Shown: piece after piece, positions 1 to 43,655 of the stretch
How the letters are laid out: each line of letters opens with the position of its first letter
How positions within the stretch are numbered: the stretch's first letter is position 1
Source of the DNA: an uncultured Lachnospiraceae bacterium
Lineage (GTDB): Bacteria > Bacillota > Clostridia > Lachnospirales > Lachnospiraceae
Length of the DNA: 43,655 nucleotides
Assembly: GCA_944380065.1 (NCBI GenBank)
Contig: CALWGM010000039.1
Coordinates: forward strand, 1 to 43,655
Direction of reading: 5' to 3'
The notes under the pieces: model-generated
Told to the model about the DNA's origin: nothing
Databases searched by the model: none
The model's input: the letters and a program-made list of their open reading frames with translations, nothing else
Program-made: the position numbers and the translations under genes

Positions 1-541
1 TCTGCTCTGAATTGAAATACCCCTCCACGGTCAGTCCGTCCTCGCTGACCAGTTCCCCGCCGCCGGACCAGACAAACGGAGCGTAATAATAGATGCTGGT
101 CTCTCCTACCGGAAACGTCATATCCAACGGATAGCCATTCTTTTCCTCCATGATGGGTTTCAGTTCCGCCAGCGGCTGAATGATCCCGTTTGACGCATAA
201 GCCGCCACGTTTGGACCATCCACGGTCAGTACATCCGGCAGCCCGCCTGCCATCACGGATGCGTTTACTTTATCTGAATAACCTCCGCCACTGTCATTTC
301 GCGGTACGAATTCAATATCCGCAAAATATTTTCCATCATATGCTTCATTAAAGCTTTCCACAGACTCACGGTATGCCTGACCCTCTTCCGTGTCCTCTAT
401 GGAATGAACCCAGATTGAAAGATATTCCTCTCCTTCCTCATAGCCCTCCAGATCTCCGGGTTCCGGATCCTTCTGCTGACACCCGGTAAAACAGAGCATT
501 GCCAGCAGAATCCCTGACAGACACAATAACTTTTGTTTCAT
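1..541 (-). CDS. ABC transporter sugar-type solute-binding lipoprotein (3'-truncated by window edge)
   Basis: The first 180 codons are visible; the rest lies beyond base 1. The start ATG at 541 follows a strong AAGGAGG site. The N-terminus is a lipoprotein signal: KQK, a hydrophobic stretch, then the lipobox FTGC with Cys21 as the lipidated residue, followed by an acidic, flexible linker. The mature part (SIWVHSIED..., then 'VNASVMAGGLPDVLTVDGPNVAAYASNGIIQPL' in pieces) has the look of a family 1 extracellular solute-binding protein, the kind that delivers sugars or glycosides to a MalFG-type permease. It diverges from a LacI-type regulator and LacI-like operators lie directly upstream, so carbohydrate-controlled expression is likely. 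The permease genes would be expected to the left of the window. The substrate cannot be told. Confidence 0.85.
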   Translation of the reverse strand, partial: MKQKLLCLSGILLAMLCFTGCQQKDPEPGDLEGYEEGEEYLSIWVHSIEDTEEGQAYRESVESFNEAYDGKYFADIEFVPRNDSGGGYSDKVNASVMAGGLPDVLTVDGPNVAAYASNGIIQPLAELKPIMEEKNGYPLDMTFPVGETSIYYYAPFVWSGGGELVSEDGLTVEGYFNSEQ

Positions 542-562
542 CCCATTGCCTCCTTTTTAAAA

Positions 563-593
563 AACCGTTAACATTACCGGTTAAGTAACCGGT
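563..593. promoter_or_regulatory. LacI-type operator cluster
   Basis: Three AACCG(G)TT-like half-site groups lie between the solute-binding protein gene and the LacI-type gene. The clearest is an inverted repeat at 576-593, with arms ACCGGTTA and TAACCGGT separated by 2 bases; a weaker relative, AACCGTTAAC, is at 563-572. A/T-flanked CCGG-centred palindromes are typical LacI-family operators. The site sits 22-51 bases upstream of the start codon of the solute-binding protein gene, a position suited to repression. Function is inferred from sequence only. Confidence 0.55.
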
Positions 594-596
594 TCC

Positions 597-1600
597 TTTA
601 CAGATATCATAGATGCTCCGGAAACTTTTCCAAAACAACGATTTCACGCTATTTTAATAACCCGGATTCCCTGACCCTGGAAAATCAGGAAAAAATTGCC
701 GACGCCCTGGTGGCGCTGGATTATAAGGAAAATAAAGTGGGACGGATTCTTGCCAGCGGCAGGACTGAATTTGTGGGAGTTATTGTTCCAAATCTTTATA
801 TGCATTACTATTCGGAAATGTTAAACCAGATCCTGTCCACTTACGAGACATACGGATATAAATTTCTGGTATTTGCCGGGAGTGAAAACCCTGACACAGA
901 GCGCAGATATATCGAAGAGCTTCTCGCTTACAATATTGAGGGAATGATCATTCTCAGCAATACGATCCCATCTTCCGAGCTTTCCGCCTGCCAGATCCCG
1001 ATTGTGGGGATTGAGCGCGAGGATCAGTACATCTCCAGCGTGAATACAGACAATTACATGGGAGGCGTGCAGGCCGCCAGCCTTCTCCGGAAAAGTGACT
1101 GCGACATCATCATCCATGTAAATGCAGATATTCCCGATACTTTACCGGCCTCCGGACGAATCCATGGATTCGTAGATGTATGCAGAGAACATCATCTTCC
1201 CTATGACCTGATCCTCACACATCTCGGGAACAGTTTTGAAGAAAACAGAAAGAGGATCTCTTCGCTCACAGACCATCTGGAACAAAAATATCCGGGGAAA
1301 AAGAAGGGAATCTTTATGCCAAATGACACACATGCCAATGTTCTTCTGAATATCCTGTTTCAGAAATACGGGGAACTCCCGGACACCTACCAGATCGTCG
1401 GTTTTGACAATTCTCCTATCTCACGGGAAGCCGTCATCCCGATCAGTACGGTAGGCCAGCAGATTCCGGTGATTGCCAACGAGGCCATGAGTATTCTGTC
1501 CGCTCAGATGGCGGAACGGAAAAAGCGGAAACCCGCTCCCCTGAAACCGGTACACAAAGTAATTCCACCGATTCTGCTGCGCAGGGAAACCACCCTGTAA
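597..1600 (+). pseudogene. LacI-family transcriptional regulator, 5' end broken
   Basis: The C-terminal part is a complete periplasmic-binding-like sensor domain of the LacI/GalR family (TEFVGVIVPNLY ... GIFMPNDTHAN ... VGFDNSPISREA ... ISTVGQQ), ending with TAA at 1598-1600. The DNA-binding domain is damaged. Its second half (FSKTTISRYFNN, codons from about 620) is in frame with the sensor, but that frame has no ATG, GTG or TTG between the stop at 569-571 and the GTG at 710, which is already inside the hinge. The expected first helix (TDIIDA, 600-617) is in a different frame, and that frame also has no start after the stop at 582. So one indel near 617-620 and loss of the start codon explain what is seen. 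Translation from GTG 710 would give a protein of 296 residues without a DNA-binding domain and without a visible ribosome-binding site. Sequencing error is the alternative explanation. It would normally control the divergent solute-binding protein gene. Confidence 0.75.
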
Positions 1601-1679
1601 TAAACAGGATCCCGGCAGCATCCACGATCTTTCCCTGTCTGGTCTGGCATCCGGCCTGTTCCATATCTCGCTGTCGCCA

Positions 1680-1716
1680 AACAGCCGGGCTTTCATCACC
1701 TGAAAGCCCGGCTGTT
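1680..1716. terminator. Bidirectional intrinsic terminator
   Basis: A perfect 16-bp inverted repeat (arms 1680-1695 and 1701-1716, AACAGCCGGGC... with a 5-base loop) lies between the plus-strand LacI-type gene and the minus-strand symporter operon, which converge here. The A/T-rich outer ends supply short U-tracts in both directions. Confidence 0.85.
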
Positions 1717-1731
1717 TTGAACCACGGATTC

Positions 1732-1845
1732 TTACTCCTCCGCGTCCTTATTTTTCTTCCCCTGTTTGCTCCACACAACGGTGAGCACCATAAAGAATGC
1801 CATTGCCAGGATGACGCAAAGCATCCAGATCTGAGTTGTATCCAT
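1732..1845 (-). CDS. Tiny single-pass membrane protein, probable symporter accessory subunit (37 aa)
   Basis: The ATG at 1845 is preceded by AAGGAGGAG at good spacing and the frame closes with TAA at 1732-1734. The 37 residues start MDTTQIWML, run through one hydrophobic segment (about residues 6-25) and end in a charged tail (SKQGKKNKDAEE), giving a one-helix membrane protein with a likely cytoplasmic C-terminus. It is the last gene of a three-gene minus-strand set: SSS symporter, 41-aa protein, 37-aa protein, with gaps of only 14 and 3 bases. Small single-helix partners encoded next to SSS or NSS symporters are known (for example MetS with MetP), so a transporter accessory role is the best inference. 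I do not recognise a named family. Confidence 0.75.
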   Translation of the reverse strand: MDTTQIWMLCVILAMAFFMVLTVVWSKQGKKNKDAEE

Positions 1846-1848
1846 AAA

Positions 1849-1974
1849 TTACTCCTCCTTCAAGATATCGTCCTTATCTCCGAACCTGTTTAATTTTCCG
1901 ATTGCAAAGCCCACGCCGGTGATCGCAAATACGATCACAACAACCTGTACAATCGATACAATACACATATGCAT
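1849..1974 (-). CDS. Tiny single-pass membrane protein, probable symporter accessory subunit (41 aa)
   Basis: The ATG at 1974 follows an AAAAGGAGG site; a second ATG lies two codons further in. The 41 residues begin MHMCIVSIVQVVVIVFAI, one hydrophobic helix with a glycine-rich end (TGVGFAIGK), and finish with a charged tail (GDKDDILKEE). The gene starts 14 bases after the SSS symporter stop and ends 3 bases before the start of the 37-aa gene, so the three are almost certainly co-transcribed and translationally coupled. Role is inferred from position: a small membrane partner of the symporter. No homologue is recalled. Confidence 0.75.
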   Translation of the reverse strand: MHMCIVSIVQVVVIVFAITGVGFAIGKLNRFGDKDDILKEE

Positions 1975-1988
1975 AAAGATACCTCCTT

Positions 1989-3434
1989 TTACTTGCGGTG
2001 CTTGATAAAGAGCCCCTTCTCACCCTTGCAGGCAATGGTGGTAATAACGCCCACGATCAGGGATGCGATCAGGGAAATGTAACTTACATGGAAGTTCGCC
2101 CATCCCAGATAATTCTGCAGGCCGAAAGTACTCCAGATACAAACCACGATCCATGTAATAATGAACGTGATCATGGATGCTTTCGGGGAACGTTTCCACC
2201 ACAGTCCGATCACTGCCATCACGAATACCGGGATACCGAACGCGAAACTCCAGTTTACCATGTCAACCACTGCGGGCTGGAAGTTACAGATCAGAATGGA
2301 AACAATACCGATCACAACAATCAGCGCACGGGTCAGCTTTGTCTTCTGCTCTTCGGTGGCTTTCGGGTTCTTCAGCGTATACATATCGTGGGATACGATG
2401 GTCGCCGGAGCCAGGGACATAACCGCGAAGGAAGACAGATCCACGCCCAGGAAACCAGCCATCAGAAGCATCAGCACCGGTTTCGGCAGAAGGTCGGCCA
2501 GCATCGCCGGGGTCATCATCATATCGCCGGCCTGACGGTAAGCGATGATGGAGAACGCCGCCACACCGATCAGGGCCGGAAGGATACAGAAGCAGCCGTT
2601 GATGGGGCCTGCAAACCAGATGGATTTTTTCACTTCCCTGTTATCCTTAGCTGTAGCGATCGGCTGATATCCGGTCTGCGCCACGCCATGGAACAGAGAA
2701 GCGCCCAGTGCGGACGGAATCGCGAAGCCGACGATCAGCGCCGGATTTCCGAACAGGTCTGTCATCCAGGCGGTATCCTGAGATGCCTGCATGGATGACT
2801 CAACGGCATCCCAGCCTCCCGGAAGCTTGGTGCACAGGCTGATGAATACCATGATCAGGGCTACATACATGAGGATCGCGTTGATCAGGTTCAGCCATGC
2901 GATCTCTTTCATACCTGCCAGCAGCACGTACAGCACTGCGATCACGCCGCCGATGATGGCGCATACCGTGTAGGACCAGCCGGTCATCAGGGAAAATGTT
3001 ACGGCAATCGCCTCCATCTCCAGACAGCACATACCGATGATCAGAGCTGCGTTCATACAGGAAATCAGACGTCCGGATGTCACGCCGAAAATCTTGCCCA
3101 GGAACTCACCGGCTGTTTTTGCGCCTGTTCTGCGCATCCAGGGACCGGTTACCTGTGTGATCACTACCATCATGACAGCACAGGCGATACCAAACCATGC
3201 GGCGATCACGCCCATGCTCGCCGCGTTCTGGCAGGTTCCCCAGTTATGGGCGCTTCCCAAAAGCGTCAGCGCCAGCGTGATACCCACCAGGGACGCCGGC
3301 AGGCCGCCGCCTGCGAAAGCGAAGCTGCCTTCTTCATGCTGTTTGTTCTTATTCCGTTTCGTAAGCACAACCGTTACGACTGCAATGGATATTACTTCGT
3401 AGAGCAATACCGCAATCAAAACTCCTAAATTCAT
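1989..3434 (-). CDS. SSS-family sodium:solute symporter
   Basis: The 481-residue protein has the layout of the solute:sodium symporter family (SLC5-like, LeuT fold): a first helix (LIAVLLYEVISIAVVTVVL), a short basic loop, then the family's conserved early segment (SFAFAGGGLPASLVGITLALTLLG...), and about a dozen further hydrophobic helices. The start ATG at 3434 is preceded by GGAGAGG. The substrate is not evident; SSS members carry sugars, amino acids, organic acids, quaternary amines and similar compounds, driven by Na+. It heads an operon with two tiny membrane proteins and diverges from a URO-D-fold methyltransferase gene across a shared 541-base regulatory region. Uptake of a methylated substrate for that methyltransferase is therefore a reasonable but untested inference. 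Confidence 0.85.
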   Translation of the reverse strand: MNLGVLIAVLLYEVISIAVVTVVLTKRNKNKQHEEGSFAFAGGGLPASLVGITLALTLLGSAHNWGTCQNAASMGVIAAWFGIACAVMMVVITQVTGPWMRRTGAKTAGEFLGKIFGVTSGRLISCMNAALIIGMCCLEMEAIAVTFSLMTGWSYTVCAIIGGVIAVLYVLLAGMKEIAWLNLINAILMYVALIMVFISLCTKLPGGWDAVESSMQASQDTAWMTDLFGNPALIVGFAIPSALGASLFHGVAQTGYQPIATAKDNREVKKSIWFAGPINGCFCILPALIGVAAFSIIAYRQAGDMMMTPAMLADLLPKPVLMLLMAGFLGVDLSSFAVMSLAPATIVSHDMYTLKNPKATEEQKTKLTRALIVVIGIVSILICNFQPAVVDMVNWSFAFGIPVFVMAVIGLWWKRSPKASMITFIITWIVVCIWSTFGLQNYLGWANFHVSYISLIASLIVGVITTIACKGEKGLFIKHRK

Positions 3435-3552
3435 ACTTCACCTCTCCTAAATTCGTAAAAATATGTGTTCAGCTGATAAAATCCGCGCAGATTTTTCATA
3501 GGATGATTTTAGCATGTTCCGATTTTGAATCCCAATATCAAATCCGAATGAC

Positions 3553-3584
3553 GGTATACAGCTTTTTGATAGGATGGTATACCA
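3553..3584. promoter_or_regulatory. GntR-like operator pair in the symporter/methyltransferase divergent region
   Basis: A perfect 10-bp palindrome TGGTATACCA lies at 3575-3584, and a close relative containing GGTATAC lies at 3553-3559, 24 bases away (centre to centre about 23). A third GTATAC is at 3847-3852. GTATAC-centred palindromes are typical of FadR-subfamily GntR operators. No GntR gene is in the window. The rest of the 541-base intergenic region holds a palindromic repeat cluster (3698-3814) and the promoter of the methyltransferase gene (3871-3900). Confidence 0.4.
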
Positions 3585-3697
3585 GATCAATCCCACAGAA
3601 ACACCTAAGAAAAAACGGAACTGACCTGCTTTCTTCCATAATAAAAAAGAATCTCCTCCTGTCCTTTCCTTCTTTTTCCCGCCCCGGCACTTCCATA

Positions 3698-3814
3698 GTT
3701 ACTGTTCACTCCGTTCACAGTAACTTCGCAAATCCATTGGAAATTCGCTTCGCGAATGGGATTTGCTCACTCCCTGCTCATGTTCTGACGCATCAAACAG
3801 TAAATGTTTGATGC
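3698..3814. repeat. Cluster of three palindromic repeat units
   Basis: Three hairpin-forming units follow one another. Unit 1: arms GTTACTGT (3698-3705) and ACAGTAAC (3717-3724). Unit 2: outer arms GCAAATCC (3728-3735) and GGATTTGC (3759-3766), with an inner ATTCGC-TTC-GCGAAT hairpin (3743-3757). Unit 3: perfect 10-bp arms GCATCAAACA (3790-3799) and TGTTTGATGC (3805-3814). Unit 1 recurs at 37542-37567 with identical arms and a similar loop, so this is a dispersed REP/BOX-like element of this genome, not a local operator. The frame that crosses it is not considered coding. Confidence 0.7.
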
Positions 3815-3870
3815 TGGCCTGAACAATAACGCTCCATAACAGATCCGTATACTCTTATAGCTTTTTTTGA

Positions 3871-3900
3871 TTGGCAATTCCCTCCCCGGGGAATTATAAT
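3871..3900 (+). promoter_or_regulatory. Promoter of the URO-D-fold methyltransferase gene with palindromic spacer
   Basis: TTGGCA (3871-3876) and TATAAT (3895-3900) are separated by 18 bases. The spacer contains an inverted repeat, arms AATTCCC (3876-3882) and GGGAATT (3889-3895), which overlaps both promoter boxes. A factor bound here would either block RNA polymerase or, as MerR-type activators do with long spacers, realign the boxes. The start codon is 76 bases downstream. Confidence 0.6.
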
Positions 3901-3975
3901 GGAAACAGATAAAAGCGCAGATTTTTCAGAAACGAAACAACAAATTATTATCAGAAAAGGAGTTGACTGGCAGCT

Positions 3976-4962
3976 ATGAAAGAAATGACACCAAAAGAGA
4001 GAGTCTGGGCATTCTTCCATCATGAGCCCACCGATGAGCTTCCTACAGACGACGGCATTTTCCTCCTGTTCAATCCGGAAGCCTATGCGGAGCGTCCTCC
4101 CCACACCACCGGCGGTACGGACTGGTTCGGCGTACAGTGGAAATATGAGGCAAGTGTTGACGCGATCGCCCCGGATCACACCCAGCCGCCGATTTTGGAG
4201 GATATCTGTGACTGGAAAGATGTGGTAAAATTCCCCGACCTGGATGCCTGGGACTGGAGCAGGGTAGAGGAGATCGACCACATCAGCGAGATCGACCGTG
4301 AAAACAAGGTGTTCGAGATGATGTTCGTAAACGGCCCCTTCGAGCGTCTGCACATGCTCATGGGATTTGAGAACGCACTCTGCTCCCTGATCACAGATCC
4401 GGATGAAGTATCAGAGTTTTTCGATGCCTTCATGGAGTGGAAATTAAAACTGATGGAGAAGGTAATTTCTATTTATAAACCGGATGTACTGATGTTCCAC
4501 GACGACTGGGGCACCCAGAACGGCATGTTCTTCTCCCCGGACACCTGGAGAGAGCTGATCAAGCCGCAGATTAAAAAAGCGGTTGACCGCTGCCATGAGC
4601 TGGGCGTGATCTTCGATATGCACTCCTGCGGTAAGATGGAGGAGATCGTACCGGAGTTCGTAGAGTTAGGCATCGACGCATGGCAGGGTATGGAGATCAA
4701 CGACATTCCGAAGCTGAAAGCCATCACCGGCAACAAGCTGAGCTACCACACCACACCGGATTATCAGAAATATCAGACAGCTGAGCTGTCCGGCACACTG
4801 ACCGAGGAGGATCTCCGCCGTCAGGTAAGAGAGACCTTCTACAAAACAGCGGCCGGCTACTGCTACCGTCCGATGTTCCTTCCTTTCGGCGGATGGTCCA
4901 AGGATGTCATGATCGATGAGATCCTGAAATGCGGCAAGACCGTCTACAAAGAGAACCATTAG
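3976..4962 (+). CDS. URO-D-fold corrinoid methyltransferase-like protein (MtaA/CmuA type)
   Basis: The 328-residue protein belongs to the uroporphyrinogen decarboxylase superfamily. It is not a heme-pathway HemE by context and carries the zinc signature of the methyltransferase branch: H216-S-C218-G and a third ligand C296, that is an HXCXnC pattern with a spacing close to that of MtaA. Such proteins (MT2 enzymes) move a methyl group from a methylated corrinoid protein to a thiol or to tetrahydrofolate, or act directly on a methylated substrate. The start ATG follows AAAAGGAG. No corrinoid-binding protein or MT1 gene is in the window, so its partner is elsewhere or the reaction differs. The divergent SSS symporter with two small subunits is its only neighbour before a terminator, which suggests uptake plus methyl removal of one substrate. 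The substrate is unknown. Confidence 0.75.
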   Translation: MKEMTPKERVWAFFHHEPTDELPTDDGIFLLFNPEAYAERPPHTTGGTDWFGVQWKYEASVDAIAPDHTQPPILEDICDWKDVVKFPDLDAWDWSRVEEIDHISEIDRENKVFEMMFVNGPFERLHMLMGFENALCSLITDPDEVSEFFDAFMEWKLKLMEKVISIYKPDVLMFHDDWGTQNGMFFSPDTWRELIKPQIKKAVDRCHELGVIFDMHSCGKMEEIVPEFVELGIDAWQGMEINDIPKLKAITGNKLSYHTTPDYQKYQTAELSGTLTEEDLRRQVRETFYKTAAGYCYRPMFLPFGGWSKDVMIDEILKCGKTVYKENH

Positions 4963-4975
4963 ATCTACATAGTGC

Positions 4976-5001
4976 GAGGGCGTCCCGATTGGGGCGCCCT
5001 C
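4976..5001. terminator. Intrinsic terminator between convergent genes
   Basis: GAGGGCG (4976-4982) and CGCCCTC (4995-5001) form a 7-bp GC-rich stem, followed by CTGTTTTCTG. It lies 14 bases after the methyltransferase stop and 13 bases before the 3' end of the convergent LysR gene. Confidence 0.75.
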
Positions 5002-5014
5002 CTGTTTTCTGTCC

Positions 5015-5941
5015 TTAATTATTTTCCAGGCTGAGTCCGTACACATCCTCCTGCTCCAGCCCCAGCACCTGGTTCATATTTTTCAAAAATACAGAGATCA
5101 GCGGATTGTAATTATTCTGATGCCAGGCAACCACCAGGGACGGATCCCAGTTGCTCTCCATCTCGTAAAATTTCACATCCGGGTTCATCTTCAGTGTACA
5201 GCGGGAATCCAGGATCGACACCCCCATCCCCACTTCGATCCACAGGATCTGCTCCGTCAGCGTTTTCGCGTAATGCACCTGCGGCACAAATCCATGCTCT
5301 TTGCAGATCGCGAAAATCAGCGGCGCCGACTCCGGGTTATCCTCCTCGGAAATCATCACAAAAGTCTCGTCTTTCACATCATCCAGCGTAACCCTGGCTT
5401 TCTGCGCCAGCGTATGGAACTTGCTCATGACGATGTAATCCTTGGAACGGGATACATACTGATAGACGATACTCTCCTTGCGTTCAATCTCAAACTTCAG
5501 GGTAAAGATCATATCCAATCTGCCGGCATAAAGCTCCGAAAGCAGATATTTAAAAGAACCCTCCTGAAACCAGAGATCGACATTGGCATAATCCTCCTGG
5601 AAATTGCGGTAAATCAGCGGCATAAAATCCGCCACGTTCGTCTGATCCAGGATACCGATCTTTAATGTGCCGCTCAGCCCTTTCTGAATCTTTTCCGCCT
5701 TCTGTACCATCTCGTTGTAGTTGCTGTACATGTCCGCCATCCCCACATACAGGGAGCTGCCTGCAGGCGTCAGCCGGATCCCGTTGCTGGTGCGCACGAA
5801 GAGCTGGATATTCAGCTCCTCTTCCATGTTTTTGATATGGCGGCTCAGCGCAGGCTGGGAAACAAAAAGCTGTTCCGCCGCCTTCGTAAAGCTGAGGCAT
5901 TTCGCCACGGTTACAAAATATTTGATCTGTGCTATGGTCAA
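5015..5941 (-). CDS. LysR-family transcriptional regulator
   Basis: The 308-residue protein has the standard LysR layout: an N-terminal winged helix-turn-helix (residues about 3-60, QIKYFVTVAKCLSFTKAAEQ... SQPALSRHIKNMEEEL), a linker helix, and a two-lobed effector-binding domain (from about residue 90, GTLKIGILDQTN). The likely start is TTG at 5941, overlapping the maf stop codon by 4 bases (TTGA), so it is translationally coupled to maf as the last gene of addB-addA-maf-lysR. That is an unusual place for a LysR gene, which normally diverges from its target. It ends next to the convergent URO-D-fold methyltransferase gene, which may be its target, but no proof is visible. The effector is unknown. 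Confidence 0.88.
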   Translation of the reverse strand: MTIAQIKYFVTVAKCLSFTKAAEQLFVSQPALSRHIKNMEEELNIQLFVRTSNGIRLTPAGSSLYVGMADMYSNYNEMVQKAEKIQKGLSGTLKIGILDQTNVADFMPLIYRNFQEDYANVDLWFQEGSFKYLLSELYAGRLDMIFTLKFEIERKESIVYQYVSRSKDYIVMSKFHTLAQKARVTLDDVKDETFVMISEEDNPESAPLIFAICKEHGFVPQVHYAKTLTEQILWIEVGMGVSILDSRCTLKMNPDVKFYEMESNWDPSLVVAWHQNNYNPLISVFLKNMNQVLGLEQEDVYGLSLENN

Positions 5942-6531
5942 CTCTGTTCCTCCCCCATTTTCTTCATCTCCTGGTACAGCCGGGCGATGGGCAGTCCCAC
6001 CACATTGTTATAGTCTCCCTCAATGCCCCGGATATACTTTCCGCAGAGCCCCTGGATGCCGTAAGCCCCGGCCTTGTCCATGGGATCCCCGGTACTGACG
6101 TAATCTGAGATCTCCCGGTCGGTCATCGGGTTAAAATGGACATCCGTGGACTCATAAAAGGATTTCTCCGTCCGCCTCCCGCCCTTCAGACGGATCAGGC
6201 ATACCCCGGTGTAGACCTGATGGACATCCCCGGAGAGACGGCGCAGCATCCGCACCGCATCCTCTTCGTCCTTCGGCTTTCCTAAAATCTGGTGATCCTT
6301 CACCACTACGGTATCCGCGCCGATCACCAGCAGGTCCTCCCCCGGCCGTTCTGACGCCTCGATACCGGCAATCTCCGCCGCCTTCTGGCCGGCCAGCTCC
6401 ATGACCGCCTCCGCAGGCGTCCGGGCGGTGATCACTTCCTCCCCGCAGGAGGGGCGTACCTCAAACTCCAGCCCCATCTGTGTCAGCAGTTCCCTGCGCC
6501 TGGGCGACGCAGAAGCCAGAATGATCTTCAT
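5938..6531 (-). CDS. maf: Maf-family nucleoside triphosphate pyrophosphatase
   Basis: The 197-residue protein begins with the Maf signature (ILASASPRRRELL, residues 3-15) and has the second conserved motif IGADTVVV and the QVYTGVCLI segment. Maf proteins hydrolyse dTTP, UTP or modified nucleotides to the monophosphate and pyrophosphate; overproduction affects septum formation in Bacillus. ATG at 6531 is preceded by AAAGGAG. It lies 33 bases after addA and overlaps the lysR start by 4 bases, so it is within one operon with the AddAB genes. Confidence 0.93.
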   Translation of the reverse strand: MKIILASASPRRRELLTQMGLEFEVRPSCGEEVITARTPAEAVMELAGQKAAEIAGIEASERPGEDLLVIGADTVVVKDHQILGKPKDEEDAVRMLRRLSGDVHQVYTGVCLIRLKGGRRTEKSFYESTDVHFNPMTDREISDYVSTGDPMDKAGAYGIQGLCGKYIRGIEGDYNNVVGLPIARLYQEMKKMGEEQS

Positions 6532-6564
6532 ATGGTTCTCCTTTCCCGGACATCTTCTGTCCCT

Positions 6565-9500
6565 CTACATATCCTCTGTCTGATCCTCGCATTCCACCGG
6601 GATCATCTGGTTCAGCCGGAAGGAATAGATCAGAATCTCCCTGATTTTTTTGCCGTCAAATGACCGCTCCAGCGCCTCCCCGTAAAGCAGAAGCTGCGCC
6701 CGGTAACGCGCCAGCAGTTCTTCCGCCGTCTTCACCCGGTCCGTCTTATAATCCAGCACCACGATGCCGTCTTCCTCTTCCCAGAACACATCAATGATCC
6801 CCTGCACCAGTACCGGATCCTCCGCAGCTGTCTGCGGCCACACCCGGCAGGCTGGCAGCGCCATCACAAAGGGCTGCTCCCTGCTTAACAGGCCGTTTTT
6901 CGCCGCCGATACCATCCGCGCGGCCTCCGGCGTATGCAGGAAATCCTCCATCTGCCGGAAACTGACCAGTTCCATCTCCTCCTCTGTCATGCGTCCTTCC
7001 CGCAGCATACGCTCTGCAGCCGCCTTCAGATACTGTTTTCGTTCCCCCGGAATCCCCTCCGAAGGAACTGCCGCAAAATCAAGGCATTCCAGGAAACGGT
7101 GCATGGCCGTTCCCCGCAGCGCCCCCCGGTTCTCCCCCCGCTCCTGCACAAACTTCGGAAGATAAGGCGTCGGTATTTTCGGGGGGAACAGGGATTCCGC
7201 CGGATCCTCTCCCAAACTCTCCCTGACCTCCTCCATGGCCCGGTGTTTGATCTCTGAAACAGAAACCTTCTGTTTGAACCATTCCTCGTTCTCATACGGA
7301 TACCGCCAGGACAGGCTGGCGCAGATTTGGCGGTAGATTTTCTCATCGGTCTGCGACAGTTCTGCCAGCAATTTCCGTTTTTCCTCCCGGAGCATCCCCT
7401 GCCGGTCCTGCTCGCCCTTCACCCGCTCCCCAAAATCGCAGATTTCAAAGGAATACCTGTCCCCGTAGCTTCCCAGCGCCGGGAGCACCCAGTCCCAGCA
7501 GCAGACGGCTCCCATACGCACGGAAAACGGAAGCTTCTCCCCTTCCTTCATGGGACGAAACCCTCCGATGGCCTCCTTTTTGGCAAAGCCGGTCAGGATC
7601 AGTTTTTCCTTCGCCCGGGTCAGGGCCACATACAGGATCCGCAGCTCCTCGCCAAGATTCTCCTTTTTGGTCTCCAGGGAAAATACCTGGCGGATCAGGG
7701 TATCTTTCCGGATCCTCTTTTCAGGGTCTGACCATTTCAGCGCCACACCGTATTCCGGATGGAAAATCATACTGCTTTTCATGTCCTGGGTGTTGAAGGC
7801 TTTTCCCATGCCAGCCACAACCACCACCGGAAACTCCAGCCCCTTGCTCTTGTGGATGGTCATCAGACGCACGGCGTTTTCCTGTTCCCCCATCCGCTCC
7901 GCCTCGCCGTAATCCACGTTGTATTTCATCAGACGGTCAATATAACGGACAAAATGGAACAGGCCGTGATAGCTGGTTTTTTCATAGGCCACCGCCTTTT
8001 CCAACAGCATATCCAGATTTGCCCGCCGCTGCGCCCCTGCCGGGAGCGCCGTCACATAATCCCGGAAATTTGTCTCCTCATAAATCTGCCGGATCAAAAC
8101 ATGGACAGGCGTATAAGGAACCCGTTGACGGAACCTGTGCAGCAGTTCCCGGAAACGGGCGGTTTTCTCCGCCAGCTTTTTCCTGCGCGGATCCGGATCC
8201 CCCTCCGGTTCCTCTGCGCCGGACACCTCAGCCGCCTGCCCTGCCAGCCTCCGCACACATTCGTAAAAAGGCAGGCCGGGGTTTTCGATCCGGATCCGGG
8301 CCAGTTCTTCACTGGAAAACTGTCCGATAAAGGAGCGCATCACCGCTGTCAGGGGAATATCCTGCCGCGGATTGTCCAGAATCCGCAGAAACGCCAGCAC
8401 CGTCTGCACCTCCTGCGCGGAAAAATACCCGGTCTGGGAGGACACAATCAGCGGGATCCCCTCCTGCTCAAATACTGCCTGGAATATTTCCGACCAGCCG
8501 GAAAAGGAACGCAGCAGGATCACGCAGTCCCGGTACTGCTTCCCGGGGATCTCCTGATCCTCCACCAGACGGCGGATCCTCTGGGCCACCGCCCGGGCTT
8601 CCGCCGTTTTTTTATCCTCTCCCTGAGGGGCGTCGGTGATCACCAGGCATTCCGGACGGCAGCAGTCCGGTTCCTCATACGGCGCAGGCTCCGCCCCCTG
8701 ATACAGCGCCGCCCCGCTGTCATATTCCACCTTTCCCAGATCGCGTCCCATGATCCGGTAAAAGATATCGTTCACCGTCTCTACCACTTCTCCGCGGCTG
8801 CGGAAATTTTTATGGAGGTCGATGCGCTGCCGCTCCCCCTCATCGGTTGAGTAACCATCATATTTTTCCATGAACAGCTCCGGCCGCGCCAAACGGAAAC
8901 GGTAAATGCTCTGTTTCACATCTCCCACCATAAACAGGTTCTGACGTCCCTCCGGAATACCGGACACCGCCGTCAGGAGCGCCTCCTGCACATAGTTGCT
9001 GTCCTGGTATTCGTCGATCATGACCTCCGCAAACCGCGACCGGAACTCCGCCGCCGTCTCCGTGGGCTCCTTTGTCTGCGGATCCACTAAAATATCCAGC
9101 GCGTTATGTTCCACATCGGAAAAATCCAGCATATTCTTTTTGGCTTTCGCCGCCCCGAACTTTTCCGCAAAGGCGTTGACCAGCGTCACCAGCATCTTGA
9201 CCATCGTTGCTGTTTTCTGCAGCAGCTCCATCTGCCGGACAGGATCTTCGGAAAAATATTTTTTCCGGTAACCGTCGATCTCATTTTTCAGCCGTTTGCG
9301 GGCGTTCGCCACCGCATCCTTTTTCTCCTGGCTGCCCTCATATTTTCTGGCAGGCTTCAGTTTTTTCCACACGATGGCAGAGAGCTGCTCCTGCCAGTCC
9401 TTCAGATGCCTGCAGGACAGCAGTCCCTGCAGCTGACACAGATCGTCCTCCACCGCCTCCGCGTACATCTGCGGCCCATCGTCATCCAGCGTATAGGGAT

Positions 9501-10347
9501 AAATTTCCCGGTAGCGGCTGATCTCCTCCTCTGCACATACATGCAGGTAAAAGAGAAACTCCCTCATCCAGGGCTTTTCTTCCAGCTCTTCCACAGAATC
9601 CGCCTGGTACTGGGCGGCGCATCCATCCAGCCACTCCCGGGGCCAGGGATAACTGCGGGAGAAATCATACATCCGCAGGATCATTTCCCGGATCGGGCGA
9701 TCGCTTTTCGCCGCAGAGTAACTGTCTGTAAACAAAAGAAACTGCGGATCCTTCCCGGCGTAAAATTCTTCCAGCACCTGGTCGCACACATCCTCCCGCA
9801 GCAGGGTCAGCTCTCCCGGATCGCCGATCCGAAAGCCCGGTTCCAGGCCGATCTTATGGAAGTATCCGCGCAGCACGTAGCTGCAGAAGCTGTCAATCGT
9901 GGTGATCTGGGCATTATGGATCAGGGTCATCTGACGCTGCAGATGGACGTTTCCCGGATCTGCCTCCACCGCTTTCTCAATGGCGTTTAAGACCCGTTCC
10001 CGCATCTCCGCCGCCGCAGCGTTGGTAAAGGTCACCACCAGCAGCTGATCCACATCCACCGGATGGGAGGAGTCCGTTACCAGGGAGATGATGCGCTCCA
10101 CCAGCACGGCTGTTTTTCCGGAGCCTGCCGCCGCTGAGACCAGCATGCTGCGTCCCCGCAGGTCAATGACCTTCCTCTGTTCCGGCGTCCAGCGCACAGC
10201 TCCGGCTGTCTGTTCTGCTTCCTTTCTGATCGGAGCAGCGTTTTCCGTCCGTCCATCCTCCGAAGTTTTTCTGTTCTGCTCTTTTCCCACGATCGTCTGT
10301 TCCATCTTCCATACTCCTGCCAATCCTCTGCTGTTTCCCTGCTTCAC
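6565..10347 (-). CDS. addA: ATP-dependent helicase/nuclease subunit A
   Basis: At 1260 residues the protein has the full AddA size. It shows a UvrD/SF1A helicase: Walker A VSAAAGSGKTAVL (about residues 69-81), Walker B MIDEYQDSN, the GDVKQSIYRFR motif, and the late helicase motif RLMTIHKSKGLEFPVV. The C-terminus holds a RecB-type nuclease domain with GIIDVFWEEEDGIVVLDYKTD, where the D...DYK residues bind metal. With AddB it resects double-strand breaks and loads RecA. The start is GTG at 10347, overlapping the addB stop (GTGA) and preceded by GGAGG; an internal ATG 14 codons further (MEQTIVG) also has a GGAG site and is a possible start. Confidence 0.96.
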   Translation of the reverse strand: MKQGNSRGLAGVWKMEQTIVGKEQNRKTSEDGRTENAAPIRKEAEQTAGAVRWTPEQRKVIDLRGRSMLVSAAAGSGKTAVLVERIISLVTDSSHPVDVDQLLVVTFTNAAAAEMRERVLNAIEKAVEADPGNVHLQRQMTLIHNAQITTIDSFCSYVLRGYFHKIGLEPGFRIGDPGELTLLREDVCDQVLEEFYAGKDPQFLLFTDSYSAAKSDRPIREMILRMYDFSRSYPWPREWLDGCAAQYQADSVEELEEKPWMREFLFYLHVCAEEEISRYREIYPYTLDDDGPQMYAEAVEDDLCQLQGLLSCRHLKDWQEQLSAIVWKKLKPARKYEGSQEKKDAVANARKRLKNEIDGYRKKYFSEDPVRQMELLQKTATMVKMLVTLVNAFAEKFGAAKAKKNMLDFSDVEHNALDILVDPQTKEPTETAAEFRSRFAEVMIDEYQDSNYVQEALLTAVSGIPEGRQNLFMVGDVKQSIYRFRLARPELFMEKYDGYSTDEGERQRIDLHKNFRSRGEVVETVNDIFYRIMGRDLGKVEYDSGAALYQGAEPAPYEEPDCCRPECLVITDAPQGEDKKTAEARAVAQRIRRLVEDQEIPGKQYRDCVILLRSFSGWSEIFQAVFEQEGIPLIVSSQTGYFSAQEVQTVLAFLRILDNPRQDIPLTAVMRSFIGQFSSEELARIRIENPGLPFYECVRRLAGQAAEVSGAEEPEGDPDPRRKKLAEKTARFRELLHRFRQRVPYTPVHVLIRQIYEETNFRDYVTALPAGAQRRANLDMLLEKAVAYEKTSYHGLFHFVRYIDRLMKYNVDYGEAERMGEQENAVRLMTIHKSKGLEFPVVVVAGMGKAFNTQDMKSSMIFHPEYGVALKWSDPEKRIRKDTLIRQVFSLETKKENLGEELRILYVALTRAKEKLILTGFAKKEAIGGFRPMKEGEKLPFSVRMGAVCCWDWVLPALGSYGDRYSFEICDFGERVKGEQDRQGMLREEKRKLLAELSQTDEKIYRQICASLSWRYPYENEEWFKQKVSVSEIKHRAMEEVRESLGEDPAESLFPPKIPTPYLPKFVQERGENRGALRGTAMHRFLECLDFAAVPSEGIPGERKQYLKAAAERMLREGRMTEEEMELVSFRQMEDFLHTPEAARMVSAAKNGLLSREQPFVMALPACRVWPQTAAEDPVLVQGIIDVFWEEEDGIVVLDYKTDRVKTAEELLARYRAQLLLYGEALERSFDGKKIREILIYSFRLNQMIPVECEDQTEDM

Positions 10348-13300
10348 ACAACAGATCCTCCGCTGTCTTTCCCGGCATCGCGCTTTTTCTGCTTCTGCCC
10401 CGTCTGTTCGCTGATCTTCTCCCAGATCTCCTCGTCCTTCAGCTTCTCCTCCGCCCGGTAGCCATAGCCCGGCATCCGTCCGTCAAAACCGCACACGCTC
10501 CGGTATTCACAGTAATCGCATCCGGTCTGATCGCCGAGGCGGTAGGGATTCACATCAATCTCCCCCGCTAAGATCGCGTCGGCCGCCTGCCGGATCTGCT
10601 CCTGCACATAGGCGGAGAGTTTTTCAAAATTCTCTGTGGACGCCGTCTGGGCGCCCCGCCTGCTCACCGACAGATCCTGGTTCAGGGAGATCGGAATCAC
10701 ATCCGAGGTGCGTTTTTCAGGAAGTTCCCGATCCATATGCGTATAGGCCTCCGGCTCCAAACTGACCAGGCCGTTTAAACGCAGCTGTTTCAGCACCTCC
10801 GTCAGAATCTCCTGCTCTGACAGCGCTTCTTCTGTTTCCACCATGGGATCATCCAGATGATAGTAGAAAATCCCCGCCGGGAGCACCTCTTTGCCCGGAT
10901 GCTCCTGTTTCACCTTCTCCATGGCGGCGTTCAGATACACCACCAGCTGCAGCTGTCTTCCGTAATATAACTGCAGCAGCTGGAATTTGGTATGTCCCGA
11001 TTTATAATCAATGACCTTCACATAAACCTGATTTTCATTTTCATAGGTATCCACACGGTCCACGCGCCCTACCGTGCGCATCATGGACTCCGGCGTCAGC
11101 CGGCTCACCTGTGAAAACTCTACCTCATAACCCTCCGGCCGGAAATCGCCCCGCCGGATCTGCTGGGTCAGCGCCCAGACGCTCTTTCGCATGATCCGGT
11201 AAATCCGCTCCAGCACATAGGCGCTGCGGGCAGACTCTGTCAGCGATTCGTTGGGCATGGACAGAACCGCCTCCTCCATGGCCTCCCGCAGCAGCTGTTC
11301 CTGCTGTTCCTCCGTCACGCTCTCCCAGCTGTACTGCTCTTCCAGACGGACACAGAATCCCCGCAGGATCTCATGGAACATGCTTCCCATATCCAGATCT
11401 TCAAAGGCAAACGCCTGCCTCTCCGCCAGCTTCAGCCCATACTCTAAAAAATGGGCGAAGGCGCACCTGGCAAACAGCTCCAGGCGGGTCACCGATCCGG
11501 TCAGCACAGTCCCATACAGCAGCCTGGCCACATCAGCCTCTAAGGATTCTCCCGCAAAAACAGAAAATCCCGCCTCAAAATACTCCCGGATCAGGGGCGC
11601 CCAGTCCGGCTGTCCCGAAAACCACCGGTGCAGCGCCTTCCACTCCGGAAGAATCTTCCCCCTGTGCGCCAGCAAAAGCCCGCTCAGGTAGGCGTCCACA
11701 CTGCCCCGCGCCGTCACCGCCGGAAGCGGTTCTTCCGGATCGATCTCCGTCAGCAAAAGCTTCGGAAACAGCTTTTGCAGCACGCCGATCAGATAGGAAG
11801 GACGCGATGCCTTTCCCTCACTGTCCATCCTGGAACAGGTCAGGTACAGCGCCCGGGAAGGTTTGGTCAGATTCCAGTAGAGATAGAAACGCTGCAGAAA
11901 TACCTGCTCCCTGGCTCCCGGCGCCAGCTCCAGTTCCTGCTCCGCCATCCGCTCCCGGTCATACTGAGAGAGGATGCTGCCCCGCCCGGCGCTTCTGGGG
12001 ATCAGCCCGTCATTCACGCCCAGGAAAAACAGGATCCGGATCCCCTCCAACCGGGTTCTCTCAATATCCCCCAAAATCAGACAGTCATTCCCCTGAGGGA
12101 TACTGCCCACCTTCGCCGTGGCCAGCCCGGCTTCCAGGATATCGGTATACTCCGCCAAAGATAACACCTCATCCCCCAGCAGGTCCACAAACTTGTCAAA
12201 CAGATCCACCACAATCTTATATATCTGCCGGTACTCGCTGGCCAGGACTTCCTGTCCCTCTGCCTCAAATCCTTCCATAGCCTCCCGCAGCTGCTCTTCC
12301 ACAGACAGACTCTGCAAAAATCCAAACAGCGCCTGTGTCCACTCCCGTACAGAAGCTCCTTTCCTGGAGAATGCTGCAGTTAGCGGCTGAATCAGCTCCC
12401 AAAACCGCTGGCGCAGATCATTCAGCCGGGCCAGCTCCTGCTGCAGCGCTTCCTCATCCGCCCGGATCCTGCCGTGCTGACGGGAAGGCCGCAGAAAATG
12501 CTTTTTCCATCGGTTTCTGCCGTGGATTCCCTTTTCCAGGCAGTAATTTTCCAGCAGATCCATCTCTTCCATGGAAAAACCGCACAGACCTGTCCGCAGG
12601 CAGCGGAACACGCTTTCCTCCGAAAAATCCGTCTCCAGCATCTCCAGCGCACCGCGGAGCAGCTCTGTCAGCGGGTGATAAAGCACCGACTGTTTCACAT
12701 CCACAAAATAGGGAATCCCGTAACGTCCAAACACCGCCTCTGCGTAGGGTTCATACCGCTCTACACTGCTGGCGACGATGGCGAAATCCCGGTAGCGGTA
12801 TCCCTTTTCCCGCACAATCCGGGAGATCCTGGACGCCGCGAACAAAAGCTCCGCCTCCGGGTTCAGCAGGGAAAACAGCTGCAGAGTCTCCCCGCAGTCC
12901 TCCCCATAGCTCCTGCGGCGGATCCGGAACAGATTCTGTTCCAGATGGTGCAGCACCGGATTCCCGGCAAAGCGGCTGTTTTCATCCGCCTGCAGGCAGA
13001 CGGGTTCCCCAATCTCTGTCCGGCTCTCCCTCGCCGCCGTCAAAAGAGCCTGCACCATCTTATGGCTCATATAAAACAGCTCCTGCACACCGGCGTTTTC
13101 ATAAAGTCCCTCCCTGATATCCAGCGTCACCGTCACATAGACGTCTTTCGCCAGATACAGAAGCTGGCGCAGAAGCTTTAACTGCACCGGCGTAAATCCG
13201 GTATACCCGTCAAATACAAACACCGCGTCCCGCAGAAGCGCCGAATCAGCGGCATATTCCATCAGGAGTTCCAGCCGTTTCTCCGCCGTCACGTAATCTC

Positions 13301-13811
13301 CCTGCAGATAATCGTCAAACTCCCGGTAAATACAGAGGATATCCTTCAGCTTCAGATACAGCGCCGACGTTTCCGGCAGCCCGTTTACAAACGCAGTTAG
13401 ACGGTCCGGGGAAATATCATACTGCATCAGCTCGGAAATCATGGATTTCAGTTCTCCGATATAGCCCATTTTTTTCAGGCTGCCCCGCAGGACGGTCAGC
13501 TCCGCCTCTTTCTCCGCCACGATCCGCCTTAAAACCAGGCTTTTTCCGGTCTCCTCCATCACGGTATGACGGACGCCCAGCTCATCAAAGACACGGTAGG
13601 CCAGGCGGTCAAAGCTGACCACATCCACGTTGCGGATCACACCATTTTCTGAATGCCCCACCAGACTTTTCTGCGTGCTCATGGTAAACTGCTCCGGCAC
13701 AACCACATAGAACCGCCCATAGGGCTGACCGGCAGCCATATCGACGGTCTTCCGGTAAATGTATTCTGATTTTCCGTTCCCGGAATTCCCATAGATAAAT
13801 GTAAGAGCCAT
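10344..13811 (-). CDS. addB: ATP-dependent nuclease subunit B
   Basis: The 1155-residue protein has the AddB features: an N-terminal P-loop (GNSGNGKS, residues about 6-13), an inactive-helicase-like body, and a C-terminal nuclease domain with VKVIDYKSG. Four cysteines that would hold the AddB iron-sulfur cluster are visible: one in LFARCAF and three in CDYCEYRSVC near the C-terminus. The start chosen is ATG 13811 (MALTFIYG), 7 bases after AGGGGGA; the frame stays open for 27 more codons upstream but those lack a good site and the homology starts with MALTF. It pairs with addA by a 4-base overlap. A terminator separates it from uppP. Confidence 0.96.
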   Translation of the reverse strand: MALTFIYGNSGNGKSEYIYRKTVDMAAGQPYGRFYVVVPEQFTMSTQKSLVGHSENGVIRNVDVVSFDRLAYRVFDELGVRHTVMEETGKSLVLRRIVAEKEAELTVLRGSLKKMGYIGELKSMISELMQYDISPDRLTAFVNGLPETSALYLKLKDILCIYREFDDYLQGDYVTAEKRLELLMEYAADSALLRDAVFVFDGYTGFTPVQLKLLRQLLYLAKDVYVTVTLDIREGLYENAGVQELFYMSHKMVQALLTAARESRTEIGEPVCLQADENSRFAGNPVLHHLEQNLFRIRRRSYGEDCGETLQLFSLLNPEAELLFAASRISRIVREKGYRYRDFAIVASSVERYEPYAEAVFGRYGIPYFVDVKQSVLYHPLTELLRGALEMLETDFSEESVFRCLRTGLCGFSMEEMDLLENYCLEKGIHGRNRWKKHFLRPSRQHGRIRADEEALQQELARLNDLRQRFWELIQPLTAAFSRKGASVREWTQALFGFLQSLSVEEQLREAMEGFEAEGQEVLASEYRQIYKIVVDLFDKFVDLLGDEVLSLAEYTDILEAGLATAKVGSIPQGNDCLILGDIERTRLEGIRILFFLGVNDGLIPRSAGRGSILSQYDRERMAEQELELAPGAREQVFLQRFYLYWNLTKPSRALYLTCSRMDSEGKASRPSYLIGVLQKLFPKLLLTEIDPEEPLPAVTARGSVDAYLSGLLLAHRGKILPEWKALHRWFSGQPDWAPLIREYFEAGFSVFAGESLEADVARLLYGTVLTGSVTRLELFARCAFAHFLEYGLKLAERQAFAFEDLDMGSMFHEILRGFCVRLEEQYSWESVTEEQQEQLLREAMEEAVLSMPNESLTESARSAYVLERIYRIMRKSVWALTQQIRRGDFRPEGYEVEFSQVSRLTPESMMRTVGRVDRVDTYENENQVYVKVIDYKSGHTKFQLLQLYYGRQLQLVVYLNAAMEKVKQEHPGKEVLPAGIFYYHLDDPMVETEEALSEQEILTEVLKQLRLNGLVSLEPEAYTHMDRELPEKRTSDVIPISLNQDLSVSRRGAQTASTENFEKLSAYVQEQIRQAADAILAGEIDVNPYRLGDQTGCDYCEYRSVCGFDGRMPGYGYRAEEKLKDEEIWEKISEQTGQKQKKRDAGKDSGGSVV

Positions 13812-13858
13812 AGATTCCCCCTGCCCGTCCGTTTCCGGGACAAGATTCCCGTAAAGTG

Positions 13859-13886
13859 AAAAAAAGGCCAGGAACTCTCCTGGCCT
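13859..13886 (-). terminator. Intrinsic terminator of uppP
   Basis: AGGCCAGGA (13865-13873) and TCCTGGCCT (13878-13886) form a 9-bp stem with a 4-base loop; on the minus strand it is followed by a run of seven U. It lies 10 bases after the uppP stop and upstream of addB. Confidence 0.88.
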
Positions 13887-13896
13887 CCCCATGTAC

Positions 13897-14718
13897 TCAA
13901 TGCGCCGCCGCGAAATAGATCAGCACCGCCGCGCCCAGAATGATCCGGTACCAGCCAAACACCTTGAAGTCATGCTTTTTGATGTAAGACATCAGGAAGC
14001 GAATGGCCAGAATCGACACCACAAACGCCACAACCATGCCCACCGCCAGCAGCATCAGTTCATCTGACATAAAACTGCCCTCATACTTTACCACCTTGAT
14101 GGCGCTGCCGCCCAGCATGGCCGGGATCGCCAGGAAAAAGGTAAACTCCGCCGCCGTGGTACGGGAAATGCCCAAAAGCAGGGATCCCATGATGGTGGAA
14201 CCGGAACGGGACGTACCGGGGAATACGGCCGCGATCATCTGGAACACGCCGATCAGGAACGCTTTCCCGTAAGAAATATCATCGATGGAATCCACCGTCG
14301 GAACCCTCCTCCTGTTGCGATTTTCGATCAGGATAAACAGGATGCCGACTATGATCAGCATGATGGCCACCGTCAGATAATTATAAAAAACAGCTGTGAA
14401 AATATCGTCCCACAGAATACCCACCACCCCGGCCGGAATGGAAGCCACGATGATCTTCAGCCACATCACGCACTTTTTGCGGTCAATGCGGCAGCCATGG
14501 TCAAACTGAAGCGGGATCAGCTTCTTCCAGTACATCACGATCACCGCCAGGATCGCCCCCAGCTGGATCACCACCAGAAACAGATCCCAGAACTGTTCGC
14601 TGACATCTAACTTCACAAACTCATCCAGCAGGATCATGTGCCCGGTGCTGCTGATAGGCAGCCATTCGGTGATACCCTCCACAATACCGTAGAGTATCGA
14701 TTTCAGAATCTCTATCAT
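13897..14718 (-). CDS. uppP: Undecaprenyl-diphosphate phosphatase
   Basis: The 273-residue integral membrane protein has the BacA/UppP signatures: GIVEGITEWLPISSTGHMIL near the N-terminus (catalytic Glu and the SSTGH segment) and the second motif AVFPGTSRSGSTI. It dephosphorylates undecaprenyl diphosphate to recycle the lipid carrier of peptidoglycan synthesis and gives some bacitracin resistance. ATG 14718 (MIEIL) lies 8 bases after GGAGG; a TTG start five codons earlier would place the ribosome site inside the gene. It appears to be a single-gene unit with its own terminator. Confidence 0.95.
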   Translation of the reverse strand: MIEILKSILYGIVEGITEWLPISSTGHMILLDEFVKLDVSEQFWDLFLVVIQLGAILAVIVMYWKKLIPLQFDHGCRIDRKKCVMWLKIIVASIPAGVVGILWDDIFTAVFYNYLTVAIMLIIVGILFILIENRNRRRVPTVDSIDDISYGKAFLIGVFQMIAAVFPGTSRSGSTIMGSLLLGISRTTAAEFTFFLAIPAMLGGSAIKVVKYEGSFMSDELMLLAVGMVVAFVVSILAIRFLMSYIKKHDFKVFGWYRIILGAAVLIYFAAAH

Positions 14719-14870
14719 CTTTCTTACCTCCAAAATATATCCGCTCTATTTTAGCACGGATTTCCCATATATTCTATGGCTAATTTGCATTTTAAAGATA
14801 ATTAAGAAAGTAAAATCCTTCAAATTATTTTTTCTCTCCCGGCTGATCCGCGTCTCATACTGCGTTTTGC

Positions 14871-16040
14871 TCAATCATTTCTCCAAAATTTCTGCACCAT
14901 CTCACCGGCCAGATCCGGATCCATCCCCATCCTGTCGCAGAGGACTCTGCCCGCCTCGGCACGGCTCTTCCCCTGCTCCCGGCATTCTTCAACCAGACTG
15001 CGGCTGACCTTCTCCAACATAAGATTCTGGCTTTCCAGCTGATTCGTTTTTTCCTGCAGTTTGGCATCTCTTTCTTCTATCTGCGCGTCCTTCTCCTCTA
15101 TCTGTGCGTCCTTCTCCTTCAGCTGTTCCCCCTGCTTCCGGATCTCCGCCTCCATCTCATCGATCATATACTGCGCTGTGTTCCGGTCCAAGATCCTCAG
15201 TTCTTCTGAAAACATATCCATCACCTTCTCCGTGTTGCAGCAGGCTGTGTAAAGATCCCGGTACAGGTTCTCAAACCACGGATACTGATCCAGCAGGGAT
15301 ACGATCCGGTCCGGATCATCCGTACCGAGGAACATCAGCCATGCGTCCATCTCGTTCTCTATATTGCTATTTTGATGGATTTCAAAGTAGATGTCAAGGT
15401 TGACAAAAACAAATTTCTGCAGAAGCTCCAGCGGGATGCCGCTGTCTAAGACCTGGCCGCTGCGGTGGATGTAGCAGCCGGAAGAATTCCTGAATTCGGA
15501 CGGGCTTTTCTCATAAAAAATAATCGTATACACACTTTTGATATCGCGGTAGGAAAACTTTCTGCCGGCCTTCGCGCTCTCCTTCTTTTCCCTCCGGTAC
15601 TGCCGCATCAGCAGGTCAGCCGAGTAACAGGCTGCCCGCTGGCCTGGAAAAGCATAGCCGTTTTTCTGGCATTCCACATTGGCTATGCTCCCGTCTGCCA
15701 GCCGGACAACAATGTCCATAATCAGCAGGCTCCCTTCGTCCGCAATCTTCACTCCCTCATTGGGAAGCACCGTTAAAATTTTCACCTGCTGCTGAAGCAG
15801 CAGAGACAAAATCCTCTCCAGCCGTTCCGGATGCACCTCGGGATCAAGCACGATTTTAAAATAGCCGTCATAAAGCATCTTCACCCCTGCTGCCCCGGTA
15901 AAAATATCCAGGAACAGCTCCTGCTGCTCCGGCTCCCACGCGCGGAATTCATTCCGAAGATGTTCGTTCTCCTGAATCTCCAGTAAAATCTGTTCCCGTG
16001 AGCGGATCATCGGGAAACGCTGCTGCAGTTTGTTTGCCAT
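14871..16040 (-). CDS. Rpn-family recombination-promoting nuclease (PD-(D/E)XK transposase-like)
   Basis: The 389-residue protein resembles Rpn/YhgA-type proteins (PF12784 group). The nuclease core is at residues about 40-200: LYDGYFKIVLDPE, then D-I-V-V-R-L-A-D-G...NVECQKN, an ExQ version of the PD-(D/E)XK site, followed by YSADLLMRQY and IYTIIFYE-like strands. Residues about 300-345 form a heptad coiled coil (EKDAQIEEKDAQIEE...), and the C-terminal part resembles a short three-helix domain with GRVLCDRMG. The start ATG 16040 follows GAGGAGG. Family members cut DNA in vitro and promote RecA-independent recombination, and many copies occur in Lachnospiraceae genomes. I see no inverted repeats or target duplication around it. 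The 273 bases upstream hold no gene. Confidence 0.85.
   Translation of the reverse strand: MANKLQQRFPMIRSREQILLEIQENEHLRNEFRAWEPEQQELFLDIFTGAAGVKMLYDGYFKIVLDPEVHPERLERILSLLLQQQVKILTVLPNEGVKIADEGSLLIMDIVVRLADGSIANVECQKNGYAFPGQRAACYSADLLMRQYRREKKESAKAGRKFSYRDIKSVYTIIFYEKSPSEFRNSSGCYIHRSGQVLDSGIPLELLQKFVFVNLDIYFEIHQNSNIENEMDAWLMFLGTDDPDRIVSLLDQYPWFENLYRDLYTACCNTEKVMDMFSEELRILDRNTAQYMIDEMEAEIRKQGEQLKEKDAQIEEKDAQIEERDAKLQEKTNQLESQNLMLEKVSRSLVEECREQGKSRAEAGRVLCDRMGMDPDLAGEMVQKFWRND
15061..15121 (-). repeat. In-gene 21-bp tandem repeat encoding a heptad coiled coil
   Basis: Within the Rpn gene, near-identical 21-bp units encode EKDAQIE, EKDAQIE and ERDAKLQ. The unit length matches one coiled-coil heptad, so copy-number change by slippage would lengthen or shorten the coil without breaking the frame. 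Confidence 0.7.
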
Positions 16041-16313
16041 ACAGTATCCTCCTCTTTCCATAGATAAAAAATAAGGTGTCCAGGCATAGAAATCTTCTGA
16101 AATAAAGAGATAATTAAGATTCCGGAAACAGATTCCCGGATCAGACCATTTGATTTTATGCCTGAAAACACGATACCATATCCGGCAAATTATGTCTATC
16201 CTGCCAACAGAAAAATCACAGTTCTTTCACAGAACCACGAAAGAAAGGTGAGACACACCAGCTCCAGCAGCGCAGATTTCCCTTCACTGTAATCCCCCCT
16301 CTCCGCTATATGT

Positions 16314-17069
16314 TTACCTTTCCCCTTCTTCCTCCCTGCTCCAGACCAGATGTCCATATTTTTCCATCAGTTTCAGAAGTGCATCATTTCCTCCCTTTTC
16401 TGTCAGAATCAGTCCTCGATCCAGATAATAAACCGCGTCCAGTTCCGAAACAGGATATCCCTGTATTCTTCTCTGACTGTCTGAAACAAACGTTACTTCA
16501 CATCTGTCGTCCTCGTTTCCTGAAAAATCCTGCCGGCCGCCCCAGAAATCCCACGGCCTGGTCCGGCTGACGGCAAATGCAATGACCTCAGGTTCCCCGT
16601 CCACTGTCACTTCCCGGATTTTCACCTGCGGCCACAGGTAAATCAGGGATCCCTGATCCATGACCAGACAAATCCCGCCGGCAGAATCCTCCCGGATCTC
16701 TCCGACAGGCAGCCCGGACTCTGTCTCCCCGGAAGTTTCCAAAACAGATACCTCCGGTTTTACCAGGTCATATGGTACGCAAATCCATCGAAAAAACACC
16801 AACCAGATCACAAGTACAGCCGCTGCGGCAATACCCAGGGCAGAAAAAATCGTAACCTTCCGTTTTTTCCGGAAATCTTTCAGAATCTCTAAATCCTCAC
16901 TGATTTCCGCTGTATCTGTTTCTTCCAGTTCCCCTGCGCTCATTTTTATATAAATCTCCCTGCATGCCTCACAGTTTCTCAGATGCTGTTCGATCTCTTC
17001 CCCGCTCTCCCGGCTGGTCAGATGATCCACATAATTGGGCAGTAAATCCCTGATAATCTCACATTTCAT
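16314..17069 (-). CDS. Anti-sigma factor with zinc-finger (ZAS) domain
   Basis: The 251-residue protein begins with a ZAS domain: H(35)LRNCEAC, the HxxxCxxC zinc site (near residues 29-36), which holds ECF sigma factors inactive. After a charged linker comes one membrane helix (ALGIAAAAVLVIWLVFF, about residues 76-93), then an extracytoplasmic domain of about 150 residues that I do not recognise and that would be the sensor. The ATG at 17069 overlaps the sigma gene stop by 4 bases, so the two are translationally coupled. It probably responds to a cell-envelope signal; the signal is unknown. Confidence 0.85.
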   Translation of the reverse strand: MKCEIIRDLLPNYVDHLTSRESGEEIEQHLRNCEACREIYIKMSAGELEETDTAEISEDLEILKDFRKKRKVTIFSALGIAAAAVLVIWLVFFRWICVPYDLVKPEVSVLETSGETESGLPVGEIREDSAGGICLVMDQGSLIYLWPQVKIREVTVDGEPEVIAFAVSRTRPWDFWGGRQDFSGNEDDRCEVTFVSDSQRRIQGYPVSELDAVYYLDRGLILTEKGGNDALLKLMEKYGHLVWSREEEGER

Positions 17070-17554
17070 TCCGAATCCGCTCCTTTCAGTTTCTGTTTCG
17101 CCCGGTAAAAGGTAACCCGCGCCCAGTTCTCTGTCCGCTGAAAGATCTCCCCGATCTCCCGGAAAGACATTTCTCCTGTCAGCCTCAGAAAGACCACTTC
17201 CTTTTCTGTCTCATTCAGCCCATGGATCTTCCGGAACAGTCCCATCTTCTCCTGGCGCAGGACCACCTGGTCCTCCACTGCCCCGGTTTCCGCCATTTCT
17301 GCATCCGGCAGAGGAACCGTTCCCTTCCTCGCCCTGCGATCCAGCTCCTGATACCACAGATGCTTCGCGATCTGGCAGAGCCAGGTGGATATTTTACAGC
17401 TTCCATCATATTTATGGACAGAATAGATGGCCCGGCAGAACGTCTCCTGCGTCAGTTCTTCCGCCAGATCCACATTATGGCACAGGGACATCAGATACCG
17501 GAACACGATGGCTCCATATCGCCGGTAGATCTGTTCTATATCCAAAGCGTTCAC
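17066..17554 (-). CDS. ECF-type RNA polymerase sigma factor
   Basis: The 162-residue protein has sigma region 2 (residues about 10-75, YGAIVFRYLMSLCHNVDLAEELTQETF..., with the ISTWLCQIAKHLW segment) and region 4 (about 105-155, LNETEKEVVFLRLTGEMSFREIGEIF...), with no region 3, as in ECF sigmas. It is coupled to the downstream ZAS anti-sigma gene. The start is uncertain: GTG 17554 is only one base after GGAGG, while TTG 17545 (MDIEQIY) lies 10 bases after it and could be the real start. A possible own-sigma promoter lies upstream. Confidence 0.92.
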   Translation of the reverse strand: MNALDIEQIYRRYGAIVFRYLMSLCHNVDLAEELTQETFCRAIYSVHKYDGSCKISTWLCQIAKHLWYQELDRRARKGTVPLPDAEMAETGAVEDQVVLRQEKMGLFRKIHGLNETEKEVVFLRLTGEMSFREIGEIFQRTENWARVTFYRAKQKLKGADSE

Positions 17555-17590
17555 TCCTCCCCTTTTACATTTTTACTTCTGTATGTTAAA

Positions 17591-17615
17591 TCCGTTTTTT
17601 TCTCATTTCGTTACA
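17591..17615 (-). promoter_or_regulatory. Candidate ECF-type autoregulatory promoter
   Basis: On the minus strand, TGTAAC (17610-17615) is followed after 15 bases by CGGA (17591-17594), upstream of the sigma gene. ECF promoters usually carry an AAC-containing -35 and a CG-containing -10 with 15-17 bases between them. Support is by pattern and position only. Confidence 0.35.
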
Positions 17616-17625
17616 GGAATTTACA

Positions 17626-17681
17626 AAAAACTCTCCTGCGTTTTCCGCTGTTGCCAGCCAGATCAACACAGGAGAGTTTTT
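17626..17681 (-). terminator. Intrinsic terminator of the purine permease gene
   Basis: A perfect 13-bp inverted repeat, arms 17626-17638 and 17669-17681 (ACTCTCCTG core), with a 30-base loop. On the minus strand it ends in a U-tract (GAGTTTTTTG). It separates the permease gene from the sigma/anti-sigma pair. Confidence 0.75.
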
Positions 17682-17720
17682 CTGTCTTATGAAGTTCCCC
17701 GCATCCTTCCGTCCCGCAGC

Positions 17721-19139
17721 CTACCTGGCCTCCTCTTTCTTTTCCTTCTCTCTCCCCGGAAGCAGCAGGCTCAGAAGCAGCGAGATCACAAACACACCGG
17801 CCACCGCGTTCCCGTTGAAGATATCCCCCACCGCCGGCGGAAAGGCGGAGAAAAAGTTCCCTGAGGTCTGGGTCAGACCCACGCCGATGCAGAAGGAAAG
17901 GGACACGATGATCATCGTCCGCTCATTGAATTTGCAGCCCTTCAGCATTTTGATTCCCTCGTACATGATCGAACCGAACATCATGACGGTACAACCGCCC
18001 AGCACCGCCTGGGGAAGGGAGTTGAAAAACGCCCCCAGGGGCGGAAACAGGGAGGCTAAGATCAGGATCAGCGCGCCGGTGAGGATCGTAAAGCGGTTGA
18101 TCACACCGGTCATGGTCACCAGCCCCACGTTCTGACTGAAGGAGGTCAGGGGCGGGCAGCCGAAACACCCCGACAGGGCGCTGGAAAATCCATCCACCGC
18201 CAGGGATCCCTGCAGCTCCTTCATCCTGATATCCCGTCCCAGCGCACCGGTACAGATGGCTGTGGAGGCTCCCGTCGTCTCCGCCGCAGACACTAAGAAC
18301 ACGATGGCGATGGTGAAAAAGGCTCCCACATCAAACACCGGCTGGTGCCCCGTGAAAAACACTAACTTTGGCAGGCTGAAAAATCCCACCTCCTGCACCG
18401 TTTTGGAGATCCCGGCAAAATTTACCATCGGGGCAATCCCGGTCAGGGTAAATACTATCGAGAGGCCGTAACCGAAAATCAGTCCCACTAAGATGTTCAG
18501 GTTTTTATAAACGCCCTTCAGCAGATATCTGGCCACCAGGCAGACGATCAGCGTAAACGTACCCACGAAAATGTGATACCAGGATCCGAAATCCTCCACG
18601 CCGCTGCCGCCGCCCCAGGAATCCATTCCCACCGAGAGCAGAGACAGCCCGATGGCGATCACCACGCAGGCCGACACCACCGGGGTCAGGAACCGCTTCC
18701 AGTATTTTGCGGAAAGTCCGACGATACCCTCGAAAATGCCGCCTAAGATCACCGCGCCGATCATGCCCTCATAGCCCAGCTCCGGGTTCGTGCTGATCAC
18801 CAGCAGGCTTCCCAGGAACGTAAAGCTCACTCCCATCACAATGGGCAGTCTGGAACCGATCTTCCAGATGGGATACAGCTGCAGACAGGTGCCGATCCCC
18901 GCCACAAACATGGCGCACTGAAGCAGGCTGGTAATCTCCGCGGAAGTCAGATGCTCCCCGCTTTCCCGGACCACCGCCGCCCCGCATACGATCAGCACCG
19001 GAGCCAGATTGGCCACAAACATGGCCAGCACATGCTGCAGGCCGAAAGGAACCGCCTTCCTCAGCGGCACCAGCCCGTCCAGCCGGTAAATATTTTCCTC
19101 GGAAACAGACCTGTCCCGCTTTTCTTTTTCCATTTTCAT
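17721..19139 (-). CDS. NCS2-family nucleobase permease, probably xanthine/urate type
   Basis: The 472-residue protein has the NCS2 layout of about 14 membrane segments, with the early FGLQHVLAMF motif (residues about 34-43) and the mid-protein signature SQNVGLVTMTGV. In NCS2, QNxG in this position points to xanthine or urate carriers (XanQ, PbuX type) while ENxG is typical of uracil carriers, so purine uptake with H+ or Na+ is favoured. The ATG at 19139 (MKMEKE) is used; the frame is open a further 15 codons, which would reach into leuA. It lies 25 bases after the leuA stop and may be co-transcribed with it. No purine riboswitch is visible upstream. Confidence 0.88.
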   Translation of the reverse strand: MKMEKEKRDRSVSEENIYRLDGLVPLRKAVPFGLQHVLAMFVANLAPVLIVCGAAVVRESGEHLTSAEITSLLQCAMFVAGIGTCLQLYPIWKIGSRLPIVMGVSFTFLGSLLVISTNPELGYEGMIGAVILGGIFEGIVGLSAKYWKRFLTPVVSACVVIAIGLSLLSVGMDSWGGGSGVEDFGSWYHIFVGTFTLIVCLVARYLLKGVYKNLNILVGLIFGYGLSIVFTLTGIAPMVNFAGISKTVQEVGFFSLPKLVFFTGHQPVFDVGAFFTIAIVFLVSAAETTGASTAICTGALGRDIRMKELQGSLAVDGFSSALSGCFGCPPLTSFSQNVGLVTMTGVINRFTILTGALILILASLFPPLGAFFNSLPQAVLGGCTVMMFGSIMYEGIKMLKGCKFNERTMIIVSLSFCIGVGLTQTSGNFFSAFPPAVGDIFNGNAVAGVFVISLLLSLLLPGREKEKKEEAR

Positions 19140-19164
19140 TCTCCTCTTCCTCCCGCGCGTTCTC

Positions 19165-20841
19165 TCATGACGCTTTTTTTGCATCCTGATCCAGCAGATG
19201 GTTGACTGCCACCACTAAGGCATGGATCGATGCCTTCACAATATCCCCGTCAAAACCGACGCCCCAGTACATCTTCCCCTCACTGTCCTGGATGCCGATG
19301 TAGGCCGCCGCCTGGGAAGCGGAGCCCTGGGACAGCGCATGCTCCTCATATACCTGCAGCTTATAATCCAGATTAAAATACTGGCGGATGGCGTTGCTGA
19401 CTGCGTCCAGACGCCCGTTTCCGGAAGCGACCGCCACATCTGTCCCCTGGGCTGTCTCAACCGTCACCGTTCCCCGGATCCCCCGGATCTGCTCAAAGTG
19501 AGCCTCCCTGATCGAAAAATGATCCTGATACAGGAAATAGCGGGTACGGAACACCTCGTAGATCTGGTTGGGCGTCAGTTCGCTGTGAGACGCGTCCGAT
19601 ACATGTTTCACCGCATAGCCCACTTCCTCCCGCATTTTCTCCGGCAGCAGCAGTCCGAAATGGTTCTTCAGCACATAGCTGACGCCGCCCTTGCCGGACT
19701 GGCTGTTGATGCAGATCACGTCAGAATCGTAGGTGCGTCCCACATCCCGGGGATCAATCGGCAGGTAGGGCACATCCCAGATCCTGTCCGGATGCTGTTC
19801 CCGGCAGGCCAGCCCTTTGGCGATGGCGTCCTGATGCGACCCGGAAAAGGCGGTAAACACCAGCTGCCCGGCATAGGGATGCCGCGGGGAAATGGAAAGC
19901 TGCGTCAGTCTCTCATACGTGGATGAGATGGTATTCATATCCGAGAAATCCAGTCCCGGGTCAAAGCCGTGGGAGAACATATTCATGGCAATATTCATCA
20001 CGTCCACATTTCCGGTGCGCTCGCCGTTTCCGAACAGGGTGCCCTCCACCCGGTCGGCCCCGGCCAGGACTCCCAGCTCCGCAGTGGCCACGCCGCTTCC
20101 CCGGTCATTGTGGGGATGAATGGAAAGGATCACCGCATCCCGGTATTTGAGATTCTTATGCATATACTCCACCTGGCTGGCAAAAATATGAGGCATGGCG
20201 TTCTCCACCGTTGCCGGAAGATTGATCACCGCCTTATGCCCCGGCGTGGGCTTCCAGACATCAAGGACAGCGTTGCAGACCTCCAGCGCATACTCCATCT
20301 CCGTCCCGGTAAAGCTCTCCGGACTGTACTCGAAGGCGATATCCCCCTCCTCATCTGCCGCCAGATCCTTCAGCAGCTTCGCGCCGCTGACCGCGATCGC
20401 TTTGATCTCCTCTTTATTCTTTTTAAAAACCTGTTCTCGCTGCGCCACGGAAACGGAATTGTACACATGCACAATCGCATGTTTCACACCCTTGATGGCC
20501 TCAAACGTCTTTTTGATAATGTGCTCCCTGGCCTGCGTCAGCACCTGGATCGTCACGTCATCGGGAATCATGTCCCGCTCGATCAGAGTGCGGAGAAACT
20601 CATATTCCGTCTCAGACGCCGCCGGGAACCCCACCTCGATCACCTTGAAGCCCACTTTAAGAAGCATCTGGTAAAACTCTATCTTTTCCTCCAGACCCAT
20701 AGGCTCGATCAGCGCCTGGTTGCCGTCCCGCAGATCCACGCTGCACCACTGGGGCGCTTTCTCGATCTCGGTGCGCCTCACCCAGTCATAACACATCTCC
20801 GGCGGCATAAAATACGGTACTTTATACTTCTGAACATTCAT
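19165..20841 (-). CDS. leuA: 2-isopropylmalate synthase (type 2)
   Basis: The 558-residue protein catalyses condensation of acetyl-CoA with 2-oxoisovalerate, the first committed step of leucine synthesis. The TIM-barrel catalytic domain shows WCSVDLRDGNQAL (metal-binding Asp), IHPHNDRGSG and LFGNGERTGNVD; the length and the 'YFMPPEMCYDW' start fit the long LeuA type 2 form. The C-terminal about 125 residues form the dimer/leucine-feedback domain (GTVTVETAQG..., LDYKLQVYEEHALSQGS). ATG 20841 (MNVQKYK) lies 8 bases after GGAGG. It is followed by the purine permease; no other leucine genes are near. The 124-base upstream gap is too short for a T-box. Confidence 0.96.
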   Translation of the reverse strand: MNVQKYKVPYFMPPEMCYDWVRRTEIEKAPQWCSVDLRDGNQALIEPMGLEEKIEFYQMLLKVGFKVIEVGFPAASETEYEFLRTLIERDMIPDDVTIQVLTQAREHIIKKTFEAIKGVKHAIVHVYNSVSVAQREQVFKKNKEEIKAIAVSGAKLLKDLAADEEGDIAFEYSPESFTGTEMEYALEVCNAVLDVWKPTPGHKAVINLPATVENAMPHIFASQVEYMHKNLKYRDAVILSIHPHNDRGSGVATAELGVLAGADRVEGTLFGNGERTGNVDVMNIAMNMFSHGFDPGLDFSDMNTISSTYERLTQLSISPRHPYAGQLVFTAFSGSHQDAIAKGLACREQHPDRIWDVPYLPIDPRDVGRTYDSDVICINSQSGKGGVSYVLKNHFGLLLPEKMREEVGYAVKHVSDASHSELTPNQIYEVFRTRYFLYQDHFSIREAHFEQIRGIRGTVTVETAQGTDVAVASGNGRLDAVSNAIRQYFNLDYKLQVYEEHALSQGSASQAAAYIGIQDSEGKMYWGVGFDGDIVKASIHALVVAVNHLLDQDAKKAS

Positions 20842-20904
20842 CACAAAATCCTCCACATATTTTCCTGTTTTTTTACTATAACATGAATTCTTTTAAAATA
20901 AAAT

Positions 20905-20918
20905 GACGAAATTTCGTC
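20905..20918. promoter_or_regulatory. 14-bp perfect palindrome upstream of leuA
   Basis: GACGAAATTTCGTC is a perfect palindrome between the AraC-type gene stop and leuA. It may be an operator for leuA or, because an A/T-rich stretch follows on the minus strand, a weak terminator hairpin for the AraC gene. A TTATAGT box on the minus strand near 20875 could be the leuA -10. Confidence 0.4.
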
Positions 20919-20965
20919 TCCTCCGGGTCATTGCATAAAATGGCTTCCTCCATTGACAGCAGCCC

Positions 20966-22105
20966 TTACGGCAGTTCCTCCGTTTTTTCTTCCGTCTGTT
21001 TCCCCGGCCCGCCTTTCCGGAACTGCGCCGGCGTCATCCCTGTTTCTGCCTGGAAGCACCGGTAAAAATGCGGCTTGGACTGATAACCGATGCGGCGCAT
21101 GATCTCCGGTACAGACAGCCCGGTATCCAGAAGCAGTTCCCTGGCTCTGGCGATCCGCTGATGCATCAGGGAACTCTGGAAGGTCTGCCCTTCGATCTTC
21201 TGGAACAGGCGGTTATAGTAATCCTCCTGATAATAAAATTTCTCCTTCAGCTCCGCAATATTGACCGTATCCAGATGCTCCCGGATATACTCACAGATTT
21301 TCCGGTACAGAAGCACCGGCTGATGATCCGGCAGCAGAGTTTCCCGCTTCCCGGTTCCGTTATCCTCTAAAAAATTTAGGAAACGGATGATCCAGATCCG
21401 GCAGCTCTCATCATACAGAGACTCCTGTGCAAACAGTTCGCGGAACATGCAGGCGAAATAATTCTCCGCCGCCTGCACGCAGGTCTCCGGCAGGGACAGC
21501 ATCAGAAACTGCGTATGCTCCTCCTTCTCGTGATCCGAAAGCAGAAAGTTCCGGATCATTCCCTGCTTCAGGTTCTTTTTCCAAAATGCATGATAATCCC
21601 CCGGCCGGAAGCCCAGGTACAAAAAAATTCCCTCACACTCTAACTCAATCTCCCGGTGCTCGCAGCCCGCGTGCAGAAGACACAGATCCCGCTCCCCAAA
21701 TACGCAGATTTCCCCCTCGATCTCCGTGGTGTAGGTGCCGCTGCAGACATAGACCATCTCCGTAAAATCATGACGGTGGCTCAGATTCCGGTTCTGGGAG
21801 GCCTGGAACAGCAGACAGGGCATTTTCCTCCCCGGTATGTAAGACCAGAACTGGTACTGGTGCGACGACCGTCTCTGCTGGTAACATTCCAGATCCAGAT
21901 ACAGCGAATGCTCCAGCAGGAGAATATGAGTAGTACTCAGCTCCCGGAACGGAAAACGCTCCATCCCGGCTGCCCCGGACAGCAGCTCCTGCTGCCTTTC
22001 ATAATCCGGGAATTCCTGTCCCTCCAGCCTGCGGTTCCGGCTTTTCTCTTCCTCCACCTGCTGCCGGACAAATGCCATAATCTTCGCAAAATCCCACAAT
22101 TCCAT
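20966..22105 (-). CDS. AraC-family transcriptional regulator with N-terminal cupin domain
   Basis: The 379-residue protein has an N-terminal cupin-like sensor (SHRHDFTEMVYVCSGTYTTEIEG..., about residues 105-175) and a C-terminal double helix-turn-helix of the AraC/XylS type (about residues 262-365: YIREHLDTVNIAELKEKFYYQEDYYNRLF ... GLSVPEIMRRIGYQSKPHFYRCFQAETGMTPAQFRK in pieces). Such regulators usually sense a sugar or other small molecule and activate the neighbouring genes. It diverges from the URO-D-like/GH35 pair across a 203-base gap and is their probable activator. Confidence 0.93.
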   Translation of the reverse strand: MELWDFAKIMAFVRQQVEEEKSRNRRLEGQEFPDYERQQELLSGAAGMERFPFRELSTTHILLLEHSLYLDLECYQQRRSSHQYQFWSYIPGRKMPCLLFQASQNRNLSHRHDFTEMVYVCSGTYTTEIEGEICVFGERDLCLLHAGCEHREIELECEGIFLYLGFRPGDYHAFWKKNLKQGMIRNFLLSDHEKEEHTQFLMLSLPETCVQAAENYFACMFRELFAQESLYDESCRIWIIRFLNFLEDNGTGKRETLLPDHQPVLLYRKICEYIREHLDTVNIAELKEKFYYQEDYYNRLFQKIEGQTFQSSLMHQRIARARELLLDTGLSVPEIMRRIGYQSKPHFYRCFQAETGMTPAQFRKGGPGKQTEEKTEELP

Positions 22106-22232
22106 CTGTCCTCTCCCCTTCTTCCGGTCTCTGATCGGTCCGTTTTTCTTCCATACCGAGTATATCTAAAAACAGAACGGTTTTCAAGTCGGAATACAGA
22201 ACTTTTATCCGCTGCAAGTCGCCTTTCCCATC

Positions 22233-22261
22233 TTGTAAAACGCCGCGGAAAAAACCATAAT
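22233..22261 (+). promoter_or_regulatory. Promoter of the URO-D-like / GH35 operon
   Basis: TTGTAA (22233-22238) and CATAAT (22256-22261) are spaced by 17 bases, 48 bases upstream of the start codon. The ribosome-binding site AGGAGG is at 22298-22303. The remaining gap to the divergent AraC gene is where an activator would bind; no clear direct repeat was found. Confidence 0.5.
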
Positions 22262-22308
22262 GAGAAACATAAAAACACAGACAATCCCATATCAGACAGG
22301 AGGCTATT

Positions 22309-23568
22309 ATGGAAATTTATATCAACCAGTCAGACAGAGAAATTCTTCGCGCCAAAGCCCGCCGCCAGATGGAGCTGGCACAGATGGAACGGAACCGGAA
22401 ATTAACCAAAATGTGGTATGACCACAATGAACTGCAGGGAGAACGCCCCATGATCCATCTGGAAATGGAAACCTTCTCCCACGAGATCCTTCCCCAGCGC
22501 ATGAGCTGTCAGGGAGAATTCGCCCGCATCGTGGAAAAGCAGATCCTGGACAACTATCTGAACCAGGAGCTTTTTGACGACGACCGGGTGACCCCCGACT
22601 ATTACCCGTTAGAATATGACCGCTGGTTCACCCTGTTCGGCATCGAAGTGAAGGTGCAGCACACCAGCAATTTATCCGGTTCCGAGAGCCTGGGACATCA
22701 CTTTGTACCGGTTCTGAAGGATCTGGAGGACGATTACCATAAACTGAAACAGTCCGACTTCGGCGTGGATATCGCTTCCACCATGAAAAAGAAGGAAGTG
22801 ATCGAGGATGCGATCGGGGATATCCTTCCGGTGAAGCTGATCACATCCTGCCTGTACGCCGTGCCGACCCAGATGCTGGTACATATCATGGATATGCAGG
22901 ACATGATGTTCGCCATGTATGACTACCCGGAGCTTTTCAAGGAAATGATGGGACGGATCGCGGACGATACCATCGCCTGGTACCGGCTGATGGAAGAAAA
23001 ACAGATTTTCCTTCCCACGGTTGCCGGGGAACCGCTGGGACAGGGAACCTGGTGCTACAACCGCACCCTTCCGGCCAGGCTTGACCGCCCCTTCGTATCC
23101 ACCGACCTGTTCGGGTTCATGGATTCCCAGGAGACGGTAGGCATTTCCCCGGATATGTTTGAGGAGTTCATCTTTCCCTGCTATCAGAAGATCGCCTCCC
23201 AGTTCGGCCTTCTCTCCTACGGCTGCTGCGAGCCGGTGCATCCCATCTGGGAGCGCTGCCTGAGCAAGCTGCCGAACCTGAGAAAAATCTCCATCTCCCC
23301 CTGGTGCGACGAGGAGTACATGGGAGAACAGCTGCGGGGCAGCCATGTAATCTACCACCGCAAGCCCAGCCCCAACTTCCTCGGCGTGGACGAGATCCTG
23401 GATGAAGACGCGTTCCGCGCCCATATCCGCAGGAGCCTGACGGCTGCCGCCGGATGCGAAATGGAAATTACACAGCGGGATGTTTACACCATCCATCACA
23501 ATATCGACAAGGCGCACCGCTATATTGAGATCATCAAAGAGGAAATCGCCAACTGCTGGCAAAAATAA
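22309..23568 (+). CDS. URO-D-superfamily protein of unknown function, paired with a GH35 enzyme
   Basis: The 419-residue protein has the URO-D/methyltransferase fold by general resemblance (MYDYPELFKEMMGRIADDTIAWYR, a segment equivalent to the substrate-lid helices, and a late TIM-barrel part YGCCEPVHPIWERC...). The methyltransferase-branch HXCXnC zinc motif is altered: G305-C306-C307-E308 replaces HXC, but a cysteine at position 383, 76 residues later, matches the expected third ligand. So a zinc site made of cysteines is possible. It is preceded by a strong AGGAGG and followed after 61 bases by the GH35 gene. It is unlikely to make heme. Related proteins next to glycosidases are common in Lachnospiraceae; the reaction is unknown. 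One inference is removal of a methyl group from a methylated sugar. Confidence 0.7.
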   Translation: MEIYINQSDREILRAKARRQMELAQMERNRKLTKMWYDHNELQGERPMIHLEMETFSHEILPQRMSCQGEFARIVEKQILDNYLNQELFDDDRVTPDYYPLEYDRWFTLFGIEVKVQHTSNLSGSESLGHHFVPVLKDLEDDYHKLKQSDFGVDIASTMKKKEVIEDAIGDILPVKLITSCLYAVPTQMLVHIMDMQDMMFAMYDYPELFKEMMGRIADDTIAWYRLMEEKQIFLPTVAGEPLGQGTWCYNRTLPARLDRPFVSTDLFGFMDSQETVGISPDMFEEFIFPCYQKIASQFGLLSYGCCEPVHPIWERCLSKLPNLRKISISPWCDEEYMGEQLRGSHVIYHRKPSPNFLGVDEILDEDAFRAHIRRSLTAAAGCEMEITQRDVYTIHHNIDKAHRYIEIIKEEIANCWQK

Positions 23569-23629
23569 CAGACCGTTCGCCAAAAGGCGAAACCACCGCG
23601 AACGTATGACGATTCAGAAAGGAAACCGC

Positions 23630-25804
23630 ATGATGCAGCAGACTTTTTACAACCATAAGAGCTTACTGAAAAACGGGAAACCCTGGTTCCCGGTGATGGG
23701 GGAATTCCACTTTTCCCGCTATCCCGCAGAATGCTGGGAGCAGGAAATCCGTAAAATGAAGGCTGGCGGGGTCAACATCCTCTCCACCTATGTGATCTGG
23801 ATTCACCACGAGGAGGAGGAAGGCTGCTTTGATTTCTCCGGGCGGCGCAGCCTCCGCGATTTCCTGGCTGCCTGCAAAAAATGGCAGATGCCCGTGTTCC
23901 TGCGCCCGGGTCCCTGGGCGCATGCGGAAGCCCGCAACGGAGGCTTTCCGGACTGGCTGGTGCAAAAAGGCTGGCAGCTGCGCACGGACGATCCCCGGTA
24001 TCTGGAAAAAGTAAAAATTTTCTGGGAACAGATTTACCGGCAGACGAAGGATTTTTCCGATATCATCCTGGGCATCCAGATGGAAAATGAGTACGGCCAT
24101 GCCGGCGGTCTGCAGGGCGAGGCGGGGAATCAGCATATCCGTACCCTGACCGCCCTGGCAAAGGAGATCGGATTCCGGGCAGACTACTGGACAGCCACCG
24201 GCTGGGGCGGCGCCATGATCGGCGACCTGATCCCGGTGATGGGCGGATACTGCGATGAGCCCTGGGCGCCCTTCGACAAGCCGCGTCTTCCCAGCGGGAA
24301 CTACCTGTTTTCTGCGGAGCGCAACGACGGAAACATTGCCTGTGACCACCGCCCCGGCCTGGAGCTGTCTTTCCCTGCCGGCAATTATCCATATCTGACC
24401 GCTGAATTAGGCGGAGGACTGCAGGTGACCCACCACCGCCGCCCGCGCCTTTCCTCCGGCGATATCGCCGCCATGTCCCTGGCAAAGTTAGGGAGCGGGT
24501 GCAATCTGCTGGGCTATTACATGTACCACGGCGGCACCAATCCCCGGGGACGCCTGAGCACGCTCCAGGAAACCATTGCCACCGGCGGCGGCTCCGACCT
24601 TCCCGCCCTCAGCTATGATTTCCAGGCTCCTATCCGGGAATATGGCCAAATGACAGATACGTTAAAGGAACTGAAACTGCTGGCCATGTTCGTCCGGTGC
24701 TTCGGGGAATCTCTCTGCGGCATGGATCCCGTCTTTGACCCGGCTGCCGCTTCTGTGACCGGATATTCAGAGGCAGAGCAGCAAAATACCGTTGTCTCCG
24801 GTGAATCACCGGACGCGGCGGACACCTCCCGGATCCGCGCCATCCTGCGCCGCAGCAGCTCAGGCGGCTACCTGTTTATCAACAATTACCAGCGGCTCCG
24901 TCCCATGCAGGCGCACCGCCAGGTTACACTGCAGGCAGAGGCGGATGGCCTGTCCATCTGCTGGCCCGCGCAGGATATCGAAAGCCAGACCTGCTTCTTC
25001 TACCCCTTCCATTTCCCCATAGGGGAGACCGAGCTGACCTGGATCAACCAGACGCCGCTGACCAGGCTCGGCAGCCATACCTGGGTCTTTTACGGCACAG
25101 AACCGCTGCAGTTTGCGGCGCCCGCACCCCTCAGACAGGAAACCATCCTGGCGTTGACCCGGGATGCCGCGAAAAACTGCTGGCAGATTCCGCAGCTTCC
25201 GGAAGGGATCTTCGTCTCAGAAGCCCCCATTCTGGAAACAGAAACAGGCGCCGAAATCATCCTGCGCAGCGATCTGGGAGCAGAGGGACAGGAGATCTCC
25301 GTGGATCTGCTTCTGGCCGGTTCCTGTCTGTCTGCCGGGCAGTTTCTGCCTGCCAGAACGCTTCCCGGATATGCGCAGACAGCCGGGAATCCCGGAAATA
25401 TCCGCTGTTTCCGGCGCGCCTTCCCGGTTCCGGCCTGCCCTGCCAGATGCCGGTGGACGCTGCAGAAGGAGCTTTCCGGAGCGCTGATTTATGACCTGGA
25501 GATTTCCTATGACCGGCCGCCTGTTTTCCCGGAGGAGGAACTGTTCCTGCGTCTTGATTTCGCCGGCGACGCCGCAGAGCTGTGGCTGGGCGGCCAGTGC
25601 GTTGCGGATCAGTTCTATTACGGGGATTTCTGGGAAGTGGGACTGGGAAGATTCGGCTTCCCCCAAAAACTCACCCTGAAGATTTTCCCGCTGCATTCCT
25701 CCGACCGCGTCCTGCTGGATGTGAAGCCGGAATTTACAGACGGCGTCTGCTGCCGCCTGAACGGAATACAGACCATACTGGAAAGAAAAGAGGAGGTCTT
25801 ATGA
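23630..25804 (+). CDS. GH35-family beta-galactosidase-like glycoside hydrolase
   Basis: The 724-residue protein begins with the GH35 N-terminal pattern (KPWFPVMGEFHFSRYPAECWEQEIRKMKAGGVNILSTYV in pieces, residues about 15-55) and PVFLRPGPWAHAEARNGGFPDWL. The acid/base glutamate is in ILGIQMENEYGH (NE, about residue 150) and the nucleophile is probably the glutamate of YLTAELGGG. The C-terminal half is beta-rich and would form the jelly-roll domains. There is no signal peptide, so it is cytoplasmic and would act on imported oligosaccharides or glycosides. The start is ATG 23630 after AGAAAGG; the frame is open further upstream but without a good site. A 6-bp hairpin (23576-23591) lies in the gap after the URO-D-like gene. 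The last codons overlap a terminator. Confidence 0.86.
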   Translation: MMQQTFYNHKSLLKNGKPWFPVMGEFHFSRYPAECWEQEIRKMKAGGVNILSTYVIWIHHEEEEGCFDFSGRRSLRDFLAACKKWQMPVFLRPGPWAHAEARNGGFPDWLVQKGWQLRTDDPRYLEKVKIFWEQIYRQTKDFSDIILGIQMENEYGHAGGLQGEAGNQHIRTLTALAKEIGFRADYWTATGWGGAMIGDLIPVMGGYCDEPWAPFDKPRLPSGNYLFSAERNDGNIACDHRPGLELSFPAGNYPYLTAELGGGLQVTHHRRPRLSSGDIAAMSLAKLGSGCNLLGYYMYHGGTNPRGRLSTLQETIATGGGSDLPALSYDFQAPIREYGQMTDTLKELKLLAMFVRCFGESLCGMDPVFDPAAASVTGYSEAEQQNTVVSGESPDAADTSRIRAILRRSSSGGYLFINNYQRLRPMQAHRQVTLQAEADGLSICWPAQDIESQTCFFYPFHFPIGETELTWINQTPLTRLGSHTWVFYGTEPLQFAAPAPLRQETILALTRDAAKNCWQIPQLPEGIFVSEAPILETETGAEIILRSDLGAEGQEISVDLLLAGSCLSAGQFLPARTLPGYAQTAGNPGNIRCFRRAFPVPACPARCRWTLQKELSGALIYDLEISYDRPPVFPEEELFLRLDFAGDAAELWLGGQCVADQFYYGDFWEVGLGRFGFPQKLTLKIFPLHSSDRVLLDVKPEFTDGVCCRLNGIQTILERKEEVL

Positions 25805-25810
25805 CCTCCT
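25791..25810. terminator. Hairpin overlapping the GH35 stop codon
   Basis: AGGAGGTC (25791-25798) and GACCTCCT (25803-25810) form an 8-bp stem whose loop and 3' arm contain the stop codon (25802-25804). A pyrimidine-rich run follows. It serves the GH35 gene and the convergent AIM24-type gene. Confidence 0.65.
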
Positions 25811-25818
25811 TCTTTCCG

Positions 25819-26502
25819 TCAGCTGTTCTGGTTCGGGATATACGCCCGGATCTCGTTGGCAAGATTCACGATGGGCATGGACTGCAGCCACACATGGCCG
25901 GGGCCGGTTACAACCGTATGGAACAGCCCCTCGCCGCCGAACAGGATATTTTTCACGCCGGGAACGGTCTTGATATCCATCTGGCAGGTGGCGCTCATGG
26001 CCGCCAGATGCCCGGTATCAATATAAATCTGCTGTCCTGCCTGCAGCTCATACTCCACGATGGAACCGTCAAACTCCACAAAGGCAATCCCCCGCCCGCT
26101 CAGCTTCTGGAGGATAAATCCCTCTCCGCCAAACAGGCCGGAGGCAAACCGCTTATGGAAATAAATGCTCAGATCCACGCCGGCCTCCGACGCTAAAAAC
26201 GCCTTTTTCTGCGCGATGATCTCATTGCCGGGACTGATCTCAAATGCCCGGATCTCTCCCGGGAAGGAAGACGCGAAGCTGATCAGCCCGTTTCCGCCCT
26301 CCGCCGTGTAAATATTCTGGAAAATAGAATCCCCGGAAAACTTTCTTGCGATCGCCCGGCCCAGTCCGCCGCCTGTGGTGGTCTCCATCCTCATGTTCGG
26401 GCTCATCCAGGCCATGCCTCCCCGCTCTGTGATCATCTGCTCATTCTGTTCCAGATTGCAGATTACCACCGGCAGATTTTCCCCTTTGATCTCGTATCTC
26501 AT
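25819..26502 (-). CDS. AIM24 / TIGR00266 family protein
   Basis: The 227-residue protein fits the TIGR00266/AIM24 family: MRYEIKGENLPVV at the start, GGMAWMSPNMRMETTTGGGLGRAIARKFSG, then the glycine-rich SGRGIAFVEFDGSIVEYEL core and GPGHVWLQSMPI near the end. These all-beta proteins form oligomeric rings; their bacterial role is not known. It is a single gene, convergent with the GH35 gene. Confidence 0.88.
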   Translation of the reverse strand: MRYEIKGENLPVVICNLEQNEQMITERGGMAWMSPNMRMETTTGGGLGRAIARKFSGDSIFQNIYTAEGGNGLISFASSFPGEIRAFEISPGNEIIAQKKAFLASEAGVDLSIYFHKRFASGLFGGEGFILQKLSGRGIAFVEFDGSIVEYELQAGQQIYIDTGHLAAMSATCQMDIKTVPGVKNILFGGEGLFHTVVTGPGHVWLQSMPIVNLANEIRAYIPNQNS

Positions 26503-26530
26503 CGTTTCTGTCTTCCCCTTTCTGAAAATT

Positions 26531-26580
26531 AAAAGACAATGCCTTCTGTCCTTTGATTATAACAGAAAGCATTGTCTTTT
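26531..26580. terminator. Long inverted-repeat terminator
   Basis: Arms 26531-26549 and 26562-26580 (AAAAGACAATGC...) pair over 19 bp with one mismatch and a 12-base loop. A/U-rich outer ends make it effective in both directions. It follows the HAD gene on the minus strand and precedes the AIM24-type gene. Confidence 0.8.
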
Positions 26581-26588
26581 CCTATCGT

Positions 26589-27182
26589 TTACAGCGTATA
26601 TTCCGATTTTATTTTCTCATAGTCCCCGGTGAAGCGAAACGCCTGCATCCCGACAGCCACCGCCCCGTTGACATTGGCCTGTACATCGTCCACAAACAGG
26701 CACTCCTCCGCCTTCAGCCCATATCGTTCCAGCAGATACCGGTAAATCCCCGGATCCGGCTTGATCATCCGGACATCCGCGGAAACCACGATGCCGTCAA
26801 AGAAATTCAGCGGCAGGAAAGACGGAAAATAAGTATAAAAGGAATCCGCCGCATTGGAAAGGATGAAAATCCGGTATCCCGCCTCTTTGATAAAATGGCA
26901 GAATTCCCGCGCCCCGTCCAGCCATCCCATACAGGTATGCCATCCCTCACAGCACTGTCTCAGATGTTCCCGGTAAACTTCCGGCACACGGTCCCGCACC
27001 CGGCCATACAGCTCATCCGCGCGCACCTCTCCCCGGTCTGCCAGAATCCACTCCGGCCCTTCAAAGAGTTCCCTGCGGATGGTCTCCTTTTCCTCCCGGG
27101 AATCACAGTAATGATCCAGGGGCGCCTGGGGATCATAATCCAGCAGGACGTTTCCCATATCTAAAATCACATTCCGAATCAT
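26589..27182 (-). CDS. HAD-superfamily hydrolase (HAD-IA subfamily, YihX-like)
   Basis: The protein of about 197 residues shows all HAD motifs: motif I ILDMGNVLLD (nucleophile Asp8; N in place of the second Asp's usual neighbour), motif II ILSNAAD, motif III lysine in MIKPDPGIY, and motif IV LFVDDVQANV. A helical cap lies between motifs I and II. The D-x-G-N form of motif I is typical of the YihX/sugar-phosphatase and haloacid-dehalogenase-like branch, so a small-phosphate-ester phosphatase is likely; the substrate is unknown. Start ATG 27182 lies 8 bases after AGGGAG; ATG 27188 is an alternative. It follows prfA by 33 bases and is probably co-transcribed. Confidence 0.85.
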   Translation of the reverse strand: MIRNVILDMGNVLLDYDPQAPLDHYCDSREEKETIRRELFEGPEWILADRGEVRADELYGRVRDRVPEVYREHLRQCCEGWHTCMGWLDGAREFCHFIKEAGYRIFILSNAADSFYTYFPSFLPLNFFDGIVVSADVRMIKPDPGIYRYLLERYGLKAEECLFVDDVQANVNGAVAVGMQAFRFTGDYEKIKSEYTL

Positions 27183-27215
27183 GTCCATCTCTCCCTGCAA
27201 AATCAGCATCAGCCT

Positions 27216-28292
<1,077 letters not shown>

Positions 28293-28293
28293 C

Positions 28294-29187
28294 TCATTTT
28301 CTCCTTCCTTTTACCACCCGATCCAGCCCCGCCAGATCCCGGACTACTTCTATCTCAGTAAAACCATATGCCCTCATACAGGCAGAAACCGCTTCTCCCT
28401 GGTCGTATCCAATCTCAAACAGCAGCCATCCGCCAGGTTCCAGATGACCGACGCCCTCCGCAATGATCCTCCGGTAAAAACCAAGACCGTCCGCCCCGCC
28501 GTCCAATGCCAGCAGCGGTTCATGCTCCCGCACCTCCGGCATGAGGGCAGGGATCTCCCGGCTGGGGATATAGGGCGGATTGGAGACGATCATCTGAAAA
28601 CACCCGGAAATATCCGCAAACAGATCGCTTTGAACAAAATGGATCTCAGTATGGTTTCTCTGTGCGTTTTCCCGCGCCACCGAAAGGGCGTCCGCCGAAA
28701 GATCCGCAGCCGACACCTGAATCTGCGGGCAGAGGGCTTTCAGGCTGACCGCAATGCAGCCGGAACCGGTGCACAGATCCAGCACCCGAAGCTTCTCCTG
28801 TGCAGCTTCCCCACTGGCCTGACCGCCTGGCTGCAGTTCCTGTTCCTGCGGCCAGCCAGACCGGAGGATCTTCAGCGCCTCCTCCACCAGGACTTCCGTA
28901 TCCTGACGCGGGATCAGCACATGCCTGTTCACCGTAAAGGGAAGCCCCATAAACTCCTGTTCCCCGGTCAGATGCTGCAGCGGAATGTGCCCGCAGCGCT
29001 TTGCCGCGGCCGCCCGATACCGTTCCCACTGTTCCGGCGGCATCTCCTCCATCTGGGAAAGCAGATAATCCTTCCGCTCCATGCCGCAGGCAAATTCCAG
29101 CAGAAACAGGCTCTCCGCCGTCTCGTTTTCAATCCCGGCAGCTCTCAGCTGACCGGCGGTTTCCCTCACCGCCTCCCGGTACGTCAT
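28294..29187 (-). CDS. prmC: Release factor glutamine N5-methyltransferase
   Basis: The 297-residue protein is a class I SAM-dependent methyltransferase: an N-terminal helical domain, the SAM-binding motif [15 protein letters not shown], and the catalytic NPPYIPS motif that binds the glutamine of the GGQ loop of release factors. It overlaps the DUF1385 gene by 4 bases (ATGA) and is followed by prfA, its substrate gene, after 1 base. Confidence 0.96.
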
Positions 29188-30224
29188 GACGGTTCCTCCG
29201 CCGATGTCCGGCCTTCCTGCTCACCGCAGCCTTCCTCCGGCTCCGTTCCCGCCTCCCGGCGGACCTCCTGTACGAAGCTTCTCCAGTCGAACACCGCCTC
29301 CACCGAAGCGATCCCCACCTGGATCATCTCATCATCCGGCTCCCGCACCGTCAGCCGCTGCATCCAGAGCCCCGGCTTGCTCAGCACCTGGATCAGCCGG
29401 TTCTCCGTCCTTCCGGCCGCCCGCAGAAGCTCATAAGAAAGCCCTGCGATCACCGGGATCAACAGCAGGCGGACCACAATGCGCATGGCGTGGGAATCCA
29501 CCCGGATAAATAAATATAAAATAATACTGATCACAATCACAAACACTAAAAAGCTGGTTCCGCAGCGCTTATGCTCTTTGGAGCTTTTGCGCACATTTTC
29601 CACCGTCAGATCCAGTCCGTGCTCAATACAGTTGATGCATTTGTGCTCCGCCCCGTGATACATAAATACCCGCTGGATATCCTTCATCCGGGAGATCAGC
29701 ACAATGTAGCCGATAAAAATCACCAGCCTCAGTACGCCTTCAAAAATCGCCACCAAATTCGCGTTGTCTGTCACAAACTGCTGGAACACCTGCGACAGAT
29801 AATAGGGAAGGATCATAAAAACCGCCACCGCGATCACGATGGAAAAGGCAACGATCCCGCCCATCAGGGCTGTTTCCCCGGCGCTCTTTTCCTTCTCGCC
29901 GCCGTCTGCCGAGGCAGACCTCTTCTGTTTCTTTTCCCGGCGCTCCCGTTTCTTCCCCTCCTTTTCCTCCTCTTCCTCATCCTCAAAAAAAGAAGCGGAG
30001 TACATCAGGGTAGACATTCCCAGCACCAGGGAATCTATAAAAGACAGGACTCCCCTCACCATAGGAACTTTATTCCATTTCTCATCAAACAGAGAAGCCT
30101 TGTTATCTTCTTTTTTCACTTCGATCTGATGATCCGGCTTTCTGACTGCCACGGCATATTTCCTGCCGTTGCGCATCATCACGCCCTCCATCACCGCCTG
30201 ACCGCCGATTCCTGAATATTTCAT
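29184..30224 (-). CDS. DUF1385 domain membrane protein
   Basis: The 346-residue protein starts with the DUF1385 signature GIGGQAVMEGVMMRNG and has the family's central YHGAEHKCINCIEHG segment (His and Cys residues that might bind metal) and VRKSSKEHKRCGTSFL. Residues about 80-115 are a highly charged, lysine/glutamate-rich insert; four to five membrane helices follow (VAFSIVIAVAVFMILPYYL, VLRLVIFIGYIVLIS, LVFVIVISIILYLFI). The family is of unknown function and is almost always found between rpmE and prmC/prfA in Clostridia, as here. Confidence 0.92.
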   Translation of the reverse strand: MKYSGIGGQAVMEGVMMRNGRKYAVAVRKPDHQIEVKKEDNKASLFDEKWNKVPMVRGVLSFIDSLVLGMSTLMYSASFFEDEEEEEKEGKKRERREKKQKRSASADGGEKEKSAGETALMGGIVAFSIVIAVAVFMILPYYLSQVFQQFVTDNANLVAIFEGVLRLVIFIGYIVLISRMKDIQRVFMYHGAEHKCINCIEHGLDLTVENVRKSSKEHKRCGTSFLVFVIVISIILYLFIRVDSHAMRIVVRLLLIPVIAGLSYELLRAAGRTENRLIQVLSKPGLWMQRLTVREPDDEMIQVGIASVEAVFDWRSFVQEVRREAGTEPEEGCGEQEGRTSAEEPS

Positions 30225-30275
30225 CGCCTTTCGTATTCCTTTCCCACAGATAAAACCGGAAACTTTTTCAAAAAA

Positions 30276-30320
30276 ACCAGCCTCCAGCTATATTTTCTGA
30301 AAATATGACCGGAGGCTGGT
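30276..30320 (-). terminator. Terminator of rpmE
   Basis: Outer arms ACCAGCCTCC (30276-30285) and GGAGGCTGGT (30311-30320) enclose an inner ATATTTT/AAAATAT stem (30290-30306). On the minus strand a U-rich run follows. It sits 20 bases after the rpmE stop, so the DUF1385-prmC-prfA genes need read-through or their own promoter. Confidence 0.85.
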
Positions 30321-30339
30321 ATGCATACTGTCTGCCTGA

Positions 30340-30540
30340 TTAGTTCAGACCGTACTTCTTGTTGAACTTATCGATACGTCCGCGAGCCTGAGCTGCCTTC
30401 TGCTGTCCTGTGTAGAAAGGATGGCACTTGGAGCAGATCTCGACGTGGATGTCCTTCTTTGTGGAACCAGTTACAAATGTGTTTCCACAGTTGCATGTTA
30501 CAGTTGCCTGATAATAATCCGGATGGATCCCTGCTTTCAT
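30340..30540 (-). CDS. rpmE: 50S ribosomal protein L31 (zinc-binding form)
   Basis: The 66-residue protein begins [10 protein letters not shown] and holds the zinc site of the C+ form of L31: TCNCGNTF and [11 protein letters not shown] give the CxC...CxxC pattern. It is a surface protein of the large subunit near the subunit bridge. The start is ATG 30540 after GAGGTG; the longer open frame upstream is not used. It has its own promoter, a leader of about 130 nt and a terminator. Confidence 0.97.
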
Positions 30541-30673
30541 TCTTTTCACCTCGCATACCAAATCTCTTTGTATCCCATGCATCTGCCTGTCGGAATACAA
30601 TAAACTTGTTAATCTTCGCTCTGCCCTGAGAGCTGCTGTTTTCAGCCAAACTGCGCACAGTCCTGTACACAGC
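30541..30673 (-). promoter_or_regulatory. rpmE 5' leader, possible r-protein leader RNA
   Basis: From the predicted start of transcription near 30673 to the rpmE start there are about 130 untranslated bases. They hold hairpin-forming stretches, for example GCTCT/AGAGC near 30629-30644 on the minus strand. Leader RNAs that control L31 synthesis are known in Firmicutes; whether this leader matches one cannot be settled by eye. Confidence 0.3.
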
Positions 30674-30679
30674 ATGAGT

Positions 30680-30708
30680 ATTATAGCATGCAGCTATTTA
30701 TAATGCAA
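30680..30708 (-). promoter_or_regulatory. Sigma-70-type promoter of rpmE
   Basis: On the minus strand, TTGCAT (30703-30708) and a perfect TATAAT (30680-30685) are spaced by exactly 17 bases. Confidence 0.85.
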
Positions 30709-30714
30709 CCACTT

Positions 30715-32295
30715 TTAAAAATATTTTCTCTGGATAACCTGGCGGATAAATTCGCGGTTATTTCTCGTTTTCACAAACATCCGCAGAATCGTCTCTACCG
30801 CTTCCTCCGACTTCATGCCGTTAAACGCCCGGCGCATAATGGCCACTGCCTCCTGCTCTTCTTTATCCAAAAGCAGATCCTCACGCCGCGTACCGGACTT
30901 CACAATATCGATGGCCGGGAAAATCCTTCTCTCGGAAAGCTTCCGGTCCAGGATCAGCTCCATGTTGCCGGTTCCCTTAAACTCCTCGTAAACCACATCG
31001 TCCATCCGGCTGCCGGTATCCACTAAGGCGGTGGCCAGAACCGTCAGGCTGCCGCCTTCCCGCATATTCCGGGCTGCGCCGAAGAAACGCTTCGGCATAT
31101 GCAGCGCCGCCGGATCCAGACCGCCGGACAGGGTACGCCCGCTGGGCGGAACCACTAAGTTGTACGCCCTGGCCAGCCGGGTGATGCTGTCTAAGAGGAT
31201 CATCACATCCTTCCCGTGCTCAACCAGACGCTTCGCACGCTCAATCACCATCTCCGATACCCGTTTATGATGCTCGGGAAGCTCGTCAAACGTGGAATAA
31301 ATCACTTCCACATTATGGCCTTCGATCGCCTCCTTCATGTCGGTCACTTCCTCCGGCCGCTCATCGATCAGCAGGATGATCAGGTGCATTTCCGGATTAT
31401 TGGTCTTAATCGAGGTGGCAACCTCCTTCAACAGCGTGGTCTTTCCTGCCTTCGGCTGAGCCACGATCATACCTCTCTGCCCCTTTCCCACCGGGGCGAT
31501 CAGATCCAGGATCCGCATGGACACCCGGGAAGAGTTCGTTTCCAGACGCAGTCTCTCGTTGGGGAAAATCGGCGTCAGATCCTCGAAGGGCGTTCTCCTG
31601 GACGCGGTCTCCGGATCAATCCCATTCACAGAGGAAATATAAAGCAGCGCGCTGAATTTTTCCCCCTGGGAGCGCGTCCTGGTATTTCCTGTCAGAATAT
31701 CCCCGGTCTTTAACTTAAACCGCCGGATCTGGGAGGGGGAAACATAGATATCATGGTCGCCCGGCAGATAATTCTCGCAGCGGATAAAACCATAACCATC
31801 CGGCATCACCTCTAAGATACCGTCCGCCTTCTCCCCGCTGTCCAGCTCATCCAGCGTCACACCCTCCGTCTCGATCCGCTGGATCGTACGGTCATCCACC
31901 GTCTTCAGTTTTTCATCTACCGCCGGGTTCCCGGTAACGATGGCCGGGCGGAACCGCCTGTCCTGCCTGCCGTTTTTGGTTTCCGCACTTCCCGGCTCAT
32001 GCTGTCTGCGTCTTCCCTCGGACTCCTGCTCCCGTTTCTCATGATGATGGGAAGCCTGGCCTCTGGATCTTCCGGAAGAAGCCGGAGCCTCCTGCGTATC
32101 AGCCGCTGCTGTTTCTTCTTTATCTTCAGAATCAGCAGCGCCTGCCGCCGGAGTCTCCCGGGCGTCCAGTTCATCCTGCTGAAGCATACGTTCAATCAGC
32201 TCTGCTTTTTTCAACGCAGATACCTTTTTCATGCCTCTCGCTTTGGCAAGCTCACGCAGAACCGTCAGCGAAAGACTCTCATATTTTTCTCTCAT
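30715..32295 (-). CDS. rho: Transcription termination factor Rho with extended N-terminus
   Basis: The 526-residue protein is a hexameric RNA-dependent ATPase that ends transcription. The N-terminal Rho_N helix bundle ([15 protein letters not shown]..., residues 6-45) is followed by a charged, low-complexity insert at about residues 48-120 (Glu, Ala, Arg, Ser and a HHH stretch), then the RNA-binding OSB fold ([13 protein letters not shown]) and the RecA-like motor with Walker [10 protein letters not shown], Walker [16 protein letters not shown] and the R-loop. Insert-bearing Rho proteins are usual in Clostridia and Actinobacteria. The ATG at 32295 follows GGAGG. A TATAAT box on the minus strand (32404-32409) may be its promoter; the -35 is poor. 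It is separated from the Fe-S protein gene by two hairpins. Confidence 0.96.
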
Positions 32296-32433
32296 TCAAT
32301 TACCTCCAGTAAATGATCTTTACTCTATTCAATCATAAATATCCCAGGGTACTTCGTCAGAATCGACATACAAAAATACAATAGGAAAGCTGTCACTGGA
32401 AGTATTATACACTATCCGTCCCAAAATAGGAAG

Positions 32434-32496
32434 GGTTATTTTCCCTCCGGGGTGGGAAAATAACCTGCAGCCGGGCGGAACATCCGCCCGGCTGCA
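32434..32496 (-). terminator. Two abutting hairpins after the transhydroxylase genes
   Basis: Hairpin B has perfect 14-bp arms (32466-32479 and 32483-32496, TGCAGCCGGGCGGA) with a 3-base loop. Hairpin A has perfect 12-bp arms (32434-32445 and 32454-32465, GGTTATTTTCCC) with an 8-base loop. They touch without a gap. On the minus strand B comes first and the U-rich arm of A serves as its tail; the pair ends the transhydroxylase transcript upstream of rho. Confidence 0.8.
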
Positions 32497-32537
32497 CGCC
32501 ATGATATAAAAGGTATCTGCAGAATTGTCAGAAAGAA

Positions 32538-33350
32538 TCAGATAAAAATTTCGCCTACGTTCCGGGAATCCTGCAATTCCACTTTCTTTACTTCCTTCCC
32601 GTCGATCTCCAGGGTGTAGGTTCCCGGACAGAGACCGTCAAACTTGAATTCCCCGAAATAATCCGTCACTGTGTTTTCACAGATTCCGTCCCCCTTAAGG
32701 GTAACAGAAATGCCTTCCGCACAATCATCGAATATTTTCTCCACTACCTGGCCTGCAATGAAGGCCTTGGTAAAACGGTAAAGATTTTTATAATATACGT
32801 GAGGATTTGTCCCCAATTCCGGCCGGAATACCTCCAATTTTTCCTGTTCCACGATTTTCGCCATTTCTTCCGGTTCCAGTTCATAATAGTGGATGGCCTC
32901 GGTGGGGCAGCTGTGTACACAGCGCGGCATACAGGGCGCCTGTCCGCTGTCCAGAATATGGGCGCACATCGTGCATTTCTGCGCTGTTTTTTTCTCCTCG
33001 TTCCAGTATACGGCGCCATAAGGACACAGCTGGGTCAGTTCCGGATGATTCCGCGCCTTTTCAGGATCGATCAGGACAATGCCGTCCTCCCGTTTTTCCG
33101 CATAACCGGCATCTACCAGAGGACATTTCTCACAGTGCTGGCACATCAGCGTCAGATAGGCAACATCAATTCTCGGGCACTGTCCGCGCTCTGTGCGCAG
33201 GAGTTTGATCCAGCGATGTCCGTGCCGGGGCTGCTCCTCTGTATAAGGCGACCAGTCATTTCCCACATGCTCATCCTTACATGCCATAAAACAATCATTA
33301 CAGTCATGGCAGGAAGCAATATCCATTACCAGATACTTCTGTTTACTCAT
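32538..33350 (-). CDS. Pyrogallol transhydroxylase-like beta subunit (Fe-S, with C-terminal beta-barrel domain)
   Basis: The 270-residue protein has ferredoxin-type cysteine clusters (SCHDCNDCFMAC, CQHCEKC, LCPYG, KCTMCAH, CMPRCVHSCP) for three or so [4Fe-4S] clusters. It ends in a transthyretin/Cna-B-like domain (DYFGEFKFDGLCPGTYTLEIDGKEV). This combination, with EDGIVLIDPEKA, matches the small subunit of Pelobacter acidigallici pyrogallol-phloroglucinol transhydroxylase as I remember it. It does not look like DmsB, which lacks the C-terminal barrel. In the second cluster the third cysteine is spaced two residues from the second instead of the usual four, so that ligand is uncertain. No signal peptide, so cytoplasmic. 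The ATG at 33350 overlaps the alpha-subunit stop by 8 bases. Confidence 0.85.
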   Translation of the reverse strand: MSKQKYLVMDIASCHDCNDCFMACKDEHVGNDWSPYTEEQPRHGHRWIKLLRTERGQCPRIDVAYLTLMCQHCEKCPLVDAGYAEKREDGIVLIDPEKARNHPELTQLCPYGAVYWNEEKKTAQKCTMCAHILDSGQAPCMPRCVHSCPTEAIHYYELEPEEMAKIVEQEKLEVFRPELGTNPHVYYKNLYRFTKAFIAGQVVEKIFDDCAEGISVTLKGDGICENTVTDYFGEFKFDGLCPGTYTLEIDGKEVKKVELQDSRNVGEIFI

Positions 33351-36140
33351 CTAATTTTCCTCCCTTCCAGTCATGCCCGGAGAATTTCCATGCTTTCTCT
33401 GTCCAGACCATCTCCTTGTTATTCACATCCTTGTACAGCTCCGTCTTACGCCCTGCGCCTTCCGGTGCCTGTACCGGGGCGTTCCAGCTTTCCTTTTCTT
33501 CCGCTCCGCCATGGTTCTTGTCCAGCGGTTTCTCCTGATAACCCTCTAACTCCTTTTTATCCCATTTCTCAATTTCCACCAGGCAATGCTCGGTAGCCAT
33601 ACCGCTGGCATACTTGGAAAGGAACCGGGACGGGGTCAGGATATTAATACATCCGCCTCTGTCCACAGAATGTCCGGGTTCGCCCAGAGGCTTATACTCT
33701 GCGGAAGATTCATAGCAGTGGCAGGTTCCTTCCGGAACACGCTCAGTAAGCTGGGCCGCGAAAATAACAGCGCCTCTTTCGTTGTACGCTTTGATCAGGT
33801 CGTTTTCCTTAATTCCGCGTGTGCATCTGCCGGATTCATACGCATGATCCAGTAATAGAACCCGTCAATCAGGACACGGTGATTTTCCACATCATTGATA
33901 AAGGAATCTTTTCCGTCTCCCTGTGTATGGAAACTGAATCTAGGATGCGGCGACAGAACCGCCAGCGGATACTTTTTAAACCGCGGTGTATGATGTCCCT
34001 CCCAGGACGGAATGTAAATCGGCATCAGCGGCCGCTCCTTGTCATCGGTATCATAATGGCCGAAACGCTTTAAGCTGTTGGAAACGAACTCTACTTTTCC
34101 GGACTGCGTCTGCAATCCTTTCTGGTCTACCAGGTCGCCGGGACGGAAATGGGAAATCCATCCCCTGGTATCCTGCTCGCGGTCTTCCGCGAACCAGCGC
34201 AGAGCCGGGGCAGCCGGTTTCCTCTCATCATTGGGAACGATGAAATACCCCTTCTCAAAGAATTTTTCCCAGGTTACCACCTTCGGCAGGTCAGAAGCAT
34301 AAAACATCTGTTTCACCCAGCCAAGCTCGGTCTTTCCTTCTGAGAAGACATCCCCCACATGCAGCCGCTCGCAGATCGCATTAAAGATTTCATAATCCGA
34401 CATGGACTCGCCCAGCGGATGGATACATTTCTTCTGCATCGTAATGACACGGTGATTGGCCTGATTGTGGGAATCCGGGTTATAGCCTGAGTTGCTTGCC
34501 CACTCGCCGATATCCCAGCGCTCGAAGTTTGTACATGCCGGCAGGATGATATCTGCAAACGGAACCTCTCCCTCAAACCAGATGGACTGGCTGACTACAA
34601 ACGGAAGTTTCTTGGTGCGGTACATTCTCGCATAACGGTCTCCCTGTCCCATGGTTCCAATGTGGGAGCCGCCGTATTTATACAGCATCTGGATCCTGGA
34701 GTAGCCGTTTGCCGGATACTCATATTTATGGAACTGCTGCTCCTGCGAATCACCGACAAAACCTCTGCCCCACCATTCCACATGGTCGTCCAGCACGCAT
34801 TCCGGCAGTCTCATACGGTCGATATGCACGCCTGCCGCCGTACTCAGGTTGGAAGTCATGGGCTTACTGTTGACGCCGTCAAACATCTTATACGCAAACA
34901 CAGCGCCGGCCGCAGAGTTTGCGGAATCTCCGCAGATACCTCCATCCGCATATCCGGGGAAGTAGAAATCAGAATCCACGGGAACACCCTGTGTCGTACT
35001 GTAGATGTTGATTCCCGGTTTTCCCATACCCTGCATCGTAATCAGGGCTACCATCAGACGGGCCCAGTCCATACCGATGGGGCTCCGGCAGACGCCGCCC
35101 CATCCGCCAAGTCCGCCGGCTGCCAGCATGGTCTTATTCTTTGCCCATTCCCTTGCCAGCGCACGGATTTCACGGGCGGGGATCCCGCACTCTTCTGCCG
35201 CCCATTCCGCAGTCTTGGGCGTAGAATCTGTCACACCCAGCACATAATCTTTCCACTCATCAAAGCCATACGTATGGGTGGCAACATATTCTTTGTCATA
35301 TGTCCCCTCTGTCAGCCAGGTATAGGCAATTCCCAGAGCCAGCGCACTGTCGGTTCCCAGACGGGGTGAAAACCACTTTCCGCCGTACAGACCGTTGGTG
35401 TGATTATAATAAGGATCGATAAATACCATTTTCACGCCCAGCTCCTTCAGCCATTTCCGGCGGATGGTACTTTCGTAAGCCCCGTAAATACCATTGTTGG
35501 TCTCCGGATCAGAGGACCAGAACACCATCATTTCACAATTCTGCAGACAATCCTCCAAAAGGTCTGTCTGCTCCGGATTGCCCAATCTTGCCGTGAAGCC
35601 CCACATATGGGTCGCGCCCCAGTGCCAGCCTTCCCAGGAGTCCGGGTTGTGATCCCCGTAGGTCATTCCCGTGGCATTCATAAAACGGAACAATGTACTG
35701 TGACGGTATCCCACCGTTCCCCACAAATGATGGGAACTGGGCTCAATAACCATCGCTCCCGGGCCATAATCCCGTTTAATCCTGCGGATTTCATTACAGA
35801 CAATGTCCAGGGCCTCATCCCAGCTGATTCTCTCATAACCGGATATTCCCCGGTTTTCCTCATGCCTGTCCCCGTTCGGATCAAAGTCTACACGTTTCAT
35901 GGGATACAGGTTGCGGCGGTCTGAATAAATCATGGATTTAAACTGCGCCGTAAATGCCGTGTAAGTTGTTTTTCTCGGCGGTGTAAATACTTTGCCCCGT
36001 GCCTCAATCGAATAAGAAGCCGCGTCGTCGTCATCCAGATCCATCGGAGTGATACGGACAATCTTATCCTGCTCTTCGTCAACGTAGACAAACACCGGAC
36101 CGCCGGTTGTCATCTGTGTTTTTCTGACCAGATTTCCCAT
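33343..36140 (-). pseudogene. Pyrogallol-phloroglucinol transhydroxylase alpha subunit (Mo-bis-MGD), frameshifted
   Basis: The DMSO-reductase-family large subunit would move a hydroxyl group on pyrogallol to give phloroglucinol, with 1,2,3,5-tetrahydroxybenzene as co-substrate. The first reading frame runs 36140-33795 (781 residues) and ends in an unrelated tail (ELRKTT) after MNPADAHA. The -1 frame continues directly from about 33816 to TAA at 33343-33345 with GIKENDLIKAYNERG... and RGGCINILTPSRF, the missing C-terminal molybdopterin-binding part. Together they form about 932 residues. Residues that match the active site of the Pelobacter enzyme are present at a constant offset of 7: H137, Y145, R146, D167, S168, W169, and Y396 fits Tyr404. 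The lesion fits loss of 1 or 4 bases in a GC-repeat at about 33817-33821. It is a real pseudogene, a polymorphism or an assembly error. ATG 36140 follows AAGGAG. Confidence 0.85.
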
Positions 36141-36266
36141 ATGAAATTCTCCTTTCCTTTACTTTGGCCCTGTGGCCATCCAGTGATTTCCGGAAGATTT
36201 TCAGGCTGCATCGCAGCCATAACGGTATCCCTTCCGGAATGTTGTTCCTGATATATTATTTGTATC

Positions 36267-36935
36267 ATGTCCGCCCCGTTCCGGCAAAACAGCGGCCTGC
36301 GTCCCTGTCCTTTTTCCTTTCGGACGTGCCTCCGAAAATGCAACCGGTTACTTGCATCCGGTTCTTACTATACACGCCTGTTTTTTGCTGTTCTGCACAA
36401 TTATACGAAATCCTGGATTTTAGATGCCGCAGCGATTCTTTTTACACAGAACGGCTTTACCAAGACAACAACAAAAGCGATCGCGGAGCTGGCCGGCGTC
36501 AGTGAATCTACCTTTTTCCGCATATACAAAAGCAAGGCCGCCCTGCTCAGCGACCTTCTCTACATCATGACGCCCGGCCCGGAAGACATCCCCATGAAGG
36601 AGATGACCAACGGCACAGACATCCGCAAAGATTTTGAATTATTTCTCTATCACAACGCCCTCCTGCATGTACGGCACCTCCCTGTTTTCCGGCTGGCCAT
36701 GCATGTGGAGGAGATTTATGACAAGTCCCGGTTTTCCAAAATCGAAGGGATGATCTCGCAAATGGCCGGGTATTTTCACCATTTACAGGAAATCGGTTTT
36801 CTCATTGAGTTCGATTACCGCGCACTGGCAGAACATGTCAACAGCCTGGCGCTGGTAAAGGCCAATGAATTTGTGACAGGTGAGATCTACGGCATTCCCA
36901 TGGAACAATCAGTCCGCGCCTTTGCGCAGCAATAA
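36267..36935 (+). CDS. TetR-family regulator with unclear 5' end
   Basis: The last about 175 residues form a TetR-type protein: helix-turn-helix ILDAAAILFTQNGFTKTTTKAIAELAGVSESTFFRIYKSK (in pieces, near residues 51-92), then an all-helical ligand domain. Normal TetR proteins start about 10 residues before ILDAAA, but here the only start codon in frame is ATG 36267, some 50 residues earlier, with no ribosome-binding site and with a basic, cysteine-rich, non-TetR-like leader. A true start is missing, so the gene may be damaged at its 5' end. It diverges from the transhydroxylase alpha gene and would be its natural repressor; repeat elements at 36338-36366 lie between them. Ligand unknown. Confidence 0.7.
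   Translation: MSAPFRQNSGLRPCPFSFRTCLRKCNRLLASGSYYTRLFFAVLHNYTKSWILDAAAILFTQNGFTKTTTKAIAELAGVSESTFFRIYKSKAALLSDLLYIMTPGPEDIPMKEMTNGTDIRKDFELFLYHNALLHVRHLPVFRLAMHVEEIYDKSRFSKIEGMISQMAGYFHHLQEIGFLIEFDYRALAEHVNSLALVKANEFVTGEIYGIPMEQSVRAFAQQ
36338..36366. promoter_or_regulatory. Operator-like repeats upstream of the TetR helix-turn-helix
   Basis: Two 13-14-base direct repeats, GCAACCGGTTACTT (36340-36353) and GCATCCGGTTCTT (36354-36366), follow one another; the first is part of an inverted repeat ATGCAA...TTGCAT (36338-36357). They lie between the transhydroxylase and TetR coding parts, the normal place for a TetR operator. Confidence 0.4.
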
Positions 36936-37217
36936 ATCTGACATGATCCGAAAATCATTATGGAGATTCAGATAACTGAGTTTCCGGTTCAGATCCTCGC
37001 TGTCGAACGCAAAGCTTCTGTACCGCTCCACCACCTGCAGAAAAAGTCCCAGCTTATCTTCAAAATGGCGGAATACAGTCACCGTATTACATCCCGCACG
37101 GCTGCTGATATCCCGAATGGTAGCTGCCGAATAACCCTTTTCAGAAAACACTTCCAGCGCACTCTTTAAGATTCTTTCATGCATTTCATTGACATTTCCG
37201 TACCTTGCCATTTTCAC
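36909..37217 (-). CDS. Truncated TetR-family regulator (102 aa)
   Basis: The N-terminal DNA-binding half of a TetR protein is present: RILKSALEVFSEKGYSAATIRDISSRAGCNTVTVFRHFEDK (in pieces, about residues 15-56). After about 100 residues the frame ends (LLLRKGAD), where TetR proteins usually have 90 or more further residues. The 3' end overlaps the convergent TetR gene by 27 bases, so its C-terminal part has probably been lost. The start is GTG 37217 or ATG 37211, neither with a strong ribosome site. Whether the fragment binds DNA is open: TetR proteins need the missing part to dimerise. Confidence 0.6.
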   Translation of the reverse strand: MKMARYGNVNEMHERILKSALEVFSEKGYSAATIRDISSRAGCNTVTVFRHFEDKLGLFLQVVERYRSFAFDSEDLNRKLSYLNLHNDFRIMSDLLLRKGAD

Positions 37218-37368
37218 CCACTGGCCTTTCTACTGCCCGCATCTGCTGCCGGGACTTTTTGTTTTTGATACGAAAATTATACAAAAAGATTCCTGCGTCA
37301 GTCATCCTTAATATTCATCCAGTCATTCCGTTTTTTGAAAAACAGAGCAAAAATTTTTTTAAAACCTC

Positions 37369-37397
37369 TTGCAATTTACAGAAGAATTCTATATAAT
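37369..37397 (+). promoter_or_regulatory. Promoter of the tRNA-Thr gene
   Basis: TTGCAA (37369-37374) and TATAAT (37392-37397) are spaced by exactly 17 bases and lie 11 bases upstream of the tRNA. Confidence 0.85.
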
Positions 37398-37408
37398 ATC
37401 TCTTGCTT

Positions 37409-37481
37409 GCTTCGATGGCTCAGTTGGTAGAGCGACGCACTCGTAATGCGTATGTCGTTGGTTCGAGTCCCATTCGAAGCT
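37409..37481 (+). tRNA. tRNA-Thr (anticodon CGU)
   Basis: The acceptor stem GCTTCGA (37409-37415) pairs with TCGAAGC (37474-37480); D arm GCTC-AGTTGGTA-GAGC; anticodon stem ACGCA/TGCGT (37435-37439 and 37447-37451) with loop CTCGTAA, anticodon CGT; T loop TTCGAGT at 37462-37468. The T stem (GTTGG/CCCAT) has one mismatched and one G-T pair, weaker than normal. CCA is not encoded; base 73 is T. It decodes ACG. Confidence 0.93.
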
Positions 37482-37503
37482 TATGATAAAGATATATCAT
37501 ATC

Positions 37504-37538
37504 ACAAAAATCCCCGGCGGATCGCCGGGGATTTTTGT
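37504..37538 (+). terminator. Terminator of the tRNA-Thr gene
   Basis: Perfect 16-bp arms 37504-37519 and 37523-37538 (AATCCCCGGCG core) with a 3-base loop; the 3' arm ends in ATTTTTGT. Confidence 0.9.
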
Positions 37539-37541
37539 ATT

Positions 37542-37567
37542 GTTACTGTCACTTCGTTCACAGTAAC
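37542..37567. repeat. Second copy of palindromic repeat unit 1
   Basis: Arms GTTACTGT (37542-37549) and ACAGTAAC (37560-37567), the same as unit 1 at 3698-3724, with loop CACTTCGTTC against TCACTCCGTTC there. It occurs directly behind the tRNA terminator. Confidence 0.7.
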
Positions 37568-37607
37568 TCTGTATTTTCAGACAGTAGTTTTTCCGGATGT
37601 TCCGTAC

Positions 37608-37636
37608 TTGCACTCTCTGTCTGTCCGCAGTATAAT
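37608..37636 (+). promoter_or_regulatory. Promoter of the candidate ncRNA
   Basis: TTGCAC (37608-37613) and a perfect TATAAT (37631-37636) are spaced by exactly 17 bases. The expected start, 7 bases after the -10, is G37643, the first base of the outer stem. Confidence 0.75.
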
Positions 37637-37642
37637 AAATCC

Positions 37643-37746
37643 GGCGCCAGTTCCGGGAGGAGTGCGGTTTTGCCCGTATCGCCGGTGTCCAGGTTCACAC
37701 TCATCGACATTCCCGTGGAACACGCGGCGGCTGGCGCCTTTTTTTT
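37643..37746 (+). ncRNA. Candidate structured small RNA of about 100 nt, not recognised
   Basis: An outer helix P1 pairs GGCGCCAG (37643-37650) with CTGGCGCC (37731-37738) and is followed by eight T (37739-37746), an intrinsic-terminator layout. Inside, P2 pairs CGGG (37654-37657) with CCCG (37673-37676), and P3 pairs CGCCG-GTGT-CC (37680-37690) with the segment 37717-37729 over 11 bp with bulged A37719 and G37724; P3 closes a 26-base loop. The three helices would form a three-way junction. A promoter with ideal spacing lies directly upstream and predicts the start at the first P1 base. No convincing ORF or ribosome site is present. It lacks the SRP apical motif and I do not recognise any riboswitch core. 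The downstream protein gene is on the opposite strand, so it is not a cis leader. Confidence 0.6.
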
Positions 37747-37776
37747 CATCACAGTGATCGGAGTTTTTCTTTTTTC

Positions 37777-37797
37777 ATCCCGGCAGCATGCCGGGAT
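37777..37797. terminator. Hairpin after the ABC_ATPase gene
   Basis: ATCCCGGCA (37777-37785) and TGCCGGGAT (37789-37797) form a 9-bp stem with a 3-base loop, 10 bases past the ATPase gene stop. On the minus strand no U-tract follows, so termination strength is doubtful. Confidence 0.45.
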
Positions 37798-37807
37798 CTA
37801 TTTTACC

Positions 37808-39517
37808 TTATCCCCGGAACCGGTTCAGCATCGCGTAAATCTCCTGAATTCTCGGCTGCGCATAGCCGCAGAACGCATACCCTTCCATAAAGCCTTCCAG
37901 TCCCTTCTGCTTCAGCAGACGCTCCAGCAATTCCGCCAGCTGTTTCACACTGACAGGGGAAGTCACCTGCTTTACCAGATATTTCATCATCCCGGCCAGC
38001 GCCGCCGTCTGCTCGCTGTCCGTAATCTGCTCCACATAGCGCAGATCTACCATCTCATGGTTGATGGAAAAACCATCGGTGGACATGACTTTTGTCTTGA
38101 TGCGATCCTCCCGCCCCCGGGGACCGGATGGCCTGGCCGCCTTTCCCCTGGGCAGAGCCCAGAACCGGCGGGACTTCTCCGGCAGGACAAAAGCGCCCAC
38201 TTCAAATTCCGGCAGCGGATAATCCTTCAGGTACTGATCCACCTTTTCCTTCACATCCAGCGGACAGTAGGCGTCCATCTGGATCACGGTGTCCGCCATA
38301 TGGAAGAAAGCGCCGCTGCTGCCCGCCACTAAGACCGTGGAAATCCCTGCTTTCTCATACAGGTCGCGTACCCGGGCACAGAACGGCGTGATGGGCTCCT
38401 TATCTCCGTGGACGATCTTCTGCATAAATTCATCCCGCACTAAGAAATTGGTGGCAGATGTGTCCTCGTCAATCAGGAAGGTGCGGCTGCCTGCCTCGAT
38501 TCCTTCCATCACTGCCGCAGCCTGGGAGGTACTGCCGCTGGCATCCTCGGTGGAGAAATTTTTCGTATCCTTCCCGTTGGGCAGATTATGGATAAACAGG
38601 GACAGATCCAGATTCTGCACCGAACGGCCGTCCTCCGCCCGCAGCTTCACAGCCGTATTTTCTGTGATCACATACTCCCTGCCGTCCCCGGCAATGTGAT
38701 TGTACACCCCCTGCTCCAGAGCCTGCAAAAGCGTTGATTTCCCGTGATAGCCGCCGCCGATAATCAGCGTCACGCCCTCCGGGATCCCCATTCCGGCAAT
38801 CTTCCCTTTACAGGGCAGCTCCATCTCCACCCGCAGAGTTTCCGGCACGGTAAGCGGCACCGCATCCTTTAACGGCCGGCTGGACACTCCGCTCATCCGG
38901 GGCAGAATACTTCCCTCCGCCAGAAAAGCCACTAAGTTCCGCCGGGGCAGCTCCTGCCGGATAAAATTCTGATCCACCGACAGCTCATAATTTTCCTGCA
39001 GTATCTCCTTTTTCCAGCTCCGGAAATAAAAACACTGCACCACCACCGGCGGGAGAAAATCAAACAGAATCTTTTCCAGTTCATACGCATTGATCGTACG
39101 CCCATTGGCCGGAAATCCCACCTCAAAACGGGCAGTCACACTTTTTTCCGTTATTTCCAGCGCTGTCCGGCGCAGAATCTCCTGCCCGGGGCGGCTGGTG
39201 GCGATCAGGCCGCTCTTTCCGGATCCCTTTGCCTTAAAGCTGTAATCCTGCAGTTTTTTCGCAAACCGCCGCAGCAGACAGTCTTCCAGGGCTGTCCTGG
39301 CATACGCTTCCTTCCAGTACAATTCCGGGAATCCCGCCTTTTTCATGGGAACCGCCACACTGACATTGGACGGGGACGCGAACGGATCCCCCTGCACATG
39401 GTCGATGGATAACACATAATCCCCAAAATCATACTGGCCCCGCAGATCTTTGTAAGCGGGATAGCTCTTTCTGTGAATCCGCTCCAGCTCCTGTCTTAAC
39501 TCTGTTTTTGATTTCAA
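37808..39517 (-). CDS. ABC_ATPase-domain protein (PF09818-like)
   Basis: The 569-residue protein has one central ABC-like ATPase core: Walker A IIGGGYHGKST (about residue 255), a signature-like STEDASGSTSQAAAVMEGIEAG, and Walker B with ATP-switch residues TFLIDEDTSATNF. An N-terminal domain of about 200 residues (DFGDYVLSIDHVQGDPFASPS..., FPANGRTI) precedes it. This is the soluble family sometimes mis-called isopentenyl-diphosphate isomerase; eukaryotic kinetoplastid homologues bind RNA. There are no membrane segments. The start is TTG 39517, 8 bases after GGAG; the ATG between them is out of frame. Function is unknown; RNA or nucleic-acid binding is a guess from homologues. Confidence 0.85.
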   Translation of the reverse strand: MKSKTELRQELERIHRKSYPAYKDLRGQYDFGDYVLSIDHVQGDPFASPSNVSVAVPMKKAGFPELYWKEAYARTALEDCLLRRFAKKLQDYSFKAKGSGKSGLIATSRPGQEILRRTALEITEKSVTARFEVGFPANGRTINAYELEKILFDFLPPVVVQCFYFRSWKKEILQENYELSVDQNFIRQELPRRNLVAFLAEGSILPRMSGVSSRPLKDAVPLTVPETLRVEMELPCKGKIAGMGIPEGVTLIIGGGYHGKSTLLQALEQGVYNHIAGDGREYVITENTAVKLRAEDGRSVQNLDLSLFIHNLPNGKDTKNFSTEDASGSTSQAAAVMEGIEAGSRTFLIDEDTSATNFLVRDEFMQKIVHGDKEPITPFCARVRDLYEKAGISTVLVAGSSGAFFHMADTVIQMDAYCPLDVKEKVDQYLKDYPLPEFEVGAFVLPEKSRRFWALPRGKAARPSGPRGREDRIKTKVMSTDGFSINHEMVDLRYVEQITDSEQTAALAGMMKYLVKQVTSPVSVKQLAELLERLLKQKGLEGFMEGYAFCGYAQPRIQEIYAMLNRFRG

Positions 39518-39580
39518 AGCTCATACTCCTTTCCCGGGCTGCGCCCGCCGGATATTCCGAAAACCTCTCTTTACCTGAAA

Positions 39581-39612
39581 ACGGGGCATATGCACATCTA
39601 CATATGCCCCGT
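39581..39612 (-). terminator. Terminator after dnaJ
   Basis: Perfect 12-bp arms ACGGGGCATATG (39581-39592) and CATATGCCCCGT (39601-39612) with an 8-base loop; on the minus strand TTTTC follows. It ends the hrcA-grpE-dnaK-dnaJ operon, about 75 bases past the dnaJ stop. Confidence 0.8.
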
Positions 39613-39687
39613 CATTGCTTCCTGAATCCTCGCGCCCTTTCCCCGGGCGCATTTTCCTGATCAGACCGGCGTATCCTGCACGCCGTA

Positions 39688-40854
39688 TCAATTCTGATTC
39701 TTATTAAAGAACCCTTTCTTTTTATGTTTCTCATGTTTGGCCGGACCCTCGGATCCCTTTGCCAGGGTGTTGCCGGCAACCGCGTCGAAAGCACGCAGCG
39801 CCTCTTTGGCCTCCGCAGTCAGGTTGGTGGGCACCTGCACGATCAGGGTCACATAGTGGTCGCCGCGGTTATTCTTATTCCGCAGGGACGGAACTCCTTT
39901 TCCTTTCAGCCGGATCCTGGTATCTGTCTGGGTTCCCGGCTTCACCTCGTAGATCACATCGCCGTCCACGGTGTGGATCCGGGTCTCACCGCCCAGAACC
40001 GCCTGCGCGTAGGAAATCGGCGCCGTGGAATAAATGTTCATTCCCTCCCGCTGGAAAACAGGATGCGGGGATACCACAACCTCTACCAGCAGATCGCCTC
40101 TGGGGCCGCCGTTGATGCCCGGCTCGCCCTTATCGCGGATGCGGACACTCTGGCCGTTGTCAATACCGGCCGGAATATTGACCTTGATCCGCTTTCTGGA
40201 GGAAACATAACCGGTTCCGCGGCAGTCCGGGCATTTCTCACGGATGATCTTTCCGGTTCCGCGGCAGTCCGGACACTCACGCACATTCTGCACCATACCA
40301 AACAGGGACTGCTGGGAAAAAACCACCTTTCCCTTGCCGCCGCACTTGGAACAGGTCTCCGGGGAAGTCCCCGGCTTTGCACCTGTGCCGTGGCAGTTGG
40401 TACACTCATCCTTCAATACCAGCTCAATCTCCTTCTCACATCCGAAAACAGCCTCCTCAAATGTGATCCTGACGCTGGTCCTTAAATTGGCGCCCTTCAT
40501 GGGGCCGTTGCTGTTTCTCCTGGAACCGCCGCCAAAGAAATCGCCAAAAATGTCGCCGAACATATCGCTGAAATCCATGCCGGAGAAATCAAAACCGCCC
40601 GCCCCGGCTCCGCCAGCGCCGCCTTCAAAGGCTGCATGGCCGAACTGATCATACTGGCGTCTCTTCTCCGAATCGGAAAGCACGGCATACGCCTCGGAAG
40701 CTTCTTTAAACTTGGCCTCCGCCTCTTTATCTCCCGGATTGGCATCCGGATGGTATTTTTTTGCCAGCTGCCGGTACGCTTTCTTTATGGTCGCTTCGTC
40801 AGCCCCGCGGTCCACACCTAAGACCTCATAATAATCTCTTTTCTGTTCTGCCAT
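39688..40854 (-). CDS. dnaJ: Chaperone protein DnaJ
   Basis: The 388-residue protein is a type I Hsp40: J domain (residues 5-70) with the HPD motif in [10 protein letters not shown], a Gly/Phe-rich stretch ([16 protein letters not shown]...), and a zinc domain with four CxxCxGxG repeats ([24 protein letters not shown] twice). It brings unfolded clients to DnaK and stimulates its ATPase. It is the last gene of the operon; gap to dnaK is 87 bases and holds a hairpin. Confidence 0.98.
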
Positions 40855-40881
40855 AACAATCCCTCTACTTTATCCAATGAT

Positions 40882-40910
40882 GCACCAGGAAGCAGTCTGC
40901 CTCCTGGTGC
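40882..40910 (-). other. Intra-operon hairpin between dnaK and dnaJ
   Basis: GCACCAGGA (40882-40890) and TCCTGGTGC (40902-40910) form a 9-bp stem with an 11-base loop. No U-tract follows on the minus strand, so it is more likely an mRNA stability or processing element that lowers dnaJ relative to dnaK. Confidence 0.5.
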
Positions 40911-40941
40911 CTGATTTATCCGCCAATGTGCGTCTTATCTT

Positions 40942-42843
<1,902 letters not shown>

Positions 42844-42879
42844 TCATATTCTTTATGCTAAATATAAGTGTTATTCTGT

Positions 42880-43542
42880 TTAATTGGCCACCTTGACCAT
42901 ACTGTGCCTTACCACGGAATCCCGGTACAGATACCCCTTCTGGAACTCCTCCACCACAATGTTTTCACCGAGTTCTTCGTCATCCACATGCATCACCGCA
43001 TTGTGGAAATTGGGATCAAACTCTTTGCCCTTGGCCTCGATGGGCTTCACGCCCGCCTCCTCTAAGGTGGTCAGCAGCTGTTTGTAAATCTTATCCATGC
43101 CTTCCGCGAAGGGAGAGCTCTTCTCCTCCTCGGAAACGGTTGCCAGGCCGCGCTCGAAATTATCGATCACCGGCAGGATCTTCTCGATGATGCTTTTGGC
43201 GCCGGTCTCAAACATCTGGCTCTTCTCCCTCTCCGTCCTCTTGCGGAAATTATCGAACTCCGCCATCTGCCGTTTCACCCGGTCGGTCAGCTCCTCGATC
43301 TTCTCATCCTTCTTATCCTTTTTCTCTTTCTTCCTGAAAAATCCGCCTTTGTCCTTTGCGGCATCTTTCGTCTCTGCGGAATTCTCCGCCGTATCCTCCT
43401 CAGAAGCCTCTGCCGTGCCGTTGTCTGCGGCAGCTGTATCTTCTGCCGCAGCCTGGCCGTTTTCCGGCTCATCCGGCTGCATCTGCTCTGCTGTTTCCTC
43501 TTTCACATCGGTTTCCTGGTTGATCTCTCTCTTTTCTTCCAT
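42880..43542 (-). CDS. grpE: Nucleotide exchange factor GrpE
   Basis: The 220-residue protein has an acidic, Glu/Ala-rich N-terminal region of about 75 residues, a basic KKEKKDKKD stretch, the long dimerising helix (FDNFRKRTEREKSQM), and the C-terminal beta-domain (GVKPIEAKGKEFDPNFHNAVMHV) that opens the DnaK nucleotide cleft. The N-terminal low-complexity region is longer than in Bacillus. It lies between hrcA and dnaK as in most Firmicutes. Confidence 0.97.
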   Translation of the reverse strand: MEEKREINQETDVKEETAEQMQPDEPENGQAAAEDTAAADNGTAEASEEDTAENSAETKDAAKDKGGFFRKKEKKDKKDEKIEELTDRVKRQMAEFDNFRKRTEREKSQMFETGAKSIIEKILPVIDNFERGLATVSEEEKSSPFAEGMDKIYKQLLTTLEEAGVKPIEAKGKEFDPNFHNAVMHVDDEELGENIVVEEFQKGYLYRDSVVRHSMVKVAN

Positions 43543-43577
43543 CGAAATCCCGCCTTTCTGTACCTGCTGCGCGGCAG

Positions 43578-43655
43578 CTATTCGTCTTTGTCCTTTTTAT
43601 TAAAAATCTCATCCAGCTGAACCTTCAGCGTCTTGAGATTATCCATCACCATCTT
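43578..43655 (-). CDS. hrcA: Heat-inducible repressor HrcA, 3' end only
   Basis: The last 25 codons are visible, ending in KKDKDE and TAG at 43578-43580. The segment NLKTLKVQLDEIF fits the C-terminus of Lachnospiraceae HrcA, and the position immediately before grpE is that of hrcA. HrcA represses this operon through CIRCE sites, which would lie outside the window. Confidence 0.75.
   Translation of the reverse strand, partial: KMVMDNLKTLKVQLDEIFNKKDKDE

Follow-up and report, generated by a model that had tools for sequence, protein, structure and literature searches.

Among the described RNAs closest to the gene reported here, 6S RNA is a free-standing, structured RNA which acts by protein binding, the small SRP RNA of bacteria consists of one long hairpin, and bacterial Y RNA is a small, partly tRNA-like RNA with a closing helix which works with Ro60. 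The small RNAs encoded by enterobacterial phages are, to our knowledge, not compact four-way junctions. They belong to temperate phages and act on host RNAs (PMC4104026). GOLLD and ROOL RNAs are precedents for RNAs associated with phages and tRNAs, and many GOLLD RNAs exceed 800 nt (PMC12286853). The abiF RNA motif (RF03085) is described in PMC12373285 as phage-encoded and structured, with a promoter and a terminator of its own.

We analyzed a window of 43,655 nucleotides (the whole stretch of DNA under study, from an uncultured Lachnospiraceae bacterium), which contains a compact RNA of about 100 nt. It is almost certainly a conserved RNA gene, and all tests that were made place it in a new RNA family, which is unmatched in Rfam 15 and shows strong covariation. 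It resembles 6S RNA (RF00013) in being free-standing and structured, but the 6S model has 187 positions and the genome of the window (G000) carries its own 6S RNA at G000:C99. A size of about 100 nt and a free-standing position are shared with SRP RNA (RF00169), which is a long hairpin and not a four-way junction. The closing helix is also a feature of bacterial Y RNA, whose partner Ro60 was found in none of 80 genomes searched here. The enterobacterial phage sRNAs are likewise carried by phages, but act with Hfq, which was not found in the 80 genomes either. The likeness to GOLLD and ROOL is limited to way of life, as the RNA occurs in some phages and often near tRNA genes, but most of its loci show neither; GOLLD and ROOL are also much larger, whereas the RNA described here has no match in Rfam and no sign of phage at most loci. 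The abiF motif measures 36-37 nt and lies upstream of the abiF gene, whereas the present RNA has neither a common downstream gene nor an Rfam match.

The features of the locus are as follows (positions in the window):

37409..37481, + strand: tRNA-Thr(CGT), upstream of the RNA (ARAGORN, Rfam)
37504..37538, + strand: terminator-like hairpin after the tRNA (context)
37608..37613, + strand: -35 element TTGCAC (read from the sequence)
37631..37636, + strand: -10 element TATAAT (read from the sequence)
37643..37746, + strand: the RNA gene, some 104 nt long and folding as a four-way junction (minimum-energy fold, covariation, covariance model)
37643..37650, + strand: 5' strand of the closing helix P1, GGCGCCAG (sequence reading, covariation)
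37651..37662, + strand: P2 hairpin UUCC-GGGA-GGAG with a GNRA loop (covariation)
37663..37678, + strand: P3 hairpin UGCGG...CCGUA, tip of varying length (covariation)
37679..37730, + strand: P4 arm U.CGCCG.GUGU / ACAC.g.CGGCG.G with a one-base bulge at 37724 (covariation)
within 37679..37730, + strand: P4 internal loop, C37689 / GA37718-37719
37690-37693 / 37713-37717, + strand: P4b stem CAGG / CC-g-UG (by eye, modest automatic test)
37731..37738, + strand: 3' strand of P1, CTGGCGCC, pairing with GGCGCCAG (sequence reading, covariation)
37739..37746, + strand: eight-T tract (read from the sequence)
37808..39517, - strand: gene of an ABC-class ATPase (PF09818), not conserved beside the RNA

The elements upstream of the RNA are arranged as TTGCAC, 17 nt, TATAAT, 6 nt and P1. 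An earlier note on this DNA, made from the sequence alone, had the RNA begin with the seventh base downstream of the -10 element, which the 6-nt gap confirms, and the closing helix at the 5' end and the eight U at the 3' end that it described are both present in the sequence. The same note called the promoter ideal, which is overstated: TTGCAC agrees with TTGACA at 3 of 6 positions and a generic promoter scan did not list this promoter. A -10 element with at least 5 of 6 matches lies no more than 16 bases upstream of P1 in 109 of 119 bacterial loci among the matches listed (an exact box in 90 of the 119), compared to 15% for shuffles of the same stretch. Where the -10 element is good, its distance to P1 is 6-9 bases in 103 of the 109 listed loci. 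The best -35 element stands at 17-nt spacing in 91 and TTGCAT is matched at 4 or more of 6 positions in 90 of these 109 listed loci, both counts having no shuffle control. That the RNA is transcribed we infer from one feature, the conserved promoter. In the window copy, the eight-T tract together with P1 likely forms an intrinsic terminator. The proposal of a built-in terminator thus fits the window copy plainly but carries over to only part of the relatives, as four consecutive T no more than 12 bases beyond P1 were found in only 63 of the 119 bacterial loci among the matches listed (without a shuffle control). In relatives without a T run, the end of the RNA must be formed or trimmed in another way.

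The minimum free energy of positions 37642-37747 is -46.1 kcal/mol (z -2.9), a value reached by 2 of 200 shuffles. This minimum-energy fold is a four-way junction of the helices P1 to P4. The three-way junction proposed earlier was not borne out, since four helices appear both in this fold and by covariation. The helices abut with zero unpaired bases between them, and P1 has a length of 8 bp in an alignment of 78 sequences. When six relatives were folded singly, five gave the four-way junction and one (L176) did not. Of the 148 loci with a parsed P2 hairpin (149 loci in total), 130 have a GNRA loop of four bases. Divergent members keep the junction and differ in their P2 loops and in P3. The distal part of P4 in the relatives consists of an internal loop C / (N)GA, the short stem P4b and an apical loop. 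By eye, P4b varies in step, with CAGG/CC-g-UG in the window and UCGG, UAGG, UAAG, CGG and CAG types elsewhere. In an automatic test, 18 of 25 distinct arm pairs formed at least 4 pairs (72%; shuffled mean 45%, maximum 60%), a modest support in which one parsed arm pair (L096) is a mis-parse. The apical loop contains conserved YCAC and AUCCC and a centre of variable length and sequence. In the 78 rows of alignment A1, column 76 is C in 78, column 77 is A in 77, column 90 is A in 74 and column 93 is C in 77, and these four columns were not fixed by the pattern that fetched the relatives.

Covariation was assessed on alignment A1, whose 78 sequences were picked for diversity from 149 parsed loci (of 150) and aligned without using the structure. 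Its rows were fetched partly by a pattern which fixes parts of P2, P3 and P4 (50 of 78) and partly via BLAST (28). In A1, 98.5% of 2106 pair cells are paired and two-sided changes occur at 14 of 27 pairs; none of 500 shuffles equalled the real alignment on any of five measures, and controls with a slid structure were 31-55% paired. P1 shows two-sided changes at 7 of 8 pairs with 97.3% of its cells paired, and P4 at 5 of 10 pairs with 99.9%. The 28 BLAST-found rows alone are paired in 98.3% of 756 cells and show two-sided changes at 13 pairs; on the three measures that were recounted, none of 500 shuffles reached their values. Compensatory changes, which the earlier note had wanted sought in relatives, are therefore plentiful, and covariation supports the helices of the new family on an alignment that was not fitted to the structure. 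Alignment A3, with 100 model-fitted sequences and hence biased to the structure (L099, L150, L161, L180, L183 and L187 were excluded by choice), is 98.3% paired with 19 two-sided pairs. By mutual information, the top signals are helix pairs, extensions of P3 and the neighbourhood of P4b. A pseudoknot search among the strongest of these signals yielded nothing else, and a search for strong covariation between the apical loop and the helices was negative. The next signals (A3 columns 11-35 and 35-136, z 3.6) possibly reflect common ancestry.

Several G.U wobble pairs are conserved as such. At the junction, two U.G pairs are UG in 28 of 28 and 27 of 28 BLAST-found rows, and a G.U pair of P3 is GU in 26 of 28. 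In 27 divergent members found by the model, the junction wobbles are UG in 25 of the 25 with letters and in 22 of 27, and the P3 wobble is relaxed (GU 13, AU 9, GC 5). A G.U pair in RNA corresponds to a G.T mismatch in DNA and to A.C on the opposite strand. The conserved wobbles therefore show that selection acts on the + strand as RNA. In the RNAalifold structure the two outermost junction wobbles exchange partners, again giving U.G and G.U, so that more than one junction pairing may be possible. The paired stems next to the junction are near invariant: UC/GA of P2 and GUGU/ACAC of P4 are present in 28 of 28 BLAST-found rows and kept in 24-27 of the 27 divergent members.

Rfam at gathering thresholds and ARAGORN gave only the tRNA-Thr(CGT) at 37409-37481 in the whole window. 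At E ≤ 10 on positions 37560-37800 the RNA is unmatched, with two matches on the other strand far under the cut-off, and at E ≤ 1 on 20 divergent members only tRNAs and sub-threshold matches appeared, none of them on the RNA. The Rfam match which the earlier note had named as a refutation was thus looked for and not obtained, and its view that no SRP or riboswitch core is present agrees with these searches and with the SRP gene located elsewhere in the genome. As identities, SRP RNA and 6S RNA were rejected because their covariance models are unmatched here and the genome has a separate SRP RNA (77.7 bits) and 6S RNA (70 bits). A tRNA or tmRNA was rejected on the ARAGORN and Rfam results, and GOLLD and ROOL because their Rfam models are unmatched. 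A riboswitch or cis leader does not fit, as in 69 of 109 loci the nearest downstream gene is oriented against the RNA and there is no common gene family; for the abiF RNA or a type III antitoxin there is neither a neighbour gene in common nor an Rfam match. A description of the RNA was not found in the literature, including a term search of the main texts of PMC8040213, PMC11109978, PMC8632094 and PMC5171806. Since PMC8040213 reports thousands of structured-RNA candidates, an earlier nameless listing of the RNA is possible.

For its distribution, BLASTN against 397 genomes of the same family (Lachnospiraceae) found relatives in 40 genomes at E < 1e-4, the own genome included, which is well above what chance would give. 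A pattern built on these relatives found at least 119 loci in named genomes. The names among the matches listed are those of Lachnospiraceae or other Clostridia, with one Oscillospiraceae, and include Blautia parvula, Parablautia muri, P. intestinalis, [Clostridium] citroniae and Hungatella hathewayi. Two loci on separate contigs, L065 and L131, belong to a single assembly. The covariance model R1, which includes the window copy and matches it with 101.8 bits (G000:C39:37640-37740), found one match each in 58 of the 397 family genomes and left 339 unmatched. A finer search of 39 unmatched genomes, 37 of them at least 90% complete with little contamination, recovered two clear members (E 1e-11 and 1.4e-6). 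As 339 of the 397 genomes are unmatched, the function of the RNA appears to be dispensable for the family overall. Model R2 matched 4 of 295 genomes sampled from the order, 2 of 291 from the class and 1 of 299 from the phylum, all in the family of the window and the own genome included each time. These model searches of genomes scored only part of the first-look candidates. Relatives outside Lachnospiraceae were not found in the three samples (295, 291 and 299 genomes, at limited sensitivity), and the RNA is likely absent outside this family. A genome of the same genus (G159) gave no match to the models. The DNA downstream of its relative of the ABC ATPase differs and the RNA was not found in that stretch, a comparison of the downstream side only which carries little weight.

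At the lower end of the R2 scores, L195 (22.8 bits) was judged a chance match with many broken pairs, and so was L196 (21.5 bits), in which three arms fit, inside a 528-codon open frame. Matches in four further genomes were only weaker than these two. A very divergent sequence, L161:501-605 (32.6 bits), has the same P1-P3 and a different P4, and is followed directly by two tRNA genes, the first of which starts at the next base. It looks like a real divergent member, and the models probably do not cover the full breadth of the RNA family.

The RNA was also found in phages. A search of 2.9 million viral contigs with seven patterns gave four contigs with the RNA, three copies being intact and one truncated:

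L150, 7306-7400: intact phage copy, 86.8 bits
L211, 1370-1464: intact phage copy, 88.1 bits
L212, 3689-3784: intact phage copy, 86.3 bits
L210, 9192-9268: truncated phage copy, P4 arm mostly missing, 33.3 bits

All four lie on the strand opposite to the adjacent phage genes, and the intact copies are located upstream of terminase genes. In L212 the order is DNA methyltransferase, small ORF, RNA, regulator phrog_36, terminase small and terminase large; in L211 it is methyltransferase, small ORF, RNA and terminase small; in L150 it is helicase, small ORF, RNA, phrog_36 regulator, terminase small and large, and portal. The truncated copy is surrounded by a methyltransferase fragment, ParA, ParB, an integrase and replication genes. 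The RNA of L150 is preceded by the promoter TTGCAT-17-TATAAT. L211 and L212 have 152 bp in common at 94%, which comprise the RNA together with the -10 box and part of the 3' flank; their only other similarity is in two weaker stretches (99 and 66 bp, 79-80%). A loose pattern brought up another eight viral contigs (L213-L220), which are not members, with five matches of at most 14.6 bits, and blastn of the window copy against phage and plasmid records was without a match.

Some bacterial loci also carry phage-type genes. A prophage copy (L140) is surrounded by genes for terminase and helicase. L126 adjoins a phage-type methyltransferase and a phrog_36 regulator, the scanned part being free of structural genes, L119 adjoins ParA, ParB and methyltransferase genes, and an integrase gene is close to L094. 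Of the 119 bacterial loci listed, 4 share a protein with the four viral contigs at 1e-20 or better, L094 by its integrase alone; the other bacterial loci were compared only with the proteins of these four contigs. Among the loci listed, the nearest host copy of L150 is L071 (91%) and that of L211 and L212 is L053 (94-95%), and neither host locus shares a protein with the viral contigs. Since the phage copies resemble different host copies, the sequences suggest repeated exchange between phages and hosts.

The position of the window copy between a tRNA terminator and a gene of the opposite strand, as first described, is upheld by the hairpin and the ATPase gene of the feature list. Across 120 loci, no common neighbour gene was found within 3.5 kb. 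The largest neighbour cluster, putative ABC ATPases as read from one sequence, is represented in 19 of the 120 loci, where its distance from the RNA varies widely and either strand is used. Upstream genes lie on the + and - strand in 55 loci each, and downstream genes in 40 and 69. This absence of a common neighbour gene supports action in trans, as the earlier note had expected. tRNA genes lie within 300 bases of the RNA in 15 of the 120 loci (16 tRNAs, 15 on the same strand), compared to 29 tRNAs in total over the 610,519 bases scanned around these loci. L039 begins about 4 bases after a tRNA, and L110 has a tRNA about 11 bases downstream. Further genes of the window include that of a molybdopterin oxidoreductase, at 33795-36140 on the opposite strand, whose first domain resembles pyrogallol hydroxytransferase (PF21423). 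Two frames at 36267-36935 and 36909-37217 encode TetR-type N-terminal domains on opposite strands and overlap by 27 bases at their 3' ends. The ABC-class ATPase gene presumably comes after genes resembling dnaK and dnaJ (37808-42825).

Two candidate protein partners were searched for in 80 family genomes, 44 with the RNA and 36 without a credible match, the own genome of the window excluded. Hfq (PF17209) was found in 0 of 80 (controls positive in 5 of 14, including E. coli and B. subtilis), and Ro60 (TROVE, PF05731) in 0 of the same 80 (controls positive in 1 of 14). A Hfq-dependent sRNA and a bacterial Y RNA were therefore rejected as identities. Both proteins were found in none of the 80 genomes, hence no co-occurrence with the RNA is computable and they were set aside as partners on this measure.

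Taken together, the comparisons establish that the locus is a conserved gene for a structured RNA, that it has a predicted promoter of its own and an apparent trans position, and that it matches none of the families of Rfam 15. Its stability and mechanism we infer. With moderate confidence, we favour a new trans-acting RNA family which acts by binding to a protein or a larger complex and is carried by some phages as cargo. A sigma-70-type -10 box would set the start of the transcript at the foot of P1, and P1 with the U tract could end it in the window copy. The RNA would fold stably, persist without Hfq and be recognised mainly as a shaped object by a protein or larger complex, much as 6S RNA binds RNA polymerase or CsrB binds CsrA. 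The binding face may comprise the junction-adjacent stems and the P4 arm, including the C/GA internal loop and the apical loop YCAC...AUCCC. In a few phages the RNA stands under a promoter of its own, antisense to the phage genes and upstream of the terminase genes. Such carriage looks, by analogy, like cargo acting on the host, and points to a probable role in a host process which also matters to the lysogen.

A possible but rather unlikely alternative is a base-pairing regulatory sRNA whose P4 apical loop (YCAC...UUAUCC) pairs with target mRNAs, the junction being a stable, Hfq-independent scaffold. The unpaired and conserved apical-loop bases (A1 columns 76, 77, 90 and 93) fit target pairing equally well, the loop does not covary strongly with the helices, and in genomes where Hfq was not found a structured carrier is sensible. 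However, the paired stems next to the junction are among the least variable positions, which favours recognition, and the centre of the loop varies in length and sequence. The RNA could also be phage-derived, serving as a phage cargo or regulator in lysogeny or against superinfecting phages, with the chromosomal copies as domesticated leftovers. The intact antisense copies upstream of terminase genes in three phage contigs point in this direction, as do the 152 bp common to L211 and L212 around the RNA, the copies in prophage L140 and beside the phage-type genes of L126 and the ParA, ParB and methyltransferase genes of L119, and the patchy distribution with an unmatched genome in the same genus. 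We consider this origin improbable, however, as seven patterns over 2.9 million viral contigs retrieved only four, few of the listed bacterial loci (4 of 119, including the integrase of L094) share a protein with them, and the intact phage copies are most similar to bacterial loci without such a protein, which would also be explained by phages picking up the RNA from hosts.

A diverged member of a known family (SRP, 6S, tmRNA, Y RNA, riboswitch or abiF RNA) is very unlikely. Size and free-standing position resemble SRP RNA, but the Rfam searches at E ≤ 10 (window) and E ≤ 1 (20 divergent members) left the RNA unmatched, the genome has separate SRP and 6S genes, Ro60 is absent from the 80 genomes and no downstream gene is common. 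Hardly credible is a DNA element, such as a cruciform or an attachment site, or a chance fold instead of an RNA: the inverted repeats and the tRNA neighbours in 15 of 120 loci would suit it, but the conserved G.U wobbles, the GNRA loops, the promoter at P1 and the two-sided changes speak against it.

The favoured reading of a trans-acting, protein-binding RNA can be extended, tentatively, to a class of compact four-way-junction RNAs exchanged between gut Lachnospiraceae and their phages as a short cassette. Such an RNA-only cargo, borne by prophages, might retune a core host machine or guard the lysogen without Hfq, and would be chromosomal in about one sixth of the sampled species genomes. 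The RNA is not categorically new, since there are precedents for small orphan structured RNAs common to bacteria and phages. The sequences and the model suffice to start an Rfam family, and the phage-borne copies make the function of the RNA testable by deletion in a lysogen. The RNA family occurs in a family of common gut commensals. With Hfq found in 0 of 80 genomes, the RNAs of these bacteria must act in other ways, and the RNA described here is a concrete case.
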